The notes beneath the pieces were generated by a model. It was not told the DNA's origin. It ran no database searches and saw only the letters and a list, made by a program, of their open reading frames with translations. The position numbers and the translations under genes are program-made. Shown here in pieces: positions 1 through 64,000 of a stretch of DNA of 64,000 bases. Every line of letters begins with the position of its first letter. Within the stretch, counting starts at the first letter, position 1. The DNA comes from Dictyoglomus sp. NZ13-RE01 (GTDB lineage Bacteria > Dictyoglomota > Dictyoglomia > Dictyoglomales > Dictyoglomaceae), in NCBI GenBank assembly GCA_002878375.1, contig NIRF01000007.1:1-64000 (forward strand), in the 5' to 3' direction.

Positions 1-217
1 TATTTATGGGAGCATTGTTAGTTATTTACTTAACATCAAAAATAGAGAAGGGAGAGCATAGAATAAAGTTATTAAAAGAGGAATTAAAGAGAGGAATAAT
101 AAGCTTCATAAATTTTGCCTTAAGAATAATTGAGATATTAAGATTGAGGTTAAAGATAAGCAAGAAAGGAAGAATTGTGCTTATGATTGGGGGTGATTAA
201 AAATGATTACAGATCAG
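1..217 (+). mobile_element. 3' end of an IS element (IS4-like), cut by the window edge
   Basis: The first 217 bases match the corresponding end of the IS relic at 6422-7408 (reverse strand there) almost base for base, including the last 50 transposase codons and the terminal inverted repeat, which here ends in GATTACAGATCAG at 217. The element runs with its transposase on the plus strand and its outer end towards the GntR promoter at 230. The 5' part lies outside the window, so it cannot be said whether this copy is intact. The 10 bases after 217 would be one copy of the target duplication, which cannot be checked here. Confidence 0.8.
3..200 (+). CDS. transposase C-terminal fragment (partial, IS4-like DDE family)
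   Basis: Open frame from the window edge to TAA at 198-200. The last ~45 residues (GEHRIKLLKEELKRG...) are the same as the C-terminus encoded by the relic at 6439-7316, so this is the tail of a transposase and not a small gene of its own; the ATG at 6 is internal. The family assignment comes from the other copy, which keeps two of the three catalytic acidic regions. Whether this copy is functional depends on sequence upstream of the window. Confidence 0.75.
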   Translation, partial: FMGALLVIYLTSKIEKGEHRIKLLKEELKRGIISFINFALRIIEILRLRLKISKKGRIVLMIGGD

Positions 218-229
218 TTTTTATCACCA

Positions 230-258
230 TTGACTTATTTTTATTTTTCCCATATAAT
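230..258 (+). promoter_or_regulatory. sigma-70-type promoter of the gntR-anmK operon
   Basis: TTGACT (230-235), 17 bp, TATAAT (253-258). The same -35, spacing and -10 occur at 7422-7450 before the second sugar operon. The -35 begins 12 bp after the end of the IS copy at 1-217. Confidence 0.75.
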
Positions 259-263
259 TGTTA

Positions 264-276
264 TATCAATATGATA
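264..276. promoter_or_regulatory. candidate operator (TATCA-ATA-TGATA palindrome)
   Basis: A perfect 13-bp palindrome lies 5 bp downstream of the -10 box, at the expected transcription start, and so could block transcription if bound. The adjacent GntR-family protein is the obvious candidate. The equivalent position at 7454-7469 carries a tandem CATATCAA repeat with the same TATCA core, suggesting one regulator for both operons. Binding is inferred. Confidence 0.45.
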
Positions 277-293
277 ATATGAAGAGGAGAGAG

Positions 294-1016
294 ATGGAGA
301 AGGATTTACCTCTTCCTTTGTACTATAAACTTAGAGAAAGTATAAGAGAAAAAATATTAAAGGGAGAGTATCCCCCTGGAAGTAAAATTCCATCAGAACA
401 AGAATTGGCACAAAAATACAAAGTTTCAAGAATGACTGTTATTAGAGCTATTAATGATTTAGTTCAAGAAGGATTACTTTATAGAAAACAAGGTAAGGGA
501 ACTTTTGTAAGTATCCCACAAGTTCAGCAGAGATTAGGAAAACTTACCAATTTCACCCAAGACATGCTATCAAGGAATCTAAAGCCTGATAGTATTATTT
601 TAAATTTGGAATTAATTTCTCCATCCTTTTTAATTCAAGAGAAACTAAAGATAAATGAAGGTACAAAGGTTTGGAAACTTGAAAGATTAAGATTAGCTGA
701 TGAAAGCCCTATGGGTCTCCAAACAGCATATCTTCCATCAGATATTTTCCTTTATATTGATAAAGAAGAATTAGGAAATGGCTCCCTTTATGAATACTTA
801 AAGAAAAAATATGGAATAGTATTTAAAAGGGCAGAAGAAACTTACTGGGTAAGAATGCCAAATAGTTATGAGGCAGAGAAGTTAAAAATAGGAAAAAATA
901 ATCCCATTTTTTATGTACAGAGAATAACTTTTTTGACAGATGAAAAACCCGGAGAATTTGTAGAATCAATCCTAAGAGGAGATAGATATCAATTATATGT
1001 GGAATTAACTACTTAG
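294..1016 (+). CDS. GntR-family transcriptional regulator (HutC/UTRA type)
   Basis: The N-terminal ~70 residues form a GntR winged helix (LYYKLRESIREKILKGEY, then PSEQELAQKYKVSRMTV and the RKQGKGTFV wing). The rest (~160 residues) is a UTRA ligand-binding domain with the usual RLRLAD...Y segments. The ATG at 294 is preferred over the in-frame TTG at 258 because GAGGAGAG precedes it and 258 lies inside the -10 box. It is first in an operon with anmK and a PIG-L deacetylase, so the effector is probably an amino sugar or amino-sugar phosphate, as for NagR-like UTRA regulators. Autoregulation is likely from the palindrome at 264-276. Confidence 0.88.
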   Translation: MEKDLPLPLYYKLRESIREKILKGEYPPGSKIPSEQELAQKYKVSRMTVIRAINDLVQEGLLYRKQGKGTFVSIPQVQQRLGKLTNFTQDMLSRNLKPDSIILNLELISPSFLIQEKLKINEGTKVWKLERLRLADESPMGLQTAYLPSDIFLYIDKEELGNGSLYEYLKKKYGIVFKRAEETYWVRMPNSYEAEKLKIGKNNPIFYVQRITFLTDEKPGEFVESILRGDRYQLYVELTT

Positions 1017-1028
1017 GGGTGTAATTTT

Positions 1029-2225
1029 ATGTTTATAAAAAATATCTCTCCAAATGAGAAAAGATTAGTTTTGGGAATGATGTCAGGAACATCTTGTGAT
1101 GGAATTTCTTGTGCATTAATAGAGGTTCAGGGATTAAGAGAAGAGAAAAAAATCAAATTTATAGGTTATCTTCAATATCCCTATCCTAAGGAGATTAAAG
1201 AGAAGATTTTCAAAGTTTACCCTCCTAATTTCTTTCAGGCAAAGGATTTGGTAAGACTCCATCATACTATTGGAGAAATTTTCTCTGAAGCTGCATTGGA
1301 ACTACTGAATAAACTAAATATTAAAAAAGAACAACTTTTTGCTATTTCAGCCCAGGGACCAATTCTGTATCATGATCCTCCCTCTGAAGAAAATAACTAT
1401 AAAGGAGCTCATATGGAGATAGGAGAATCTGCAGTGATTGCAGATAGGCTTGAAACTATTACTGTTATGGATTTAAGGGCAGCGGATATTGCAGGAGGAG
1501 GACATGGAGCTCCCTTGAGTGTATATGTGGACTATCTTCTTTTTAAGGATGAGAATATAAATAGAGCAGTACAAAATATCGGTGGAATCGCCAATGTTAC
1601 CTTTCTCCCTAAGGACATTTCCTGGGACTCTCTAAAGTCCTTCGATTGTGGACCTGGAAATATGCTAATCGATTATGCGGTAAGATATTTTACCAATGGA
1701 GAACTTGAATATGATCCCGATGGAAGTATAGCTAAAAAAGGGAAGATCAATGAAGAAATTCTTTCCATTCTCATGGACCATCCATATATAAAAAAGGAGC
1801 CACCAAAAACTACAGGAAGAGAGCTTTTTGGAGAAAATTTCTTCAAGGAAGTATTAAAAATGGCAGAAGAAAAAAATCTCTCCTTTGAAGATATTGTTGC
1901 TACCCTTACAGCTTTTACTGTGGAAGCCATCGCATATAGTTATGAAAAATTTTATCCAAAGGGATACGAGCTCCAAGAAGTAATATTAGGTGGTGGAGGG
2001 ACCCATAATAAAACCTTAGTAGAGTGGCTAAAGAAAAGGCTCCATCCCATAAAAGTGAAGACCCATGAGGATTTTGGGATTCCAAATGATGCAAGAGAGG
2101 CAGTAACCTGGGGAGTATTAGCGGATGAAATGCTCTTTGGAGTACCAAATAACGTTCCTTCCGCATCGGGGGCAAAATACCCAGTATTTGGAGGGAAAAT
2201 TTCTCTTCCCCCAAAAAAGAGATGA
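1029..2225 (+). CDS. anmK: anhydro-N-acetylmuramic acid kinase
   Basis: AnmK phosphorylates and hydrates 1,6-anhydro-MurNAc to MurNAc-6-phosphate, a cytoplasmic step of peptidoglycan recycling. The 398 residues are close to the family's usual ~370-390. The phosphate-binding GMMSGTSCDG is at residues 16-25, the catalytic-region DLRAADIAGGGHGAPL near 150, NIGGIANVT near 183, FDCGPGNMLID near 206 and LGGGGTHN near 318. The start follows GGGGTGTAATTTT. It lies 12 bp after the gntR stop, and its stop overlaps the next start (ATGA). No murQ etherase is recognised in the window. Confidence 0.93.
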   Translation: MFIKNISPNEKRLVLGMMSGTSCDGISCALIEVQGLREEKKIKFIGYLQYPYPKEIKEKIFKVYPPNFFQAKDLVRLHHTIGEIFSEAALELLNKLNIKKEQLFAISAQGPILYHDPPSEENNYKGAHMEIGESAVIADRLETITVMDLRAADIAGGGHGAPLSVYVDYLLFKDENINRAVQNIGGIANVTFLPKDISWDSLKSFDCGPGNMLIDYAVRYFTNGELEYDPDGSIAKKGKINEEILSILMDHPYIKKEPPKTTGRELFGENFFKEVLKMAEEKNLSFEDIVATLTAFTVEAIAYSYEKFYPKGYELQEVILGGGGTHNKTLVEWLKKRLHPIKVKTHEDFGIPNDAREAVTWGVLADEMLFGVPNNVPSASGAKYPVFGGKISLPPKKR

Positions 2226-2872
2226 AAATTATAGTTTTTGGTGCTCATATTATGGATGCTGAACTTATGGCAGGAGGGCTTGCTGTCAAGTACTCTCCTT
2301 TTGGGCATGATATAAGGTTTATTGCCCTTACAGGAACCAAAGAGGACCCTCTTTATGAAGATATGAAAAGGGCGGAGAAAATCCTGGGGGTGACTTCAGA
2401 TTGCTTAGGAATTAGAAAGGATGAACTTCTAAAAGATTCCGTTATAAATGAGATTACCATCATGTTACTTAAAGAAAAACCAGATTTTTTGGTTACACAC
2501 TGGAGTGGAAGCTGGCACCCAACCCATAGAAAAACTCACTTTTTAATTTTAGAGTCTATCCAAAGAATATTAAAAATTTCAAGCTTTTCTTTATCCTTAG
2601 AAAATGTACTCTTTGGTGAAAACTTTGAAGACCTAAAAGATTTCTCTCCAGACATATACATTCCTTTGGAGGAGGAAGAAGTTAATAAATGGTTCTTGGC
2701 ATTGGAGGAGTTTAGAATATTTAGAGAAGAAAAGAGTTTAGACTTTAAAGGTAATCTTTCCTATTTCCCTTATAAAGGATTTTATAGATCTATGGTAAGA
2801 GTGCATGGTCTTGAGATAGATTTAGAATATGCTACAGTCTTTAAAAAACTGCACTCTTTAAAATTAATGTAA
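2222..2872 (+). CDS. PIG-L/LmbE-family deacetylase
   Basis: PIG-L proteins are Zn-dependent N-deacetylases of GlcNAc-type substrates. The protein is 216 residues, usual for the family. The first metal motif, normally HPDD, reads H9-I-M-D12 here, keeping the His and the second Asp; the second motif HPTH (HxxH) is near residue 100. It is translationally coupled to anmK through ATGA. Context with AnmK and an importer suggests removal of an acetyl group from an imported amino sugar or muropeptide fragment; the substrate is inferred. There is no signal peptide, so it is cytoplasmic. Confidence 0.8.
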   Translation: MKIIVFGAHIMDAELMAGGLAVKYSPFGHDIRFIALTGTKEDPLYEDMKRAEKILGVTSDCLGIRKDELLKDSVINEITIMLLKEKPDFLVTHWSGSWHPTHRKTHFLILESIQRILKISSFSLSLENVLFGENFEDLKDFSPDIYIPLEEEEVNKWFLALEEFRIFREEKSLDFKGNLSYFPYKGFYRSMVRVHGLEIDLEYATVFKKLHSLKLM

Positions 2873-2932
2873 CAAGGGGGTGAGAAAATTAGTGTGTTTA
2901 TTAAAAAAAATAATTAAAAGGGGGTTATCTAA

Positions 2933-4444
2933 ATGAGAAAATTACTTGTTTTTTCCATTATGATTCTGTTTGTTATCTTTTCTTTCTCCTCTGGAAAGGT
3001 AAAAGGCGGAACTCTAACCATTGGAGTGGATCAGGAGGTTGTAGGCTTAGACCCCAACATAGTAACTGCATTTTCTTCTTTTAGAAGAATAGATCTTCTT
3101 TATAATAGGCTTGTTAAATATGATCATAACTTAAATATTGTACCAGATCTTGCATCATCATGGGAGATTCCTGATAATTTAACATACATTTTCCATCTTA
3201 GAAAGGGTGTAAAATTCCATAACGGAAGAGAACTTACTGCAGAAGATGTAAAATACACGTTAGAAAGAATTCTTGATCCTAAGACAGGTTCACCAGGTCG
3301 TTCCTACATTGAACCTATTACAAGTATTGAAATAATTGATAAATATACTATTAAGATCAAACTATCCACACCTTTAGCCTCTCTACTAAGTGGACTTGCT
3401 TCTAATAATTGTGCCATCGTTCCTAAGGAAGAAGTTGAAAAATATGGGAATCTACAAAGAAATGTTGTAGGAACAGGACCTTTTAAATTGGCAGAATGGG
3501 TCCCTGATAACTATATGAGATTAGTAAGAAATCCTGATTATTTTGAGAAAGGACTTCCCTATCTTGATGAAGTAATCTTTAGAGTAATCCCAGAACAAAC
3601 TTCTCTTCTTGCAGGTTTAAAAGCAGGCGCTCTTGACATGGCTACAATTAATGATGGTAGTGTTATTTTACAGGCAAAAAAAGATCCAAATTTAGTAGTA
3701 ATGCAAAAGCCGGGTATAAATGTAAGGACGTTTGGATTTAATACAACAAGGAAGCCTTTTGATGATATAAGAGTAAGACAAGCAATTGCCCTTGCCATAG
3801 ATAGAGATGAAATAGTTGCTACTGCTGAATTTGGTATGGCAATGCCATCAGGTCCTATTCCAGCTTCTGTAAAAAGATGGGCAAAATCTGTCAAGTTCTT
3901 ACCATTCTCAAGACCAAATATTAAAAAGGCAAAAGAATTATTGACTCAAGCAGGTTATCCTAATGGCTTCTCCTTTAAAATAGTGTGTTCCCCAACATAT
4001 GAGGGAGGAATAGCAGTAGCACAAGTAATACAGAATCAGCTAAAAAAAATAGGACTTAAGCCAGAGTTAGAAGTTCTTGAGTGGGGAATGTACATTGATA
4101 GATGGAGAAAGAGAGACTTTGATTCAATGGTAGAACTAAGAGGTGGAGACCCTGACCCTGATAGATTTTTATATCGCATATTACATAGCAAAGGAGCAGT
4201 TAACAATTTCTTATTTAAAGACGAAGAAATAGATAGGCTATTAGAAGAGGGAAGAAGGCTAACAAAATATGAAGAAAGAAAACCTATATATGATAAATTA
4301 CAAGCTCTTATATCAGAAAAGGCTCCCGTAATATTTCTCTATGTTCCTTATGAAACTCAAGTACTAAAATCTTACGTAAAAGACTTCAAACAAGTTGGGA
4401 ATGGAGCTCTATATTATCTTGCAAATACATGGATAGAAAAGTAG
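2933..4444 (+). CDS. ABC transporter substrate-binding protein, family 5 (peptide/oligosaccharide type)
   Basis: A signal sequence covers residues 1 to about 20 (basic MRK, hydrophobic core ending FSFSSG). The mature part is a SBP_bac_5 protein: TLTIGVDQEVVGLDPN near the N-terminus, WEIPDNLTYIFHLRKGVKFHNG near residue 80, NVVGTGPFKL near 180 and the VRQAIALAIDRD helix near 280. Family members bind oligopeptides, nickel or oligosaccharides. With anmK and PIG-L upstream, a muropeptide or amino-sugar oligomer is plausible. It is followed by a strong hairpin and two cognate permeases. Confidence 0.9.
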   Translation: MRKLLVFSIMILFVIFSFSSGKVKGGTLTIGVDQEVVGLDPNIVTAFSSFRRIDLLYNRLVKYDHNLNIVPDLASSWEIPDNLTYIFHLRKGVKFHNGRELTAEDVKYTLERILDPKTGSPGRSYIEPITSIEIIDKYTIKIKLSTPLASLLSGLASNNCAIVPKEEVEKYGNLQRNVVGTGPFKLAEWVPDNYMRLVRNPDYFEKGLPYLDEVIFRVIPEQTSLLAGLKAGALDMATINDGSVILQAKKDPNLVVMQKPGINVRTFGFNTTRKPFDDIRVRQAIALAIDRDEIVATAEFGMAMPSGPIPASVKRWAKSVKFLPFSRPNIKKAKELLTQAGYPNGFSFKIVCSPTYEGGIAVAQVIQNQLKKIGLKPELEVLEWGMYIDRWRKRDFDSMVELRGGDPDPDRFLYRILHSKGAVNNFLFKDEEIDRLLEEGRRLTKYEERKPIYDKLQALISEKAPVIFLYVPYETQVLKSYVKDFKQVGNGALYYLANTWIEK

Positions 4445-4452
4445 TATAAATT

Positions 4453-4485
4453 TTAGGGGGGAATTGTTCCATAATTCCCCCCTAA
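4453..4485 (+). promoter_or_regulatory. intercistronic RNA hairpin between binding protein and permease genes
   Basis: A perfect 13-bp stem (TTAGGGGGGAATT / AATTCCCCCCTAA) with a 7-nt loop lies 8 bp after the binding-protein stop and ends at the AAGGAGG ribosome binding site of the next gene. No U-run follows, so it is not a classical terminator. Such hairpins commonly protect the upstream binding-protein mRNA from 3' decay, so that it exceeds the permeases. It could also hinder ribosome access at 4484-4490. Confidence 0.7.
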
Positions 4486-4494
4486 GGAGGATAA

Positions 4495-5445
4495 ATGGGA
4501 AAATATATAATAAAAAGATTATTATCAATCATTCCTGTTTTATTTGGAGTATCTATCTTAGTTTTTTTCTTAGTAAGATTAATTCCAGGAAGCGCTTTAG
4601 AGCTATTTTTAGGGACACAAGTAGAAGCAACTCCTGAGCAAATGGAAGAACTTAAAAGAATTTTTGGAGAAGACAAACCTATTCCTATTCTTTACTTTGA
4701 GTGGTTAGCAAGAATCCTAAGAGGAGATTTTGGTTACTCTTTAAGAACAAGTAGACCAGTTTTGCCTGATATTTTAAGTAGACTTCCTCTTAGTTTAGAA
4801 TTAACAATATTTTCTCTGTTAATTTCTATAATTATTGGAATTCCCTTAGGAATATTATCTTCTTTAAAACAAAATCCTGTTATTGATATTTTAATTAGAA
4901 TTACTGGACTTTTAGGACTTTCTTTGCCTCAATTTTGGCTTGCAACCCTCTTTGTTATCTTATTTTCTTCTCTTGAAGGTTGGATTCCTATGGGAAATTT
5001 CATACCATTTTCCCAAAATCCATTTCTTAATATAAAAATGCTATTTTTCCCATCCTTGGCTATTGGACTTGGTTTAGGAGCGGTAGTAATGCGATTTACT
5101 CGAAATAGCATTTTAGAAGTTCTTCAAATGGACTATATTAAGACAGCTAAAGCAAAAGGACTTCCCCAAAAAGTTGTATTATTTAAACATGCTTTAAGAA
5201 ATGCATTACTTCCAATAGTCACAATTTTAGGTTTTAATGCAGGATATCTATTAGGGGGAGCGATTGTTATAGAAGAAGTATTTGCTCTTCCCGGAATGGG
5301 AAGATTAGCTTTGTATGCTATTTTTCAAAGGGATTATCCTCTTCTACAAGGTATAGTTCTAATTATTTCTTTACTATTTGTCATTATAAATTTATTCACT
5401 GATATTATTTATGCTCTTATAGATCCAAGAATTAGATATGATTAA
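4495..5445 (+). CDS. ABC transporter permease, DppB/OppB type
   Basis: 316 residues with the typical N-terminus MGKYIIKRLLSIIPVLFGVS, a first transmembrane helix and an extracytoplasmic loop, then five more helices. The cytoplasmic EAA loop that meets the ATPase is seen around residues 205-235 (DYIKTAKAKGLPQKVVLFKH). AAGGAGG lies just upstream of the ATG. It forms the membrane channel with the next gene. No ATPase genes follow it. Confidence 0.92.
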   Translation: MGKYIIKRLLSIIPVLFGVSILVFFLVRLIPGSALELFLGTQVEATPEQMEELKRIFGEDKPIPILYFEWLARILRGDFGYSLRTSRPVLPDILSRLPLSLELTIFSLLISIIIGIPLGILSSLKQNPVIDILIRITGLLGLSLPQFWLATLFVILFSSLEGWIPMGNFIPFSQNPFLNIKMLFFPSLAIGLGLGAVVMRFTRNSILEVLQMDYIKTAKAKGLPQKVVLFKHALRNALLPIVTILGFNAGYLLGGAIVIEEVFALPGMGRLALYAIFQRDYPLLQGIVLIISLLFVIINLFTDIIYALIDPRIRYD

Positions 5446-5448
5446 AAA

Positions 5449-6282
5449 ATGAAAACATTAATAAGATTTAGAAAAAATTATATAGCTCTTACGGGATTGT
5501 CAATCATTATTTTTTATTTACTTATAGCAATAGTAGGAATTTTTTGGACTCCATATGATCCCATTGAAATGAATTATGATGAAATTTTACAGCCTCCATC
5601 TCTTAAACATCCTTTAGGGACCGATGAGTTTGGAAGAGACATACTTTCCAGGATTATATGGGGTAGTAGAATTTCTATTTTAATAAGTTTTTCCGCAACT
5701 CTCATAGCTTCACTTCTTGGAATATCTATAGGAGTAATCTCTGGTTTTTGGGGCGGGAAATTAGATAATTTTTTAATGAGAGTAGTTGATGTACTTTTTT
5801 CTTTTCCCCCCTTGCTTCTTGCCATCTTTATCATGGGAATATTAGGAGAAAAAACTTATAATGTAATAATTGCCATCGGAATAGTCTACACCCCACAATT
5901 TGCGAGATTAGTTCGTGCCTCAATTTTAAGTATTAAAAATTTAGATTTTGTTCAATCCGCTTTTGCTATAGGGGGAGGAAAATTTCATATCTTATTTAAA
6001 CATATTTTCCCTAATATTATTGTTCCTATAATTGTTCAAATGTCTTTGTGTTTATCCTTAGGCATTTTATTAGAATCTGCTTTAAGTTTTTTAGGGTTAG
6101 GAGTCCAACCCCCTTATCCCTCTTGGGGCAATATGTTAAGTAGTGCAAGAAGATTTATGATTATTGCTCCTTGGACTGCAATATTTCCTGGCTTAGCTAT
6201 AGTCCTATTAGTCTTGGGCTTTAATCTTTTAGGAGATGGTTTAAGAGATCTTCTTGATCCAAGATTAAGAAATATTAAATAA
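5449..6282 (+). CDS. ABC transporter permease, DppC/OppC type
   Basis: 277 residues. An N-terminal helix is followed by the OppC-type segment HPLGTDEFGRDILSRIIWGSR (about 50-70), further helices and the EAA loop (FVQSAFAIGGGKFHILFKHIFPN, about 165-187). It lies 3 bp after the DppB-type gene. It ends the operon; the DppD/DppF-type ATPases one would expect next are absent and may be supplied from 59885-61862 or elsewhere. Confidence 0.92.
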   Translation: MKTLIRFRKNYIALTGLSIIIFYLLIAIVGIFWTPYDPIEMNYDEILQPPSLKHPLGTDEFGRDILSRIIWGSRISILISFSATLIASLLGISIGVISGFWGGKLDNFLMRVVDVLFSFPPLLLAIFIMGILGEKTYNVIIAIGIVYTPQFARLVRASILSIKNLDFVQSAFAIGGGKFHILFKHIFPNIIVPIIVQMSLCLSLGILLESALSFLGLGVQPPYPSWGNMLSSARRFMIIAPWTAIFPGLAIVLLVLGFNLLGDGLRDLLDPRLRNIK

Positions 6283-6287
6283 AGATA

Positions 6288-6335
6288 AGATAAAATCAAA
6301 GAGAACCTTAATTCTTTCTATCATTTTATCTTTTT
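6288..6335 (+). terminator. possible terminator after the first transport operon
   Basis: AGATAAAAT (6288-6296) can pair with ATTTTATCT (6323-6331), followed by T residues. The loop is long (26 nt, with a weak inner AAAGA/TCTTT pairing) and the stem is all A-T apart from one G-C pair, so this is a weak call. Confidence 0.35.
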
Positions 6336-6411
6336 CTATTTCTTTCCTTTCTAACTCATTACTACTATTATTACTATGCTGGTACCTATGTCCATACCTA
6401 TTTGCCAATTT

Positions 6412-6421
6412 CATTTTGATA
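6412..6421. repeat. left target-site duplication of the IS relic
   Basis: CATTTTGATA here is repeated exactly at 7409-7418, flanking the element bounded by the terminal inverted repeats. Confidence 0.85.
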
Positions 6422-6438
6422 CTGATCTGTAATCATTT

Positions 6439-7316
6439 TTAATCACCCCCAATCATAAGCACAATTCTTCCTTTCTTGCTTATCTTTAACCTCAATCTTA
6501 ATATCTCAATTATTATTAAGGCAAAATTTATGAAGCTTATTATTCCTCTCTTTAATTCCTCCTTTAATAACTTTATTCTATGCTCTCCTTTGGCAAACTT
6601 GTTACATATGCGTAAAAATCTTCTTTCCCATTTATCACTTCATATCCTCTTATGTATACATTTGCTACTATCCCATGAATTAGAACTCCTTCATAAATCC
6701 CTTTTGGCAACATGGTTATTAGCTTCTCGTTTACATAAACATTCTTCTTTAACCTGATAACAAAATTCATCCCTTTATCTTTTAGAAATTCCATCAGTCT
6801 TCTATATGTAAATTCTCTATCAAAGATAAAAACTGTGCCTTTTGGAATTAAGGGAAGAAGTAAAGAGATACTTTCAATCAATAAAATCAACCTCGCTCTT
6901 CCATTTTAACTTAGAAAAATCATCTTTCCTTACTGGAATAACTAAAAGTGGAATAGCTCTCCCTCCAATAGGAACAGCAAAAGCTAAAAGTCTCCATTTA
7001 TCCTTTAGATATGTAAAATCGGTAAGCACATACAATGAAAGATATGGTCTTTTAAGTCTTCTTAATATGAATTTAGCAATTTCTAACTGAATTTCTATAA
7101 AGTTCCATTTGTGAGATGTGAAAAATCTCCTAAATCTATTTACCAAAGCTTGAGTAGAGGAGTAGTTAATGGGATTAACAAGGTTTAAAGATAAAGCTTT
7201 TTTAGAAAGAGCTCTAATTGCTGTTTTTTCTCTTTTATTAAACTTATTATTAACACAATTAAAATTTCTTTTATCTTTTTTCTTAAAGGAAAATCTGGTA
7301 AAATATTAATGACCAT
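6439..7316 (-). pseudogene. degenerate IS transposase (IS4-like DDE family)
   Basis: The start is ATG at 7316-7314, after GGGAGGTG. The reading frame shifts in an A-rich run near 7275, and again near 6880 (between KSEV and LILLIESIS). At about 6590 it jumps from YVTSLPK to GEHRIKLLKEELKRG, the C-terminus shared with the copy at 1-200. Two acidic regions survive (LTDFTYLKDKW near 7035; FDREFTYRRL near 6815), but the C-terminal Glu-containing segment of IS4-type enzymes is missing, consistent with an internal deletion. It cannot make active transposase. Confidence 0.85.
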
Positions 7317-7323
7317 AGTTTTC

Positions 7324-7378
7324 ACCTCCCGGGGTTGAAATGTTATCTCTTTCTAATCTAATTCTAACCCTGGGAGGT
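7324..7378. promoter_or_regulatory. long hairpin covering the transposase ribosome binding site
   Basis: ACCTCCCGGGGTT (7324-7336) and AACCCTGGGAGGT (7366-7378) form a 13-bp stem with one mismatch. On the minus strand one arm contains the transposase Shine-Dalgarno, so RNA entering from outside would fold and hide it. This is the known IS strategy against impinging transcription. On the plus strand the stem is followed by TTTTCTTTT and could act as a terminator. Confidence 0.6.
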
Positions 7379-7408
7379 TTTTCTTTTCAAAAAATGATTA
7401 CAGGACAG

Positions 7409-7418
7409 CATTTTGATA
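7409..7418. repeat. right target-site duplication of the IS relic
   Basis: CATTTTGATA, an exact copy of 6412-6421. It ends 3 bp before the -35 box of the following promoter. Confidence 0.85.
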
Positions 7419-7421
7419 TTA

Positions 7422-7450
7422 TTGACTTTTTAATTTTAATATCATATAAT
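7422..7450 (+). promoter_or_regulatory. sigma-70-type promoter of the SIS/GH42/sugar ABC operon
   Basis: TTGACT (7422-7427), 17 bp, TATAAT (7445-7450), the same boxes and spacing as at 230-258. The IS relic ends 13 bp upstream, so activator sites above -50 would have been displaced. Confidence 0.75.
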
Positions 7451-7453
7451 CAT

Positions 7454-7469
7454 CATATCAACATATCAA
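7454..7469. promoter_or_regulatory. tandem CATATCAA repeat, candidate operator
   Basis: CATATCAA occurs twice in direct succession, 3 bp after the -10 box and before the GGGAGG of the first gene. The TATCA core is shared with the palindrome at 264-276. The GntR protein at 294-1016 is the best guess for a ligand. Confidence 0.45.
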
Positions 7470-7483
7470 TTGGGAGGTAATAT

Positions 7484-8245
7484 ATGAGTGCAGATCTTTA
7501 TTTAGAAAGAATCATACAGATATTAATAAAGGTAAAGGAAACCCAAAAGAATAATATTAGAAAAGCAAGCGAACTTATGGCAGATGCTATTTCTCAGGGA
7601 AGAGCAGTATATACTTTTGGTTCAGGACATTCTGTTCTTCCAGCCCAAGATGTATTCCCAAGATATGGTACATTTGTGGGAATTCAACCGATCCTTGATT
7701 CAAGACTCATGTGGTTTAATATTTTAGGTCCTGGTGGAGTAAAAGAGCTTTTATGGCTTGAGAGGACAGAGGGTTATATAAAAAATGTTTTAGATCAGTA
7801 TCCCATAACTGAAAAAGATGTAGTAATTGTATATTCTCATGGAGGATTAAACGCAGCCCCTGTTGAAGTAGCTTTAGAGTTTAAGAAGAAAGATGCAAAA
7901 GTTATCGCTATCACTTCTATGGAAAATCAAAAGAAGGCAAAAGCGATTCATTCTTCAGGAAAGAAACTTTCAGATATTGCAGATATTACAATAGATAATG
8001 GAGTTCCCCCAGAAGATGCATTGATAGAAATTGAGGGGAGAAAAGAGAAAATATCTGCAGGATCAACAGTATCAGCAGTAGCAATAACCATGGCTCTTGT
8101 CGCTGAAACTGGGAAAATTTTAAGTGAAATGGGAAAACTTCCTCCCGTATTTATGTCTCCTAATATCTGTAATGATCCAGAACATAATAACAATGTCTTT
8201 AAAGCCTACAGAGAATTTTATTTAAAGCTTTTTGATAAAATTTAA
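7484..8245 (+). CDS. SIS-domain sugar isomerase-like protein
   Basis: 253 residues with a single SIS (phosphosugar-binding) fold: FGSGHSVLPAQDVFPRYG at about 46-62, VIVYSHGGLNAAPVEVALEFKK at about 118-140 and GSTVSAVAITMALVAE near 190. It belongs to the 'sugar isomerase domain-containing' group related to MurQ and phosphoheptose isomerase, but lacks the MurQ etherase signature. GGGAGGT precedes the ATG. As first gene of a sugar-uptake operon it probably handles the phosphorylated sugar made by the ROK kinase at the operon's end. Substrate unknown. Confidence 0.82.
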   Translation: MSADLYLERIIQILIKVKETQKNNIRKASELMADAISQGRAVYTFGSGHSVLPAQDVFPRYGTFVGIQPILDSRLMWFNILGPGGVKELLWLERTEGYIKNVLDQYPITEKDVVIVYSHGGLNAAPVEVALEFKKKDAKVIAITSMENQKKAKAIHSSGKKLSDIADITIDNGVPPEDALIEIEGRKEKISAGSTVSAVAITMALVAETGKILSEMGKLPPVFMSPNICNDPEHNNNVFKAYREFYLKLFDKI

Positions 8246-8282
8246 TATTTTTTATTTTATGTCTAATAAAGGAGGGATTATT

Positions 8283-10433
8283 TTGAATAAATTTTTCCCA
8301 GTATCAGTATGGTATGGAGCAAAAAGAGCAAGAGCGCCAATGATTCTTCCAATTGAAGATAAAGATATACCTCAAATAAGAAAAGATTTAGAAAATATTA
8401 AGTCCTTAGGATTCAACGCTGTAAGATTCTGGTATGATTGTGCATCTGCAGAACCTGAACCCAATAAATGGAATTTTAGAGAGATAGATATTCTTTTATC
8501 TATTGCAGATGAACTAAATATAAAGGCATTAGTTCAAGTATATACTGATTCTGCTCCAAATTGGGTAGAGATAGAATATCCTGATTCTCTTTTTGAAGAT
8601 AGGGCAGGATTGAAGATTCATTCTCAAGCATCTCCGGGATATTGTTCAGATCATCCAAAAGTTAGGTAACATATTTCTGAATATTTAAGAAGACTTTCTC
8701 AAGTTGTGTCCTCCCACTCCTCTTTTTTAGCCTGGGATATATGGTCAGAACCACATATTGTTCAATGGTCTTGGATAGATTTCATGTATAATCCATGGTT
8801 TTGTTATTGTGAAAATTCAAAGAGGAGATTTATTGAATGGCTCAAAAGAAAGTATAAAGATATAGAAGAGTTAAATAGAGCATGGTATAGAAAGCACAGA
8901 AGTTGGGAAGAAATAGTAATCCCAAGATATACTTCTTTATCAAGCTTCTCTGATCTTTTGGATTGGATCCAGTTTAATATAGAAAAGATTGCAGAAGATT
9001 TAGAATGGAAAGTAAACTTAATAAAACTTTCAGACAAAGTTCATCCAGTATCAAGCCATTGTGCTATTTCCTCAATTTATAGTATTCCTGGTATCTCCTA
9101 TGGTTCTTCTGATGACTGGATATTGGCAGAAAAAGTGGATATTTGGGGAACATCTTTTTATCCTAAACATACAGGTCCTTGGATGCCTCTAAAACCTCAT
9201 CAGATGGGGGTTGCCTTAGATGCGACAAGAAGTTCTTGTGAGAGTAGAGGAAAACCTTTTTGGATAGGAGAGCTTCAGACAGGTACTGGAGTTACTGGGA
9301 TGTTGTTTAGTGTTCCTGTAAAGGAAAAAGATGTGGATCGATGGGCATGGCTTGCTGTTTCCAGAGGAGCAAAAGGAATTAATTATTATGCATGGTTTCC
9401 TATGAACTGTGGTTATGAGGTATCAGAATTTGGATTAACAAATCCGGATGGGGGCTTTAATGAAAGAACTTATTCAGCAGGAAGAGTATCAAAAATCATA
9501 ACAGAGAATATGGATATGTTTTTGAATATAAAGCCATTGGAAGCTCAGGTTGCTATTCTTTACGATATAGAAGCATATAAACTTCTTGCCTGTTTAAGAT
9601 CACAAGGAGCAGAGATAATAAGAAAGGATATTTTTGGAATATACAAAGCTATAATGAGAGAAAATGTAGAAGTAGATTTTATACATATTTCTGATCTTAA
9701 CAAGGAAAAGTTGAACAATTACAAGATAATTTTTGCTCCCTTTCCTATAAGTCTTACAGAATCATGCGCTAACTCTCTAAAAGAATATGTAAAATCTGGT
9801 GGAGTTTTGATAGCAGATGGAAGGATTGCCTGGACCAATGAAAAAGGGTGGCTTACAGGTAAGATTCCAGGATTTTGTTTAGATGAAGTCTTTGGATGTG
9901 TCGAAAATTATATGACAGAGTTAAGGGAGCCCGTAGATATTGAAATAAAAGATTTTGGAAAGATTAAAGGAGTGAATTATATATCTTCCTATACACCAAC
10001 CTCTGGAAAAGTGATAGGAAGCTATAAAGATGAGAAAGTAATAATTGAAAATGAATACTTTAAGGGTAAAGCTATAATGGTAGGGACACTAATTGGACTT
10101 TCTATTGAATTAGGATTTAATGAGAATATAGATTTTATTCTCAAATTGTTAAAAGATTCTGGAGTTTATCCTTATTTTGAAGTAAAAAGTGATTCTTTAG
10201 TAGAAGTAAGATGTAGCAAAAGTGAAAAGGAAGGAGTATTTTTTGTATTTAATCATTCTAATGATGAACAGAAAATTGAGATAAATTTTAAGAAAGAGTT
10301 ATTTTCTTTTATTCCTAAAAAGTTAGTAGATTTAAAAACTAACGAAGAATTTATTCTAAATATTTCAGAAGATAAATTTAGTTTTTCCCTTAAGATTCCT
10401 CCAGAAGATACAAGAGTGTTAAAAATAGAATAA
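8283..10433 (+). pseudogene. GH42-type beta-galactosidase-like glycosidase, interrupted by an in-frame stop
   Basis: One continuous frame encodes a GH42-like protein (~716 residues) except for TAA at 8667-8669, after ...SDHPKVR and before HISEYLRRL. Replacing TAA with a sense codon such as AAA restores the family sequence. The acid/base region (WDIWSEP) and probable nucleophile region (FWIGELQTG) both lie after the stop; a beta-galactosidase trimerisation-like domain and a C-terminal beta domain follow. The TTG at 8283 fits AAAGGAGGGA, 5-7 nt upstream, better than the in-frame ATG at 8232. The downstream part has no convincing start of its own. No signal peptide: it would act on imported oligosaccharide. 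Confidence 0.8.
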
Positions 10434-10455
10434 AAATTAAAAGGAGGGATATCTC

Positions 10456-11745
10456 ATGAAAAAGCTTCTTGTTCCCATTTTAATTCTTCTCTTAATTTTC
10501 ACATCTTTAAGTTTTGGGAAAACAAAGCTTATATTTACTGTTCACTGGTCTGATTATCAATTAGAAGGAGTGAAAGATGAAAAAGGAAATTTAGTAACTA
10601 AAGGATTAAAACAATATGTGGAAGAATATATGAAAACCCATCCTGATGTAGAAATTGAAATTAGATCTGTAGCCTTTGATGAACTACTTAAGAAAATAAT
10701 TGTGGACCATACTGCAGGTCTTCCTAGTGATATTTATGTTCTTTACTCTCTCTGGGGAGTTGAATTAGTAAATTCTGGAATTTTAGATCAGCCCCCAATA
10801 GATGTCCAAAATGCAGTTCGCCTTCTTTTTGTAAAGCCTGCAGTAGATGGAGCAACTATAAATGGAAAGATCTGGGGAGTACCCATAGAGGTGGATAATT
10901 ATGCATTAGTTTACAATAAAAAACTCCTTTCAGCAGCTGGATTTAAGAAACCGCCAAAGACTTGGTCTGAATTAGTAAGTATGGCAGCAAAACTTACAAA
11001 GAAAAATCCCGATGGATCTATTGCCCAATATGGATTTGCCTTCTTAGCTGGATGGGATTCCGCAGTAGTTCATCCCTATCTTTCTTTACTTTATAGCAAT
11101 GGTGGAGAATTCTTATCCAAGGATTTCAAAGAATGTCTGTTAGATAGAAAAGAAGCTGTAGAAGCATTAGAGGCAGAATTAGAATTGTTTAAAACAGGAG
11201 GAACAGATACTGCAGCAAGTGTTTGGAATTTTCCTGCCGGAAAGGTAGCAATGATGATCATGGCTCCTTGGTATGAAACAAGTTTAAAGATTGCATTTAA
11301 AGATAAATATCTAGAGACAGTAGGAGTAGCCCCTATTCCTTATCTTAAGAAACCTGCAACCTGTGGATATACTTGGTTTATTGGTGTAGATAGCGCCTCA
11401 AAAAATAAAAAACAAGCATGGGATTTTATTAAATGGATGACCATACAAACCATGTCAAATGGTGCTACAAGAATGGGAGAACTTATGGCTAAAAATATCG
11501 GAGCTATTCCTCCAAGAAGAACTGATCTTGATAAATTTCCGGATGAATTAAATGATTTGTACACTGGAGTTTTTGTAAAAGAGTTAATACATACAATTCA
11601 AGAACCCAATGTAGCTCAAGGACAGGAGATAAAGACAATCCTTATGAGAGAGATTGTGGAAGCATGGAATAGAAGAAAAACTGCAGAACAAGCTTTAAAG
11701 GATGCAAAGAAAAAGATAGATGAAATTCTGAAGGAGAACTATTGA
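10456..11745 (+). CDS. ABC transporter sugar-binding protein, family 1
   Basis: 429 residues: signal peptide (MKKLLVPILILLLIFTSLSFG), then a SBP_bac_1 fold (LIFTVHWSDYQ..., GKIWGVPIEVDNYALVYNKKLL near 140, FPAGKVAMMIMAPWYETSL near 260). Members bind mono- to oligosaccharides outside the membrane. AAGGAGGG precedes the ATG. It lies between the glycosidase gene and two permeases of the same type; no ATPase gene is present, as is usual for carbohydrate systems that share an MsmK-like ATPase. Confidence 0.92.
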   Translation: MKKLLVPILILLLIFTSLSFGKTKLIFTVHWSDYQLEGVKDEKGNLVTKGLKQYVEEYMKTHPDVEIEIRSVAFDELLKKIIVDHTAGLPSDIYVLYSLWGVELVNSGILDQPPIDVQNAVRLLFVKPAVDGATINGKIWGVPIEVDNYALVYNKKLLSAAGFKKPPKTWSELVSMAAKLTKKNPDGSIAQYGFAFLAGWDSAVVHPYLSLLYSNGGEFLSKDFKECLLDRKEAVEALEAELELFKTGGTDTAASVWNFPAGKVAMMIMAPWYETSLKIAFKDKYLETVGVAPIPYLKKPATCGYTWFIGVDSASKNKKQAWDFIKWMTIQTMSNGATRMGELMAKNIGAIPPRRTDLDKFPDELNDLYTGVFVKELIHTIQEPNVAQGQEIKTILMREIVEAWNRRKTAEQALKDAKKKIDEILKENY

Positions 11746-11756
11746 GGTGGTAAATT

Positions 11757-12646
11757 ATGAAGAAAAGCCTTGAAAATAGAATTGGGGCGGGGTATGCGTT
11801 CCTCGCCCCCGCCATAATATTTTATATTATCTTTTTCCTATTTCCAGTAATCTTTTCCCTATTAGTCTCATTTAAAAAATGGAATATGCTAACTCCTTTT
11901 ACAAGAGCACCTTTTATTGGTTGGAAAAACTTCATAGATCTTTTAAAAGATGATCTATTTCTTATGTCCTTACGAAATACCCTTATCTATGCACTCTTAA
12001 CAGTAAGTATTACTCTAACTATTTCTCTTTTCTATGCTGTTATGATAAATAAGGCAAAATTTTCTGTTCTTTGGAGATTTATATATTTCGCTCCTGTAGT
12101 AACTCCTCAAGTAGCGATAGCAACAATTTGGGGATATTTGTATAATCCCAATACTGGTTTGCTAAATGCTATTTTAAGATTTTTCGGTCTTAAGGGGTTA
12201 AATTGGCTAACAGATCCTAACATTGCTTTGTTTTCTATTATTCTCACGGCTATATGGGCAGGAATAGGTGGTTCTATGTTAATCTTCACAGCAAGCTTAA
12301 AAAATATTCCTCAGGAGTATTATGATGCAGCAAAGATTGATGGAGCAACTGGATTTAAAGAATTTTGGTATATCACTTTACCCCTATTAAGACCTACGCT
12401 TCTTTTTTAAGTGCCACTGGATTAATAGGCGCTTGGCAAGTGCTTGATCTTCCTTATATGCTTGGGAGAAATGCTCCTGCAAAAAGCGTAATGACTGTAT
12501 CCTGGTATACTTATGAGACTGCTTTTCAATATCTGAAAATGGGCAAAGCATCTGCAGGTGCTTTCTTGTTATTTATCGTTATTTTTATAATAACCCTTAT
12601 TGTCCTTTGGATATTCCGAAGGGGAGGAATTAAAGGTTATGAGTAA
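11757..12646 (+). pseudogene. sugar ABC permease, MalF/UgpA type, frameshifted
   Basis: The N-terminal frame (11757-12410) carries the first transmembrane helices and the EAA loop (EYYDAAKIDGATGFKEFWYITLPLL) and stops at TAA 12408-12410. The remaining two-helix segment (SATGLIGAWQVLD ... IFRRGGIKGYE) continues in the next frame to 12646. One extra T in the T6 run at 12403-12408 would join them as ...PTLLFLSATGLIG, the expected family sequence at ~295 residues. The gene is either mutated, misread or corrected by slippage. The partner permease starts inside its last codons. Confidence 0.82.
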
Positions 12647-13484
12647 AAACACAAAAAACTTACTTTGGGAAGCCTTTAGGTATTCTGTAATAATATTTGG
12701 TGCCTTTTGGATGATTTTGCCATTTTTCTGGCTTTTCTCTGCCTCTTTAATGACCCCTCAAGAACTTTTAGCCTTTCCTCCTAAATTTCTTCCCTCTGAA
12801 CCACAGTGGAAAAATTACGTAGAAGTAATAAAGAAAATACCAATATTATTTTATTATAAAAATAGTCTTATTGTTGCTCTATCAGTAACTATAAGTGTTC
12901 TTTTGACAAGCTCTCTTTCCGGGTATGCCTTTGCTAAATTGAAATTTACAGGAAGGGAAGCTCTTTTTAGGTTTGTTCTTTCCACAATGATGTTTCCTGT
13001 ATTCATTTTTATCATCCCTGTCTACTATCTTATGAAAATATTTGGGTGGTTGAATAATCATCTCTCGTTGATTACCCCATTTATAGTAAGTGGCTATGGT
13101 ATTTTCCTTATGAGGCAATTCATTTTAACAATTCCCAATGAATTATTAGATTCTGCAAGAATTGATGGGGCAAATGAGCTTAAAATATATTTAAAAATCG
13201 TTCTTCCATTATTAAAACCTGCTTTGGCAACTTTGGCAATTTTAACTTTTATAGGACAATGGAATTCCTTTATGTGGCCCCTTATTGTAACATCCTCTTC
13301 CCAGCATTTAATGACTCTTCCTGTAGGAATATCAAGACTTTCCTTAGCCTTCTCAACAACAGAAACTCAACATTTAATATTAACAGCTTTAGTTCTACAA
13401 ATTATTCCAACCGTAGCTCTTTTCCTCTTCTTGCAAAGATACTATATTAAAGGTTTTGTTCTTTCGGGATTTGGAGAAGTCTAA
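12639..13484 (+). CDS. sugar ABC permease, MalG/UgpE type
   Basis: The ATG at 12639 follows GGGGAGGAATTAAAGGTT and overlaps the previous stop by 8 bp; a longer in-frame start at 12600 would sit inside the upstream gene and is rejected. About 281 residues with six helices. The EAA motif ELLDSARIDGANELKIYLKIVLPLLKP lies around residues 168-194. It is the partner of the MalF-type permease and of the binding protein at 10456. Confidence 0.9.
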   Translation: MSKNTKNLLWEAFRYSVIIFGAFWMILPFFWLFSASLMTPQELLAFPPKFLPSEPQWKNYVEVIKKIPILFYYKNSLIVALSVTISVLLTSSLSGYAFAKLKFTGREALFRFVLSTMMFPVFIFIIPVYYLMKIFGWLNNHLSLITPFIVSGYGIFLMRQFILTIPNELLDSARIDGANELKIYLKIVLPLLKPALATLAILTFIGQWNSFMWPLIVTSSSQHLMTLPVGISRLSLAFSTTETQHLILTALVLQIIPTVALFLFLQRYYIKGFVLSGFGEV

Positions 13485-13485
13485 A

Positions 13486-14361
13486 ATGAGCTTCTTTGTA
13501 GTAGATATTGGGGGAACAAATTTAAGAATTGCTGTTGTAGACTCTTCTGGGAATATTCTCAAAAAAGAAAGATTTAATACTCCCAAAGATTTTATTGAGA
13601 TAGGAAAAATCATTGAAGAAAGTTATAAAAATTTGAGTAAAGATTATTCTTTAAATGAAGTTATTGGGATTTCAGTAGCAGGAGCAGTATTTAAAGATGA
13701 GATCTGGCTTCCCAATATTTCAGAAGAAAAATTTCCTTTGATGTCTTTTCTTTATGAAAAATTAAGAATTCCTGTAAAAATATTAGACGATAGAGTATCA
13801 GGAGCTCTTGGAGAATTTTGGAGAGGAAAGGGGAGAAATAAAGATATACTTTTATATTTTATTATCGGAAAAGGAGTAGGATTAGGAATTATTATTAATG
13901 GAAAAACTTTACATGGGAAAAATGGAGTTCCAGGTTCTCTTGGGTGGATCCCAATTGGAAGAAGAAATTATTTTTCCTCAAAGGTTGGAACATTGGAATC
14001 TCAAATTTCAGGTCCTTCTATATTGAGGGAATATAACAGAATCTCAGGGAGAAATTTAGAAAAAACTGAGAAAGTATTTGAATTATTCGCAAGAGAAGAT
14101 AAATATGCAATAGAGGTTATCTCTAAAGTAGGGAAAATATTGGGGAAAACCCTTTCCTCTCTTTTAAATATTTTTGACCCTGATATTATTATTTTATCAG
14201 GAAGTATTGGATTAAAATGGGAAACTTTTAAACCTTTTGCTTCCCCTTTCCTAAATCTTTATCTTTCCCCCATTATTAAGAACAACTTTGAAATTACCAC
14301 ATCGGACTTAAGAGAAGACGCACAAATTTTGGGAGTAGCTTATAATCTTTTAGAAAAATAA
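13486..14361 (+). CDS. ROK-family sugar kinase (divergent)
   Basis: The ATG at 13486 is one base after the permease stop. An N-terminal ATP site (VVDIGGTNLRIAVVD, residues ~5-19) and a C-terminal nucleotide segment (IIILSGSIGLKWE) define a ROK/ASKHA kinase of 291 residues. The catalytic-region Asp is in LDDRVSGALGEFWRGKGR. The usual zinc motif (CxCGxxGCxE preceded by GEIGH) is absent; the equivalent stretch reads GVPGSLGWIPIGRRNYFSSKVGTLES. It probably phosphorylates the sugar imported by this operon; the divergence makes the exact substrate unsafe to name. Confidence 0.8.
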   Translation: MSFFVVDIGGTNLRIAVVDSSGNILKKERFNTPKDFIEIGKIIEESYKNLSKDYSLNEVIGISVAGAVFKDEIWLPNISEEKFPLMSFLYEKLRIPVKILDDRVSGALGEFWRGKGRNKDILLYFIIGKGVGLGIIINGKTLHGKNGVPGSLGWIPIGRRNYFSSKVGTLESQISGPSILREYNRISGRNLEKTEKVFELFAREDKYAIEVISKVGKILGKTLSSLLNIFDPDIIILSGSIGLKWETFKPFASPFLNLYLSPIIKNNFEITTSDLREDAQILGVAYNLLEK

Positions 14362-14441
14362 CAAAAATTTAAAGGGACAGTTTCTGACACTCTACCCCGT
14401 TAAAATAACCTTAGATAAACTTTTAAGGAGGGTTTATTTTT

Positions 14442-15401
14442 ATGAAAATAACAGATTATGTGAGTAAAATTAAGCTTGGAGAGGTCCAAGTTTGTGAAAA
14501 TGTTGCCATTTTCCCTCTCTTCTTAGAGATAGAAAATGTTCCCAATTTTATAACCTTGGAGTCCGCCTTAAAAAGCAAAAATTTTTTTGTGAAAGAAGTG
14601 AGTAATTCTGGCACAGTTCCTCATTTAAAGGTAATAAATAAACTGGACACACCAGTGTTTATCATGGACGGAGAAGAACTAAGAGGAGGCAAACAAAACA
14701 GAGTTCTTAACACTTCTATTTTGGTAAAGAAAAATTCAGAGGTAATAATTCCCGTAAGCTGTACAGAGAGAGGAAGATGGAGCTTTTCTTCAGATGTTTT
14801 TGAAGATCCAGAATATATTATTCCAGTAGATATTAGAAGGGGTAAAAACGAATCAGTTTTTAACTCTTTAATACATTATGGGGATTTCGAAAGTGATCAA
14901 CTATTTATCTGGAATGAGATTGATAAATATCACCAAAATTACAAGGTAGATTCTAAAACGGATGCTCTTAGAGATGTTCTAAAAAGGGAGGAGAAATTGC
15001 TTAAGGAAGGATTGAAGAATTTTCCCTATATAAAGGGGCAAAATGGTATTATGGTATTCACAAATGGTGAAATAGATGGGCTTGATATAGTATCTTTATC
15101 CTCTGCCTACGAATTACTTCATGAGAAAATTGTAAAAAGCTATCTTTTTAAAAACCATCCTTTAAAAAATAAATTTAAAGAAAACTATATGGAGAAAGCA
15201 CTATCCTTCTTTAATGAGATCAAAGAGGCAGAAGTTTTGAAATTCAAATCTGTAAGTTTGGGATGGGATATTCGATTTTCTGGAGAAAAATTTTTAGGCT
15301 CCATGTTAGTTTATAGAAATAAGCCTATTCATATGAACTTTTTTAAGAGGTATAATCAAAATAAAAAACCCTTTTCAGGGGAGGTGGTAATATTAGACTA
15401 A
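14442..15401 (+). CDS. ARPP-1/DUF6569-family protein next to cas6
   Basis: 319 residues matching the ARPP-1 (DUF6569) pattern as I remember it: a conserved core with NKLDTPVFIMDGEELRGGKQNR near 65-87 and PVSCTERGRW near 103-112. No catalytic function is established that I know of; the family was named for neighbouring ADP-ribosylglycohydrolase and rhodanese-phosphatase genes. AAGGAGGG precedes the ATG. The stop overlaps the proposed cas6 start, so it is probably transcribed and translated with the cas genes and may be an accessory component or a regulator. Confidence 0.82.
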   Translation: MKITDYVSKIKLGEVQVCENVAIFPLFLEIENVPNFITLESALKSKNFFVKEVSNSGTVPHLKVINKLDTPVFIMDGEELRGGKQNRVLNTSILVKKNSEVIIPVSCTERGRWSFSSDVFEDPEYIIPVDIRRGKNESVFNSLIHYGDFESDQLFIWNEIDKYHQNYKVDSKTDALRDVLKREEKLLKEGLKNFPYIKGQNGIMVFTNGEIDGLDIVSLSSAYELLHEKIVKSYLFKNHPLKNKFKENYMEKALSFFNEIKEAEVLKFKSVSLGWDIRFSGEKFLGSMLVYRNKPIHMNFFKRYNQNKKPFSGEVVILD

Positions 15402-16180
15402 AAGTATTATACGAAGGAGATATTCTCCCTTTGGATTACAGAAACTACTTTATGAAACTCATAAAAGATGCTCTTAGCAACACCGAGCTTGGGAAAGAAT
15501 ATTTGAAAGATTCATATCATTATGAAGACAAATCTAACAAAGCTCCAAAACCTTTTTGCTTTGCAGTAAGGTTTCAACATGATAAAGAAGAATTTAAAAA
15601 GGATAAAGAAATTTTTTACCTTAAAAGCCCTATCGAATTTTACGTATCCAGCATTGATACAGGCTTCTTAGTAGCTCTTTACAATGGATTAATAAGCAAA
15701 AGGCTATATCCCTTTAAAATTGGAGAGGGGACCATCTCAAAAATGAAAAGCATAATTCTTTTAAGAGAGAAGGAGATAAAAGAAAATAAAGCCATATTTA
15801 AGACGTTATCTCCAATTTTAATAGAAGATAAAAACGAAAATCCCCTGCTCCCTCTGGATAAAGATGGACATTTGCTGGAACTCACCAATGAAAATTTTGT
15901 TTATTTCCTAAGGGAATTTAACTATATAACGGATTCAATTCTCAAAGTGATAAGAGGTAGTGGCATTAAGGAAAGAATCGAGTTTAAACCTATAAAAATA
16001 AGAAAGGAAGTTGTTAAACATAGGGTAAGAGAAAAAAATACAGAGCCTAAAATTTATACCTACACATGCTTTTCTGGGATCTTTGAGCTCTCTGGAGATC
16101 CTGAGGATTTAAATTATGTTTACAAGCTTGGGATTGGTTTAAGAAGAGCACAGGGCTTTGGCATGGTGGAGGTGGTGTGA
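15392..16180 (+). CDS. cas6: CRISPR pre-crRNA endoribonuclease Cas6
   Basis: Cas6 cuts the repeat RNA to release crRNAs. The C-terminal glycine-rich loop is clear (GIGLRRAQGFGMVEVV). The expected N-terminus RLKVLYEGDILPLDYRNYF begins at an ATT codon (15392), 5 nt after GGGGAGGTGG, overlapping the previous stop by 10 bp. No ATG, GTG or TTG lies in that frame before the TTG at 15431, which would remove the first beta strand. With ATT the protein has 262 residues. The histidines of YHYEDKSNK are candidates for the active site. First of eight cas genes. Confidence 0.87.
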   Translation: MRLKVLYEGDILPLDYRNYFMKLIKDALSNTELGKEYLKDSYHYEDKSNKAPKPFCFAVRFQHDKEEFKKDKEIFYLKSPIEFYVSSIDTGFLVALYNGLISKRLYPFKIGEGTISKMKSIILLREKEIKENKAIFKTLSPILIEDKNENPLLPLDKDGHLLELTNENFVYFLREFNYITDSILKVIRGSGIKERIEFKPIKIRKEVVKHRVREKNTEPKIYTYTCFSGIFELSGDPEDLNYVYKLGIGLRRAQGFGMVEVV

Positions 16181-16182
16181 AA

Positions 16183-17826
16183 ATGGAAAGAGTTTACCTT
16201 TCGGATTGGCTCTTTAATGCAGGTATCATTGGATTCTTATCAATTCTTTTAGAGGGAAAAGAAGATATAAAAGAAGGAGAAAACATTCTTTCTAATGGAA
16301 AAACTATTTATATTGGGGAAAACTATATCCAGTTTGAGAGAGATATATTAGAAGGTTTCTCTGATAAATATTTTAATTCAGCTTATGAAAGATATAGAAG
16401 AACCGATAGGTTTATAGAATATTGCATGGAAATATTGGAAAAAATAAACAATAAAGAAATATCAGAAAAGGATATTGAAAAAATCTATAAGGACTTTAAA
16501 AAAAGATTAGATAGTTTTTCAAGGTTAAAGAACTTATTGGAGAAGGATTTACCAAGTTTTAGCCTCGAGGAAATTAAAAGAAACCCTGAACTATTCAGTG
16601 ACTATATATTAAAAATTTTAGATATTATTGAGAAAAACAAACAAACACTTATAGAAAATGACGTTAAAATATATTTAGGAAATATCTATGGGCAAAAAAA
16701 CTTTTTAAATAGAAGCGTTACTTCAGATTACAAAATTAAATTCAAAGAAGAGTTTGAAGATAATATAATTAAAGGGATTAATAAACTCGAAAAAAATACG
16801 TTATGCGTAAATTGTGGGGAAAGATATGCCAAAAAGAATATAAATTTTGACACAGGACTCTCCCCTTTCACTGGCGTTAATACTGATGCATTAAATTTCT
16901 TTTGGAATTTTAAAGCAAAACTTCCTCTCTGTGAAATATGCGAATTAATATATTTCTGCACTTTTAAAGGCTTTACTGAATCTGTAAGAGAAGACAAATA
17001 TTTCTTCGTAAATAGTGATACATCTGTTGTAGATCTTTATAAGAATAATTTATTATTGCAAGACCAACTTAAAAAGAATCTTGATGAGAACATTTTTATA
17101 GACTTTTTTAGTGAACTATTAATAAATGAGGAGCGTCAAAAAAGTAAACATGCCCTTCAAAGTATTGCTTTTATAGAAATCGATCTGACTAATAAGGAAT
17201 TACTTCCAAAGGTTTTCTCCTTCAATATAAGCAGGTCAAAAGCAGAATTTTTAAAACATCATTCTGAAAATACTTTTAAAATTATATCCAAAATAAGTTA
17301 TTCTATAAAAGATAAAAATAAAAGCATAGTCTTAGAATTATTAGAGAAGATCTTGGCAAACACTTTAAATTACGACTATCTAAACTTTTTAGAATATTTA
17401 TATCTGGAAAACTTAAAAGGTAATATGGAAATTAAGACATTTTATTATCCATACCATTTAAACATCTTAAACCTAATAATTAGTGAGTATTTAAGAAAAT
17501 TTAGAAAAAGAGAAAGGAGTGATAGAATGAGTTTAATAAATGAAGATCAAATTTGGTTTATGTTTAAAAAAGGAGAAGAAATTGCAAACAAACTTATAGA
17601 GGAAAAGGCTGAGAACAAAATTCCTTCCCTATCCTATAAACTTCTCTCCTATCTAAGAACAGAAGATATACATGGTTTTATGGATCACATTCTTAGAATT
17701 TATATTAGCTATGCCCTTGAGGTTCCAACCTTATTCGTAAAAGCTATTAGCGATAAAGAGCTATTTCTCTCGTATGGTTATAGTTTTGTAAATGGTATTT
17801 TATCTAAATATACATCTAAAGAATAA
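16183..17826 (+). CDS. cas8b1: type I-B Cascade large subunit Cas8b1/Cst1
   Basis: About 547 residues. This is the Tneap-type large subunit that helps recognise the protospacer-adjacent motif and start the R-loop. A four-cysteine zinc site is visible: CVNCGERY near 208 and CEICE near 247. The N-terminus (RVYLSDWLFNAGIIGFLSIL) is typical of Cst1. The ATG at 16183 follows GGAGGTGG by 7 nt; the GTG at 16177 is also in frame and overlaps the cas6 stop. Confidence 0.87.
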   Translation: MERVYLSDWLFNAGIIGFLSILLEGKEDIKEGENILSNGKTIYIGENYIQFERDILEGFSDKYFNSAYERYRRTDRFIEYCMEILEKINNKEISEKDIEKIYKDFKKRLDSFSRLKNLLEKDLPSFSLEEIKRNPELFSDYILKILDIIEKNKQTLIENDVKIYLGNIYGQKNFLNRSVTSDYKIKFKEEFEDNIIKGINKLEKNTLCVNCGERYAKKNINFDTGLSPFTGVNTDALNFFWNFKAKLPLCEICELIYFCTFKGFTESVREDKYFFVNSDTSVVDLYKNNLLLQDQLKKNLDENIFIDFFSELLINEERQKSKHALQSIAFIEIDLTNKELLPKVFSFNISRSKAEFLKHHSENTFKIISKISYSIKDKNKSIVLELLEKILANTLNYDYLNFLEYLYLENLKGNMEIKTFYYPYHLNILNLIISEYLRKFRKRERSDRMSLINEDQIWFMFKKGEEIANKLIEEKAENKIPSLSYKLLSYLRTEDIHGFMDHILRIYISYALEVPTLFVKAISDKELFLSYGYSFVNGILSKYTSKE

Positions 17827-17846
17827 TTAAGAAGGAGGTAAGTGAA

Positions 17847-18740
17847 ATGAAAAAGGGAGGTTTAACTTTAAGCATAGTTTTTGAAGCTATGAGTTTAAAT
17901 TATGGAGAGGGTGTGGGAAACATATCAGAGCTTAAAAAACTAACCAGGGAAGGATATACATTAACTTATATGTCTCGCCAAGCCTTGAGATACGAGTTAT
18001 TCAAAACTCTAAAAAATATGTTTGGGGTAGAAGATGCTCCCTTAACTAAGGAGAAGGAAGTAATTCAATTCAAAGAAGAAGCAAATATTAAAGACTATGA
18101 AGAGCTTGATCTTTTTGGGTATATGAAGACAATAAGGGGACAAAAGGCTATAACCCGCTCAGCAGTAGTAAGATTTTCTCCTGCTATTTCTTTGGAGCCT
18201 TATTTAAATGATTTAGAGTTTGGAACTAATAAAAACTTTGCGGATAGGTTAAAATCTGATCCTAATCCGTTCCAATTTGAACAGCATTATTCCTTATATA
18301 CATATACTGTAACTATAGATTTAGATAGATTAGGAAAAGATGAGAATGAAAATATTGAGTTAGACAAAGAGACAAGAATTAAAAGAGTACAAAATGTGTT
18401 GGAAGCATTAAAGGTTATGAATAGAGAAATAAAAGGACGTATTGAAAATCTAAATCCTATTTTTGTAATCGGTGGTATATATCCAATAAAAAACCCATTT
18501 TTCTTAAATAGGATTAAAGTATCTTTAGATAGTTCTACAAGAAAATTTAAAATAAATACTGAATTAATAAAAAGTACTCTAAATATCAAGATTAATGATT
18601 CCTTGGTTGAAGATTATACTCATATTGGATTACTAAAGGGGTATTGGGGAAATGAGAATGAGTTTGAAAATGCAAAAGACATAAATGATTTATTTGAAGA
18701 ATTAAAAAAAGGGGTAAAAGCTTTCTATGAAAGTGCTTAA
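17847..18740 (+). CDS. cas7: type I-B Cascade backbone Cas7 (Cst2/DevR)
   Basis: 297 residues. Cas7 polymerises along the crRNA guide. Family features: GLTLSIVFEAMSLNYGEGVGN at the N-terminus, a central segment RGQKAITRSAVVRFSPAISLEP and the FEQHYSLYTYTVTIDLDRLG strand near 145-165. AGGAGGTAAGTGAA precedes the ATG, the strongest ribosome binding site in the operon, fitting a subunit needed in several copies. Its end overlaps cas5 by 14 bp. Confidence 0.88.
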   Translation: MKKGGLTLSIVFEAMSLNYGEGVGNISELKKLTREGYTLTYMSRQALRYELFKTLKNMFGVEDAPLTKEKEVIQFKEEANIKDYEELDLFGYMKTIRGQKAITRSAVVRFSPAISLEPYLNDLEFGTNKNFADRLKSDPNPFQFEQHYSLYTYTVTIDLDRLGKDENENIELDKETRIKRVQNVLEALKVMNREIKGRIENLNPIFVIGGIYPIKNPFFLNRIKVSLDSSTRKFKINTELIKSTLNIKINDSLVEDYTHIGLLKGYWGNENEFENAKDINDLFEELKKGVKAFYESA

Positions 18741-19419
18741 ATTAAAAGTATATCAACAGTTTGCTAATTATAGAAAGCCATTTTCTTACAATTTTATTGA
18801 CACCTACCCTTTGCCTACTTATTCACATATAAGAGGCTGGATACATAGAGTTTTACAGGCTAAAGAATATATACCTATCAGTATATCTATACAAGGTACA
18901 TACGAAAACATAGTATACGATTTACAAACCTTTTATAAATTTGATAGAAAAAGAAATACAGAAGAGGAAATTTTTCTACCAGAGTACAATAAGAGTTTAG
19001 TTAGATCTCCATTCTATGTGGCAAATTTACAGGATGTTTATCTTACTATACATATAAACATGCCTTTTGAATTTCTCAGTAAAATTGAGACAAATATTTA
19101 TGATGTTTTTCCTTCTATAGGAAGACATGAGGATATAGTAAGAATAGATGAAATAAAATTCATAGAAGTAGAAAAGAAAAATATAGGATTCGATTTTTAT
19201 AAAATTAAATATCCTATTTATCTTAAGAAAGAGACTGCAGAAAAATATAAATTAATTGGTATAAATTATAGATTACCTTTTAAATATAAGATTGAGCAAG
19301 ATTTAAGGTATTTTGAGAAAATAGATGTAGTTTATGTAGAGGAAGGAACATTATTTGAAGAAGCCATTTTGGATTCTGAGGGTGACTTAGTAGAACTAGT
19401 GGGTGATTTCAATGGATGA
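18727..19419 (+). CDS. cas5: type I-B Cascade subunit Cas5 (Cas5t)
   Basis: 230 residues. Cas5 caps the 5' handle of the crRNA. The N-terminal RAMP fold is recognised in LKLKVYQQFANYRKPFS followed by TYPLPTYSHIRGWIHRVL, the typical Cas5 glycine/proline segment. It overlaps both cas7 (14 bp) and cas3, indicating translational coupling. Confidence 0.86.
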   Translation: MKVLKLKVYQQFANYRKPFSYNFIDTYPLPTYSHIRGWIHRVLQAKEYIPISISIQGTYENIVYDLQTFYKFDRKRNTEEEIFLPEYNKSLVRSPFYVANLQDVYLTIHINMPFEFLSKIETNIYDVFPSIGRHEDIVRIDEIKFIEVEKKNIGFDFYKIKYPIYLKKETAEKYKLIGINYRLPFKYKIEQDLRYFEKIDVVYVEEGTLFEEAILDSEGDLVELVGDFNG

Positions 19420-21679
19420 GCATCATATTATTTACGCAAAAACATATAGGGAAAATGGACAGATTTCTTTTGAGACCCTTGAGGAACATACTCTTGCTCT
19501 TTTGAAAAATCTTGAATTACTAAAGAAAAGTTATTATGAAGAAATAAATGAAATCCTTAGAAGAGAGAATTATGATCCTGATAAATTCTGGGAAATATTG
19601 AGAATTGCAGTAGTATATCATGATTTAGGTAAGGTGAACTCACTATTTCAGAATAAGATCAGAGATCTTTTAGGAAAAGAAAGGTTGAAAACTAAGTTTT
19701 CCCAGGAAATACCCCATAATTTCCTATCACCTGCTTTAATCCCCAAGAATGTTTTTTCGGGGATAAATAATTTTGATATAAACGATATTTTTATGCTTAT
19801 ATATGCCGTAATGTATCACCATTACAGAGATTTTGATTTTGACGAAGAATATTTTAGGAATTACTTAAACGAAGAAGTACTAAACAAAACAGAATATCTT
19901 TCTTGGGTAAAAAATTATGATAAAAACTTTGGTAATGGGGATAGTTTAGGATGTAATTATTTTGGTTTAATTAAGGATTATGGTAAAATTACAAACTTAG
20001 AAAACAAACTAACATTTATCATGCTTAAAGGATTTTTATACAGATTAGACCATTCCTCCTCTGCCCATGTAGAAATAGAAAGGGAAAGAATTAAAAATTG
20101 CGAGAACGAATTAATATCATATCTAAAAAGCAAATTTGGCTTTACTGGATTTAAACCTTTCCAAAAACAGGCAATTTATTTAAGAGATAAAAATGTACTT
20201 TTAGTAGCTCCCACTGGAAGTGGTAAAACAGAATTTGCAATTAATTGGATAGGAGATAGAAAGGCAATTTATACACTTCCTTTAAGAGTTTCTGTCAATG
20301 CAATGTATGAACGCCTTAAGAATATATTTGGAAAAGACAAAATTGGTCTTTTACATGCTGATTGTGCATACTACGGGCTCGAAGAAATTAGAAAATCTGA
20401 AAATGAATTAAAAGAACACTTATATAATATAGCTTCCTCAAGACAACTATCATATCCTATAACGGTTAGTACTGCAGATCAGATTTTTATTTCATTCTTT
20501 TACTTTCCAGGTTATGAGAAAATATTTTCCATTCTTCCATATACTAAAGTAGTAGTAGATGAACCGCAAGCATACACTTCCGAATCTTTAGCTGTTATTG
20601 TTGAAGGATTAAAGAAGATAAATAATATAGGGGGAAGATTTTGTTTAATGAGTGCTACCTTTTATCCAATCTTAAAGAAAGAATTAGAAGATATAGCTAC
20701 AATAATAGAATATACTGAAAATCAAAATACTAGACATATTTTAAGATATTATCCTGATAAAGATTTAGAAGATGTTGCTGATGAAATAATTGAAAATTAT
20801 AAAAAAGGAAAGAAGATACTAATTATAACAAATACTGTAAAAAAGGCACAAAATATATATAAATTTTTAATATCTAAAACAAAAGAGCATGAAGGGATAA
20901 AACTTTTACATTCAAGATTTACTTGGAAAGATAGAACTGAAAAAGAAGAACAAATTTTCTTAGATGAAAAAAAGCAAAGTCCATGTATTTGGGTATCTAC
21001 ACAAATAATAGAAGCATCTTTAGATATAGACTTTGATATATTGTTCTCAGAATTAGCTCCCATAGATACCTTAATACAAAGAATGGGTAGGGTGTATAGG
21101 AAGAGACAATATTTAGAAGACACTCCAAATATAATAATTGTAGGAAATTCAGGTAATCCATCAGGGAAAATTCATGTTTATGATTCCTTATTGATTGACT
21201 CTACTTATAATCTTCTTTATGATTTCAATAACAAATTATTAGATGAAAAGACTAAGAAATCTTTAGTGGAGAAAATATATTCTCTTGATCTATTAAAAAA
21301 CACAAAGTATTATAAAAAATTTCAGGAATATCAAAGAATTCTTAAATTAGGATATAAGGCTGATAATAAAATAGAGGCTGAAAAAATTTTTAGAAAAATT
21401 TCAAGTATAGATGCTATACCCATTGAAATTTATGAAAAGAACAAGGAAAAAATAATAGAAATAGGAGACAAAATCTACTCTAAGGATGCATTTAAAAAAT
21501 TAGAAGGTATTAAGGAATTAAAAAACTTTACTATAAATATTCCTTTAGAAATAAAAACTTACTCCCAAAATTTAATTTCATTAGAAAGAGAATTAGATTT
21601 AAGAGTTTTTTTAATTAATTTAGAATATAATAAAGAATTAGGGCTTATTCCTGATAAATCCACAGAGAATATAATTTAG
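19412..21679 (+). CDS. cas3: CRISPR nuclease-helicase Cas3 (HD + SF2 helicase)
   Basis: The N-terminal HD nuclease has VYHDLGK near residue 70. Next is an SF2 helicase: Walker A APTGSGKTEF near 265, Walker B DEPQ near 383, SAT (LMSATFYP) near 415 and motif VI QRMGRVYRK near 555. Cas3 unwinds and degrades the DNA strand displaced by Cascade. The ATG at 19412 is chosen; an in-frame GTG three codons earlier is possible. The stop TAG (21677-21679) is in the same frame as cas4. Confidence 0.9.
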   Translation: MDEHHIIYAKTYRENGQISFETLEEHTLALLKNLELLKKSYYEEINEILRRENYDPDKFWEILRIAVVYHDLGKVNSLFQNKIRDLLGKERLKTKFSQEIPHNFLSPALIPKNVFSGINNFDINDIFMLIYAVMYHHYRDFDFDEEYFRNYLNEEVLNKTEYLSWVKNYDKNFGNGDSLGCNYFGLIKDYGKITNLENKLTFIMLKGFLYRLDHSSSAHVEIERERIKNCENELISYLKSKFGFTGFKPFQKQAIYLRDKNVLLVAPTGSGKTEFAINWIGDRKAIYTLPLRVSVNAMYERLKNIFGKDKIGLLHADCAYYGLEEIRKSENELKEHLYNIASSRQLSYPITVSTADQIFISFFYFPGYEKIFSILPYTKVVVDEPQAYTSESLAVIVEGLKKINNIGGRFCLMSATFYPILKKELEDIATIIEYTENQNTRHILRYYPDKDLEDVADEIIENYKKGKKILIITNTVKKAQNIYKFLISKTKEHEGIKLLHSRFTWKDRTEKEEQIFLDEKKQSPCIWVSTQIIEASLDIDFDILFSELAPIDTLIQRMGRVYRKRQYLEDTPNIIIVGNSGNPSGKIHVYDSLLIDSTYNLLYDFNNKLLDEKTKKSLVEKIYSLDLLKNTKYYKKFQEYQRILKLGYKADNKIEAEKIFRKISSIDAIPIEIYEKNKEKIIEIGDKIYSKDAFKKLEGIKELKNFTINIPLEIKTYSQNLISLERELDLRVFLINLEYNKELGLIPDKSTENII

Positions 21680-21703
21680 CAAAAAGAAAGGGGAGTAAAA
21701 AAC

Positions 21704-22213
21704 ATAGAATTAAGTCAAGAGTTAAGAATTACAGGAGTAAAAATAAATTACCTATATGTATGTGAGAGGAAACTTTGGCTCTTCGACAGAGGTGTGTGCA
21801 TGGAGCATACCTCCGATAAAGTATTGCTGGGTAAATTAATTGATGAATTTAGCTATCCCAAAGAAGAAAAAAGGAGAATATTAATAGACGATCTTATATG
21901 TATAGACATATTAGATGAAGAAGAAATAAGGGAGATAAAGTACAGTGATAGCTTAGAGGAGCCAAATAGAATGCAGATTCTTTACTATTTATATTACTTG
22001 AAAAAGCTTGGAATATATAAAAAGGGAATATTAAATTATCCGAAACAAAGAAAACGTGAGATAGTAGAGCTTACCCCTGAAAAGGAAAGGGAGGTGGAGG
22101 ATGCTATTAAAAGAGTAGAGGAAGTAATAAAGAGAGAAACTCCACCTCCTGTGGAAAAGAAAAAATATTGTAGAAAATGCGCATATTTTGAATTTTGCTT
22201 TGTAAGTGAATAA
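21704..22213 (+). CDS. cas4: CRISPR adaptation exonuclease Cas4
   Basis: Cas4 trims pre-spacers and selects the PAM with Cas1-Cas2. Four Fe-S cysteines are present if translation starts at ATA 21704: C20 (YVCERKLWLF) and C156, C159, C165 (YCRKCAYFEFC). RecB-nuclease residues E77/K79 (EIK) and Q91 with nearby Tyr (QILYY) are present. Upstream of the GTG at 21794 there is no ATG, GTG or TTG after the cas3 stop, yet the essential first Cys lies there. AAAGGGGAG is 8 nt before the ATA. Length 169, normal for the family. Confidence 0.86.
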   Translation: MELSQELRITGVKINYLYVCERKLWLFDRGVCMEHTSDKVLLGKLIDEFSYPKEEKRRILIDDLICIDILDEEEIREIKYSDSLEEPNRMQILYYLYYLKKLGIYKKGILNYPKQRKREIVELTPEKEREVEDAIKRVEEVIKRETPPPVEKKKYCRKCAYFEFCFVSE

Positions 22214-22219
22214 TCAATT

Positions 22220-23200
22220 ATGCAAAAAGATTTGTACATTTTCTCGAGTGGGACCATAAAGCGTAAAGAAAATACCATATACTTTGAGCCTAAAGAGGGG
22301 GAAAAGAAATATTTCCCCATTGAGAATATTAGCGCTATCCATCTATTCGGAGAAGTCGACATAAATACAAAAGCTTTAAACTTTTTTGCTCAAAACAATA
22401 TCATTATCCATGTTTACAACTACTACGGATATTACTCAGGATCCTATATTCCTCGAGAGAAAAATGTTTCTGGAGAGCTATTAGTTAAACAAGTTGAACA
22501 TTATTTAAATAAAGAAGAGAGAATGTATCTTGCATACTCCTTTGTTGAGGGAGCCCTTTTCCATATGCAAAGAAATCTTAGAGAGTATGAGAATACTGAA
22601 GAATTTATTTTCAAAATTAAACAGGAGCTTGAAAAAGCTGGAACTTGTAACGACATAAATGAGCTTATGGGATGTGAAGGAAGAGCAAGAGATGCCTACT
22701 ATGATGCCTTTAACGTAATTCTAAAAGGGAAATTTCTTTTTGAAAAAAGAGAAAAAAGACCACCTAAAAATCCAATAAATGCTCTCATTTCTTTTGGGAA
22801 TTCTCTGACTTATTCCGCAGTACTTTCAGAAATATACAAGACCCAACTTAATCCAACTATTAGTTATCTCCATGAGCCAAGAGAGAGGAGATTCTCTCTT
22901 AGCTTGGATATATCAGAAATATTTAAACCATTAATTACAGATACTATAATTTTTAAATTAATAAACAATAACATGCTTAAAGATGAAGACTTTGATCAGG
23001 ATGTTAATTATTGCTACCTCAGTGAATCTGGAAGAAAGAAATTTATAAAGGAATTCGAAACAAAAATGGATACAACAATAAAACATAGAAAATTAGGGAG
23101 GAACGTCTCATACAGATTCCTAATAAGGCTTGAATGTTACAAACTTATAAAACATCTTCTTAAAGATGAAATCTATAAACCGCTAAAGGCTTGGTGGTAA
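22220..23200 (+). CDS. cas1: CRISPR integrase Cas1
   Basis: 326 residues. Cas1 inserts new spacers at the leader end of the array. The metal-binding triad is visible: E153 (GCEGRARDAYY), H218 (YLHEPRERRFSL) and D230 (LDISEIFKP). The N-terminal beta domain starts DLYIFSSGTIKRKENTIYF. It lies 6 bp after cas4 and ends in an overlapping or near-contiguous junction with cas2. Confidence 0.95.
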   Translation: MQKDLYIFSSGTIKRKENTIYFEPKEGEKKYFPIENISAIHLFGEVDINTKALNFFAQNNIIIHVYNYYGYYSGSYIPREKNVSGELLVKQVEHYLNKEERMYLAYSFVEGALFHMQRNLREYENTEEFIFKIKQELEKAGTCNDINELMGCEGRARDAYYDAFNVILKGKFLFEKREKRPPKNPINALISFGNSLTYSAVLSEIYKTQLNPTISYLHEPRERRFSLSLDISEIFKPLITDTIIFKLINNNMLKDEDFDQDVNYCYLSESGRKKFIKEFETKMDTTIKHRKLGRNVSYRFLIRLECYKLIKHLLKDEIYKPLKAWW

Positions 23201-23202
23201 GA

Positions 23203-23466
23203 ATGTTCGTTATCATCACTTATGATATAAATGAAGAAAGAGTAAATAAAGTTAGAAAAATTCTAAAAAGATATTTTGTATGGGTACAAAATTCGGTTTT
23301 CGAGGGAGAGATATCCATTGGGAAATTAGAAAAATGCAAAAAAGAATTACAACTTGTAATTGTTCCAGAGGAAGACTCAATCTATTTCTATATCATTGAG
23401 AATAAAAATAATTATGCAAAGTCTATCTTAGGTCTCGAGAAAAATATGGATTCCTATATTTATTGA
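23203..23466 (+). CDS. cas2: CRISPR adaptation protein Cas2
   Basis: 87 residues from the ATG at 23203 (MFVIITYDINEERVNK); a longer in-frame TTG start at 23191 would overlap cas1 and is less likely given the family's usual N-terminus. Ferredoxin-like fold with VIITYDI first strand and WVQNSVFEGE. It is the structural core of the Cas1-Cas2 integrase and the last gene before the leader. Confidence 0.93.
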   Translation: MFVIITYDINEERVNKVRKILKRYFVWVQNSVFEGEISIGKLEKCKKELQLVIVPEEDSIYFYIIENKNNYAKSILGLEKNMDSYIY

Positions 23467-23679
23467 AGTTTCCGCAAAGCTCAATTTATTAATGGTTTTT
23501 TAAAATATTAGTGAAAATCTATATTTTATATATGAAATTTGAGCAGGTCTGAAATTCAACCTAAGGTTTGATGCAAAATACCTACAAACTGAAATCTAAA
23601 ATATTGTACTTACAATCTTATTAAAATATTGTAATTAACAATGTTATAATTAATATAGATATTTAATCTGAAGAATTGG
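23467..23679 (+). promoter_or_regulatory. CRISPR leader
   Basis: The 213 bp between the cas2 stop and the first repeat have no gene and are very AT-rich. A direct repeat AAAATATTGTA occurs twice (near 23600 and 23624), and TATAAT at 23645-23650 could be the -10 box for array transcription. A repeat-like GGTTTGATG occurs at 23564. Promoter assignment is weak; leader assignment follows from position next to cas1-cas2 and the perfect first repeat. Confidence 0.75.
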
Positions 23680-26600
23680 GTTTGATCTGAACAATGTGGG
23701 ATTTAAACAATAATACTCCAGAGCACGAGAAATAAAAGCCTGAAAGTTTGATCTGAACAATGTGGGATTTAAACGCTATTTTATAAGTCGCAACTCTAAA
23801 ATTTGTAGTAGAGGTTTGATCTGAACAATGTGGGATTTAAACAGTCAAAACTAAATATTTTCTCTAAAATTTCATCATGTTTGATCTGAACAATGTGGGA
23901 TTTAAACCTATCCAGATAGGTTTTAGAGCGACTAAAGAAGCATGTTTGATCTGAACAATGTGGGATTTAAACGATATTGGTGCAAATTCTTATCCAATTG
24001 TCTTTGGCGTTTGATCTGAACAATGTGGGATTTAAACGTCAATTATAATTTTTACTTTGTTTTTTACATCTTTCAAGTTTGATCTGAACAATGTGGGATT
24101 TAAACTATGTAGCTGTGATTAAGTCTGTAGTTGTTAAGCAAGGTTTGATCTGAACAATGTGGGATTTAAACACCCTTCAATTACATTTTTAAAACTAAAT
24201 ATTAAATCGTTTGATCTGAACAATGTGGGATTTAAACGAAGCAGTAAGATTTGAAGTAGAGATAGTACCGAGAGGTTTGATCTGAACAATGTGGGATTTA
24301 AACCTTTGAAGCCATATTTTTTTTTAGCCCCCTTTCGTAAGTTTGATCTGAACAATGTGGGATTTAAACATCAAGAGAGCTATCATGAAGAAGTGAAAGA
24401 ACCTACGTTTGATCTGAACAATGTGGGATTTAAACAAATTCCGATTGAATGGGACGCACAAAACAACAAAGTTTGATCTGAACAATGTGGGATTTAAACT
24501 TTTAGTGGCGGGCTTGCGAAATTCTTAATTTTCTAGTTTGATCTGAACAATGTGGGATTTAAACGCAATAACTTATTGACTATGTTGTCAACCTCTACAA
24601 GTTTGATCTGAACAATGTGGGATTTAAACTTCTCCGTATGATGTATATAGGGCATATCTTCTTCATGTTTGATCTGAACAATGTGGGATTTAAACTTTGG
24701 TGTAGTTTGTTTATTTCTGGTATAACTGCAAGGTTTGATCTGAACAATGTGGGATTTAAACTCTTCCGAAACCGAGGTAATACAAGCGGGGACAAAAGGT
24801 TTGATCTGAACAATGTGGGATTTAAACAAGAAAATAGTTGACAAAGTTTTTTAAACGTGATAAGTTTGATCTGAACAATGTGGGATTTAAACTCTAAATG
24901 GGATAACGGGATTTCTTTTGTAGACAGTGGTTTGATCTGAACAATGTGGGATTTAAACCAGCAAATAAGTGGGGCTACTAACTCTTCTGCTCTTGTTTGA
25001 TCTGAACAATGTGGGATTTAAACGTAGAGAGAGAGATATGGGACAGGTGGTATCAGAAGTGTTTGATCTGAACAATGTGGGATTTAAACGATCTCTCTTG
25101 CTACTGAGAAAGAGATATCTCCTCGCGTTTGATCTGAACAATGTGGGATTTAAACGCAGAAGAAGGTACCAAACCCTCGAGTAAAAATCCAAAGTTTGAT
25201 CTGAACAATGTGGGATTTAAACAGAAATATAGAGAGGGTAAGAGTAATAGCAACTGCAGTTTGATCTGAACAATGTGGGATTTAAACTAAAAATTAAACG
25301 GGAGGTGTTAGTATGGATATTAGAAAGTTTGATCTGAACAATGTGGGATTTAAACAATTGAGAAGTTTAAGGAAAAGCACAGAATTGAGAAAGTTTGATC
25401 TGAACAATGTGGGATTTAAACCTTGGCATCTCCTGCTCTTGCTATTCCTGCTTGCCAAGTTTGATCTGAACAATGTGGGATTTAAACTTCTCTGGAGTTA
25501 TTTCTCCTTGAGGAGCTATAGTTGTTTGATCTGAACAATGTGGGATTTAAACGGCATAGTATATGTAACTGTATCTTGATATACTCTTGTTTGATCTGAA
25601 CAATGTGGGATTTAAACGATCTTGCTAAGGAGGTGTTTAAAGGTGAAGGTCAAAGGTTTGATCTGAACAATGTGGGATTTAAACAGAGAGAGACGCTGCT
25701 GGAATTTGCGCAGGATATACGAGTTTGATCTGAACAATGTGGGATTTAAACAAAGAAAACGTTTTTCTGTGTCCCATGTGCACGCAATGTTTGATCTGAA
25801 CAATGTGGGATTTAAACAATTTCTCTATTGCCTGCAGGCAAATCTGATAAAGTTTGATCTGAACAATGTGGGATTTAAACAAAGATGGAGTTATGGATTT
25901 AAGTTCTAATGCCTTTGTTTGATCTGAACAATGTGGGATTTAAACCTTTTTGCTTGGGTAGTTGCTAAAAGAACAGAAGGAGAGTTTGATCTGAACAATG
26001 TGGGATTTAAACTGGAATTACAGACTCCAGAGGAGACGCAGCAATGCTGTTTGATCTGAACAATGTGGGATTTAAACAAGCATAATGCAGAGGTGGGAGG
26101 AGTACCAAACTCATGTTTGATCTGAACAATGTGGGATTTAAACTTTTATCAGATTTGCCCGCAGGCAATAGAGAAATTTGTTTGATCTGAACAATGTGGG
26201 ATTTAAACAAGAAAATAGTTGACAAAGTTTTTTAAACGTGATAAGTTTGATCTGAACAATGTGGGATTTAAACTTTCCCTTCTCTGAATACAAGCCAAGA
26301 ATTCCAAGCGTTTGATCTGAACAATGTGGGATTTAAACTTTTTTACGTTTAGAATGTAATTGTCAGTGTCAAATGTTTGATCTGAACAATGTGGGATTTA
26401 AACAAAGGGTGTTTCTGGGACTACGTAGAGGGTGAGGAAAGTTTGATCTGAACAATGTGGGATTTAAACCGCAGGAGATTTTTCATGTTGGATACCCAAG
26501 ACCGAGGTTTGATCTGAACAATGTGGGATTTAAACAAAACAAAACAAGGATATAATACACAGTCACAGACGGTTTGATCTGAACAATGTGGGATTTAAAC

Positions 26601-28432
26601 TCGATTAGTATTGAAAACTATCTGAAAGGAGAAAAGGGTTTGATCTGAACAATGTGGGATTTAAACGTTGTAAAGGAGAATGAGGATATGTATATAAATG
26701 TATAGTTTGATCTGAACAATGTGGGATTTAAACAGGTAGAAAGGGAGACATTAATAGAGTTTGCGGAAGGTTTGATCTGAACAATGTGGGATTTAAACAC
26801 GGATGTTCTTGTCTGCATACTGGACAAATAAATGTTTGATCTGAACAATGTGGGATTTAAACATCTTTGTAGCTATCTACGTATTAGTTAGAATGGAGAG
26901 TTTGATCTGAACAATGTGGGATTTAAACAGTTATCACATCAAAATAAAATGACTAAATCGTGAAATTTTCTACCCTTATAGGCGAGCTACAAGGCACGTG
27001 CCTAATCTAATTTTAAAACGTTCTAATCTTAAAAGTGAAACTTTTAAATTCTTCGAAATTTTGAGGAAAAATGAGAAAACTTTGTTTGATCTGAACAATG
27101 TGGGATTTAAACTCATAAAAAACCACTTATCTACTTCTGTTACCCTATGTTTGATCTGAACAATGTGGGATTTAAACCCGGTAGATCTCTGCACTTTTGC
27201 ATTGTGTAATGCAGTGTTTGATCTGAACAATGTGGGATTTAAACTGGTTCACAGAATAATACTTTTCCTTTATACATCTTGTTTGATCTGAACAATGTGG
27301 GATTTAAACTGCTATAGGTAGTATGTAGTTTATTAATGCTTGAGTAGTTTGATCTGAACAATGTGGGATTTAAACGTAGAAACTTGCGCTAAAATAGCAC
27401 CACGAAGGTCGCTCGTTTGATCTGAACAATGTGGGATTTAAACGTTGAAGGAGCAAGCATTATACAAAAAGAAGAGAAAGTTTGATCTGAACAATGTGGG
27501 ATTTAAACTTCGCACTTCCCTTTATTCCCGTCCATAACCAGTTCGCGTTTGATCTGAACAATGTGGGATTTAAACTCGTTTAGTATTGAAAACTATCTGA
27601 AAGGAGAAAAGGTTTGATCTGAACAATGTGGGATTTAAACTTAGATCTTTTATTTCTTCACCTTCGACATAGCTCGTTTGATCTGAACAATGTGGGATTT
27701 AAACCCTTACAACGGGGTCTGTTATTTCAAATATTTCGTCAGTTTGATCTGAACAATGTGGGATTTAAACTATAGCCTAAGTGGTTCCCATAGGTAGAAT
27801 CTATTCTCGTTTGATCTGAACAATGTGGGATTTAAACAACAGTTATACCTTCTACAGCTAATATCTTCGCTACGTGTTTGATCTGAACAATGTGGGATTT
27901 AAACTTCTAACACAATAATCCACTCTATCTTGTCTAAAGAGTTTGATCTGAACAATGTGGGATTTAAACCTTCAGCTGTCTTAGCTGTCCCACTTGTTTT
28001 TGAAGTGTTTGATCTGAACAATGTGGGATTTAAACTTTGAGAGTAGGGGGCGGGCTATCTTGCCAGCCACTGGTTTGATCTGAACAATGTGGGATTTAAA
28101 CCCTTCAATAGGGGCTTCATTTACTATCTTTCTCCAGTTTGATCTGAACAATGTGGGATTTAAACAATTTTTAAAATTTTCAGTCCTTAATAAAAACTAT
28201 AGTATTGTTTGATCTGAACAATGTGGGATTTAAACCACTATGAAGAAAAACTTCTGGAAGAAAGAAGTGGCAGTTTGATCTGAACAATGTGGGATTTAAA
28301 CGAAGATTTAATAAAAAAGATAGATGAAAGAGGTTATGAGTTTGATCTGAACAATGTGGGATTTAAACAATCTTGAATGTAGGTTTAAATTCAAAGAATT
28401 CCTGTTTGATCTGAACAATGTGGGATTTAAAT
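23680..28432 (+). CRISPR. CRISPR array: 71 repeats of 29 bp, spacers 34-39 nt
   Basis: The repeat begins GTTTGATCTGAACA and ends GTGGGATTTAAAC; the first copy is at 23680-23708 and copies recur every 64-68 bp. By hand count there are 50 repeats from 23680 to 26928, a 155-nt gap, then 21 repeats from 27084 to 28432. The last copy ends in T instead of C, as expected at the end away from the leader. The likely crRNA 5' handle is ATTTAAAC. Repeats are otherwise near-perfectly uniform, so the array is probably active. Notable spacers: 24828-24863 equals 26209-26244; 26601-26637 nearly equals 27576-27611; 25818-25851 is the reverse complement of 26144-26179 with one mismatch. Confidence 0.98.
26929..27083. 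other. 155-nt insert in the CRISPR array, possible internal leader
   Basis: The stretch between repeats at 26900-26928 and 27084-27112 is about four times a normal spacer and holds no recognisable repeat. It is AT-rich next to the following repeat and contains a palindrome GGCACGTGCC (26993-27002) and a hairpin TTAAAAGT-GAA-ACTTTTAA (27029-27047). Its first ~36 nt could be an ordinary spacer. It may be the leader of a second array now fused to the first, or a remnant of an insertion. It shows no clear likeness to the main leader by eye. Confidence 0.6.
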
Positions 28433-28455
28433 TTAGAAAGGAGGTTTAAAGTGGT

Positions 28456-28602
28456 ATGGCAGGAGTTGAGTATATGCTTCATCTTATTTGGGAAGAGCTT
28501 AAGGAGATTAATAAGAATTTGAAAATTATAGCAAAGGTTATGGCGATTGAAGCTGTGAAGAAGTATCCAGAGCTGAAGGATGAAATACTTAAGGATAATT
28601 AG
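28456..28602 (+). CDS. 48-residue hypothetical protein directly after the CRISPR array
   Basis: The ATG at 28456 follows GAAAGGAGGTTTAAAGTGGT and the frame runs to TAG at 28600-28602, abutting the stop of the convergent gene. Sequence starts MAGVEYMLHLIWEELKEINK and continues as an acidic/basic amphipathic helix pattern (KIIAKVMAIEAVKKYPELKDEILKDN). The ribosome binding site begins about 7 bp after the last repeat. No family is recognised. It could be transcribed with the array or be a phage-derived remnant; its composition is consistent with a real small protein. Confidence 0.5.
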   Translation: MAGVEYMLHLIWEELKEINKNLKIIAKVMAIEAVKKYPELKDEILKDN

Positions 28603-29391
28603 CTATTTTATCTCCATTTTTTTATTAAGGAGATAAGATATCAAAGCTATGAAAAAGATAAATGTAAAGATGTTGTATAAAATTACTGCTATATTAAACT
28701 CAATTCTTGATGCAGATACATAGCTTTCTATACTGATATTTCCATTCACTTGATATATTTTTTCAAAATCATAACCAGGTATGGAAAAGGGCAATTTGTA
28801 GGGGAAAATTTGAGCCAACCTATTTTCCACCGAATCTGAGAATATCATATAGAGACTACTTAGTAGGTAACAAGAAAATTTTAAAAATCTGTCTTCATAG
28901 GGAAGTTTTGAGGAAACAACATAAAGAGAGATAATAAGAAAAATGATTAAAAAAGAAAGAGGGAATAAAAATATACTTATGATTCCTCCTTGTTTGAAAA
29001 GATAAAAAATGAAATCTTGGGGAACTTTCGTGTTAATTGACATACTCAAGATAGTCATTAAAAACAGGTTAAATAAAGTAAGAAATAAAAGCTCAATAAG
29101 GAGGATAATAAGGTTTTTGTATAAAAGTAAAGATGGCTTTATAGGGAGAGAAAAACTTAAGTAGTTTAGGTCCTCAGAAGCCATAAATCTAATATTAATG
29201 ATGAGAGAAACAACTATTGATATAGAAAAAGCTAAGAATGAGAAATTAAAAATTCCTTCTAAAATTGTCATATCTTTTTTAGAAACTGAGGTTAAAAAGA
29301 TAAGGGAAAGGTAAACTCCTAATAATATAAGTATAAAAATTAGATAATACTTTTTTCTTCCTAATAAGCTATATTTTAAAAGATTCCACAT
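28603..29391 (-). CDS. ABC-2-type transporter permease
   Basis: 262 residues with about six hydrophobic helices (for example KYYLIFILILLGVYLSLIFL near the N-terminus and FNIAVILYNIFTFIFFIALI near the C-terminus). It lies 23 bp after the ATPase gene in a gntR-ATPase-permease operon of the YtrA type. These systems are usually exporters or stress-related; the substrate is unknown. Confidence 0.8.
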   Translation of the reverse strand: MWNLLKYSLLGRKKYYLIFILILLGVYLSLIFLTSVSKKDMTILEGIFNFSFLAFSISIVVSLIINIRFMASEDLNYLSFSLPIKPSLLLYKNLIILLIELLFLTLFNLFLMTILSMSINTKVPQDFIFYLFKQGGIISIFLFPLSFLIIFLIISLYVVSSKLPYEDRFLKFSCYLLSSLYMIFSDSVENRLAQIFPYKLPFSIPGYDFEKIYQVNGNISIESYVSASRIEFNIAVILYNIFTFIFFIALISYLLNKKMEIK

Positions 29392-29414
29392 AGTCTTTCC
29401 TCCTCAAATTTTTA

Positions 29415-30104
29415 TTAGAATATGTCTTTAAATAGGTCATTTATTGACTTACTATTTTTCTCTCTTAGATTTTCAGTATTTTCATCCAAAATAATCTCTC
29501 CATTGGAGATAAAGATGGTTCTATCCGCAATATTTTCTATTTCTCCAATAAGATGGGTAGAAATTATCATAAGGCTATCTTCTCTATAACTTCTTAGAAG
29601 AGTTGTAATAATTTTATCTCTTGTAGAAGGGTCCATGCCTCCTAATGGTTCATCTAATAGATATATTTTGGCTTTTCTTGATAAGCCTAAGCCAAGTAGG
29701 GTTTTTTCAAGCTCTCCCCTTGAAAGTTCCCTTAACTTTTTATCTTCTTTCAAGTTAAAGAAATTCATCATGTCCAAAAACTTATTTTCCTGAAAATCCA
29801 GGAAAAAGTCTTTGTAAAAATGGAATGCATCTTTTATACTCATCCAGAGTGGAAGAATGTTTCTATCTGGCAAGAAAGAGACTATTGATTTTGTATATAC
29901 TCCCACATCCCTCCCATCTATTTTTATAATCCCCTCCGATGGCTTTAGAAGTCCTGCAATTAGCTTTAGGAAGGTTGTTTTACCACTCCCATTTGGACCA
30001 TAAAGACCAATGATCTCACCTAAATCTGCTGATAAGGATATTCCCTTCAAAACCAACCTTTTGCCAAAATCCTTTTTCAGGTTTTTAACCTCAAGAATTG
30101 CCAT
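29415..30104 (-). CDS. ABC transporter ATP-binding protein (YtrB-like)
   Basis: 229 residues. Walker A GPNGSGKTT near 35-43, signature LSRGE near 128, Walker B IYLLDEP near 147 with catalytic Glu, and a switch His in STHLIGEIE. The signature is LSRGE rather than LSGGQ, as in several YtrB/CcmA-type ATPases. It starts 14 bp inside the end of the GntR gene, so the two are coupled. Confidence 0.9.
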   Translation of the reverse strand: MAILEVKNLKKDFGKRLVLKGISLSADLGEIIGLYGPNGSGKTTFLKLIAGLLKPSEGIIKIDGRDVGVYTKSIVSFLPDRNILPLWMSIKDAFHFYKDFFLDFQENKFLDMMNFFNLKEDKKLRELSRGELEKTLLGLGLSRKAKIYLLDEPLGGMDPSTRDKIITTLLRSYREDSLMIISTHLIGEIENIADRTIFISNGEIILDENTENLREKNSKSINDLFKDIF

Positions 30105-30465
30105 TTTTCTCCTCCTCTAAAAAGGAAGTTAACAACTTAAACATCTCCTCCTTTGAAAAATTAAGGTCCTTCATCTCTTTTACAAATCTTTCTAAAATCT
30201 CTTTTGCCATTGCCTCTCTAAGTCCCAAAATCTTATTTTCATCTTCAACAACAAAAGAGCCTGTACCTCTCAAGGTATAGATAATGCCTTCCCTTTCCAA
30301 CTCCTGATAGGCTTTTTGCACAGTATTAGGATTTACCTTTAACTCTTCCGCCAAATCTCTAACAGAAGGCAATTTATCTCCCCTTTTTATTTTTCCTTTA
30401 ACTATCTCCTTCTTTATAAGGTCAATAATTTGTATATAAATGGGAATTTTTTCATCAAATTCTAT
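30091..30465 (-). CDS. GntR-family regulator, YtrA subfamily
   Basis: A winged-helix domain (DKLPSVRDLAEELKVNPNTVQKAYQELEREG) and a short C-terminal dimerisation helix, 124 residues in all, as usual for YtrA. The N-terminal helix (EFDEKIPIYIQIIDLIKKEI) needs translation from above the TTG at 30372. The only candidate after the in-frame TGA is ATA at 30465-30463, 7 nt after AAGGAAGGTG. It probably represses both divergent operons through the paired palindromes at 30492-30511 and 30587-30606. Confidence 0.85.
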   Translation of the reverse strand: MEFDEKIPIYIQIIDLIKKEIVKGKIKRGDKLPSVRDLAEELKVNPNTVQKAYQELEREGIIYTLRGTGSFVVEDENKILGLREAMAKEILERFVKEMKDLNFSKEEMFKLLTSFLEEEKNGNS

Positions 30466-30491
30466 AACTTTTCACCTTCCTTTTGTCTTAC

Positions 30492-30532
30492 TGTATTAGT
30501 TACATAATACACTTCAACAAGAAACTTGTCAA
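30492..30532 (-). promoter_or_regulatory. promoter and YtrA-type operator of the gntR-ABC operon
   Basis: On the minus strand: TTGACA (30532-30527), 17 bp, TATTAT (30509-30504). The palindrome TGTATTA-N6-TAATACA (30492-30511) overlaps the -10 box. The same arrangement faces the opposite way at 30566-30606. Confidence 0.82.
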
Positions 30533-30565
30533 GAAAGTCTTTCCATATTTCATAATTTCTCATAC

Positions 30566-30606
30566 TTGACATTAATGGTATATTACTGTATTATATGACT
30601 AATACA
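30566..30606 (+). promoter_or_regulatory. promoter and YtrA-type operator of the MacB-like operon
   Basis: TTGACA (30566-30571), 17 bp, TATTAT (30589-30594). The palindrome TGTATTA-N6-TAATACA (30587-30606) covers the -10 box and start site. The extended sequence matches the other operator in inverted orientation over about 24 bp with few mismatches. Confidence 0.82.
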
Positions 30607-30630
30607 GTAAGACAATAGGAGGTGTAGATT

Positions 30631-31320
30631 GTGAGTGAGGAAATGATTAGGGTGGAGAATGTATACAAGTACTACTTAATGGGCAAAGAAAAGTTCTATG
30701 CCCTAAGGAATATTAATTTAAAGATTAAAAGAGGAGAATTTGTTGCCATAATTGGTCCATCGGGTTCAGGAAAATCAACCCTTTTAAACATTATTGGAGG
30801 ATTGGATTGTCCATCAGAAGGGAAGGTTTTTGTGGAAAATCAAGATATTTTTAAGTTTAATGATAAGAAGATTTCAGAGTATAGGCTAAATAAAATAGGT
30901 TTTGTTTTTCAGTTTTTCTATTTAGAACCAAATTACACTGTTTATGAGAATGTGGTGATCCCTTTGATTTTTTCCAGGAAGAATAGTAGGGAGAAAAGGG
31001 TTAAGGAGATTTTAGAAAAGGTAGGATTATCTCAAAAAATAAAAAATAGAGCCGTAGAGCTTTCAGGAGGAGAAAGGCAAAGAGTTGCAATTGCAAGAGC
31101 AATTATAAATGATCCTAATATTCTTCTTTGTGATGAACCAACTGGAAACTTAGACTCAAAAACAGGTCTTTCTATTATTCAGCTTTTAAAAGAGTTGAAT
31201 AAAGAGGGGAAAACTGTTGTTATGGTGACCCACAATTTAGAATATATTCCTTTTGCAAATAGAGTAATAACTTTAAGAGATGGAGAGATAAAGGAGGAGA
31301 TAAGAAATGAAAATAATTGA
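30631..31320 (+). CDS. ABC transporter ATP-binding protein, MacB/LolD type
   Basis: 229 residues: Walker A GPSGSGKSTL near 42-51, Q-loop FVFQFFYLEP, signature LSGGERQRVAIARA near 145 and Walker B ILLCDEPTGNLD near 165. It starts at GTG, after AATAGGAGGTG. This subfamily powers MacB-like extrusion or lipoprotein-release machines rather than import. It overlaps the permease gene by 14 bp. Confidence 0.92.
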   Translation: MSEEMIRVENVYKYYLMGKEKFYALRNINLKIKRGEFVAIIGPSGSGKSTLLNIIGGLDCPSEGKVFVENQDIFKFNDKKISEYRLNKIGFVFQFFYLEPNYTVYENVVIPLIFSRKNSREKRVKEILEKVGLSQKIKNRAVELSGGERQRVAIARAIINDPNILLCDEPTGNLDSKTGLSIIQLLKELNKEGKTVVMVTHNLEYIPFANRVITLRDGEIKEEIRNENN

Positions 31321-32582
31321 TTTTATCAAGATGGCATTTCTAAATCTTAAAAAGAGAAGATTAAGAACTATTTTAAATGTACTCGCTATCTCAATTGGTA
31401 CCATGCTAATATTGGTTATGATAGGGCTTGGAATGGGAACCCAAAACCTTTTATATAGTGAGCTAAAAAAGTATGACCTACTTAACCAGATCTATGTTTC
31501 TCCATTAGAAGAGGTACAAAATGTGCAAATTTCTGTAGGTTCTTCAAGGGGAGAAAATAAAAAGGATTTCAAAAAGATCATCACTGATAAAGATCTTGAA
31601 AGGATGAAGGATATAAATGGAGTAGAAGAAGTAACAGGAGATGTTAAATTGATGATAGATGAGGCAAAAGTTGAGAATAAAGGTACATTTTTTACTGCTT
31701 TTTTTTGTCATGGGAGCAAGTTTTAATACTAAATATCTTACCTCTCTTAAAAAATATGAAGATTACATAAATAGTGATGATAATGTGGCAATATTAGGGG
31801 CTAAAGTTTTTGAATCCCTCGTTAAAGAGCCAAAAACCTTAGTAGGAAAATATGTGGAGATTACCATATCAAATGTGAAAAATCCAGAGGCAAAAACCAA
31901 AGAGAAGTTTAAGATAGTAGGTATAATAGAAGGAAATTCTATTTATGAAAATTACATTATTTTACCTTTCAAACAAACCTTAAAGCTAAAAGATTTTAAT
32001 GAAGGTGTTAAAGATTACTTTTATAAATTTGGATATGATGAGGCTATAGTTAAGACTAAAAGTTTTGAATATACGCAGGATGTAGCTGGCAAAATTAAGG
32101 ACATGGGATATACTGTTCAGACCCTTGAGGATGCCTTAAAAGAGCTTAATAAATATTTCTCCATATTTAAACTTATATTAGGAAGTGTTGGAGGGATTGT
32201 TCTTTTTGTTGCGTCCATAGGGGTTTTGAATACAATGCTTATGGCAATGTATGAAAGAATTAAGTTTATTGGTATTTTGAGGGCTCTTGGGGCATCAAGA
32301 AAAGATATTAGGAATATATTTCTTGTGGAATCAGGAACTATAGGCTTCTTGGGAGGAGTAGTTGGAGTTCTTGTGGGCTCAATTTTAAATAGCGGTATTA
32401 ATCTTCTTATCAATCACCTTGTAATTAAAGAAGCAAGTAAACCCATTACTATATTCTATACTTCTTTCCATTTGGCTTTCCTAATAATAGTTTTTTCAGT
32501 GTTATTGGCATCCTTTGCAGGGCTATACCCAGCCCTAAGAGCAAGCAGGCTTGATCCCGTTGAGGCATTAAGATACGAATAA
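31307..32582 (+). pseudogene. MacB/FtsX-type ABC permease, frameshifted
   Basis: Residues up to KGTFFTAFF are read in one frame (31307-31726): N-terminal helix (TILNVLAISIGTMLILVMIGLG) and the start of the extracytoplasmic domain. The rest, from VMGASFNTKYL through the three C-terminal helices of the FtsX domain (ending ASRLDPVEALRYE), is in another frame to 32582. One extra T in the T8 run at 31699-31706 restores a ~424-residue MacB-like permease. A T8 run is long enough for RNA polymerase slippage, so some full protein may still be made. Confidence 0.82.
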
Positions 32583-32604
32583 GAGGGGGAGAAATCCCTC
32601 TCTT
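32581..32604. terminator. bidirectional terminator between convergent operons
   Basis: AAGAGGGGGA / TCCCTCTCTT forms a 10-bp stem (one G-U pair) with a GAAA tetraloop. On the plus strand it is followed by AATTTAAAAAATTTTT; on the minus strand it lies after the glcD-like stop region. It starts on the stop codon of the MacB-like permease. Confidence 0.7.
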
Positions 32605-32607
32605 AAT

Positions 32608-34011
32608 TTAAAAAATTTTTCCAGGATTCATTATTCCGTTTGGATCAAATACTTTCTTTAATTCTTTCATTAGTAAAATTTCTTTTTTCTTTGAAAGATG
32701 TAAGGCTTTCTTCTTTACAAAACCAATTCCATGTTCTCCGCTAACTGCTCCTCCTAATTCTTGAGCTACAATAGATATTTCATCTAAAATTTTTTCCTGA
32801 AGAGGTTGCCATTCTTCAGGGGATATATCCTTTGGTTTTATGGGAGCGGAGTGAATGTTTCCATCTCCTGCATGAGCCACATTATATATTTCCACCTTAT
32901 ATTTCTTTCCTATTTCTCTTATTCTTTTTAGCATTTCAGGAATAAGAGATGTAGGAACTACAGCGTCTCCCAAGACCACATATGGATCTACTGCTTTTAT
33001 TGCCTCTAAATAATTTCTTCTAATTCTCCAAAGTTTCTCACTAGCAAAAGGATTTTCTGCCACAAAAACCTCCAATGCTCCTTCTTTTAAACATGCTTCT
33101 CCCGCTCTTATGTATGCTTCTTCTAACTGATTTTTGTTATTTCCATCAAATTGGATAATAAGATAAGCTTCTGCTCTATCTTGATATTCCCATTTCTCCT
33201 TTGTATATATACTTGCAAGATAGTAAGATCCTTGGTCTAAAAATTCTATAGCGCATGGTAGGACTTTACTTTCTGATATAATTTTGGGAACTGTATAAAT
33301 AGCGGATTCTACAGTAGGGAATGGAACAAGAAGGTCCACAGTATATGGAGGAAGAGGAATAAGGTTAACAATAATTTTAGTGAAAATTCCAAGAGTTCCT
33401 TCAGAACCTACAAATAAATTCAAAAGATTATACCCACTGGAATCTTTTCTTCTTTTTCCTCCAACATTTATTATTTCTCCTGATGGAAGAACCACCTCGA
33501 GCCCAAGTATATGATGCCCTGTATTCCCATATTTTATTACTTTACTTCCTCCAGCATTCGTAGCAACATTTCCTCCTAAAAAGCTTGTTTCTACACTCAT
33601 AGGATATCCAGGATAAAATAATCCTTCTTCTGCTACTTTTCTGCAGAGGTCATTGGTCACCACTCCTGGCTCAGAAGTAGCGGTGAGATTTATTTTATCT
33701 ATCTCTAATATTTGATTCATCTTTTCAAGAGATATTAAAATTCCACCATATAGAGGTATTGCACCACCAGCCAAACCGCTTCCTGCTCCCCTTGGAGTTA
33801 CAGGAATAATATTTTCGTTGGCAAGCTTTAATATTCTTGAAATTTCTTCGGTAGATTCGGGTCTCACTACTACCTCAGGAAGATGAGCATAAAACTTTCC
33901 TGACTCATCCTGAGCATATCTTTCCAAGTCTTCATAATTTATTAAAACATCATTATCTCCACAGATATTTATAAGTTCATCAATAATTCTCTCATCTACC
34001 TTTTTAAACAT
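32608..34011 (-). CDS. FAD-linked oxidase, GlcD/lactate dehydrogenase type
   Basis: 467 residues: PCMH-type FAD-binding domain (VTPRGAGSGLAGGAIP near 75-90, YPGYPMSVETSFLGGNVATNAGG near 130-152) and the C-terminal FAD-linked oxidase domain ending SGEHGIGFVKK and FDPNGIMNPGKIF. These oxidise 2-hydroxy acids such as lactate or glycolate. Being third in an operon with etfB and etfA points to an electron-transferring (possibly bifurcating) LctBCD-like lactate dehydrogenase. Overlaps etfA by 8 bp. Confidence 0.9.
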   Translation of the reverse strand: MFKKVDERIIDELINICGDNDVLINYEDLERYAQDESGKFYAHLPEVVVRPESTEEISRILKLANENIIPVTPRGAGSGLAGGAIPLYGGILISLEKMNQILEIDKINLTATSEPGVVTNDLCRKVAEEGLFYPGYPMSVETSFLGGNVATNAGGSKVIKYGNTGHHILGLEVVLPSGEIINVGGKRRKDSSGYNLLNLFVGSEGTLGIFTKIIVNLIPLPPYTVDLLVPFPTVESAIYTVPKIISESKVLPCAIEFLDQGSYYLASIYTKEKWEYQDRAEAYLIIQFDGNNKNQLEEAYIRAGEACLKEGALEVFVAENPFASEKLWRIRRNYLEAIKAVDPYVVLGDAVVPTSLIPEMLKRIREIGKKYKVEIYNVAHAGDGNIHSAPIKPKDISPEEWQPLQEKILDEISIVAQELGGAVSGEHGIGFVKKKALHLSKKKEILLMKELKKVFDPNGIMNPGKIF

Positions 34012-34993
34012 TCCCTTTCCTCTCCTCTAATTTTTTCTTTAAAATGGGGAGAATTTCCAAGGCATCCCCTACAATTCCTAAATCTGATACTTGAAATATG
34101 GGAGCATCAGGATCTTTATTTATGGCAATGATATTCTCAGAATTTATCATTCCTGCAAGATGCTGGACAGCTCCTGATATTCCTACTGCGATATAAACTT
34201 TAGGATTTACTGTTTTTCCACTTAATCCTACCTGATGAGAATATTCTATCCATCCCATATCTACTACTGAGCGGGAAGCACCTACCGTCCCCCCCAAAAG
34301 ATGAGCAATGTCAAATAGAAGAGAAAAATTTTGAGGATTTTTTAACCCCTTTCCTCCAGAAATAATAATTTCAGCCTCACTTAGAGAAATCTCCTCTTCC
34401 CTTTTTTTGAAATCTATTCTCTTAGCTCTTGGCGAAAATTCATCATTGATATTATGGATAGTTATCTCTCCTTTTCTTTTTTCATCCCTTGGAAGAGGCT
34501 TTTTTCCTTTAGGTCTAACAGTTGCCATTTGAGGTTTATGTTCTGGAGTTTTTATAGTGGCAAGAACATTTCCCCCAATAGCAGGTCTTGTCTGGAGAAG
34601 AAGTCCTGTACCTTCCTCTATATCTAAATGGGTGCAGTCCGCAGTAAGTCCTGTTTTTAATTTTCCTGCAAGATAAGGCATTAGGGTTCTTCCCTGAGTG
34701 GTAGCACTTGCTAAAATAGTTTCAGGATTTCTCTTTTTTATAAAAGGAATTAGAACTTTGGCATAATTCTCTACATTGAAAATTTCCAATTCTTTGTTTT
34801 TAAAAAATTCCACTTTATCTGCACCATGGAAGATTATTTCGTTTAATTGATCCTCCAAATTGTTTCCTAAAACTAAAGCGGAAAGAGTACCCTTTAATTT
34901 GTCTGCAAGATCTCTTCCCCAAGCCAACAACTCGTAGGTTACAGGATGAATTTTATCTTCTCTCACTTCTGAGATTATAAATATATCTCTCAT
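34004..34993 (-). CDS. etfA: electron transfer flavoprotein alpha subunit
   Basis: 329 residues. The N-terminal ETF domain is followed by the C-terminal FAD-binding part with the classic SRSVVDMGWIEYSHQVGLSGKTVNPKVYIAVGISG segment (split here for reading) around residues 235-275 and the AINKDPDAPIFQVSDLGIVGD motif near 290. Starts with ATGA overlap with etfB. It forms the FAD-containing dimer with EtfB and takes electrons from the GlcD-like enzyme. Confidence 0.93.
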   Translation of the reverse strand: MRDIFIISEVREDKIHPVTYELLAWGRDLADKLKGTLSALVLGNNLEDQLNEIIFHGADKVEFFKNKELEIFNVENYAKVLIPFIKKRNPETILASATTQGRTLMPYLAGKLKTGLTADCTHLDIEEGTGLLLQTRPAIGGNVLATIKTPEHKPQMATVRPKGKKPLPRDEKRKGEITIHNINDEFSPRAKRIDFKKREEEISLSEAEIIISGGKGLKNPQNFSLLFDIAHLLGGTVGASRSVVDMGWIEYSHQVGLSGKTVNPKVYIAVGISGAVQHLAGMINSENIIAINKDPDAPIFQVSDLGIVGDALEILPILKKKLEERKGNV

Positions 34994-35784
34994 AAAATCC
35001 CTCTCTCTTCCAAGAATTTTATAATAATATCTACAGCCTTTTCAGGGTCCTTTTCTTTAATCTTTATCCCTTGCCTTGAAAGCTTTGGATAGAATATTTT
35101 CACTACCCTTGTAGGAGATCCTAAAAGTCCCACTTCTTTTTCTGAAAGTTCTAAATCTTTAAGGCTTATTATTGGAATATCTGTTTCTCTTGCTTTTATT
35201 TTACCAGCCAATGTGGGAAGTCTTGGCTCTGAGATTGCTTTTATCACTGAGATTACGCAGGGCAATGAAGATAAGACCAATTCCTTTCCTTCTTCTATTT
35301 CTCTCTCTACAATAATATAATCCTTTCCTATTTCAATAATTTTGCTTACATAGGTTAATACTGGAAGATCTAATTGAGCGGCAAGGCTTGGTCCTACCTG
35401 TCCTGTTTCTCCATCAGTTGCCCTTTCACCTGTAAAGATGATAGAAAAATTTCCCAATTTTTTTATAAAACTTGAAAGAGTATAAGATGTTGCCCAAGTA
35501 TCTGCGCCTGCAAAAGCTTTATCTGAGAGAAGGTATCCTTTATCACATCCCATAGAAATTGCCTCTTTTATTGCTTCTTTTGCCTTTGGAGGTCCCATGG
35601 AAACAACTACAATTTCTGTCTCTTCTTTTACTTTTTCTTTAACCTGCAAGCTTGCTTCTATGGCATATAAATCTAAAGGGTTTATAACTGCCTCTACCTC
35701 TTCCCTTTTCATAGTTCCTGTTTCTTCATCCATTTTTACTTTATCTGTTGCCGGAACCTGTTTAACAAGAACTGCAATCCTCAC
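34990..35784 (-). CDS. etfB: electron transfer flavoprotein beta subunit
   Basis: 264 residues beginning RIAVLVKQVPATDKVK; the EtfB nucleotide-binding features AIEASLQVKE, GERATDGETGQVGPSLAAQL near 118-137 and the SLPCVISVIKAISEPRLPTL signature near 178 are present. It starts at GTG after GAGAGGAG. First gene of the etfB-etfA-glcD operon. Bifurcating forms carry an extra FAD in EtfB; that cannot be decided by eye. Confidence 0.93.
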   Translation of the reverse strand: MRIAVLVKQVPATDKVKMDEETGTMKREEVEAVINPLDLYAIEASLQVKEKVKEETEIVVVSMGPPKAKEAIKEAISMGCDKGYLLSDKAFAGADTWATSYTLSSFIKKLGNFSIIFTGERATDGETGQVGPSLAAQLDLPVLTYVSKIIEIGKDYIIVEREIEEGKELVLSSLPCVISVIKAISEPRLPTLAGKIKARETDIPIISLKDLELSEKEVGLLGSPTRVVKIFYPKLSRQGIKIKEKDPEKAVDIIIKFLEERGIL

Positions 35785-35799
35785 AATTTCACTCCTCTC

Positions 35800-37374
35800 T
35801 TATTCCTCTCTTATTTTCAATATTTTATCACATATTTCCAAAGTTATATCTACTAAAAGGGGATCAAAGTGAGTTCCTTTGCATCTTAAAAGTTCTTCTC
35901 TTACTTTATCTTCTGGTAATGGATCCTTATATGGTCTTTTTGATAGCATAGCATCAATAGCATCCGCTATGCATACAATTCTTCCCTCCAAAGGATGATG
36001 AGGTTTTTATATTAGGATATGAGAATTTTTTCCATCCCCATCACCTACCTTTAAAAGTTTATCTACAAGCTCTGAGATCCTCTTTGTAGAAATATCCATC
36101 TCATTAATGATTTCCTTTAATCTACTGGGAAATTCTTCATAATATCCAGCTTTCAAAAGTTGAATATATCCTGAGATAACACATAAAGGATTCCTAAACT
36201 CATGGGATGTCTTCTTAATAAATGATTCTCTTTTTCTTCCCATTTCTTTAAGAATTTGTGTGTATCTTAAATTGGAGTATATAGAAAATAGTGAAAGAAT
36301 AAAAATTTTATAAAGTTGAAAAGTAGATTCATCTTCCCTTTTAATTATTACCGTCACACCTTCTTTTTCTATCTTATCAAATACTTCTAAATTATAATCT
36401 TCAATCTTTTCAGGGAGGGAAGATGGATTTTTATAGACAAGATTTTTATCATAAAATACTGCTACTGGAATTTTCTCCTTTTCGAAAAATTCCACTAGTA
36501 ACCTATTTATCTCTTCTGTATCCTTACAGTCTAAGGCAAGATGAAGAGTATTTAGAATTTTTTCCTGAGTATTTATAATATTTGAAATACTCTCGGAAAG
36601 TTTTGATCCTTCCCTTTTATATTCTTCACTCAGAATTCTATATTCCTTTAGAGGATTATAAACAAAATTTACTAAGGTGAAAAAGGCGATATTGAAGACC
36701 CCTATTATTTTAAGAGTATGCCCCATCCACAAAGTCCATTCAAAAGGAGATAAATACTTAATAAAGGACAGTTCACTGAAAGAAAAAGATAAGCCTCCAA
36801 GAAATAGATATGGATTTTTTCTATTCATAATGGCAAAGACGAAAAATAATAAGGAATAAAAAATTTCTAATTGGCTTTTTAAAGGAGTTGTTCCTATGTT
36901 TTCTGAATAAAAAAGATTTGTAGGAAGATACCTTGGTATAAATATTAAAAGCATAGAAAAAGGAGGGAGAAGATAAGATATACGTTTAACTCTATCTGAA
37001 ATTTTTGGAGATTTCATATAGAAAATAGCTATAAACATTCCTATGCTTTGTATAAATCTTGCAAGCATCCAATAAGTTACCGCTAAGGAAGTATTGCTTA
37101 TTTCAGGGAAACCTGGATAATATAAAGTATGAGGCACGTCTAATATGGCAGAGGAGAGAAATGTTATTCCAAGAATTTGTAAAAATGGTGTTCTTTCAGT
37201 GTTTGGAATGGAGATGAGTACAATGAATATGAGGATTGAAATAAATATGGAGAGAAGTTCTAACAAAAAGTGAGTGGCATAGGAATATCCCAAAATAAAT
37301 ATAAGTAGGAATATTAAGCTAGTAGCTATTAAATTATGTATTAATAGAGATTTTGATATATAATTTTTCCCCAT
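35800..37374 (-). pseudogene. broken sensor: MASE3-like membrane domain, HisKA, remnant of HD-GYP
   Basis: The first part (37374-36007) has about seven or eight hydrophobic helices resembling MASE3, a linker domain and a HisKA dimerisation helix with SHEFRNPLCVISGYIQLL near 395. Instead of an ATPase domain it runs into VGDGDGKNSHILI and a TAA (36009-36007). The same frame then continues after the stop as KPHHPLEGRIVCIADAIDAML...KGTHFDP, the C-terminal part of an HD-GYP phosphodiesterase, without its HD motif. The gene therefore looks like a fusion left by an internal deletion plus a nonsense codon. Neither kinase nor phosphodiesterase activity is expected. Confidence 0.75.
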
Positions 37375-37450
37375 ATTTTTATTTTATAATAAAAATTTTG
37401 GATTTACTATGGTAAAATAAATAGGGTAAAAATAATTTGAAGGTGGGGAA

Positions 37451-38792
37451 ATGAAGGAGAAGATATTAAAAAAAGCTCCTATACGTATTACTCTTTTTTA
37501 TATTTTATTTAGTATACTTTGGATTTTATTCTCTGATAGACTCTTAGATATTCTCTTTCCCAATCCTGACATTGCTTTAAAGGTCCAAACATATAAAGGA
37601 TGCTTTTTTGTAATAATTACTGGATTAATTCTTTATAAATTACTTTCAAGGGAGTATAAGGCTCATCTTCTGTTAGAAGAGATTTTAGAGAGGGATGTTG
37701 TAAAGGAACAAGCGGATCTTCTTGATTGGGCAACAGACGCAATTATAGTCAAAGATCTTGAGGATAGAATTCTTTTTTGGAATAAAGGAGCAGAAAGACT
37801 ATATGGATGGAAGAAAGAAGAAGTCTTAGGAAAGAAAGTTACTGAATTTCATTTTAAAGATATTTCTTTACATGAAAAGATAAAAGAGAAGGTATTAAGA
37901 GAGGGGGAATGGATGGGAGAGGTAGAACAAAAAAATAAAGATGGGAAAGATATTATTGTGGGAAATAGATGGGTATTAGTGAGGGATAAAGAAGGAAAGC
38001 CTACTAAGATAATGGTCATAAACACAGATATTACAAAAAGAAAATTGTTAGAAAACCAACTTATTAGAGCACAAAAGTTAGAAAGTATTGGTATTTTGGC
38101 AGGAAGTATAGCTCATGATTTAAAAATATCCTATCACCTATATCTATGGGGCTTCAAATTCTTAAAACAAAGATTAGTGATGAAAGTATTTTGGATACTA
38201 TTAATATGATGGAAGAGACTTTAAAAAGGGGAATAAATCTTAGCAATCAAATATTATCTATTGTAAGAAGTGAAGGTGGAAAAATAGAGCTTATTCAAGT
38301 AAAAGACATAATTAGAGAGATAGAAAGGCTATTGAGAGAGACATTCCCAAAAAATATTGACATTAAAGTAGAAGTTTCAGAGGACTTATATCCCATAATG
38401 GGAGATGCTACAAAGATCCATCAGGTCCTCATGAATCTTTGTGTAAATGCAAGAGATGCTATGCCAAATGGTGGAGTTTTAGAAATCTCCGCAAAAAATA
38501 TCCATCTTGATGAAGATTTTACAAGATGGATTCCTAATGCAAAACCTGGTTTCTACGTTTTGATAACTGTTTCTGATACTGGTGTAGGTATACCCAAGGA
38601 TATTATGAATAAAATCTTTGATCCTTTCTTTACTACAAAAAAGAGGGAACAGGACTTGGTCTTTTCATATTATATTCTGTGGTAAAGGAGCATGGGGGAT
38701 TTGTTGATGTAGAAAGTGAGATAGGTAAAGGAACAACCTTTAAAATTTATCTTCCTGGAGAGGAGAAATATGAAAACTATTTTAGGAGTTGA
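37451..38792 (+). pseudogene. PAS-domain sensor histidine kinase with two frameshifts
   Basis: Two N-terminal helices, a PAS domain (ATDAIIVKDLEDRILFWNKGAERLYGW, ~95-120), the phospho-acceptor SIAHDL near residue 222, then an ATPase domain with NLCVNARDAM, VSDTGVGI and FFTTK. The frame breaks at the A5 run 38122-38126 (one A more gives HDLKNILSPISMGLQIL) and at the GGG at 38645-38647 (one G more gives KKRGTGLGLF). The last frame ends with [13 protein letters not shown] and TGA at 38790-38792, overlapping namZ. No response-regulator gene is adjacent. Confidence 0.78.
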
Positions 38793-39912
38793 TGTTTTAA
38801 GAAGGAACAATTTTGAAATTTTAAAGGGGAAAAGGATAGGACTAATTACAAACTATTCAGGAGTATCTTCTGATCTGAAAAGTAACGTTGATCTAATGAT
38901 AAAAGAGGGAATAAAAATTCAAAAGATATTTACTCCTGAACATGGACTTTTTGGAATAGCGGATGGACTTTCCATAGAAAATTCTCATCATCCAAAATAT
39001 GGAATAAAAATAGTAAGTCTTTATGGGAAAAAATTAAAGCCAAAAGAAGAGGACTTGGAAGATATAGACATCTTGGTTTATGATATTCAGGATGTAGGGT
39101 TAAGATTTTACACCTTTATATATACATTAGCTTATACCTTAGAAACAGCCTCTGAATTTAATATTCCATATATTGTTCTTGATAGACCTAATCCTCTTTC
39201 AGGAGAAATAATAATAGGTCCAAGAATAAGGGAAAATTTAAACTCCTTCGTAGGAGGCTACTTTCTTCCCATAAGATATGGACTTACTATTGGAGAGCTT
39301 GCCCTTTATTTTAAAAAATTGAAAAATTTAGATGTAGATTTGAAAGTTATAAAAATGGAGAATTGGAAAAGAAATATGTTTTATCCTGAGACAGAACTTT
39401 TATGGAATGTTCCTTCGCCTAACCTCCCAACCTTTAGCTCAACTATATGTTACGCAGGGATGTGCTTTTTTGAAGCAGTAAATGTTTCTGAGGGAAGAGG
39501 AACAACAAAGCCTTTTGAGTATATTGGGGCTCCTTGGCTTGATGAAGATATTTTATATGAAGAACTTTCCAAAGAGAACTTTTCTGATATTGCCTTTAGG
39601 AAGAGATATTTTATTCCGGAATTTTCTAAATATAAAGGGGAGATTTGTAGAGGATTAGAATTCTTCCCATTAAACTTTAAAGCAGACTTTATAAGAGTAG
39701 CTTTATCTCTTTTGAAAATTATTTTTAAGTATTTTCCAGATAAAATCCAGTTTGTGAAGTATAATGAGGTGGAAAGAATAGATTATTTAATTGGGGATGA
39801 GGAAACAAAAAGAGACCTAATAGAGGGTAGAGGCTGGCAGGAAATATATGAACGATGGAAAAAAGAAGAAGAGGCTTTTAAAGATTTTATATTAGATATT
39901 TTGTTATATTAG
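38770..39912 (+). CDS. namZ: exo-beta-N-acetylmuramidase NamZ (DUF1343, GH171)
   Basis: 380 residues of the DUF1343 family: [13 protein letters not shown] near 20-32, FTPEHGLFG near 57-65, [18 protein letters not shown] near 100-117, DRPNPL near 139 and SPNLPTF...[17 protein letters not shown] near 217-260. The family was characterised as releasing terminal MurNAc from peptidoglycan strands. No signal peptide is seen, so it would act on imported fragments. It is 9 bp before a serine hydrolase gene, as in the Bacillus ybbC-ybbE (namZ-amlB) region. Confidence 0.88.
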
Positions 39913-39921
39913 GAGGAATCT

Positions 39922-41013
39922 ATGGAAAAAGTTGATCGCCTCATAGAAAAATATATAGAGAATAAAACTTTTCCTGGAGGAGTTTTATTAGTAGGAAATG
40001 ACAAAGAGATTTTATATAAAAAAGCTTATGGGTATAAAGCAATATTTCCTGAAAAAGAGAGGAATTCTGAGGATACTATTTATGATCTTGCAAGCCTTAC
40101 AAAGGTTGTAGGGACAACCCCTGCAGTAATGAAGCTCTTAGAAGAAGGAGAGATAAGGCTTTGGGATTCTGTAGGGAAATTTTTAAAAGAATTTTCAAAA
40201 GGAGAAAAGGAAAAAGTAAAAATATTTCATCTTCTTACCCATACATCGGGGCTTCCTCCTTATTCTAACGCTTGGAAATATGCAAAAAATTCTGAAGAGT
40301 TAAAAGAAGAACTTTTAAAGACAGAACTTTCTTATAATCCAGGAGAAAACTTAGTATATTCATGTTTGAATTTTATCTTTCTAAGATATATTGTGGAAAA
40401 GATAACGGGAATCTCTTTTGATAAATTTTTAAAAGAAAATATCTTTGAGCCATTAGATATGAAAGATACAGGATTTCTTCCAAGGGATAAGGAAAGAGTT
40501 GCACCAACCTGCGAAAGAGATGGGAAGTTACTAAGAGGAGAGCCTGATGATGAACTTGCTTATTATCAGGGAGGAATAAGTGGAAACGCAGGTCTTTTTT
40601 CTACTGCAGAAGATTTATATAAATATGCAAGATCCTTGATAAACAAAGATTATATGATATTTTCTCCTTATACCATTGAACTTTTTACAAAAGAGCATGT
40701 ATCCTTTAAAGACGAAAAGAGAGGGTTAGGCTGGATGATTAAAAGCATATCCTCTTCTTGCGGAGATCTTTTCAGTGAGAGGAGCTTTGGACATACAGGA
40801 TATACTGGAACAAGTCTTTGGATCGATCCTCTTAAAAATTTGATTATTATTTTTCTTTCCAATAGGACCCATATATCAAGGAAAGTTATAGCTCTTGCCG
40901 ATAGAAGTATAACTCCTCCTGAAGAAAACAATTTAGAGAATATGATAGAATTTAGACCAAGACTACATAATTTGATTGTGATAGAGATTTATAAAATGCA
41001 AAAAGAGAGCTGA
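39922..41013 (+). CDS. class C beta-lactamase-fold serine hydrolase (AmlB-like)
   Basis: 363 residues. Catalytic SxxK is in LASLTKVVG near 56-60; the second motif region reads YSCLNF (usually YSN/YSD); the third is HTGYTG near 290, equivalent to KTG. GGAGGAATCT precedes the ATG. No signal peptide. In other bacteria this partner of NamZ belongs to cell-wall recycling clusters; an esterase or peptidase role on muropeptides is possible but unproven. Confidence 0.85.
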   Translation: MEKVDRLIEKYIENKTFPGGVLLVGNDKEILYKKAYGYKAIFPEKERNSEDTIYDLASLTKVVGTTPAVMKLLEEGEIRLWDSVGKFLKEFSKGEKEKVKIFHLLTHTSGLPPYSNAWKYAKNSEELKEELLKTELSYNPGENLVYSCLNFIFLRYIVEKITGISFDKFLKENIFEPLDMKDTGFLPRDKERVAPTCERDGKLLRGEPDDELAYYQGGISGNAGLFSTAEDLYKYARSLINKDYMIFSPYTIELFTKEHVSFKDEKRGLGWMIKSISSSCGDLFSERSFGHTGYTGTSLWIDPLKNLIIIFLSNRTHISRKVIALADRSITPPEENNLENMIEFRPRLHNLIVIEIYKMQKES

Positions 41014-41031
41014 GCAGAATCTTCCAGTTTT

Positions 41032-41403
41032 TTACAATTTTTCCACACTCCTTGTGGCAATTATGTTGGCTCCTGTATTCATAATATTTTGAATTATTAC
41101 ATCTCCCCTTTTTACAGGTGCTTTAACTTCTTTTTCTTTTATAATCTCCATAATCTCCTTTATATATCTTTTAGGTATTGGTTTATCAGTTCTTACTGAT
41201 ACCAAAGGAAGATTTCCTCCAATAACTTTTATGCTTGTGGTAAGAACCCTTTTTGGATCTTTTATCTCATCTTCTGCATACTCAATTCCTCTTTTACATC
41301 TATTCCCTTCTATTTTTACTATTTCATTTCCATTTAGCTCCACAGTTAGCTTACATCCTAAGGGACATTGCACACAAACAAATTTTTTAATCATAGCTTT
41401 CAC
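41032..41403 (-). CDS. DUF1667 protein with CxxC motif
   Basis: 123 residues: CVQCPLGCKL at residues ~9-18 and a further Cys in GNRCKRG near 36, an arrangement fit for a metal or Fe-S centre, followed by a domain ending near VKRGDVIIQNIMNTGANIIATR. DUF1667 genes commonly follow FAD oxidoreductase and glycerol-3-phosphate dehydrogenase genes, as here. Start overlaps the stop of the oxidoreductase (ATGA). Probably a third subunit of the membrane-independent glycerol-3-phosphate oxidase complex. Confidence 0.85.
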   Translation of the reverse strand: MKAMIKKFVCVQCPLGCKLTVELNGNEIVKIEGNRCKRGIEYAEDEIKDPKRVLTTSIKVIGGNLPLVSVRTDKPIPKRYIKEIMEIIKEKEVKAPVKRGDVIIQNIMNTGANIIATRSVEKL

Positions 41404-42614
41404 GCCTCCTCTATAGAAACCTCTATTTCTTTTAGATTTTCCATATATCTTTCAGGAATTTTTACCCTTAATATTTCACTGGGAATAAGATCTTTATAAT
41501 CTTTTTCATATGTTCCTACCTTTAAAAGACCTCTTTCCATTGGTCTTCTTACTCTAATGTATAAGGTCAAATCTTCTATGGGTGTATAGTAATTGGGGAA
41601 CAAAATCCCTATATTTTTCCCTTTTTTAATAGGAATTTTTGGGGGGAACTTTTCTCCTTTTACATAGAGGCTTGCATATTTTCCTGCCTTTTCTCCTTCT
41701 ATGGTAACGTAGTCCACAAGATCGTAAATTATAGTGCAGTTTCCAGCTGCAAAAATAAAGTCTAAGGATGTTTGTCCTAAGTTTGATACTGAAAATCCCT
41801 TGCTTGTCTTATCTATCTCTACAAAATCCTCAATAAGCTCAATATTAGGAATTAGTCCAACTGATAAGATTAATGTGTCTACATGGAAGGATTTTTCAGT
41901 GCCTGGTATGGGCTTAAAGTTTTCATCCACTTTTGCCACTACTACTTCTTCCAATCTTCCATTTCCTCTTACCTCTACCACTGTTGATGATAAATATAGA
42001 GGTATATTGTAGTCTTCAAGACACTGTACCACATTTCTTAGAAGTCCTCCTGGATAGGGCAGTCTTTCTACAACTCCTACTACTTCTACCCCTTCTAAGG
42101 TAAGTCTTCTTGCCATAATAAGTCCTATATCTCCTGAGCCTAAAATTAGTGCTCTTTTTCCTGGAAGTATGTTTTGGATATTTATATATCTTTGGGCAAC
42201 TCCTGCAGTAAATATGCCGGAAAGTCTTTTTCCAGGTATAAAAAGGCTTCCAAAGGGTCTTTCCCTTGCTCCTGTTGCCATAACTATGGTTTTTGTCTCA
42301 ATAGTTTTTACTCCTTCAGGGGTAATAAGATATATTTTTTTGTTTTTCTCATCTATGGAGTGAAGGAATGAGTTTGATAGTACCTTTATACTTGTATTTT
42401 TTAACATGTCAATAAAGATTTCTGCATATTCAGGACCTGTTAATTCCTGTTTGAAGTAATGCAGTCCAAAACCATTATGGATACATTGGTTTAAAATTCC
42501 ACCTATCCTCTCATCCCTTTCTATAAGGACTGCATCTACCCCCTCTTTATAAGCAGAAAGGATTGCACCAAGACCTGCAGCTCCTCCACCTATTACTACA
42601 ATGTCTGTTTTCAT
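41400..42614 (-). CDS. FAD/NAD(P)-dependent oxidoreductase of the glycerol operon
   Basis: 404 residues from the ATG at 42614, which follows GGGAGG and overlaps the previous stop (ATGA). The FAD fingerprint VVIGGGAAGLGAILSA is at residues 5-20; a second Rossmann motif ALILGSGDIGLIMARRL near 165 binds NAD(P); ATG box MATGARERPFG near 120. It takes the place of GlpB in a GlpA-GlpB-DUF1667 arrangement and likely passes electrons from glycerol-3-phosphate to NAD(P) or another acceptor. Confidence 0.85.
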   Translation of the reverse strand: MKTDIVVIGGGAAGLGAILSAYKEGVDAVLIERDERIGGILNQCIHNGFGLHYFKQELTGPEYAEIFIDMLKNTSIKVLSNSFLHSIDEKNKKIYLITPEGVKTIETKTIVMATGARERPFGSLFIPGKRLSGIFTAGVAQRYINIQNILPGKRALILGSGDIGLIMARRLTLEGVEVVGVVERLPYPGGLLRNVVQCLEDYNIPLYLSSTVVEVRGNGRLEEVVVAKVDENFKPIPGTEKSFHVDTLILSVGLIPNIELIEDFVEIDKTSKGFSVSNLGQTSLDFIFAAGNCTIIYDLVDYVTIEGEKAGKYASLYVKGEKFPPKIPIKKGKNIGILFPNYYTPIEDLTLYIRVRRPMERGLLKVGTYEKDYKDLIPSEILRVKIPERYMENLKEIEVSIEEA

Positions 42615-44047
42615 GATCTTACCCTCCCATTCAAAATCCAAGATTCCTCAGAATTTGTAACTATCTCAGAGATATCCTTATTAAGCTCTCTCGCTAAAAT
42701 TTCTAAGATTCTTGGTCCACAGAAATTTCCCTGGCATCTTCCAAAGGAAGCACGCGTTCTAAACTTGACTCCATCCAATGTGGTTGCTCCTCTTTTTATA
42801 GCCTCAACTATCTCCCTTTCAGTTACCATATTGCAGTAACATACAATTTTTCCACACAAAGGATCCTTTTTAATCTCCTCATTCCATTCTTCCAAGGAAA
42901 GCTCTGAATATTTTTTAATCCTTTCCCTCTTTGCAATAAAATCTTTTTTCCTTACCAAATTGATCTTTAGTTTTTCCTGAATGATCTCTACCACGTATTC
43001 TGCAATGGCTGGAGCTGCTGTAAGTCCTGGAGATCTTATTCCAATCACATTGATAAAGTTTGGAACAGATTCACTTTCTTTTATAAAGAAATCTTTATTA
43101 GGGGTTTCTGCACGAAGCCCTGCAAAAGTTTTTATTGCATAGGATATATCAAGAGATGGAACTAATCTTCTGGTGTCCTCTATTACCTTTTTTAATCCTT
43201 CTTGGGATGTAGAAGTGTTTTCCTTTTGATCTTCAGGAAGGTCCTCTGCAGTAGGTCCTAAAAGGACTCCTCCATCAATGGTAGGAAGTACTAATATTCC
43301 TTTAGATTTTGGAGTTGGTGTGGGGAATATAATGGATTTTACAATACCACCTATCTTTTTATCCAAAAGTATATACTCTCCCCTTCTTGGATGAATAGGT
43401 ACAAATTCTGTTCCTGCTATCTTTGCTATCTCATCTCCGTATAAGCCTGCGGAATTAATGACTAAGTCCGCCTCGTAATAGTTTTTATTAGTAATTACTT
43501 TTGAGATCTTTCCATTCTTTTTCTCAAAATCAATTACTTTTTCTCCAAGTACAAGCTTTAACCCATTTGTTACTGCATTTTCAATAGCTGAGATCACAGC
43601 CCCCCAAGGCTCTATAATCCCTGCTGTAGGTGCCCACAAAGCATACTTTACCTCCCTATTTAAATTTGACTCTTTCTCAAAGATCTCCTCCCCTTTTAAT
43701 ATTTCAAGTCCTGGCACATTATTTTTCTTTCCCCTTTCTAAAAGCTCTTCCAAAACCTTTAATTCATCTTCATTAAAGGCAACAACAAGAGAGCCAATTC
43801 TTTTTACATCGTATTCCAGCTCTTGGGAGAGTTTAAAATGGAGCTCATTTCCCTTGGCACAAAGTTTTGCTCTTAATGTGCCTGGATGATCGTCATATCC
43901 TGCATGCAAAATAGCAGAGTTCGCCTTGGTAGTTCCCCAGGCAACATCTAAATTCTTTTCTATCAAAGTAATATCTAAATCATATTTTGATAGCTCTCTT
44001 GCAATAAATGCACCTGTTATTCCTCCTCCTATTACTATCACCTTCAT
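42611..44047 (-). CDS. GlpA-like glycerol-3-phosphate dehydrogenase (FAD, BFD-type Fe-S domain)
   Basis: 478 residues. FAD site VIVIGGGITGAFIARELSKYD at 3-23; DAO fold with AILHAGYDDHPGTLRAKLC near 45-63 and GLRAETPNKDFFI near 320. The C-terminal ~90 residues are a BFD-like [2Fe-2S] domain with four cysteines (C-x-C in CYCNMVTEREI and GRCQGNFC). It lies directly downstream of glpK, so it oxidises glycerol-3-phosphate to dihydroxyacetone phosphate. Related proteins are also annotated as L-2-hydroxyglutarate oxidase; context favours glycerol. Confidence 0.85.
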   Translation of the reverse strand: MKVIVIGGGITGAFIARELSKYDLDITLIEKNLDVAWGTTKANSAILHAGYDDHPGTLRAKLCAKGNELHFKLSQELEYDVKRIGSLVVAFNEDELKVLEELLERGKKNNVPGLEILKGEEIFEKESNLNREVKYALWAPTAGIIEPWGAVISAIENAVTNGLKLVLGEKVIDFEKKNGKISKVITNKNYYEADLVINSAGLYGDEIAKIAGTEFVPIHPRRGEYILLDKKIGGIVKSIIFPTPTPKSKGILVLPTIDGGVLLGPTAEDLPEDQKENTSTSQEGLKKVIEDTRRLVPSLDISYAIKTFAGLRAETPNKDFFIKESESVPNFINVIGIRSPGLTAAPAIAEYVVEIIQEKLKINLVRKKDFIAKRERIKKYSELSLEEWNEEIKKDPLCGKIVCYCNMVTEREIVEAIKRGATTLDGVKFRTRASFGRCQGNFCGPRILEILARELNKDISEIVTNSEESWILNGRVRS

Positions 44048-44076
44048 CTTTCCAATCCTCCCTTTTTATAAAATAA

Positions 44077-44104
44077 AAAGCCACACGAACCACCGTGTGG
44101 CTTT
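44077..44104 (-). terminator. terminator after glpK
   Basis: On the minus strand AAAGCCACACG / CGTGTGGCTTT forms an 11-bp stem with a 6-nt loop, followed by TTTTTATTTTAT. It lies between glpK and the GlpA-like gene and probably reduces, without abolishing, downstream expression, since no separate promoter is obvious in the 92-bp gap. Confidence 0.75.
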
Positions 44105-44139
44105 CTTCTCCAAATTCTCCTTACCACACAAGAAGCTAA

Positions 44140-45627
<1,488 letters not shown>

Positions 45628-45647
45628 TTAAAAAACACCTCCCATAA

Positions 45648-45693
45648 AATTAAAAAGCCTTACTTACTCCCTTTTTACAGGAATAAGTAAGGC
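45648..45693 (-). promoter_or_regulatory. leader terminator/attenuator upstream of glpK
   Basis: In the glpK leader RNA, GCCTTACTTA (45693-45684 complement) pairs with TAAGTAAGGC (45666-45657 complement) in a perfect 10-bp stem followed by TTTTTAATTTTATGG, then GGGAGGTG and the start codon. A terminator between promoter and gene implies conditional antitermination, as with GlpP in Bacillus. The factor here is not identified. Confidence 0.65.
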
Positions 45694-45740
45694 CTTTCTC
45701 CAATCTTCTCCTGGCCCCAAATATTCAATTTTCTTATCTT

Positions 45741-45769
45741 AGTATAGTAAAAACCACTATTTTTGTAAA
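45741..45769 (-). promoter_or_regulatory. promoter of the glpK operon
   Basis: On the minus strand: TTTACA (45769-45764), 17 bp, TATACT (45746-45741). Transcription would begin about 45734, giving a leader of ~105 nt that includes the terminator hairpin. Confidence 0.65.
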
Positions 45770-45862
45770 GGGGAGAAGATAAAACAATCGTAAAAAGGTT
45801 GAAAAAATGGTATATTACTATTAGTGCTTAAGTAAAATACTGAGAAAAACAGGAGGGAAAAA

Positions 45863-46077
45863 ATGAGTGAACCTTCTAAAGATTGGCTTTGTAATCTAAA
45901 CGAAACAGAAAGAGAAAAAATTGAATTGGCGCAGTATTTTATTAAATGTTATATTGCAGCAAGGGAGGGGTTGATGTTGTTAAGGAATTAGGAAATCAAA
46001 CTGAAACTACCTTTAGGTTCCGCTGGAATAAAAAAATAGCAGAGGATCCAAGAATAGAATGGTTTTTGAAAAACTAA
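45863..46077 (+). pseudogene. small hypothetical protein gene (~71 residues) with a frameshift
   Basis: The ATG at 45863 follows AGGAGGG. The first 36 codons (SEPSKDWLCNLNETEREKIE... to AAREG) end in another frame from the rest (VDVVKELGNQTETTFRFRWNKKIAEDPRIEWFLKN, TAA at 46075-46077). One additional G in the G4 run at 45967-45970 joins them. The two halves together look like one soluble helical protein. No family is recognised. Confidence 0.5.
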
Positions 46078-46107
46078 ATATTTAATTTTTTCTTTCATCC
46101 CCTTTGC

Positions 46108-46135
46108 TTGACTTAAAGGTTTTATCTGATAATAT
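46108..46135 (+). promoter_or_regulatory. promoter giving a nearly leaderless MFS-ABC operon mRNA
   Basis: TTGACT (46108-46113), 16 bp, TAATAT (46130-46135). The ATG of the MFS gene begins only 9 bp after the -10 box, about where transcription should start, and no Shine-Dalgarno sequence is present. Confidence 0.6.
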
Positions 46136-46144
46136 ATTCTCTGT

Positions 46145-47377
46145 ATGCCTTTAAGAGAAAGAGATTATCGCTGGAACTTTATTGTTGATAGTATAGATTT
46201 TGCTTTTTTTAGCTTAGGGATGACCTTTGGGTCTATCCTTACGCTCTTTCCTCTTTTTGCCAAAAATTTGGGAGCTGGTAATCTTGAGATAGGGCTTATT
46301 CCTGCTATTGCAAACTTAGGATGGGGAATTCCTGCAATTCTTGGAGCAAAATATGCCGAGAAAACTCCTAAAAAATTAGATGTAGTTTTGAAATTTACGT
46401 TAGGAGAAAGGCTTCCTTACTTTTTTATGGCTCTTATTTCCTTCTTTGTTGTACCATACAGTCCTAAGCTTGCTCTTTATCTTGCCCTTTTAATGCTTGG
46501 CATTGCAACTTTTTCCATGGGATTTTTGGGTCCACCATGGATGAGCATGATTGAGAAGGTGATTCATCCAAGTAAGAGGGGAACTTTTTTTGCGGTAGGA
46601 AATGGAATAGGTGCTCTTATGGGAGTAGGAGGAGCTTATCTTGCTCGTTATTTTTTATCCTCTTATCCCTTCCCTAAGAACTTTGGGTATTCATTTCTTT
46701 GTGCAAGCATCGCCCTCTTAATATCCTTTATTTTCTTAGCCCTAACTCGAGAGGAGCCCGATAAAGAAGCAAAAGACGATGTAAGATTCTCTGAATATAT
46801 TAAGGGGATAAAATTTGTCATAAGGGATGAGAATTTTAGAAGTTATATTGTTTATAGAATTCTTTCTGCCCTTGCATGGGGTTATTCTTCCTTTATTGTG
46901 GTATATGCTATAGATAGGTTTTCTATTCCAGATAAGATTGCTGCTGACTTCACAGGTCTTTTCCTTATATCCCAAGGTATATCTTCCTTCTTCTTAGGTC
47001 CTTTAGGAGATAGATGGGGACATAAAATAATCCTCTCCTTAGGAAAGATCTTAAATATTCTTGCTCTATCCTTTCTCCTTTTATCTAAAAACCCCTCTAA
47101 TATCTATATTGTTTATATATTAATTGGAATAATTAATAGTGTAGGAATGGTCGGAGACTCCGCTATAACATTGGATCTTTCACCAAGGGAGAGAAAAGAG
47201 CTATATATAGGGGTACTTAATGTGGCTATTTCACCTTTCTCTTTCCTTTCCCCTCTTCTTGCGGGAAAGATTGCAGATTCCATGGGATATGAAAATCTAT
47301 TCTTAATATCCCTTGTAATTACATTAATTAGTTTATATATTCTTGTTAGGAAAGTTAAAGATCCAAGAAGAATTTAG
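46145..47377 (+). CDS. MFS transporter
   Basis: 410 residues with about 12 hydrophobic helices; the MFS loop-2/3 motif is degenerate, while GPLGDRWGHKIILSLGK near 283-300 gives a good second-half motif A. The start is at 46145 because upstream in-frame sequence would lie inside the promoter; there is no ribosome binding site. It is first in an operon with a heterodimeric ABC exporter, so an efflux role is plausible. Substrate unknown. Confidence 0.85.
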   Translation: MPLRERDYRWNFIVDSIDFAFFSLGMTFGSILTLFPLFAKNLGAGNLEIGLIPAIANLGWGIPAILGAKYAEKTPKKLDVVLKFTLGERLPYFFMALISFFVVPYSPKLALYLALLMLGIATFSMGFLGPPWMSMIEKVIHPSKRGTFFAVGNGIGALMGVGGAYLARYFLSSYPFPKNFGYSFLCASIALLISFIFLALTREEPDKEAKDDVRFSEYIKGIKFVIRDENFRSYIVYRILSALAWGYSSFIVVYAIDRFSIPDKIAADFTGLFLISQGISSFFLGPLGDRWGHKIILSLGKILNILALSFLLLSKNPSNIYIVYILIGIINSVGMVGDSAITLDLSPRERKELYIGVLNVAISPFSFLSPLLAGKIADSMGYENLFLISLVITLISLYILVRKVKDPRRI

Positions 47378-47383
47378 AGGATT

Positions 47384-49117
47384 ATGGATTACTTTAAAAG
47401 AGCTATTAGGAAAAATCTAATATTTTTTATCCTTTCTATTCTCTCTTCTATCATTGCCCTTTCCTTAGATATGTTTAATCCTAAGATTATTCAGGAGATT
47501 ATAGATAAGGTTATTATGGCAAATAGGATGGAAGAGCTGAATAGACTTTTACTCTTTCTCTTACTAATAACTATTTCAAGGGTCATTCTTGGATATGCTA
47601 AGGAGTATTTTATGGACCTTGGAGGGTCCGCATTAGCCACTGAGATAAGAATAGAGCTTTTCCGTCATATTCAAACCTTTCCTTTTAGGTTTTTTGATGG
47701 GATAAATACAGGAGAACTTATGTCCAGAATTAAAGAAGATATTGATAATATATGGTTTACTTTTGGTTTTGGACTTATGTTTTTTGTGGAACAGGTTTTT
47801 TATTTTGTTATTGCCAGTGCAATTCTTTTTAGAATTAACTGGCAGTTGACTCTTTTTGTCATCTTTCTTATGCCTGTCATTGGCTACCTCGCTTATAAAT
47901 TAGAAAGATCAATAGATGAGATCTATGGGGAGATCTCTGATCAAGGAGTGAGAATGAATACTACCGCTCAGGAGAATATTGCAGGAATTAGAGTAGTAAA
48001 GTCCTTTGGTAGGGAAAAATTTGAAGTAGAGAAGTTCTTTAAGGAGAATTTTAGGAATTATTCATTGAACGTTAAACAAGCAAAGACTTTTGCCAGATAT
48101 AATCCGTGGATGGACTTTCTTACAAATATTTCTGTGGCTTTAGCTATAACTATTGGAGGACTTTATGTAATAAGGGGAAATATGTCCATTGGTACCTTGG
48201 TTGCCTTTAGTAGTTATGTCTCTATGCTGGTTTGGCCCATGAGATTGGGTGGTTGGCTTGTAAATATGCTTTCTCAATGCGTAGCATCCATAAAAAAGAT
48301 AAATAGGTTCTTTAAGGAGCCTCCTGAAAAGAGATTTTTAGGAACTCCTGTTACCTTAAAAGAAATAAGAGGGAATATTACCTTTAGGAATGTGTCCTTC
48401 AAGTATAATGATGAGTATGTTCTTAAAAACATTAGTTTTGAGCTAAAGGAAGGAAAAACCTTAGGTATCATGGGAACCACAGGTGCTGGCAAAACCACCT
48501 TAGTAAACTTAATTGGAAGATACTATGATAATTGGGAAGGAGATATTTTAATAGATGGTGTGGATATAAAGAATATTGATGTGGAGTTTTTAAGAAGACA
48601 TATAGCTTATGTTCCTCAGGATGTTTTTCTATTCTCTGATACGGTCCTTGAAAATCTAAAATTAGGAGAAGATGCAAAGGAAGAAGAGATAATCAATGTG
48701 CTTAAGTCAGCAAGGGCATACAATTTTGTAATAAGGCTTCCTGAAAAATTGGAAACTATCATTGGGGAGAGGGGTATTGGACTTTCAGGAGGACAAAAAC
48801 AAAGGCTTTCCATTGCAAGAGCCCTATTAAGAAAAGCAAAGATATTAATATTAGATGATATTACTTCCTCTTTAGATATGGAGACAGAGTATTATGTACA
48901 AAAAGCCTTAGAGAATTACAAGAATATTACGAAGATTATTATTACTCATAGGGTTTCTGCAGTGAAAAATGCGGATGAGATTATTGTATTGGAAAAAGGG
49001 GAGATAGTGGAGAGAGGTACCCATGAGGAGCTATTATCTCTTAGAGGAAAATATTATGAGACTTATCAGGAGCAGTATGGAAAATATATTTTAGATTTTG
49101 AAGAGGAGATGGTTTAA
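47384..49117 (+). CDS. heterodimeric ABC exporter subunit with degenerate ATP site
   Basis: 577 residues: six-helix exporter membrane domain (residues ~1-310) and an ATPase domain. Walker A GTTGAGKTTLV near 368, signature LSGGQKQRLSIARA near 466, Walker B ILILDDITSSLD near 487, where the catalytic Glu is replaced by Asp, and switch His in ITHRVSAV. The substitution is typical of the degenerate half of heterodimers such as TM287/288. The last base of its stop is shared with the next start (TAATG). Confidence 0.92.
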   Translation: MDYFKRAIRKNLIFFILSILSSIIALSLDMFNPKIIQEIIDKVIMANRMEELNRLLLFLLLITISRVILGYAKEYFMDLGGSALATEIRIELFRHIQTFPFRFFDGINTGELMSRIKEDIDNIWFTFGFGLMFFVEQVFYFVIASAILFRINWQLTLFVIFLMPVIGYLAYKLERSIDEIYGEISDQGVRMNTTAQENIAGIRVVKSFGREKFEVEKFFKENFRNYSLNVKQAKTFARYNPWMDFLTNISVALAITIGGLYVIRGNMSIGTLVAFSSYVSMLVWPMRLGGWLVNMLSQCVASIKKINRFFKEPPEKRFLGTPVTLKEIRGNITFRNVSFKYNDEYVLKNISFELKEGKTLGIMGTTGAGKTTLVNLIGRYYDNWEGDILIDGVDIKNIDVEFLRRHIAYVPQDVFLFSDTVLENLKLGEDAKEEEIINVLKSARAYNFVIRLPEKLETIIGERGIGLSGGQKQRLSIARALLRKAKILILDDITSSLDMETEYYVQKALENYKNITKIIITHRVSAVKNADEIIVLEKGEIVERGTHEELLSLRGKYYETYQEQYGKYILDFEEEMV

Positions 49118-50913
49118 TGCCTTATAGCGTAAGGGAAGATGAGAAGTTAGAGGAAAAGGTTAATATAGAGATAATAAGAAGACTTTTTAAGTATCTTAAG
49201 CCCTTTAAAAAGGATATTTTCATAGTCCTTTTCTTTATAGCTATAGTAATGGTTGTAGACCTTATAAACCCATACTTTTTAAAAATAACCATAGATAGGT
49301 ATATAAAGAATAAGGATCTGAAGGGGCTTTTTACTATTGGTCTTTTAATACTTATACTAAACTTTATCTCCGCTCTTTCCGCTAAGAAGAGAATAATAAA
49401 GATGGCGGATATAACAAATAAGGTACTATTGAATATAAGACAGGATTTATATAGTCATATACAGAAGCTTTCCCTATCCTTTTTCGATGAAAGACCTGTT
49501 GGTAAAATATTGGCAAGAATTATAGGGGATGTTAACTCTCTAAGCAATCTGTTTAATATGAGCATAACTAATCTTATCCCTGATACAGTATTAGTTATTT
49601 CCGCAATGGCAATAATGCTTTCTTTAAACTTTAAGCTTGCTTTATTTACCTTATCCCCTCTTCCCTTTACTGCCCTTGTTCTCTTTTCCATTCAAACTAT
49701 ATCAAGAAGAAGATGGCAGGAAGTTAGAAAAAAACTTTCCAATTTAAATGCCTTTACCCACGAAAACTTTCAAGGGATAAGGGTTGTAAAATACTTTACT
49801 GCAGAAAATTATAGAGGAAATATTTTTAAGGATTTGGCTTGGGAGGTAAGAAATGCTTTTATTAGAGCGGTAAGGATAAATGATTTGTTCTGGCCTATGG
49901 TGGAGTTTTCTTGGGGATTAGGCACCCTTATCACCTATTATTTTGGAGTGAAGATGATAGCAAGAGGAGAGATAACCTTAGGTCTTCTTGTTGCTATATC
50001 CAGCTACATCTATATCTTTTGGAGACCTATAATGAACCTTAGCAATCTCTATAATACTCTTCTTACAAGCATGGCAAGTGCGGAAAGAATTTTTGAGATT
50101 TTAGATATAAAGCCTGCTATTGAAGAGAGAGAAGATGCTATAGATCTTGATATTAAGGGAGATGTGGAATTTAGAAATGTCTCCTTTTCCTATGATGGAA
50201 AAAGAAAGGTGCTTGATAACGTTAGTTTTAAGGTAAAGGCAGGAGAAAAAATTGCCTTAGTGGGACATACCGGTGCTGGAAAAACTACCATTATAAACCT
50301 AATCTGTAGGTTTTATGATGTGGATGAAGGAGAGGTACTAATAGATGGAGTTAATATAAAAAATATTAAGCTTGAGAGTTTGAGAAAGCAAATAGGAGTT
50401 ATGCTTCAAGACACCTTCCTTTTCTCAGGAACCATTATGGATAATATTAAATATGGAAAGCTTGATGCCACAGACGAGGAAATAATAGAGATATGCCAAT
50501 GGGTTTATGCTCACTCCTTTATATCCTCTTTAGAAAAGGGATACTACACAGATATTAAAGAGAGAGGAATTAGACTTTCTACTGGACAAAGACAATTGGT
50601 TTCTTTGGCAAGAACTTTAATAGCGGATCCCAAAATCCTCATATTAGATGAGGCGACAGCAAGCGTTGATACCCAAACAGAAAGGATACTACAAAGGGGT
50701 ATTAATAAACTGCTTGAGGGAAGAACTGCCTTTATTATAGCCCATAGGCTTTCAACAGTACAAAATGTAGATAGAATAATGGTGGTAGAGGATGGCAAAA
50801 TAGTAGAAATGGGAACTCATGAAGAACTCATGAACAAGAAAGGTATATACTACTCCATGTTTATGTCACAATTTAAGTATTGGAATAAGGAAGAAAAAGA
50901 TTTGGCAAGCTAA
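49117..50913 (+). CDS. heterodimeric ABC exporter subunit with consensus catalytic Glu
   Basis: 598 residues, same architecture: membrane domain to about 330, Walker A GHTGAGKTTIINL near 388, Walker B ILILDEATASVD near 507 with intact Glu, switch His IAHRLSTV. The signature reads LSTGQRQLVSLART rather than LSGGQ. In heterodimeric exporters each composite site combines elements of both chains, so this Glu and the partner's LSGGQ build the competent site. The membrane domain extends N-terminally by ~20 charged residues. Confidence 0.92.
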   Translation: MPYSVREDEKLEEKVNIEIIRRLFKYLKPFKKDIFIVLFFIAIVMVVDLINPYFLKITIDRYIKNKDLKGLFTIGLLILILNFISALSAKKRIIKMADITNKVLLNIRQDLYSHIQKLSLSFFDERPVGKILARIIGDVNSLSNLFNMSITNLIPDTVLVISAMAIMLSLNFKLALFTLSPLPFTALVLFSIQTISRRRWQEVRKKLSNLNAFTHENFQGIRVVKYFTAENYRGNIFKDLAWEVRNAFIRAVRINDLFWPMVEFSWGLGTLITYYFGVKMIARGEITLGLLVAISSYIYIFWRPIMNLSNLYNTLLTSMASAERIFEILDIKPAIEEREDAIDLDIKGDVEFRNVSFSYDGKRKVLDNVSFKVKAGEKIALVGHTGAGKTTIINLICRFYDVDEGEVLIDGVNIKNIKLESLRKQIGVMLQDTFLFSGTIMDNIKYGKLDATDEEIIEICQWVYAHSFISSLEKGYYTDIKERGIRLSTGQRQLVSLARTLIADPKILILDEATASVDTQTERILQRGINKLLEGRTAFIIAHRLSTVQNVDRIMVVEDGKIVEMGTHEELMNKKGIYYSMFMSQFKYWNKEEKDLAS

Positions 50914-51641
50914 ATTAAGTTGGCATTAGCTAAAAACTCTTTATCTTTTAAAATCTCTTTTCCTCCCTCTCTAATAAGCCTCTTATCTTCCCCCAATACA
51001 TATATTTTTTCAGCCAGTTCTTCTACTAATTTTAGATCATGGGTAGAAATTACAAAGGTTTTTCCTTCCTCTTGCAACCTCTTTATAAGATTTATAAGAT
51101 CTCTGGCACTTCTTGGATCCAATCCATTTGTAGGCTCATCTAACAAAATTACCTCAGGCTCTATAACTAATAGAGAGGCAAGGGCTACTTTTTTCTTTTC
51201 CCCTTCACTTAACTGAAAGGGGGATCTATCCAAAAGATGAGAAATATTGAAAAACTCACTTATCTTCCTTACTTTTTCCTCTATCTCCTCTAAGGAGAAG
51301 TCAAGCTGAATAAGCCCAAAGGCAATCTCATCCCTTACTGTGGGAGAAAAAAGCTGAGCGTCTACATTTTGAAAAAGCATAACCACATTCTTTCTAAAAA
51401 ACTTATTGAATTCCTTATCATTGAAGGTTTCTTCCCTTATCTCCTTGGAAAATGCAAAAACCTTTCCCTCTTTTGGATATAATAGTCCATCTAAGATCTT
51501 TAAAAGGGTAGTTTTTCCTGCCCCATTAGGTCCCAAAAGACATACCCTCTCCCCTTTATTTATTCTAAGATTTATAGAGGAGAGGGCTGGTCTATGATCC
51601 AAATAGTAGTACCATACATTTTCTACTCTAAAGATCTCCAT
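50910..51641 (-). CDS. cbiO: ECF transporter ATPase, CbiO type
   Basis: 243 residues: Walker A GPNGAGKTTLLK near 36-47, Q-loop MLFQNVDAQLFSPTVRDEIAFG near 90-110 (the QN-D-QLF motif is typical for ECF ATPases), signature LSEGEKKKVALASLL near 145 and Walker B VILLDEPTNGLD near 165. It powers the Ni/Co uptake system with the following cbiQ, PDGLE and cbiM genes. Its stop overlaps that of the convergent ABC exporter by 4 bp. Confidence 0.92.
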   Translation of the reverse strand: MEIFRVENVWYYYLDHRPALSSINLRINKGERVCLLGPNGAGKTTLLKILDGLLYPKEGKVFAFSKEIREETFNDKEFNKFFRKNVVMLFQNVDAQLFSPTVRDEIAFGLIQLDFSLEEIEEKVRKISEFFNISHLLDRSPFQLSEGEKKKVALASLLVIEPEVILLDEPTNGLDPRSARDLINLIKRLQEEGKTFVISTHDLKLVEELAEKIYVLGEDKRLIREGGKEILKDKEFLANANLI

Positions 51642-52439
51642 CTAAAGCTTCATCCTCCAGTCTATGATAATAATAGCTAAAAGGAAAAGGAACATAAAAG
51701 CAAGATAGACTATGTCACGCCTTCTCAATTTTTTATTATAAAAGAAATTTATATCCTTATTAATTCCTCTGGATATCATTCCTTGATATACCTCTTTTGT
51801 AAGCTCTTGGGTTTTTATTCCCAATATTCCTATGCTACTTCCTATCCAGCCTTGCTCCCTTCTTAAAGAGTCTATTTTTATGGTTCTGCTTTTTTTGGCT
51901 AAGAAAATATTCTCCGCAATCTCCAATAATAAAAATATGTATCTATATGTCATGGCAAGAATAGAGATTATAGGGGCAGGAACTTTTAAGGCTCTAAGCC
52001 CTGCAAAAATATCTGTCCAATATGTAGTAAGTAGCAAAATATTTATATAAGATATAGAGGTAACTACTCTTAAGACAAGCCTAAGAGCGGATTCCAACCC
52101 TTCAAGAGAAAAACCAAAGGAAAGTTTACCAGGCTGAATAAAGATGTAAGGTAGTACAATTATTAATGTAAAGATAGAAACAAAGGACCAGGTTCTTCTC
52201 ATTAAATTTTTCAAATTAATATGGAATATTAAGGCAAGAAATATACTAAATATATAGAGAAATAAGAGAGATTCTATCCTTTTTAAAAGGCTTATAGTTA
52301 TTAAGAAAAATAAAAGGAGTAAAATCTTTACCCTTTCATCCACATGGGATAAAGGGTTATCCTTTGTACTTTCAAAGGTAAGACTTTCCTTTAGGAAATG
52401 ATTTATTTCCATTAATGTTTTATCAATAAAATTTCTCAT
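51642..52439 (-). CDS. cbiQ: ECF transporter transmembrane protein, CbiQ type
   Basis: 265 residues with about five helices. The cytoplasmic coupling motif is present as QEGMISRGI-like YQGMISRGINK near 225; the first Ala-Arg-Gly type motif region reads AKKSRTIKIDSLRREQGWIGSSIG near 180-203. Adjacent to the ATPase with no gap, overlapping the PDGLE gene by 4 bp. Confidence 0.9.
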   Translation of the reverse strand: MRNFIDKTLMEINHFLKESLTFESTKDNPLSHVDERVKILLLLFFLITISLLKRIESLLFLYIFSIFLALIFHINLKNLMRRTWSFVSIFTLIIVLPYIFIQPGKLSFGFSLEGLESALRLVLRVVTSISYINILLLTTYWTDIFAGLRALKVPAPIISILAMTYRYIFLLLEIAENIFLAKKSRTIKIDSLRREQGWIGSSIGILGIKTQELTKEVYQGMISRGINKDINFFYNKKLRRRDIVYLAFMFLFLLAIIIIDWRMKL

Positions 52440-52756
52440 TTCTTAGCAAGCATTATCCCCAAAAGATAAACTATTCCTACCACAATTCCAACTCCTATCA
52501 ATCCTGAAATAATATAACCTAAGGATTGCTGAAGCAAATTTCCATTCTCCCAAACTTTTAAATTATAATCAGGGAAAAGAGGATTTAAAATAGAGGACAA
52601 TTTTTCTAAGCCCTCAGGTACATAGCCAATCATCTCTTTAATTTCTTCAGGTCCCCATTCTCCCCAAGCAGAACCTGCCTTTAAAAGATAAGGAAGTATT
52701 ATACCTAAAGGAGAAAGAAGAATAAGTATAAATAAGCCTTTCCAAAGTTTACGCAT
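52436..52756 (-). CDS. PDGLE-domain / CbiN-like small membrane protein
   Basis: 106 residues with one N-terminal and one C-terminal helix and an external segment (GPEEIKEMIGYVPEGLEKLSSILNPLFPDYN). PDGLE proteins replace or resemble CbiN, which helps load Co or Ni onto the CbiM core. Overlaps cbiM by 8 bp. Confidence 0.85.
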   Translation of the reverse strand: MRKLWKGLFILILLSPLGIILPYLLKAGSAWGEWGPEEIKEMIGYVPEGLEKLSSILNPLFPDYNLKVWENGNLLQQSLGYIISGLIGVGIVVGIVYLLGIMLAKK

Positions 52757-53426
52757 ACTCCCACTCCTTTATAATATTAGATTTTATAAGATAGGAAAGC
52801 ACACCTACTGTTACAATAGCCTCTACCCATCCAAACACAAGAAGATGCTCAATCAGCATGGCTGGTATAGTAACAGAGAGAGGATAAGGGCAGTAAAGAG
52901 GAGCACCTGTAGGACTCTTTGCAATTATGGGCTGCAACCCAAGCTCAAGAGCTGTAAAAAATGCTGAAACATTTAGAGCTATATATGCAGAAATGCCGGC
53001 GGAAATAAGAGCTCTTTTTGAAGGGAAGGGACTTTTCCCCTTTATTAATTTATAAAGATAATATCCTACAAAAGGCATAACAAAAGCCATATTGAAACAA
53101 TTTGCACCAATAGCTGTTATTCCACCATCTCCAAAGATCAGGGCTTGTATGATAAGAACAATTGAGATAACAAGAGTGGCAGACCATGGACCTAATAGTA
53201 TAGCTATAAGTACCGCTCCTACCGCATGACCTGTAGTTCCTCCTGGAATAGGAATATTAAACATCATGATTACAAAAGAAAAGGCTGCAGAGAGAGCAAG
53301 AAGAGGCACATGGGCAGACTTTAACTTGTTTTTCAAGAAGTTATAGGCTCTAACCCATATAGGAGTCATAACTACAAAAAGACTTCCATAAGTCTGTGGA
53401 CCTAAATATCCATCAGGTATATGCAT
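52749..53426 (-). CDS. cbiM: nickel/cobalt ECF substrate-binding protein CbiM
   Basis: 225 residues. The N-terminus MHIPDGYL, whose first residues coordinate the metal, is exactly conserved, which fixes the start. Helices follow, with IPGGTTGHAVGAVLIAILLGPW near 55-76 and the GDGGITAIGANCFNMAFVMP segment near 98-117. Linked NikR indicates that the metal is nickel. Confidence 0.93.
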   Translation of the reverse strand: MHIPDGYLGPQTYGSLFVVMTPIWVRAYNFLKNKLKSAHVPLLALSAAFSFVIMMFNIPIPGGTTGHAVGAVLIAILLGPWSATLVISIVLIIQALIFGDGGITAIGANCFNMAFVMPFVGYYLYKLIKGKSPFPSKRALISAGISAYIALNVSAFFTALELGLQPIIAKSPTGAPLYCPYPLSVTIPAMLIEHLLVFGWVEAIVTVGVLSYLIKSNIIKEWEYA

Positions 53427-53485
53427 ACGGCTTTACCTCCTTCACAAAAATTTTAAAAAAAGTGCTACCAGAAAAAGAAAAAAAA

Positions 53486-53893
53486 TTAAATAAGATCAGT
53501 TAAAGATATATTAGTATGTCTTACCCACTTGATAGAAGATATATCATCGTATAGATTTTTTACCTTCTCAACCCTTCCCCTAAATATTATTACCTCCAAA
53601 CAATTTTTCTCATCAAAATGTACATGCATGGTAGAAATTATTATATCGTGATAATGATGCTGAATATCAGTAAGCTTTTCCACTAAACCATGCACATGAT
53701 GATCATAGATTATGCTGATTGTGCCTGCAATAGTTTCACTTTTTCTTTCCCACTTCTCTTTAATTATATAGTCCCTTAAAAGGTCCCTAATAGCTTCGGA
53801 TCTACTATTGTACCCCTTTTTCTTTATGACCTCATCAAACTTTTCTAATAAATCCTCTTCTAAGGAAATGCCAAACCTTATTAAATTTCCCAT
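53486..53893 (-). CDS. nikR: nickel-responsive repressor NikR
   Basis: 135 residues: N-terminal ribbon-helix-helix (LIRFGISLEEDLLEKFDEVI ... NSRSEAIRDLLRDY) and a C-terminal ACT-like domain. The four nickel ligands match E. coli NikR in spacing: H79, H90, H92 and C98. It is the first gene of the nikR-cbiM-PDGLE-cbiQ-cbiO unit. It likely represses that unit, including itself, through the inverted repeat at 53901-53926. Confidence 0.94.
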   Translation of the reverse strand: MGNLIRFGISLEEDLLEKFDEVIKKKGYNSRSEAIRDLLRDYIIKEKWERKSETIAGTISIIYDHHVHGLVEKLTDIQHHYHDIIISTMHVHFDEKNCLEVIIFRGRVEKVKNLYDDISSIKWVRHTNISLTDLI

Positions 53894-53900
53894 AGGATTA

Positions 53901-53926
53901 TGCTACTTTTTTTGATGATTATAGCA
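53901..53926. promoter_or_regulatory. NikR-type operator
   Basis: TGCTA-N16-TAGCA, a perfect inverted repeat with the 16-bp spacing of known NikR sites (half-site sequence differs from E. coli GTATGA). It starts 8 bp upstream of the nikR ATG and overlaps the -10 box TATAAT (minus strand 53923-53918). Confidence 0.65.
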
Positions 53927-53946
53927 CGAAAAATTTTTTTGTGAAA
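53918..53946 (-). promoter_or_regulatory. nikR promoter
   Basis: Minus strand: TTTCAC/TTCACA (53946-53940), 16-17 bp, TATAAT (53923-53918). The leader is only ~18 nt and shows no clear Shine-Dalgarno sequence. Confidence 0.55.
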
Positions 53947-53958
53947 ATAAAAAATTAA

Positions 53959-53986
53959 TTGACGGAAAGTTTATGGATGGTATAAT
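53959..53986 (+). promoter_or_regulatory. promoter of the ROK regulator gene
   Basis: TTGACG (53959-53964), 16 bp, TATAAT (53981-53986), divergent from the nikR promoter. Confidence 0.65.
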
Positions 53987-54024
53987 CAGATAAAAAAGAC
54001 CCAAAAAAAGGGAGAATTGAAAAA

Positions 54025-55218
54025 ATGAGGTCTATAAATATTAAGCGAATGAGAGAAGCAAATATATCCTTAGTTTTAAATGTTATAAGGACAAAAGGTC
54101 CTATATCAAGGTACGATGTGTCTAAGATAACTGGACTTTCTCCCTCTGCAGTCTCAAGTATTGTAGAAGTTTTATTAGAGAGTGGAATTATAAAGGAGAC
54201 TCCAGCAAAAGAAACAAAAGTAGGAAGAAGACCTATAGAACTATCTATGAATGATACAAACTTTTATCCAATAGGAATAGAAATAGAGAATGATAGAGTA
54301 ACAGGAATAGTTTTGAACTTAAGAGGAGAGATTATAAAAAAGAAAGTTTTTCTATTGGACTCTAATACGGAGCCAGATTTTGTGCTTTCAAAGGTAGTGG
54401 AGATATACGAATCCCTTAGAAATGAGATTTATCCTAAGCAGGTTATGGGGCTTGGCGTTGCAATCCCTGGCTCCTTGGATAGAGAGAGGGGAATATGTCT
54501 TTTTGCTCCAAACTTGGGATGGCAAAATGTATCTGTTATGGAATTCTTAAAAGAGAGGATAAAGGATACTGAAATATTTTTAGAGCATATCACAAAGGCT
54601 GCAACCTTAGGAGAGCTTTGGTTTGGCGGTGGAATAGGTAAAGAAAATATTATATGTGTTAGAGTGGGAAGCGGAGTAAGTGCAGGCTTTGTAATTAATG
54701 GAAATCTTTATAGAGGCTATACGGATAGGGCAGGAGAATTTGGGCACACAGTGGTAGAAAAAGATGGGAAAAAATGCAAGTGTGGAAACTACGGTTGCTT
54801 AGAAACCTATGTATCTACCCAGGTTCTAATAGATAAAGTTAAAGAAGGATTAGAAAAGGGCGCATATATTAAGGTAAATTTAGAGATGGATAGAAGAGAG
54901 AAATTATTGGACCAAATAATACAGGCAGGAAGAGAAGGAGATAGATTCATTTTGAATATCTTTGAGGAGATGGGAGAGTACTTAGGTATTGGAATAGCAA
55001 ACCTTGTTAATCTTCTAAATCCAGAACTTGTAATTATTACAGGAGGACTTTCAAAAGCTCAAGACCTTCTCCTAAACCCCGTAAAAAGAAATTTAAAGCT
55101 TAGAGCATTTCCTCCTATACCTGATGTGATCACATCCCGTCTCCGAGAGGATGCCTGTGTGGTTGGAGCTGCCACCTGTGTCTTAGAAAGCAAATTTTCC
55201 AAAATTTTTAGCTATTAG
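54025..55218 (+). CDS. ROK-family transcriptional regulator (NagC/XylR type)
   Basis: 397 residues. N-terminal winged helix (KGPISRYDVSKITGLSPSAVSSIVEVLLESGII, ~27-60), then a ROK domain with VGSGVSAGFVINGNLYRGYTDRAGEFGHTVV near 213-243 and the zinc motif CKCGNYGCLE near 252-261. Such proteins repress sugar genes and release DNA when the sugar binds. The adjacent alpha-amylase-family gene is the likely target. Confidence 0.9.
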   Translation: MRSINIKRMREANISLVLNVIRTKGPISRYDVSKITGLSPSAVSSIVEVLLESGIIKETPAKETKVGRRPIELSMNDTNFYPIGIEIENDRVTGIVLNLRGEIIKKKVFLLDSNTEPDFVLSKVVEIYESLRNEIYPKQVMGLGVAIPGSLDRERGICLFAPNLGWQNVSVMEFLKERIKDTEIFLEHITKAATLGELWFGGGIGKENIICVRVGSGVSAGFVINGNLYRGYTDRAGEFGHTVVEKDGKKCKCGNYGCLETYVSTQVLIDKVKEGLEKGAYIKVNLEMDRREKLLDQIIQAGREGDRFILNIFEEMGEYLGIGIANLVNLLNPELVIITGGLSKAQDLLLNPVKRNLKLRAFPPIPDVITSRLREDACVVGAATCVLESKFSKIFSY

Positions 55219-55249
55219 TAGAAAAAACTACAATATATAGGAGGTAAAA

Positions 55250-56752
55250 ATGTATAAAAAGGGTATTTTATTAGTTATTTTCTTTTTATTCTTACTTATT
55301 CCCTTTGCCCATTCTGAGTCTACTTACTGGTATAAGGATGCTGTATTCTACGAAGTATTTGTTAGATCTTTTGCGGATAGTGATGGAGATGGTATTGGAG
55401 ATTTGAGGGGACTTATGGAAAAATTAGATTACCTAAATGACGGAAATCCTAATACTACAAAGGATCTTGGTGTTAATGCCCTTTGGCTTATGCCCATATT
55501 TCTTTCTCCCAGCTACCATGGGTATGACGTAGTAGATTATTATGATATAGATCCCAATTATGGAGATATGAAGGATTTTGAGGAGTTTTTGGCAGAAGCC
55601 CACAAGAGGGGAATAAAGGTAATATTGGACCTTGTTCTAAATCATACATCCTCTTTGCATCCTTGGTTTAAGTCTGCAAGCTCCTCTTTTCTCTCTCCTT
55701 ATAGAAATTTTTATCTTTGGAGTACAGAGCCCCCTAAAAATAATCCCCAGTTTTGGCACAAGACAAATACAGGATATTATTATGGCTTTTTCTGGTCTGG
55801 CATGCCTGATTTAAATTATGATGAGCCAAGAGTAAGAGAAGAGGTTAAAAAAATTGCAAAATTTTGGTTAGAGAAGGGGGTAGATGGATTTAGATTAGAT
55901 GCAGCAAAGCATATATATGATGATCATGATAAGAATGTGGCTTGGTGGAAAGAGTTTTATGACTATGTTAAGTCTATAAAGAAAGATGTATATCTTGTTG
56001 GAGAGGTTTGGGATAGCCAAGAGGTCATAGCAAAATATTACTATGGTTTGCCCTCAAACTTTAATTTTCCATTAGCTCAAAGGATTATTTCTTCCGTCTC
56101 TTCCCAATACAATCTTAATCTTGTAGACTTTCTTTTAGATGAAAGGAGTCTCTTTTCACAATATAATCCTGATTTTGCAGATGCCATATTTTTAACAAAT
56201 CATGATCAGAATAGGGTAATGAGCGTATTTGGTGGAAGCATAGATAAGGCAATTCTTTCTGCATCAATTTATTTAACTTTTCCAGGTACACCCTTTATAT
56301 ACTATGGGGAAGAGATTGGAATGAGTGGGGCAAAGCCCGATGAACATATAAGGGAACCTTTTGAGTGGACCAGCAACCTAAAAGGCGACTATCAAACTAT
56401 GTGGATAAAGCCCATTTACGCAAAACCAAACGATGGCATATCAGTAGAAGAGGAAGATTTGGATGAAAATAGTATATTAAATCATTATAGAAGACTAGTT
56501 AATTTAAGGCTAAAGTATAAGGCATTATCCTATGGAGACATAGAGAAGGTAGATACAAAGGACTCTACTTTATTAGCTTATATAAGAAAAGTTGGGGAAG
56601 AAAAAATTCTTATCATTCATAACTTAAATAGGGTTAAAAATAATTTCTCTTATCCCCTACCAAAAAATTACCAGGTTCTCTATTCCAGAAATTCCAAGGT
56701 AGATAAAGATATAATCTTAGGTCCTTTTTCCTCAATAATAATTAAGATTTAA
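55250..56752 (+). CDS. secreted GH13 alpha-amylase-family enzyme
   Basis: A signal peptide covers residues 1-22 (ending PFAHSES); the 500-residue protein has the GH13 barrel with nucleophile D217 (GFRLDAAKH), acid/base E252 (VGEVWD), H318-D319 (NHDQNR) and the conserved DLVLNHTS near 127-134. A C-terminal beta domain follows (~420-500). It resembles the oligo-1,6-glucosidase/alpha-amylase/cyclomaltodextrinase group; exact specificity cannot be fixed. It would degrade starch-type substrates outside the cell. AGGAGGTAAAA precedes the start. Confidence 0.9.
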   Translation: MYKKGILLVIFFLFLLIPFAHSESTYWYKDAVFYEVFVRSFADSDGDGIGDLRGLMEKLDYLNDGNPNTTKDLGVNALWLMPIFLSPSYHGYDVVDYYDIDPNYGDMKDFEEFLAEAHKRGIKVILDLVLNHTSSLHPWFKSASSSFLSPYRNFYLWSTEPPKNNPQFWHKTNTGYYYGFFWSGMPDLNYDEPRVREEVKKIAKFWLEKGVDGFRLDAAKHIYDDHDKNVAWWKEFYDYVKSIKKDVYLVGEVWDSQEVIAKYYYGLPSNFNFPLAQRIISSVSSQYNLNLVDFLLDERSLFSQYNPDFADAIFLTNHDQNRVMSVFGGSIDKAILSASIYLTFPGTPFIYYGEEIGMSGAKPDEHIREPFEWTSNLKGDYQTMWIKPIYAKPNDGISVEEEDLDENSILNHYRRLVNLRLKYKALSYGDIEKVDTKDSTLLAYIRKVGEEKILIIHNLNRVKNNFSYPLPKNYQVLYSRNSKVDKDIILGPFSSIIIKI

Positions 56753-56753
56753 G

Positions 56754-57851
56754 CTATCTATTAAAATACTTAATGAAGCCTAAAACTCCAGCTCCTAATA
56801 TGAGACTGTTTTCTCCAAGATTTGAATAGTAAAAATTAATTTTGGACCTTAATTGGGGGAATATATTGGGAATAATATATTCCTTGATTCTTTCTGTTAT
56901 ATAATTTAAAACTTCCTTGGGAATATTTCCTGAGATACAGATCGCCTGAGGGGGAAAGATTTGAATAACATTTGAAAGGGAAAGACCTAAATATTTAATG
57001 GCTTTTTCCATCTTTCCCCCTTTTATTGCAAGATGCAAGGCGTCATTTATATCATTTTTTTCATAACCTTCCAGAACAACAGGAATAGAAGCTACCGTTT
57101 CTAAACAACCTTTCTTTCCACACCAGCAATCTTTTCCATCTATTTCTACAATTGTATGACCTATCTCTCCAATAATTCCATCATACCCATCTAATACCCT
57201 ATCATTTAAATAAATTCCCAATCCAATCCCTTTAGTTAATAAAAGATAGAAGAAATTTCTATAGTTTTTCCCTTCTCCATACCATGTCTCTGCCAGTATA
57301 CCTGCATTTGTATCCTTCTGCATATAAAAAGGAACTGGGAATTTCTTCTCTATAATCTCCTTTATATTTACATCCCTCCAGTTTAAACTTGTTGAAAGTA
57401 TTACCTTCCCAGAGCTCAACTCAAGAAGACCAGGAACTGATGCAGAAATAGCAACAATTTTCTCTTTATAAGGCTCATATAATCTTTCTATTAATCTCAA
57501 AAGATCATCAATTTCCCTCATTTTTACAGAATCCATCATTAATATATCTCCTTTTGGATTTACAATAGCACCTTTTATTAAGATCCCAGAAAGATCCAAT
57601 GTTAAAACCAAAAGGTTAGGATTTATGGAAAGTTTTGTAGGTCTTCTTCCACGAGTAGTATTAACTTGTCCAAGCTCCACTATGAAATTTTTCGATAAAA
57701 GCTCTTCTACAATTTCTGTGATGGCAGTCTTTGTGAGTTTTGTAATGCGTGAAAGTTCTGCTCGAGACTTTGGCCCCTGCTTCATAAGAACTTCAAGAAC
57801 CAAATTCTTATTATATGTTCCAACATGTTTTGGCGTTCTTCTTTCTCTCAT
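56754..57851 (-). CDS. ROK-family transcriptional regulator
   Basis: 365 residues: winged helix (KQGPKSRAELSRITKLTKTAITEIVEELLSKNFI, ~24-57) and a ROK domain with GIGLGIYLNDRVLDGYDGIIGEIGHTIVEI near 209-238 and CWCGKKGCLETVAS near 243-256, including the zinc cysteines. It is convergent with the amylase gene and divergent from the ABC importer operon at 57952, which it probably controls. Confidence 0.9.
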   Translation of the reverse strand: MRERRTPKHVGTYNKNLVLEVLMKQGPKSRAELSRITKLTKTAITEIVEELLSKNFIVELGQVNTTRGRRPTKLSINPNLLVLTLDLSGILIKGAIVNPKGDILMMDSVKMREIDDLLRLIERLYEPYKEKIVAISASVPGLLELSSGKVILSTSLNWRDVNIKEIIEKKFPVPFYMQKDTNAGILAETWYGEGKNYRNFFYLLLTKGIGLGIYLNDRVLDGYDGIIGEIGHTIVEIDGKDCWCGKKGCLETVASIPVVLEGYEKNDINDALHLAIKGGKMEKAIKYLGLSLSNVIQIFPPQAICISGNIPKEVLNYITERIKEYIIPNIFPQLRSKINFYYSNLGENSLILGAGVLGFIKYFNR

Positions 57852-57864
57852 TTAGTAAACATAC

Positions 57865-57894
57865 TTGACAAATTTCTTTTGAATATTATATATT
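57865..57894 (+). promoter_or_regulatory. promoter of the peptide/oligosaccharide ABC operon
   Basis: TTGACA (57865-57870), 18 bp, TATATT (57889-57894), in the gap between the divergent ROK gene and the first permease. AAATTTAAAGTTACTTTAAG-like dyad sequence downstream (near 57907-57925) could be an operator. Confidence 0.5.
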
Positions 57895-57951
57895 ATCTTA
57901 AAGAAAATTTAAAGTTACTTTAAGCTATTTTAAAAAAATTGGAGGTAAAAG

Positions 57952-58995
57952 GTGGAAGGACTCAAAAGAACCATTAAAAGAATAAGTGGAAATGTAATCC
58001 TAAGAAGATTCTTAAAGTCCCTTTTCACAATCTTTGTTGTTGTTACATTAACATTCTTCATAATAAGACTCATGCCTTCAAACCCTATACAGATATATAT
58101 AAATCAGATGATTTCACAATATGGAATGACTTACAAAGAGGCAGAAGCATTAGCTGCTTCACTATTCTCTATAGATCTTAAAAAGCCTCTTTTACTACAG
58201 TACTTTGAATTTTTAAAAAATCTTCTTAGGGGAGATCTTGGAATTTCCTTTCTTTCCCGTGGCACAAAAGTTACTACAATTATTAAGGAGTTTTTACCCT
58301 GGACCCTTTTTAGTGTAGGTGTTTCTCTTTTAATTAGTTTTACCCTTGGAGTTATCTTAGGAATGTTTATTGCATATAGAAGAGGTAGCCTTATTGATGT
58401 TATTGTAACAAGTATAGCATCAATTTTAAGCTCCATTCCTAACTATTTAATTGGAATTATGATTTTGGTATTTGTAGGAGTGCAATGGAGACTAATTCCT
58501 ATTGAGACCATGAGAGGTTCTCTATCTCCTGGGGTTAAGCCTGGATTTACATGGACCTTTATAAAGGATGTATTTTTCCATGCATCCATGCCTATTCTAA
58601 CCTATGTTATGAGCACTATTGGAAGTTGGATCCTTACTATGAAAAGTAGCACTTTATCAACCCTTGGAGAAGATTATGTGATGGTAGCAAAGGCAAGGGG
58701 ATTAAAGGAGAGTAGGATAACCTTTTCTTATGTAGGAAGAAATGCTATTTTGCCATTATTTACCAGTTTGACTATCTCCTTAGGATTCATTGTTGGAGGT
58801 TCTGTACTAATCGAAAGTATATTTGTTTATAAAGGGATTGGATGGATTCTCTGGAGCAGTATAAACTCAAGGGATTATCCTGTGATGCAGGGAGTATTCT
58901 TAATAATAACCATATCAGTGATTATGGCCAACTTCTTAGCAGATCTTCTCTACAGTAGACTTGATCCAAGAATCAGGATTTCTGGAGGTGAATGA
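57952..58995 (+). CDS. ABC transporter permease, DppB/OppB type
   Basis: 347 residues starting at GTG after TTGGAGGTAAAA. A first helix (LFTIFVVVTLTFFIIRLMPSNP) is followed by an external loop and five more helices; the EAA loop is GEDYVMVAKARGLKESRITFSYVGRNAILP near 238-267. It pairs with the next gene. Complete ABC operon, unlike the one at 2933-6282. Confidence 0.92.
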   Translation: MEGLKRTIKRISGNVILRRFLKSLFTIFVVVTLTFFIIRLMPSNPIQIYINQMISQYGMTYKEAEALAASLFSIDLKKPLLLQYFEFLKNLLRGDLGISFLSRGTKVTTIIKEFLPWTLFSVGVSLLISFTLGVILGMFIAYRRGSLIDVIVTSIASILSSIPNYLIGIMILVFVGVQWRLIPIETMRGSLSPGVKPGFTWTFIKDVFFHASMPILTYVMSTIGSWILTMKSSTLSTLGEDYVMVAKARGLKESRITFSYVGRNAILPLFTSLTISLGFIVGGSVLIESIFVYKGIGWILWSSINSRDYPVMQGVFLIITISVIMANFLADLLYSRLDPRIRISGGE

Positions 58996-59882
58996 TGGAC
59001 AAAAAAGTAAGAAAATACAAACTTTATTTGGGCTCTTTAAGGGATACTTTTAAATTACTCAAGAAAAATAAGGTTGGATTTGCAGGATTTATTGTCCTTA
59101 TCTTCATTATATTAATTTCTTTTATTGGTCCTTATATAGTTCCTTTTGATACAACATCAAGATTAGATAAAATATATGTAAAGCCTTCTTGGGAGCATCC
59201 CTTAGGCACAGACAGTCAGGGAAGAGATGTTCTATCCCAAATAGTCCATGGAGGAAGGGATGTTCTTATCGTTGCCTTTCTTACAGGACTTCTTTCCACT
59301 TTTATAGCGGTAAGCTTAGGTTCTCTAAGTGCTTTTATTGGAGGTAGATTTGATTCCTTAGTTACAAGTTTAGCGGATATTGTTTTAACAATACCCCATT
59401 TCCCACTGCTTTCTGTTTTAGCTGCATTCATAAAATTAAAAAGCTCTTTTATGATAGCCTTTATTCTTGCTCTTCTTTCCTGGCCAGGACTTCTTAGAGC
59501 GGTAAGAGCACAGGTTCTTTCTTTAAAGGAAAGAGACTTCATAGAAGCAGCAAGAGCTTTAGACTTAGGAATCTTTCATATAGTGTTTTCAGAAATCCTT
59601 CCAAACATGATGAACTATATAGTAATAAGTTTTATTCTTTCCATGACTTCCGCCGTTTATGCCCAGGTTGGACTAATTCTTTTAGGACTTGTTCCTTTAG
59701 CAAGTCATAATTGGGGAGTTATGATTAACTTTGCCTGGACTCGAGGAGCCATCTTCTATAAGAACAGTGTTTTCTATATTCTATCCCCTATTATTGCCAT
59801 TTCTCTTTTCCAGTGGTCCTTAGTATCCTTTACCCGTTCCTTAGAGGAAATATTTAATCCAAGATTAGGTCAAGGAGTATAA
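58992..59882 (+). CDS. ABC transporter permease, DppC/OppC type
   Basis: 296 residues. N-terminal extension and helix, then HPLGTDSQGRDVLSQIVHGGRDVL near 70-93 and EAA loop RDFIEAARALDLGIFHIVFSEILPNMM near 183-209. Starts with ATGATG overlapping the upstream TGA. Confidence 0.92.
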   Translation: MMDKKVRKYKLYLGSLRDTFKLLKKNKVGFAGFIVLIFIILISFIGPYIVPFDTTSRLDKIYVKPSWEHPLGTDSQGRDVLSQIVHGGRDVLIVAFLTGLLSTFIAVSLGSLSAFIGGRFDSLVTSLADIVLTIPHFPLLSVLAAFIKLKSSFMIAFILALLSWPGLLRAVRAQVLSLKERDFIEAARALDLGIFHIVFSEILPNMMNYIVISFILSMTSAVYAQVGLILLGLVPLASHNWGVMINFAWTRGAIFYKNSVFYILSPIIAISLFQWSLVSFTRSLEEIFNPRLGQGV

Positions 59883-59884
59883 AA

Positions 59885-60880
59885 ATGGAGATTTTAAAAA
59901 TAGAAAATCTTTATGTGGATTATAAAGCAAGAAGAGGTTTGGTTAAAGCTGTAAGGGGCGTAAGTTTGGGGCTTTATAAAGGAGAGACCCTTGCAATAAT
60001 TGGAGAAAGTGGTTCTGGTAAGACTACTTTAGGGCTTTCCATAATTAAGCTATTACCTTCCTCTGCAAGGATATCACAGGGAAAAATCTGGTATCAAGGA
60101 AATGGTAAAAAAATAGAAGTAGTGAGCTTAGACAATGGAAGATTAAGAAAGTTTAGATGGAAAGAAATTGCAATGGTCTTTCAATCCGCCCTTAATGCCT
60201 TCAACCCAGTAATTAGAATATGGGACCATATAGTAGATACTGTGGAATCTCATGATATCCGGATAACAAAAGAGGAATTAAGAGTGAAAGTTTTGGAACT
60301 TTTAAGATTAGTACAGTTGGATCCAGAAAGGGTGTTAAAATCATATCCTCATGAGCTTTCAGGAGGAATGAGACAAAGAGTACTAATTGCTCTGGCTTTA
60401 ATCTTGGATCCACAGATTGTTATTCTCGATGAGCCTACTACCGCATTAGATATTCTGAGCCAGAGAAGTATACTGGAGCTTTTAAAGAAAATTAAGAAGG
60501 AACTAAACCTTTCTATCATACTTATATCACATGACCTGTCACTTGCTGCAGAACTTGCGGATAGAGTTGCAGTTATGTACGCTGGAAATTTAGTAGAGGT
60601 AGGCTCCGTCTACGACATATTCTATAATCCTCTTCATCCATATACTATGGGACTTATAAAGGCAGTTCCTACTGTAACTACTTCCTTTAGGGAATTAATC
60701 TCTATACCTGGCTCACCTCCAGACCTCATTGATCTTCCTCCTGGGTGCAAGTTCCATCCAAGATGTATTTATAAAGATGAAGAGTGCCTCAAAGAGGAGC
60801 CCAATTTAGTTGAGGCTTCTAATAATCATTATGTAGCATGCTATAGATGGGAGAAGATTAAAAATGGAAAAAATAATTGA
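59885..60880 (+). CDS. ABC transporter ATPase, DppD/OppD type
   Basis: 331 residues: Walker A GESGSGKTTLG near 40, signature LSGGMRQRVLIALAL near 158, Walker B IVILDEPTTALD near 179 and the C-terminal oligopeptide-transporter extension with Cys (PPGCKFHPRC near 290) that carries the Fe-S/Cys motif of this family. Two bases separate it from the permease stop. Confidence 0.94.
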   Translation: MEILKIENLYVDYKARRGLVKAVRGVSLGLYKGETLAIIGESGSGKTTLGLSIIKLLPSSARISQGKIWYQGNGKKIEVVSLDNGRLRKFRWKEIAMVFQSALNAFNPVIRIWDHIVDTVESHDIRITKEELRVKVLELLRLVQLDPERVLKSYPHELSGGMRQRVLIALALILDPQIVILDEPTTALDILSQRSILELLKKIKKELNLSIILISHDLSLAAELADRVAVMYAGNLVEVGSVYDIFYNPLHPYTMGLIKAVPTVTTSFRELISIPGSPPDLIDLPPGCKFHPRCIYKDEECLKEEPNLVEASNNHYVACYRWEKIKNGKNN

Positions 60881-61862
60881 ACTGAGAAATGTAAATAAGT
60901 TTTTTACTGTTGGTGGAGGCTTCTTTAGTCCTAAAAAAACTCTAAGGGTTTTGGAGGATCTAAATCTTTCCATTAAAAAGGGAGAGATTTTTTGTCTTGT
61001 AGGTGAGTCTGGATGTGGTAAAACAACTACAGGAAAGCTTATAGCAGGTCTTCTAAAACCTACATCAGGAGAGGTTCTCTTTTACGGAAAAGATATATGG
61101 AAAATGAATAAGGAAGAGTTTAAGAACTATAGAAGGTCGGTCCAGATTGTTCATCAAGATCCATACTCCTCTCTGAACCCTGTAAAGACTATTTATGATA
61201 TCTTAAGTGCTCCTTTATTAAAACATCACATAGTAAAAAGTAATGGACAGTGTGAAGAGAAAATTGCAGAGCTTTTAAAAATTGTGGACTTAACACCTGT
61301 AGAAGATTTTATTTATAAATATCCTCATCAGCTTTCTGGTGGTCAGAGACAAAGAGTTGTTATAGCAAGAGCTCTAACATTAAATCCTGAGTTTATAGTA
61401 GCAGATGAGGCAGTATCAATGCTTGATGTTTCTATCCGATTAAGTATTATTAAACTACTTCTTTCCTTAAAGGAAAATTTTGATATGACTTTTCTATTTA
61501 TTACCCACGATCTTGCTATGGCAAAATATTTTGGTTGGAATGGTAAAATTGCAGTAATGTATTTGGGAAGAATTGTAGAGATGGGTCCAACACCTAAGGT
61601 TTTAGAAAACCCACTGCATCCTTATACAAAAGCTCTTCTCCTTGCAGTACCAGAAGCAGATCCTGAAGTCACAAGAAACAAAAAGTTTATGGAATTAAGG
61701 AGTCTTGACCTTCCAAGCCTTTTGAATCTTCCTCCAGGATGTAGATTTAGCAATCGCTGTCCCTATATGGAACCTGGAAAATGCGACAAAATAGAGCCAA
61801 ATCTTTATGAATTGGAGCCAGAGCATTACGTAGCCTGTGAGTTATACGGGAGTAAAGCATGA
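60864..61862 (+). CDS. ABC transporter ATPase, DppF/OppF type
   Basis: 332 residues: Walker A GESGCGKTTTGK near 48, signature LSGGQRQRVVIARAL near 156, Walker B FIVADEAVSMLD near 177 and the C-terminal oligo/dipeptide extension PPGCRFSNRCPY near 292. It overlaps dppD by 17 bp and its stop overlaps a further small gene (ATGA). These two ATPases might also serve the ATPase-less importer at 2933-6282. Confidence 0.94.
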   Translation: MEKIIELRNVNKFFTVGGGFFSPKKTLRVLEDLNLSIKKGEIFCLVGESGCGKTTTGKLIAGLLKPTSGEVLFYGKDIWKMNKEEFKNYRRSVQIVHQDPYSSLNPVKTIYDILSAPLLKHHIVKSNGQCEEKIAELLKIVDLTPVEDFIYKYPHQLSGGQRQRVVIARALTLNPEFIVADEAVSMLDVSIRLSIIKLLLSLKENFDMTFLFITHDLAMAKYFGWNGKIAVMYLGRIVEMGPTPKVLENPLHPYTKALLLAVPEADPEVTRNKKFMELRSLDLPSLLNLPPGCRFSNRCPYMEPGKCDKIEPNLYELEPEHYVACELYGSKA

Positions 61863-62038
61863 ATTCTGAAATTCCAAGATCTATTTTTAAAATTGGATTT
61901 TTTATCTCATTCCTTTCAGGGGTAATGGCTCCATTCTTAGAGCTTGGAACTTCAACCTTTGTAGTAGATATTTTAGCTTTGATCTCTGGGATCTTAATCA
62001 TGCTTCTTGCTCTTTTTATAAGAAAATATTTCAAATAG
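61859..62038 (+). CDS. small two-helix membrane protein of the ABC operon (59 residues)
   Basis: ATG overlaps the stop of the ATPase gene (ATGA) and the frame ends at TAG 62036-62038. Two hydrophobic stretches are visible: about residues 12-26 (IGFFISFLSGVMAPF) and 36-54 (VVDILALISGILIMLLALF), with a basic end (IRKYFK). The coupling to the transporter and the membrane pattern argue that it is real. It has no recognised family; a helper or regulator of the importer is possible. Confidence 0.65.
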   Translation: MNSEIPRSIFKIGFFISFLSGVMAPFLELGTSTFVVDILALISGILIMLLALFIRKYFK

Positions 62039-62116
62039 GGAGGTGAGAAGCTTTTTTAAAAAATTTTCCTTTCCCTCATTAGATTCCCAAAAACTTAATT
62101 AAGGGGGTCAAAAAAT

Positions 62117-63847
62117 ATGAAGCGTTTAGTAATTTTGGTTATCCTTTTAGGTATCTTAACCTTGGGGCTTGCAGCTCCAGCAGAAAGAGTTTTCGTAGGA
62201 GCATGGCCCTATGATATGCCACCAGTTGGACACTTCAATACCTTTGTATCAAGAGCAATAACCCTCGGAATTTACTATGAATTAATGCATCAACCACTAG
62301 CATTTTACTATTGGGCAACAGGGAAATATGAGCCAGTTCTTGCTACAAGTTGGCGTCTCGAACCTGCTAATAATCCTGAGTGGTTCATAGTTAATTTAAG
62401 AAAGGGTGTAAAATGGAGTAATGGACAAGAATTTACCTCCAAAGATGTAGTAGCCACTTACTATATTGGATACTTAATGAATTGGCCAATATGGAGATAT
62501 ATTGATAAAGTAGAGGCCTCAGGTAAATACACTATAAAATTCCATATGAACAATCCATCCTCTGTAGTTCCAAGATATATATTAAGAACATATCCTATTA
62601 GAGATTATTCCACATATGGAACATATGCAGATAAAGTTATGGCTCTTCTTGCACAAGGGAAGACAAGAGATTCTGATGAAATGAAGAAATTGAGAGCAGA
62701 ATTTGAGCAGTTTAGACCAAATGGTATAGTATCATCTGGTCCCTTTGTACTAAATGTAAATAATTTGACAGAAGCAGAAATAGTACTTGAGAGAAATCCA
62801 TACTATTGGAATCAAGAGGCGATTAGCTTCGATAAAGTAAGATTAGTTAATGGTGAAACCCCAACAGTAACTCCTATGGTCTTAGCAAAGAATGTAGACT
62901 ACGCTACTCATGGATTTCCACCAGCTACAGAAAAACAATTTATAGAGAGCGGAATTAGAATTATAAGACCACCTATATACTCTGGACCAGCTATCTTTGT
63001 AAACCACAACATCTATCCATTAAATAGAGTAGAAGTACGTCAAGCAATGGCTTATGCAATAAATAGGGATGAGAATGGATTTGTATCTCTTGGAAAGTCA
63101 GGAGTTGGAGTAAAGCTTATGGCAGGCTTTAGTGACAACTTAGTACCATTATGGATTTCTGCAGGAGACCAGAAGAAACTCAATAAATATGAATACAATC
63201 CTAAGAAGGCAGAAGAAATATTACTTAGTATCGGATTCAAGAGAGATAAAGATGGAGTATGGATTGATGATAAAGGAAAGAGAATGGAATATGAATTGAT
63301 AGTTCCTGCAGAGTATGCGGACTGGTCTGCAGCAGCAGAAAATGCAGCTTCTCAATTAACAAAGTTTGGAATAAAGGTAACAGTTCGTGGAGTAACCTAT
63401 GCACAAGTTCCTCAAGAGGCAGAACAAGGAAGATTCCAGTTATTAATACAGGCATGGGGTGCTGCCCATCCACATCCTCACTTCTCCTTCTACCAAGATC
63501 TCGTAAGATTTAACTATCCTCTTGGTGTAGGACCTGGAATGAACTTCCAAATGAAACAAAAGACAAAGGTGGTAGGAGAAGTAGATTTAGATAAGTTAAT
63601 CACTGATTCTGCAGTAGGATTTGATACAAAGCTTCAAAAGAACTATGTAACCAAGCTTGCATTAGCCTTTAACGAACTATTACCAATAATTCCTCTCTGG
63701 GAACGTTACGGAAATAACCCTGCCTTAGAAGGAGTAAGAGTAACTGGATGGCCACCTGAAGGTGATCCTATTTATAAGAACAGCCCATATTCCGACAACT
63801 TTGTAATAATCATGCTCACAAAAGGAATACTAAAACCAGCAAAATAA
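62117..63847 (+). CDS. ABC transporter substrate-binding protein, family 5
   Basis: 576 residues with a signal peptide (MKRLVILVILLGILTLGLAAPA). SBP_bac_5 features: LATSWRLEPANNPEWFIVNLRKGVKWSNG near 75-103, GIVSSGPFVLN near 203, VEVRQAMAYAINRD near 302-315. AAGGGGGTC precedes the ATG. It is last in the operon, followed by a strong terminator. The closest functional group might be oligosaccharide (cellobiose/mannan) binders of thermophiles, but this is not certain. Confidence 0.92.
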   Translation: MKRLVILVILLGILTLGLAAPAERVFVGAWPYDMPPVGHFNTFVSRAITLGIYYELMHQPLAFYYWATGKYEPVLATSWRLEPANNPEWFIVNLRKGVKWSNGQEFTSKDVVATYYIGYLMNWPIWRYIDKVEASGKYTIKFHMNNPSSVVPRYILRTYPIRDYSTYGTYADKVMALLAQGKTRDSDEMKKLRAEFEQFRPNGIVSSGPFVLNVNNLTEAEIVLERNPYYWNQEAISFDKVRLVNGETPTVTPMVLAKNVDYATHGFPPATEKQFIESGIRIIRPPIYSGPAIFVNHNIYPLNRVEVRQAMAYAINRDENGFVSLGKSGVGVKLMAGFSDNLVPLWISAGDQKKLNKYEYNPKKAEEILLSIGFKRDKDGVWIDDKGKRMEYELIVPAEYADWSAAAENAASQLTKFGIKVTVRGVTYAQVPQEAEQGRFQLLIQAWGAAHPHPHFSFYQDLVRFNYPLGVGPGMNFQMKQKTKVVGEVDLDKLITDSAVGFDTKLQKNYVTKLALAFNELLPIIPLWERYGNNPALEGVRVTGWPPEGDPIYKNSPYSDNFVIIMLTKGILKPAK

Positions 63848-63852
63848 TGAAC

Positions 63853-64000
63853 TTAGGGGTGGGTTAGCCCCACCCCTATAAATTTTAATGCGGAGTTTTT
63901 GAGATTTTCTTTTAATGAGGATGTTAAGGGAATACCAGCTAATTGATAAGCCCTTATTAAGGCTCCTATTACACCGGGAAATTCCGGTTCTTTTATTTCA
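63853..64000 (-). CDS. C-terminal end of a gene, possibly BadF/BadG-type kinase (partial)
   Basis: On the minus strand an open frame enters from beyond the window and ends at TAA (63855-63853): ...KEPEFPGVIGALIRAYQLAG and then ~25 more residues ending FIGVGLTHP. The PEFPGVIGALIRAYQLAG segment resembles the C-terminal helix of N-acetylglucosamine kinase/BadF-type ASKHA proteins, but only 49 codons are visible. Its last codons lie inside the terminator stem of the convergent operon. Confidence 0.45.
   Translation of the reverse strand, partial: EIKEPEFPGVIGALIRAYQLAGIPLTSSLKENLKNSALKFIGVGLTHP
63854..63878 (+). terminator. terminator of the ABC importer operon
   Basis: TAGGGGTGGG / CCCACCCCTA, a perfect 10-bp stem with loop TTAGC, followed by TAAATTTT. 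It begins 6 bp after the binding-protein stop codon. Confidence 0.8.

Follow-up and report, generated by a model that had tools for sequence, protein, structure and literature searches.

ARPP-1, first gene of a type I-B CRISPR operon in Dictyoglomus, as a probable member of a phylum-wide, WYL-controlled defence regulon

What does a gene of the orphan ARPP-1 family (DUF6569) do when it stands first in a CRISPR-Cas operon and runs directly into cas6? The question is raised by a 64,000-nucleotide stretch of DNA from Dictyoglomus sp. NZ13-RE01 (the window; its genome is G000 in our comparisons), and it touches a broader one: how bacteria coordinate several defence systems is a largely open question, and the WYL regulators of defence described in the available parts of the literature act on their own island. 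The original prediction held that ARPP-1 could be an accessory sensor or a control gene of the type I-B system beside it. By examining the junction of the two genes, the distribution of the family across bacteria, and a promoter element that recurs upstream of defence operons among the Dictyoglomota, we arrive at a different reading, which we consider probable: ARPP-1 is the promoter-proximal gene of a type I-B operon and belongs, as a regular member, to a phylum-wide, WYL-controlled defence regulon, in which it serves as an accessory effector.

The window contains a type I-B system in which cas8b1, cas7b, cas5b, cas3, cas1b and cas6 form one operon accompanied by an array (Table 1). Membership of ARPP-1 in its family rests on a match of 281.7 bits (cut-off 27) between residues 10-301 of 319 and positions 2-297 of the 297-position PF20208 profile, that is, over the whole domain and above the curated cut-off. 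In an alignment of 30 sequences the protein keeps the near-invariant residues E78, Q85, R87, C107, E109, R112, W113, Q153 and W157; the family's conserved Cys and Gln are thus both present, Q85 being invariant and C107 at least 90% conserved.

Table 1. Features of the ARPP-1/type I-B locus in the window
Feature	Position	Strand	Basis or remark
Predicted operator GGGACAGTTTCTGACA, half-sites around a 7-nt spacer	14374..14389	+	Shared with cas, BREX and ARPP-1 promoters of the phylum
-10 element TAAAAT, 11 nt past the operator, no consensus -35	14401..14406	+	Fixed 11-12 nt to TANNNT in most sites
Shine-Dalgarno AAGGAGGG of ARPP-1	14425..14432	+	Sequence
ARPP-1 (PF20208 / DUF6569), 319 aa	14442..15401	+	ORF list and Pfam profile match
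Ribosome-binding site GGGGAGGTGG of cas6, purine-rich, inside ARPP-1	15378..15387	+	Sequence
cas6, ATT start (most likely), 10-nt overlap with ARPP-1	15392..16180	+	TIGR01877, 112.8 bits; N-terminus kept in three homologues
cas8b1/cst1	16177..17826	+	TIGR01908, 340 bits
cas7 (Cst2/DevR)	17847..18740	+	TIGR02585
cas5b	18727..19419	+	TIGR01895
cas3	19403..21679	+	TIGR01587, TIGR01596
cas4	21794..22213	+	PF01930
cas1b	22220..23200	+	TIGR03641
cas2	23191..23466	+	TIGR01573
CRISPR array, 70 exact copies of a 29-nt repeat	23680..28368	+	Repeat count

How closely the two genes are joined depends on where cas6 begins. The mechanical open reading frame starts at the first ATG/GTG/TTG, TTG 15431, and would put 29 nt between the two genes. 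That start loses the segment RLKVLYEGDILP, which an in-frame extension to ATT 15392 restores and which is conserved in cas6 of three relatives (G001, G003 and G005); because the starts of those homologues (TTG, TTG and ATG) also align exactly with it, ATT 15392 is most likely the true start, as judged from the sequence. With this start the overlap of 10 bp originally proposed holds (15392-15401, no intergenic space), as does the placing of the cas6 ribosome-binding site within ARPP-1. The coupling also extends beyond the genus: in G001, which belongs to a second genus of the same family, the end of ARPP-1 and the start of cas6 on contig C68 overlap by 11 nt. A separate promoter or terminator at the junction was looked for and none was found; a promoter-like scan gave fewer matches than shuffled sequences (37 versus 50), and the sole terminator-like match nearby (15416-15428) lies within the cas6 coding sequence. 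By every sequence criterion applied, co-transcription of ARPP-1 with the type I-B operon is supported.

Some features of the operon and its array merit description in their own right. Within the array, the spacers at 24828 and 26209 are identical, those at 26601 and 27576 nearly so, and those at 25818 and 26144 almost reverse complements of each other, a pattern that looks as if the same targets had been sampled again, once on the opposite strand. In two relatives (L017, on G001 C68, and L069, on G005 C13) a cas6 that is 71-75% identical to that of the window is followed by a different cas8; to judge by these sequences, the effector module has been exchanged behind a conserved cas6.

The neighbourhood survey limits what the junction can mean. 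In a domain-wide sample of 290 genomes (E 0.001), ARPP-1 was found in 29 and cas6 in 75, and only three genomes, all Dictyoglomota, have both genes in a stretch of 25 kb or less: G000 and G001, where they are adjacent, and G003, where some 22 kb separates them. Outside the phylum ARPP-1 occurs in 24 genomes, and none has an adjacent or nearby (≤25 kb) cas6; six of them carry the gene, never on the ARPP-1 contig, and tblastn with the cas proteins of the window found no cas gene in 26 ARPP-1 regions covering 23 of the 24. Within the phylum five of seven genomes have ARPP-1, which overlaps cas6 in two (G000 and G001) and lies elsewhere in G003, G004 and G005. In three Dictyoglomota genomes a conserved protein of about 170 aa is encoded near ARPP-1 where the latter is not beside cas genes (L013 13229-13735, L015 12507-13043, L016 11496-12020).

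Since adjacency in the 290 genomes is confined to Dictyoglomota, the association with type I-B systems that was originally predicted is not general. A core type I-B cas gene would be conserved with the other I-B genes across taxa, and ARPP-1, adjacent in 2 of 290 genomes, is not one. What survives of the functional link is co-transcription, recurrence in a second genus, and a common promoter (described below), but not a general association with cas6/cas8b1. A dedicated accessory subunit or sensor of the I-B system, which the overlaps of 10-11 nt in two genera might suggest, is very improbable: ARPP-1 is unlinked to cas6 in three Dictyoglomota genomes and in all 24 genomes outside the phylum, G006 has a cas operon but lacks ARPP-1, G004 has ARPP-1 but lacks cas8b1, in G001 the same ARPP-1-cas6 pair precedes a different cas8, and nothing indicates a Cascade subunit. 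Nor does the protein look like a control gene, as only the ARPP-1 domain is matched; the evidence instead places it under common control with cas, probably exerted by a WYL regulator. ARPP-1 would accordingly be neither a part of Cascade nor its regulator.

The evidence for common control is a promoter element. An insertion-sequence end between ROK and ARPP-1 was considered and rejected: the only other genomic copy of GACAGTTTCTGACAC precedes not a transposon but a PAPS-reductase-like gene (BrxP), and this recurrence led to the operator. Comparison of the regions upstream of ARPP-1 and cas6 in related genomes gave the element (A/G)GGNC-N6-TGNC(C/A)-N11/12-TANNNT, and the window, scanned with as many as 2 mismatches allowed, contains a single operator of the GGGACAGTTTCTGACA type. 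The strict pattern, RGGNCN6TGNCMN11TANNNT, has 37 matches in the seven Dictyoglomota genomes against 8 for the reversed-pattern control; in 53 other genomes the counts are 120 and 219, respectively. Of the 37, by our reading, 24 closely precede a gene or gene start on their own strand, and 13 are inside open reading frames or without a target. A second form without the -10 box, RGGNCN5TTGACC, gave 18 matches against 9.

Because the pattern was drawn up by eye from seven upstream sequences, of which four belong to ARPP-1, part of the motif fit is by construction, and only leave-out tests are free of circularity. The strict pattern is present in four of the six cas6 operons of the phylum outside those seven sites (P ~6e-13, from the genome-wide rate), two of the six (G000 C2 and G006 C11) having been seen before the final pattern was written; among the four never seen (G001 C75, G003 169387, G004 and G005 C11) two have strict matches (P ~1e-6). 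A weight matrix trained only on eight cas and BREX sites places its best matches upstream of ARPP-1 at -68, -67, -62 and -66 in four genomes, with scores of 27.9, 12.5, 15.2 and 24.4, equalled or exceeded at 3, 16, 10 and 5 of 439,898 background positions that still include several true cas sites and three ARPP-1 sites. The highest of these scores, 27.9, belongs to the ARPP-1 operator of the window; the low score in G003 reflects a spacer one base longer.

The operator precedes all nine testable cas6 operons, seven with strict sites (G000 C2, G000 C7, G001 C75, G003 81543 and 169387, G005 C13, G006 C11) and two with relaxed ones (G005 C11, with TATAAG at -10, and G004, with GTGAC in place of RGGNC). 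Two of the nine are reached through one first gene: ARPP-1 in G000 C7 and, in the second cas operon of the same genome (G000 C2; L085 1566-2105), a gene for a 178-aa secreted protein, which occupies the slot held by ARPP-1 in the window. Before ARPP-1 itself the operator lies at 62-68 nt in four of four testable Dictyoglomota genomes, wherever the gene sits (strict in G000, G004 and G005; with a 12-nt spacer in G003); in G001 the contig ends inside ARPP-1, which leaves that gene and a tenth cas6 operon (G001 C68) outside these counts. In G000 C8 and G006 C42 the operator precedes brxP, followed by brxC, pglZ and brxL, and PADLOC identifies all four in both genomes as BREX genes, the brxL of G006 being cut by the contig end. 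Thus the same operator-promoter, as defined by sequence, stands before ARPP-1, cas6-led and BREX operons, linked or not, and since ARPP-1 carries it alone in three genomes, the shared regulation would be independent of linkage.

The physical linkage could nevertheless be passive, ARPP-1 and the cas operon having been joined by recombination at their common operator, so that cas gained only transcription and the linkage itself is functionless. We regard this as doubtful, although it is compatible with membership in a regulon. In its favour, the junction frames differ (10 versus 11 nt), the 178-aa gene stands between operator and cas6 in the second operon of G000, and the gene trees show no single transferred unit; against it, there are two independent junctions with ribosome-binding sites inside ARPP-1, and ARPP-1 has the same operator on its own in three genomes. 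A mobile ARPP-1-cas6 unit was considered separately and rejected, as the four-taxon trees of the two proteins agree (support 89 and 100); in a larger ARPP-1 tree support among the Dictyoglomota is weak.

WYL control of single defence loci is already known; CapW, for example, is a WYL regulator of CBASS. Among the Dictyoglomota, six of seven genomes encode an HTH-WYL-WCX protein family (327-339 aa), the seventh genome being 72% complete; in the seven proteins scanned WYL and WCX always score above the cut-off, and HTH_11 above it in four and below it in three. In G005 and G006 the order is WYL gene, operator, cas6, with the end of the WYL gene directly before the operator; in G000, G001 and G004 (three of the six genomes) the WYL gene does not adjoin cas6, the one of G000 lying at C2:144401. 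The WYL gene before operator and cas6 in G003 (L160, 168843) is frameshifted near the HTH, and a second, intact copy lies elsewhere. Outside the phylum, G052 of the control run has five pattern matches versus one, of which one lies between cas6 and a WYL gene 55-63% identical to those of Dictyoglomota. Two other matches in G052 are intergenic, before uncharacterised genes (L176, L178), and two are inside genes. Among plasmid relatives of the WYL protein, two of three records opened (of 547) precede a type I cas6 operon, directly or with one small gene between (Cylindrospermopsis and Nostoc), and the relative on Synechocystis pSYSM does not; the operator was not found in the WYL-cas6 intervals of the two cyanobacterial plasmids. 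By analogy, the regulator of the shared element is probably this WYL protein, which is predicted to bind it.

The remaining targets widen the picture. Four genomes have the operator before a gene for a 164-aa secreted protein; another secreted protein is encoded behind it in G003 and G004, and also in G005, where its gene comes second. Further targets include genes for DUF7424 lipoproteins, an NlpC/P60 protein and a clostripain-family protein, together with a few unidentified or degraded genes. As roughly one in two targeted sites stands before a secreted-protein, surface or unidentified gene without a known defence role, and 13 of 37 matches are off target, the regulon may be wider and concern stress or the surface. 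Alternatively, the element could define a class of general surface or stress promoters read by a different regulator or sigma factor and not by the WYL protein, with cas, BREX and ARPP-1 included only incidentally and ARPP-1 serving a housekeeping or envelope function. The target list, the distance of the WYL gene from cas in half of the genomes that have it, and N-terminal signal-like extensions of ARPP-1 in L007, L008 and others are consistent with such a class; we consider it unlikely, because neither BREX operon, nor any testable cas6 operon, lacks the element, the WYL-operator-cas6 trio recurs in G052, and the geometry of half-sites, N7 and -10 fits characterised WYL activators.

Returning to a WYL-controlled defence regulon, we hypothesize that the HTH-WYL-WCX regulator, whose gene adjoins cas6 in several relatives, occupies the operator over the -35 region and activates transcription, as DriD and PafBC do, once its WYL domain has bound a nucleic-acid infection signal, probably single-stranded DNA. 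In the available parts of the respective papers, DriD activates with ssDNA from a site GAC-N7-GTC that spans a poor -35 at fixed distance from the -10 (PMC12340889), and PafBC has a -26 motif and an ssDNA trigger (PMC11804915), SiwR being cited likewise (PMC10693628). Activation by a nucleic-acid signal is preferred because the operator layout equals that of DriD and PafBC, the comparison being one of promoter geometry only. As BrxR and Sll7009, by the part of PMC9122601 consulted, are WYL regulators that repress their own locus, repression may apply here instead of the activation that the promoter geometry suggests. Cas proteins, BREX and ARPP-1 would then be made together, and ARPP-1 would act as a separate accessory enzyme, with the conserved cluster of Cys, Gln and Arg as its working residues and ribosyl or ADP-ribosyl groups as a possible substrate. 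We put forward only tentatively the fuller picture of an SOS-like anti-virus response, in which one ssDNA-sensing WYL activator would switch on dispersed CRISPR-Cas, BREX and ARPP-1, the last as a new effector acting on ribosylated molecules.

This chemistry is suggested because ARPP has been placed in ADP-ribosylglycohydrolase-centred conflict systems, with ribosyl/ADP-ribosyl chemistry proposed (Iyer et al. 2022, PMC9503650, consulted in part), and because remote members have defence-type neighbours. A scan of 20 proteins, covering close same-strand neighbours of remote members and the HIRAN fusion itself, found ADP-ribosylglycohydrolase, the HIRAN fusion, a kinase-UvrD fusion (twice) and a NERD-helicase; the rest matched unrelated families or none. 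In L047 (5960-9504) and L056 (6634-10114), from two families, ARPP-1 overlaps the gene for the protein-kinase/UvrD-helicase fusion, and PADLOC labels the fusions GajB-like and PD-T4-6-like; the two genes possibly form an undescribed defence pair. Two-gene ARPP-WYL and ARPP-HIRAN neighbourhoods are already listed in the available part of PMC9503650; one of the 34 remote ARPP-1 loci searched has a WYL gene, about 7 kb off, and none has one directly beside ARPP-1. An AlphaFold model of ARPP-1 (only 4 sequences, mean pLDDT 71.5) had no fold match in the PDB at E ≤0.001, and a sequence search returned no solved structural relative. A search of phage and plasmid records returned no phage record and two plasmid records, matched in part.

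In the literature searched we found no description of a WYL regulon that covers both CRISPR and BREX, or of ARPP-1 in a CRISPR regulon; DUF6569 was not found in the papers searched, and the matches listed for ARPP-1 or DUF6569 were, by title, on other subjects such as ARPP-16/19. Coordinated defence as such is not new, since a preprint, to judge by its title, concerns it under one regulatory system in pseudomonads (PMC11888443). A dispersed, motif-defined regulon uniting adaptive (CRISPR) and innate (BREX) immunity would allow defence genes to be predicted from the promoter alone, and the orphan ARPP-1 family gains a testable immune context, with a concrete operator and a candidate regulator.

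Compared with known systems, the operon and array of the window are a complete standard type I-B system (cas6-cas8b1-cas7-cas5-cas3-cas4-cas1-cas2), with the difference that ARPP-1 is added as first gene. With the ADP-ribosylglycohydrolase-centred conflict systems of PMC9503650, as far as the available part describes them, ARPP-1 shares the domain, the conserved Cys and Gln, and recurring defence-type neighbours; unlike them, the ten window genes scanned (13486-23463) include no ADP-ribosylglycohydrolase or rhodanese-phosphatase, and the link to CRISPR and BREX through a common operator, seen here, does not appear in that part. The candidate regulator has the HTH-WYL-WCX architecture of DriD and PafBC, and its predicted operator likewise lies across a poor -35 without TTGACA, at a near-fixed distance from the -10. 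The half-sites have the 7-nt spacing of DriD, whereas their letters differ (GGNC/GNCC here, CGAC/GTCG in DriD), and, as a further difference, the targets identified here include anti-virus operons and, so far, no DNA repair genes. Finally, the candidate resembles other WYL regulators of defence: BrxR, which controls BREX, CapW, which controls CBASS, and Sll7009, which controls a CRISPR locus; BrxR and Sll7009 act on their own locus, whereas the sites described here are scattered over the genome and stand before several systems.
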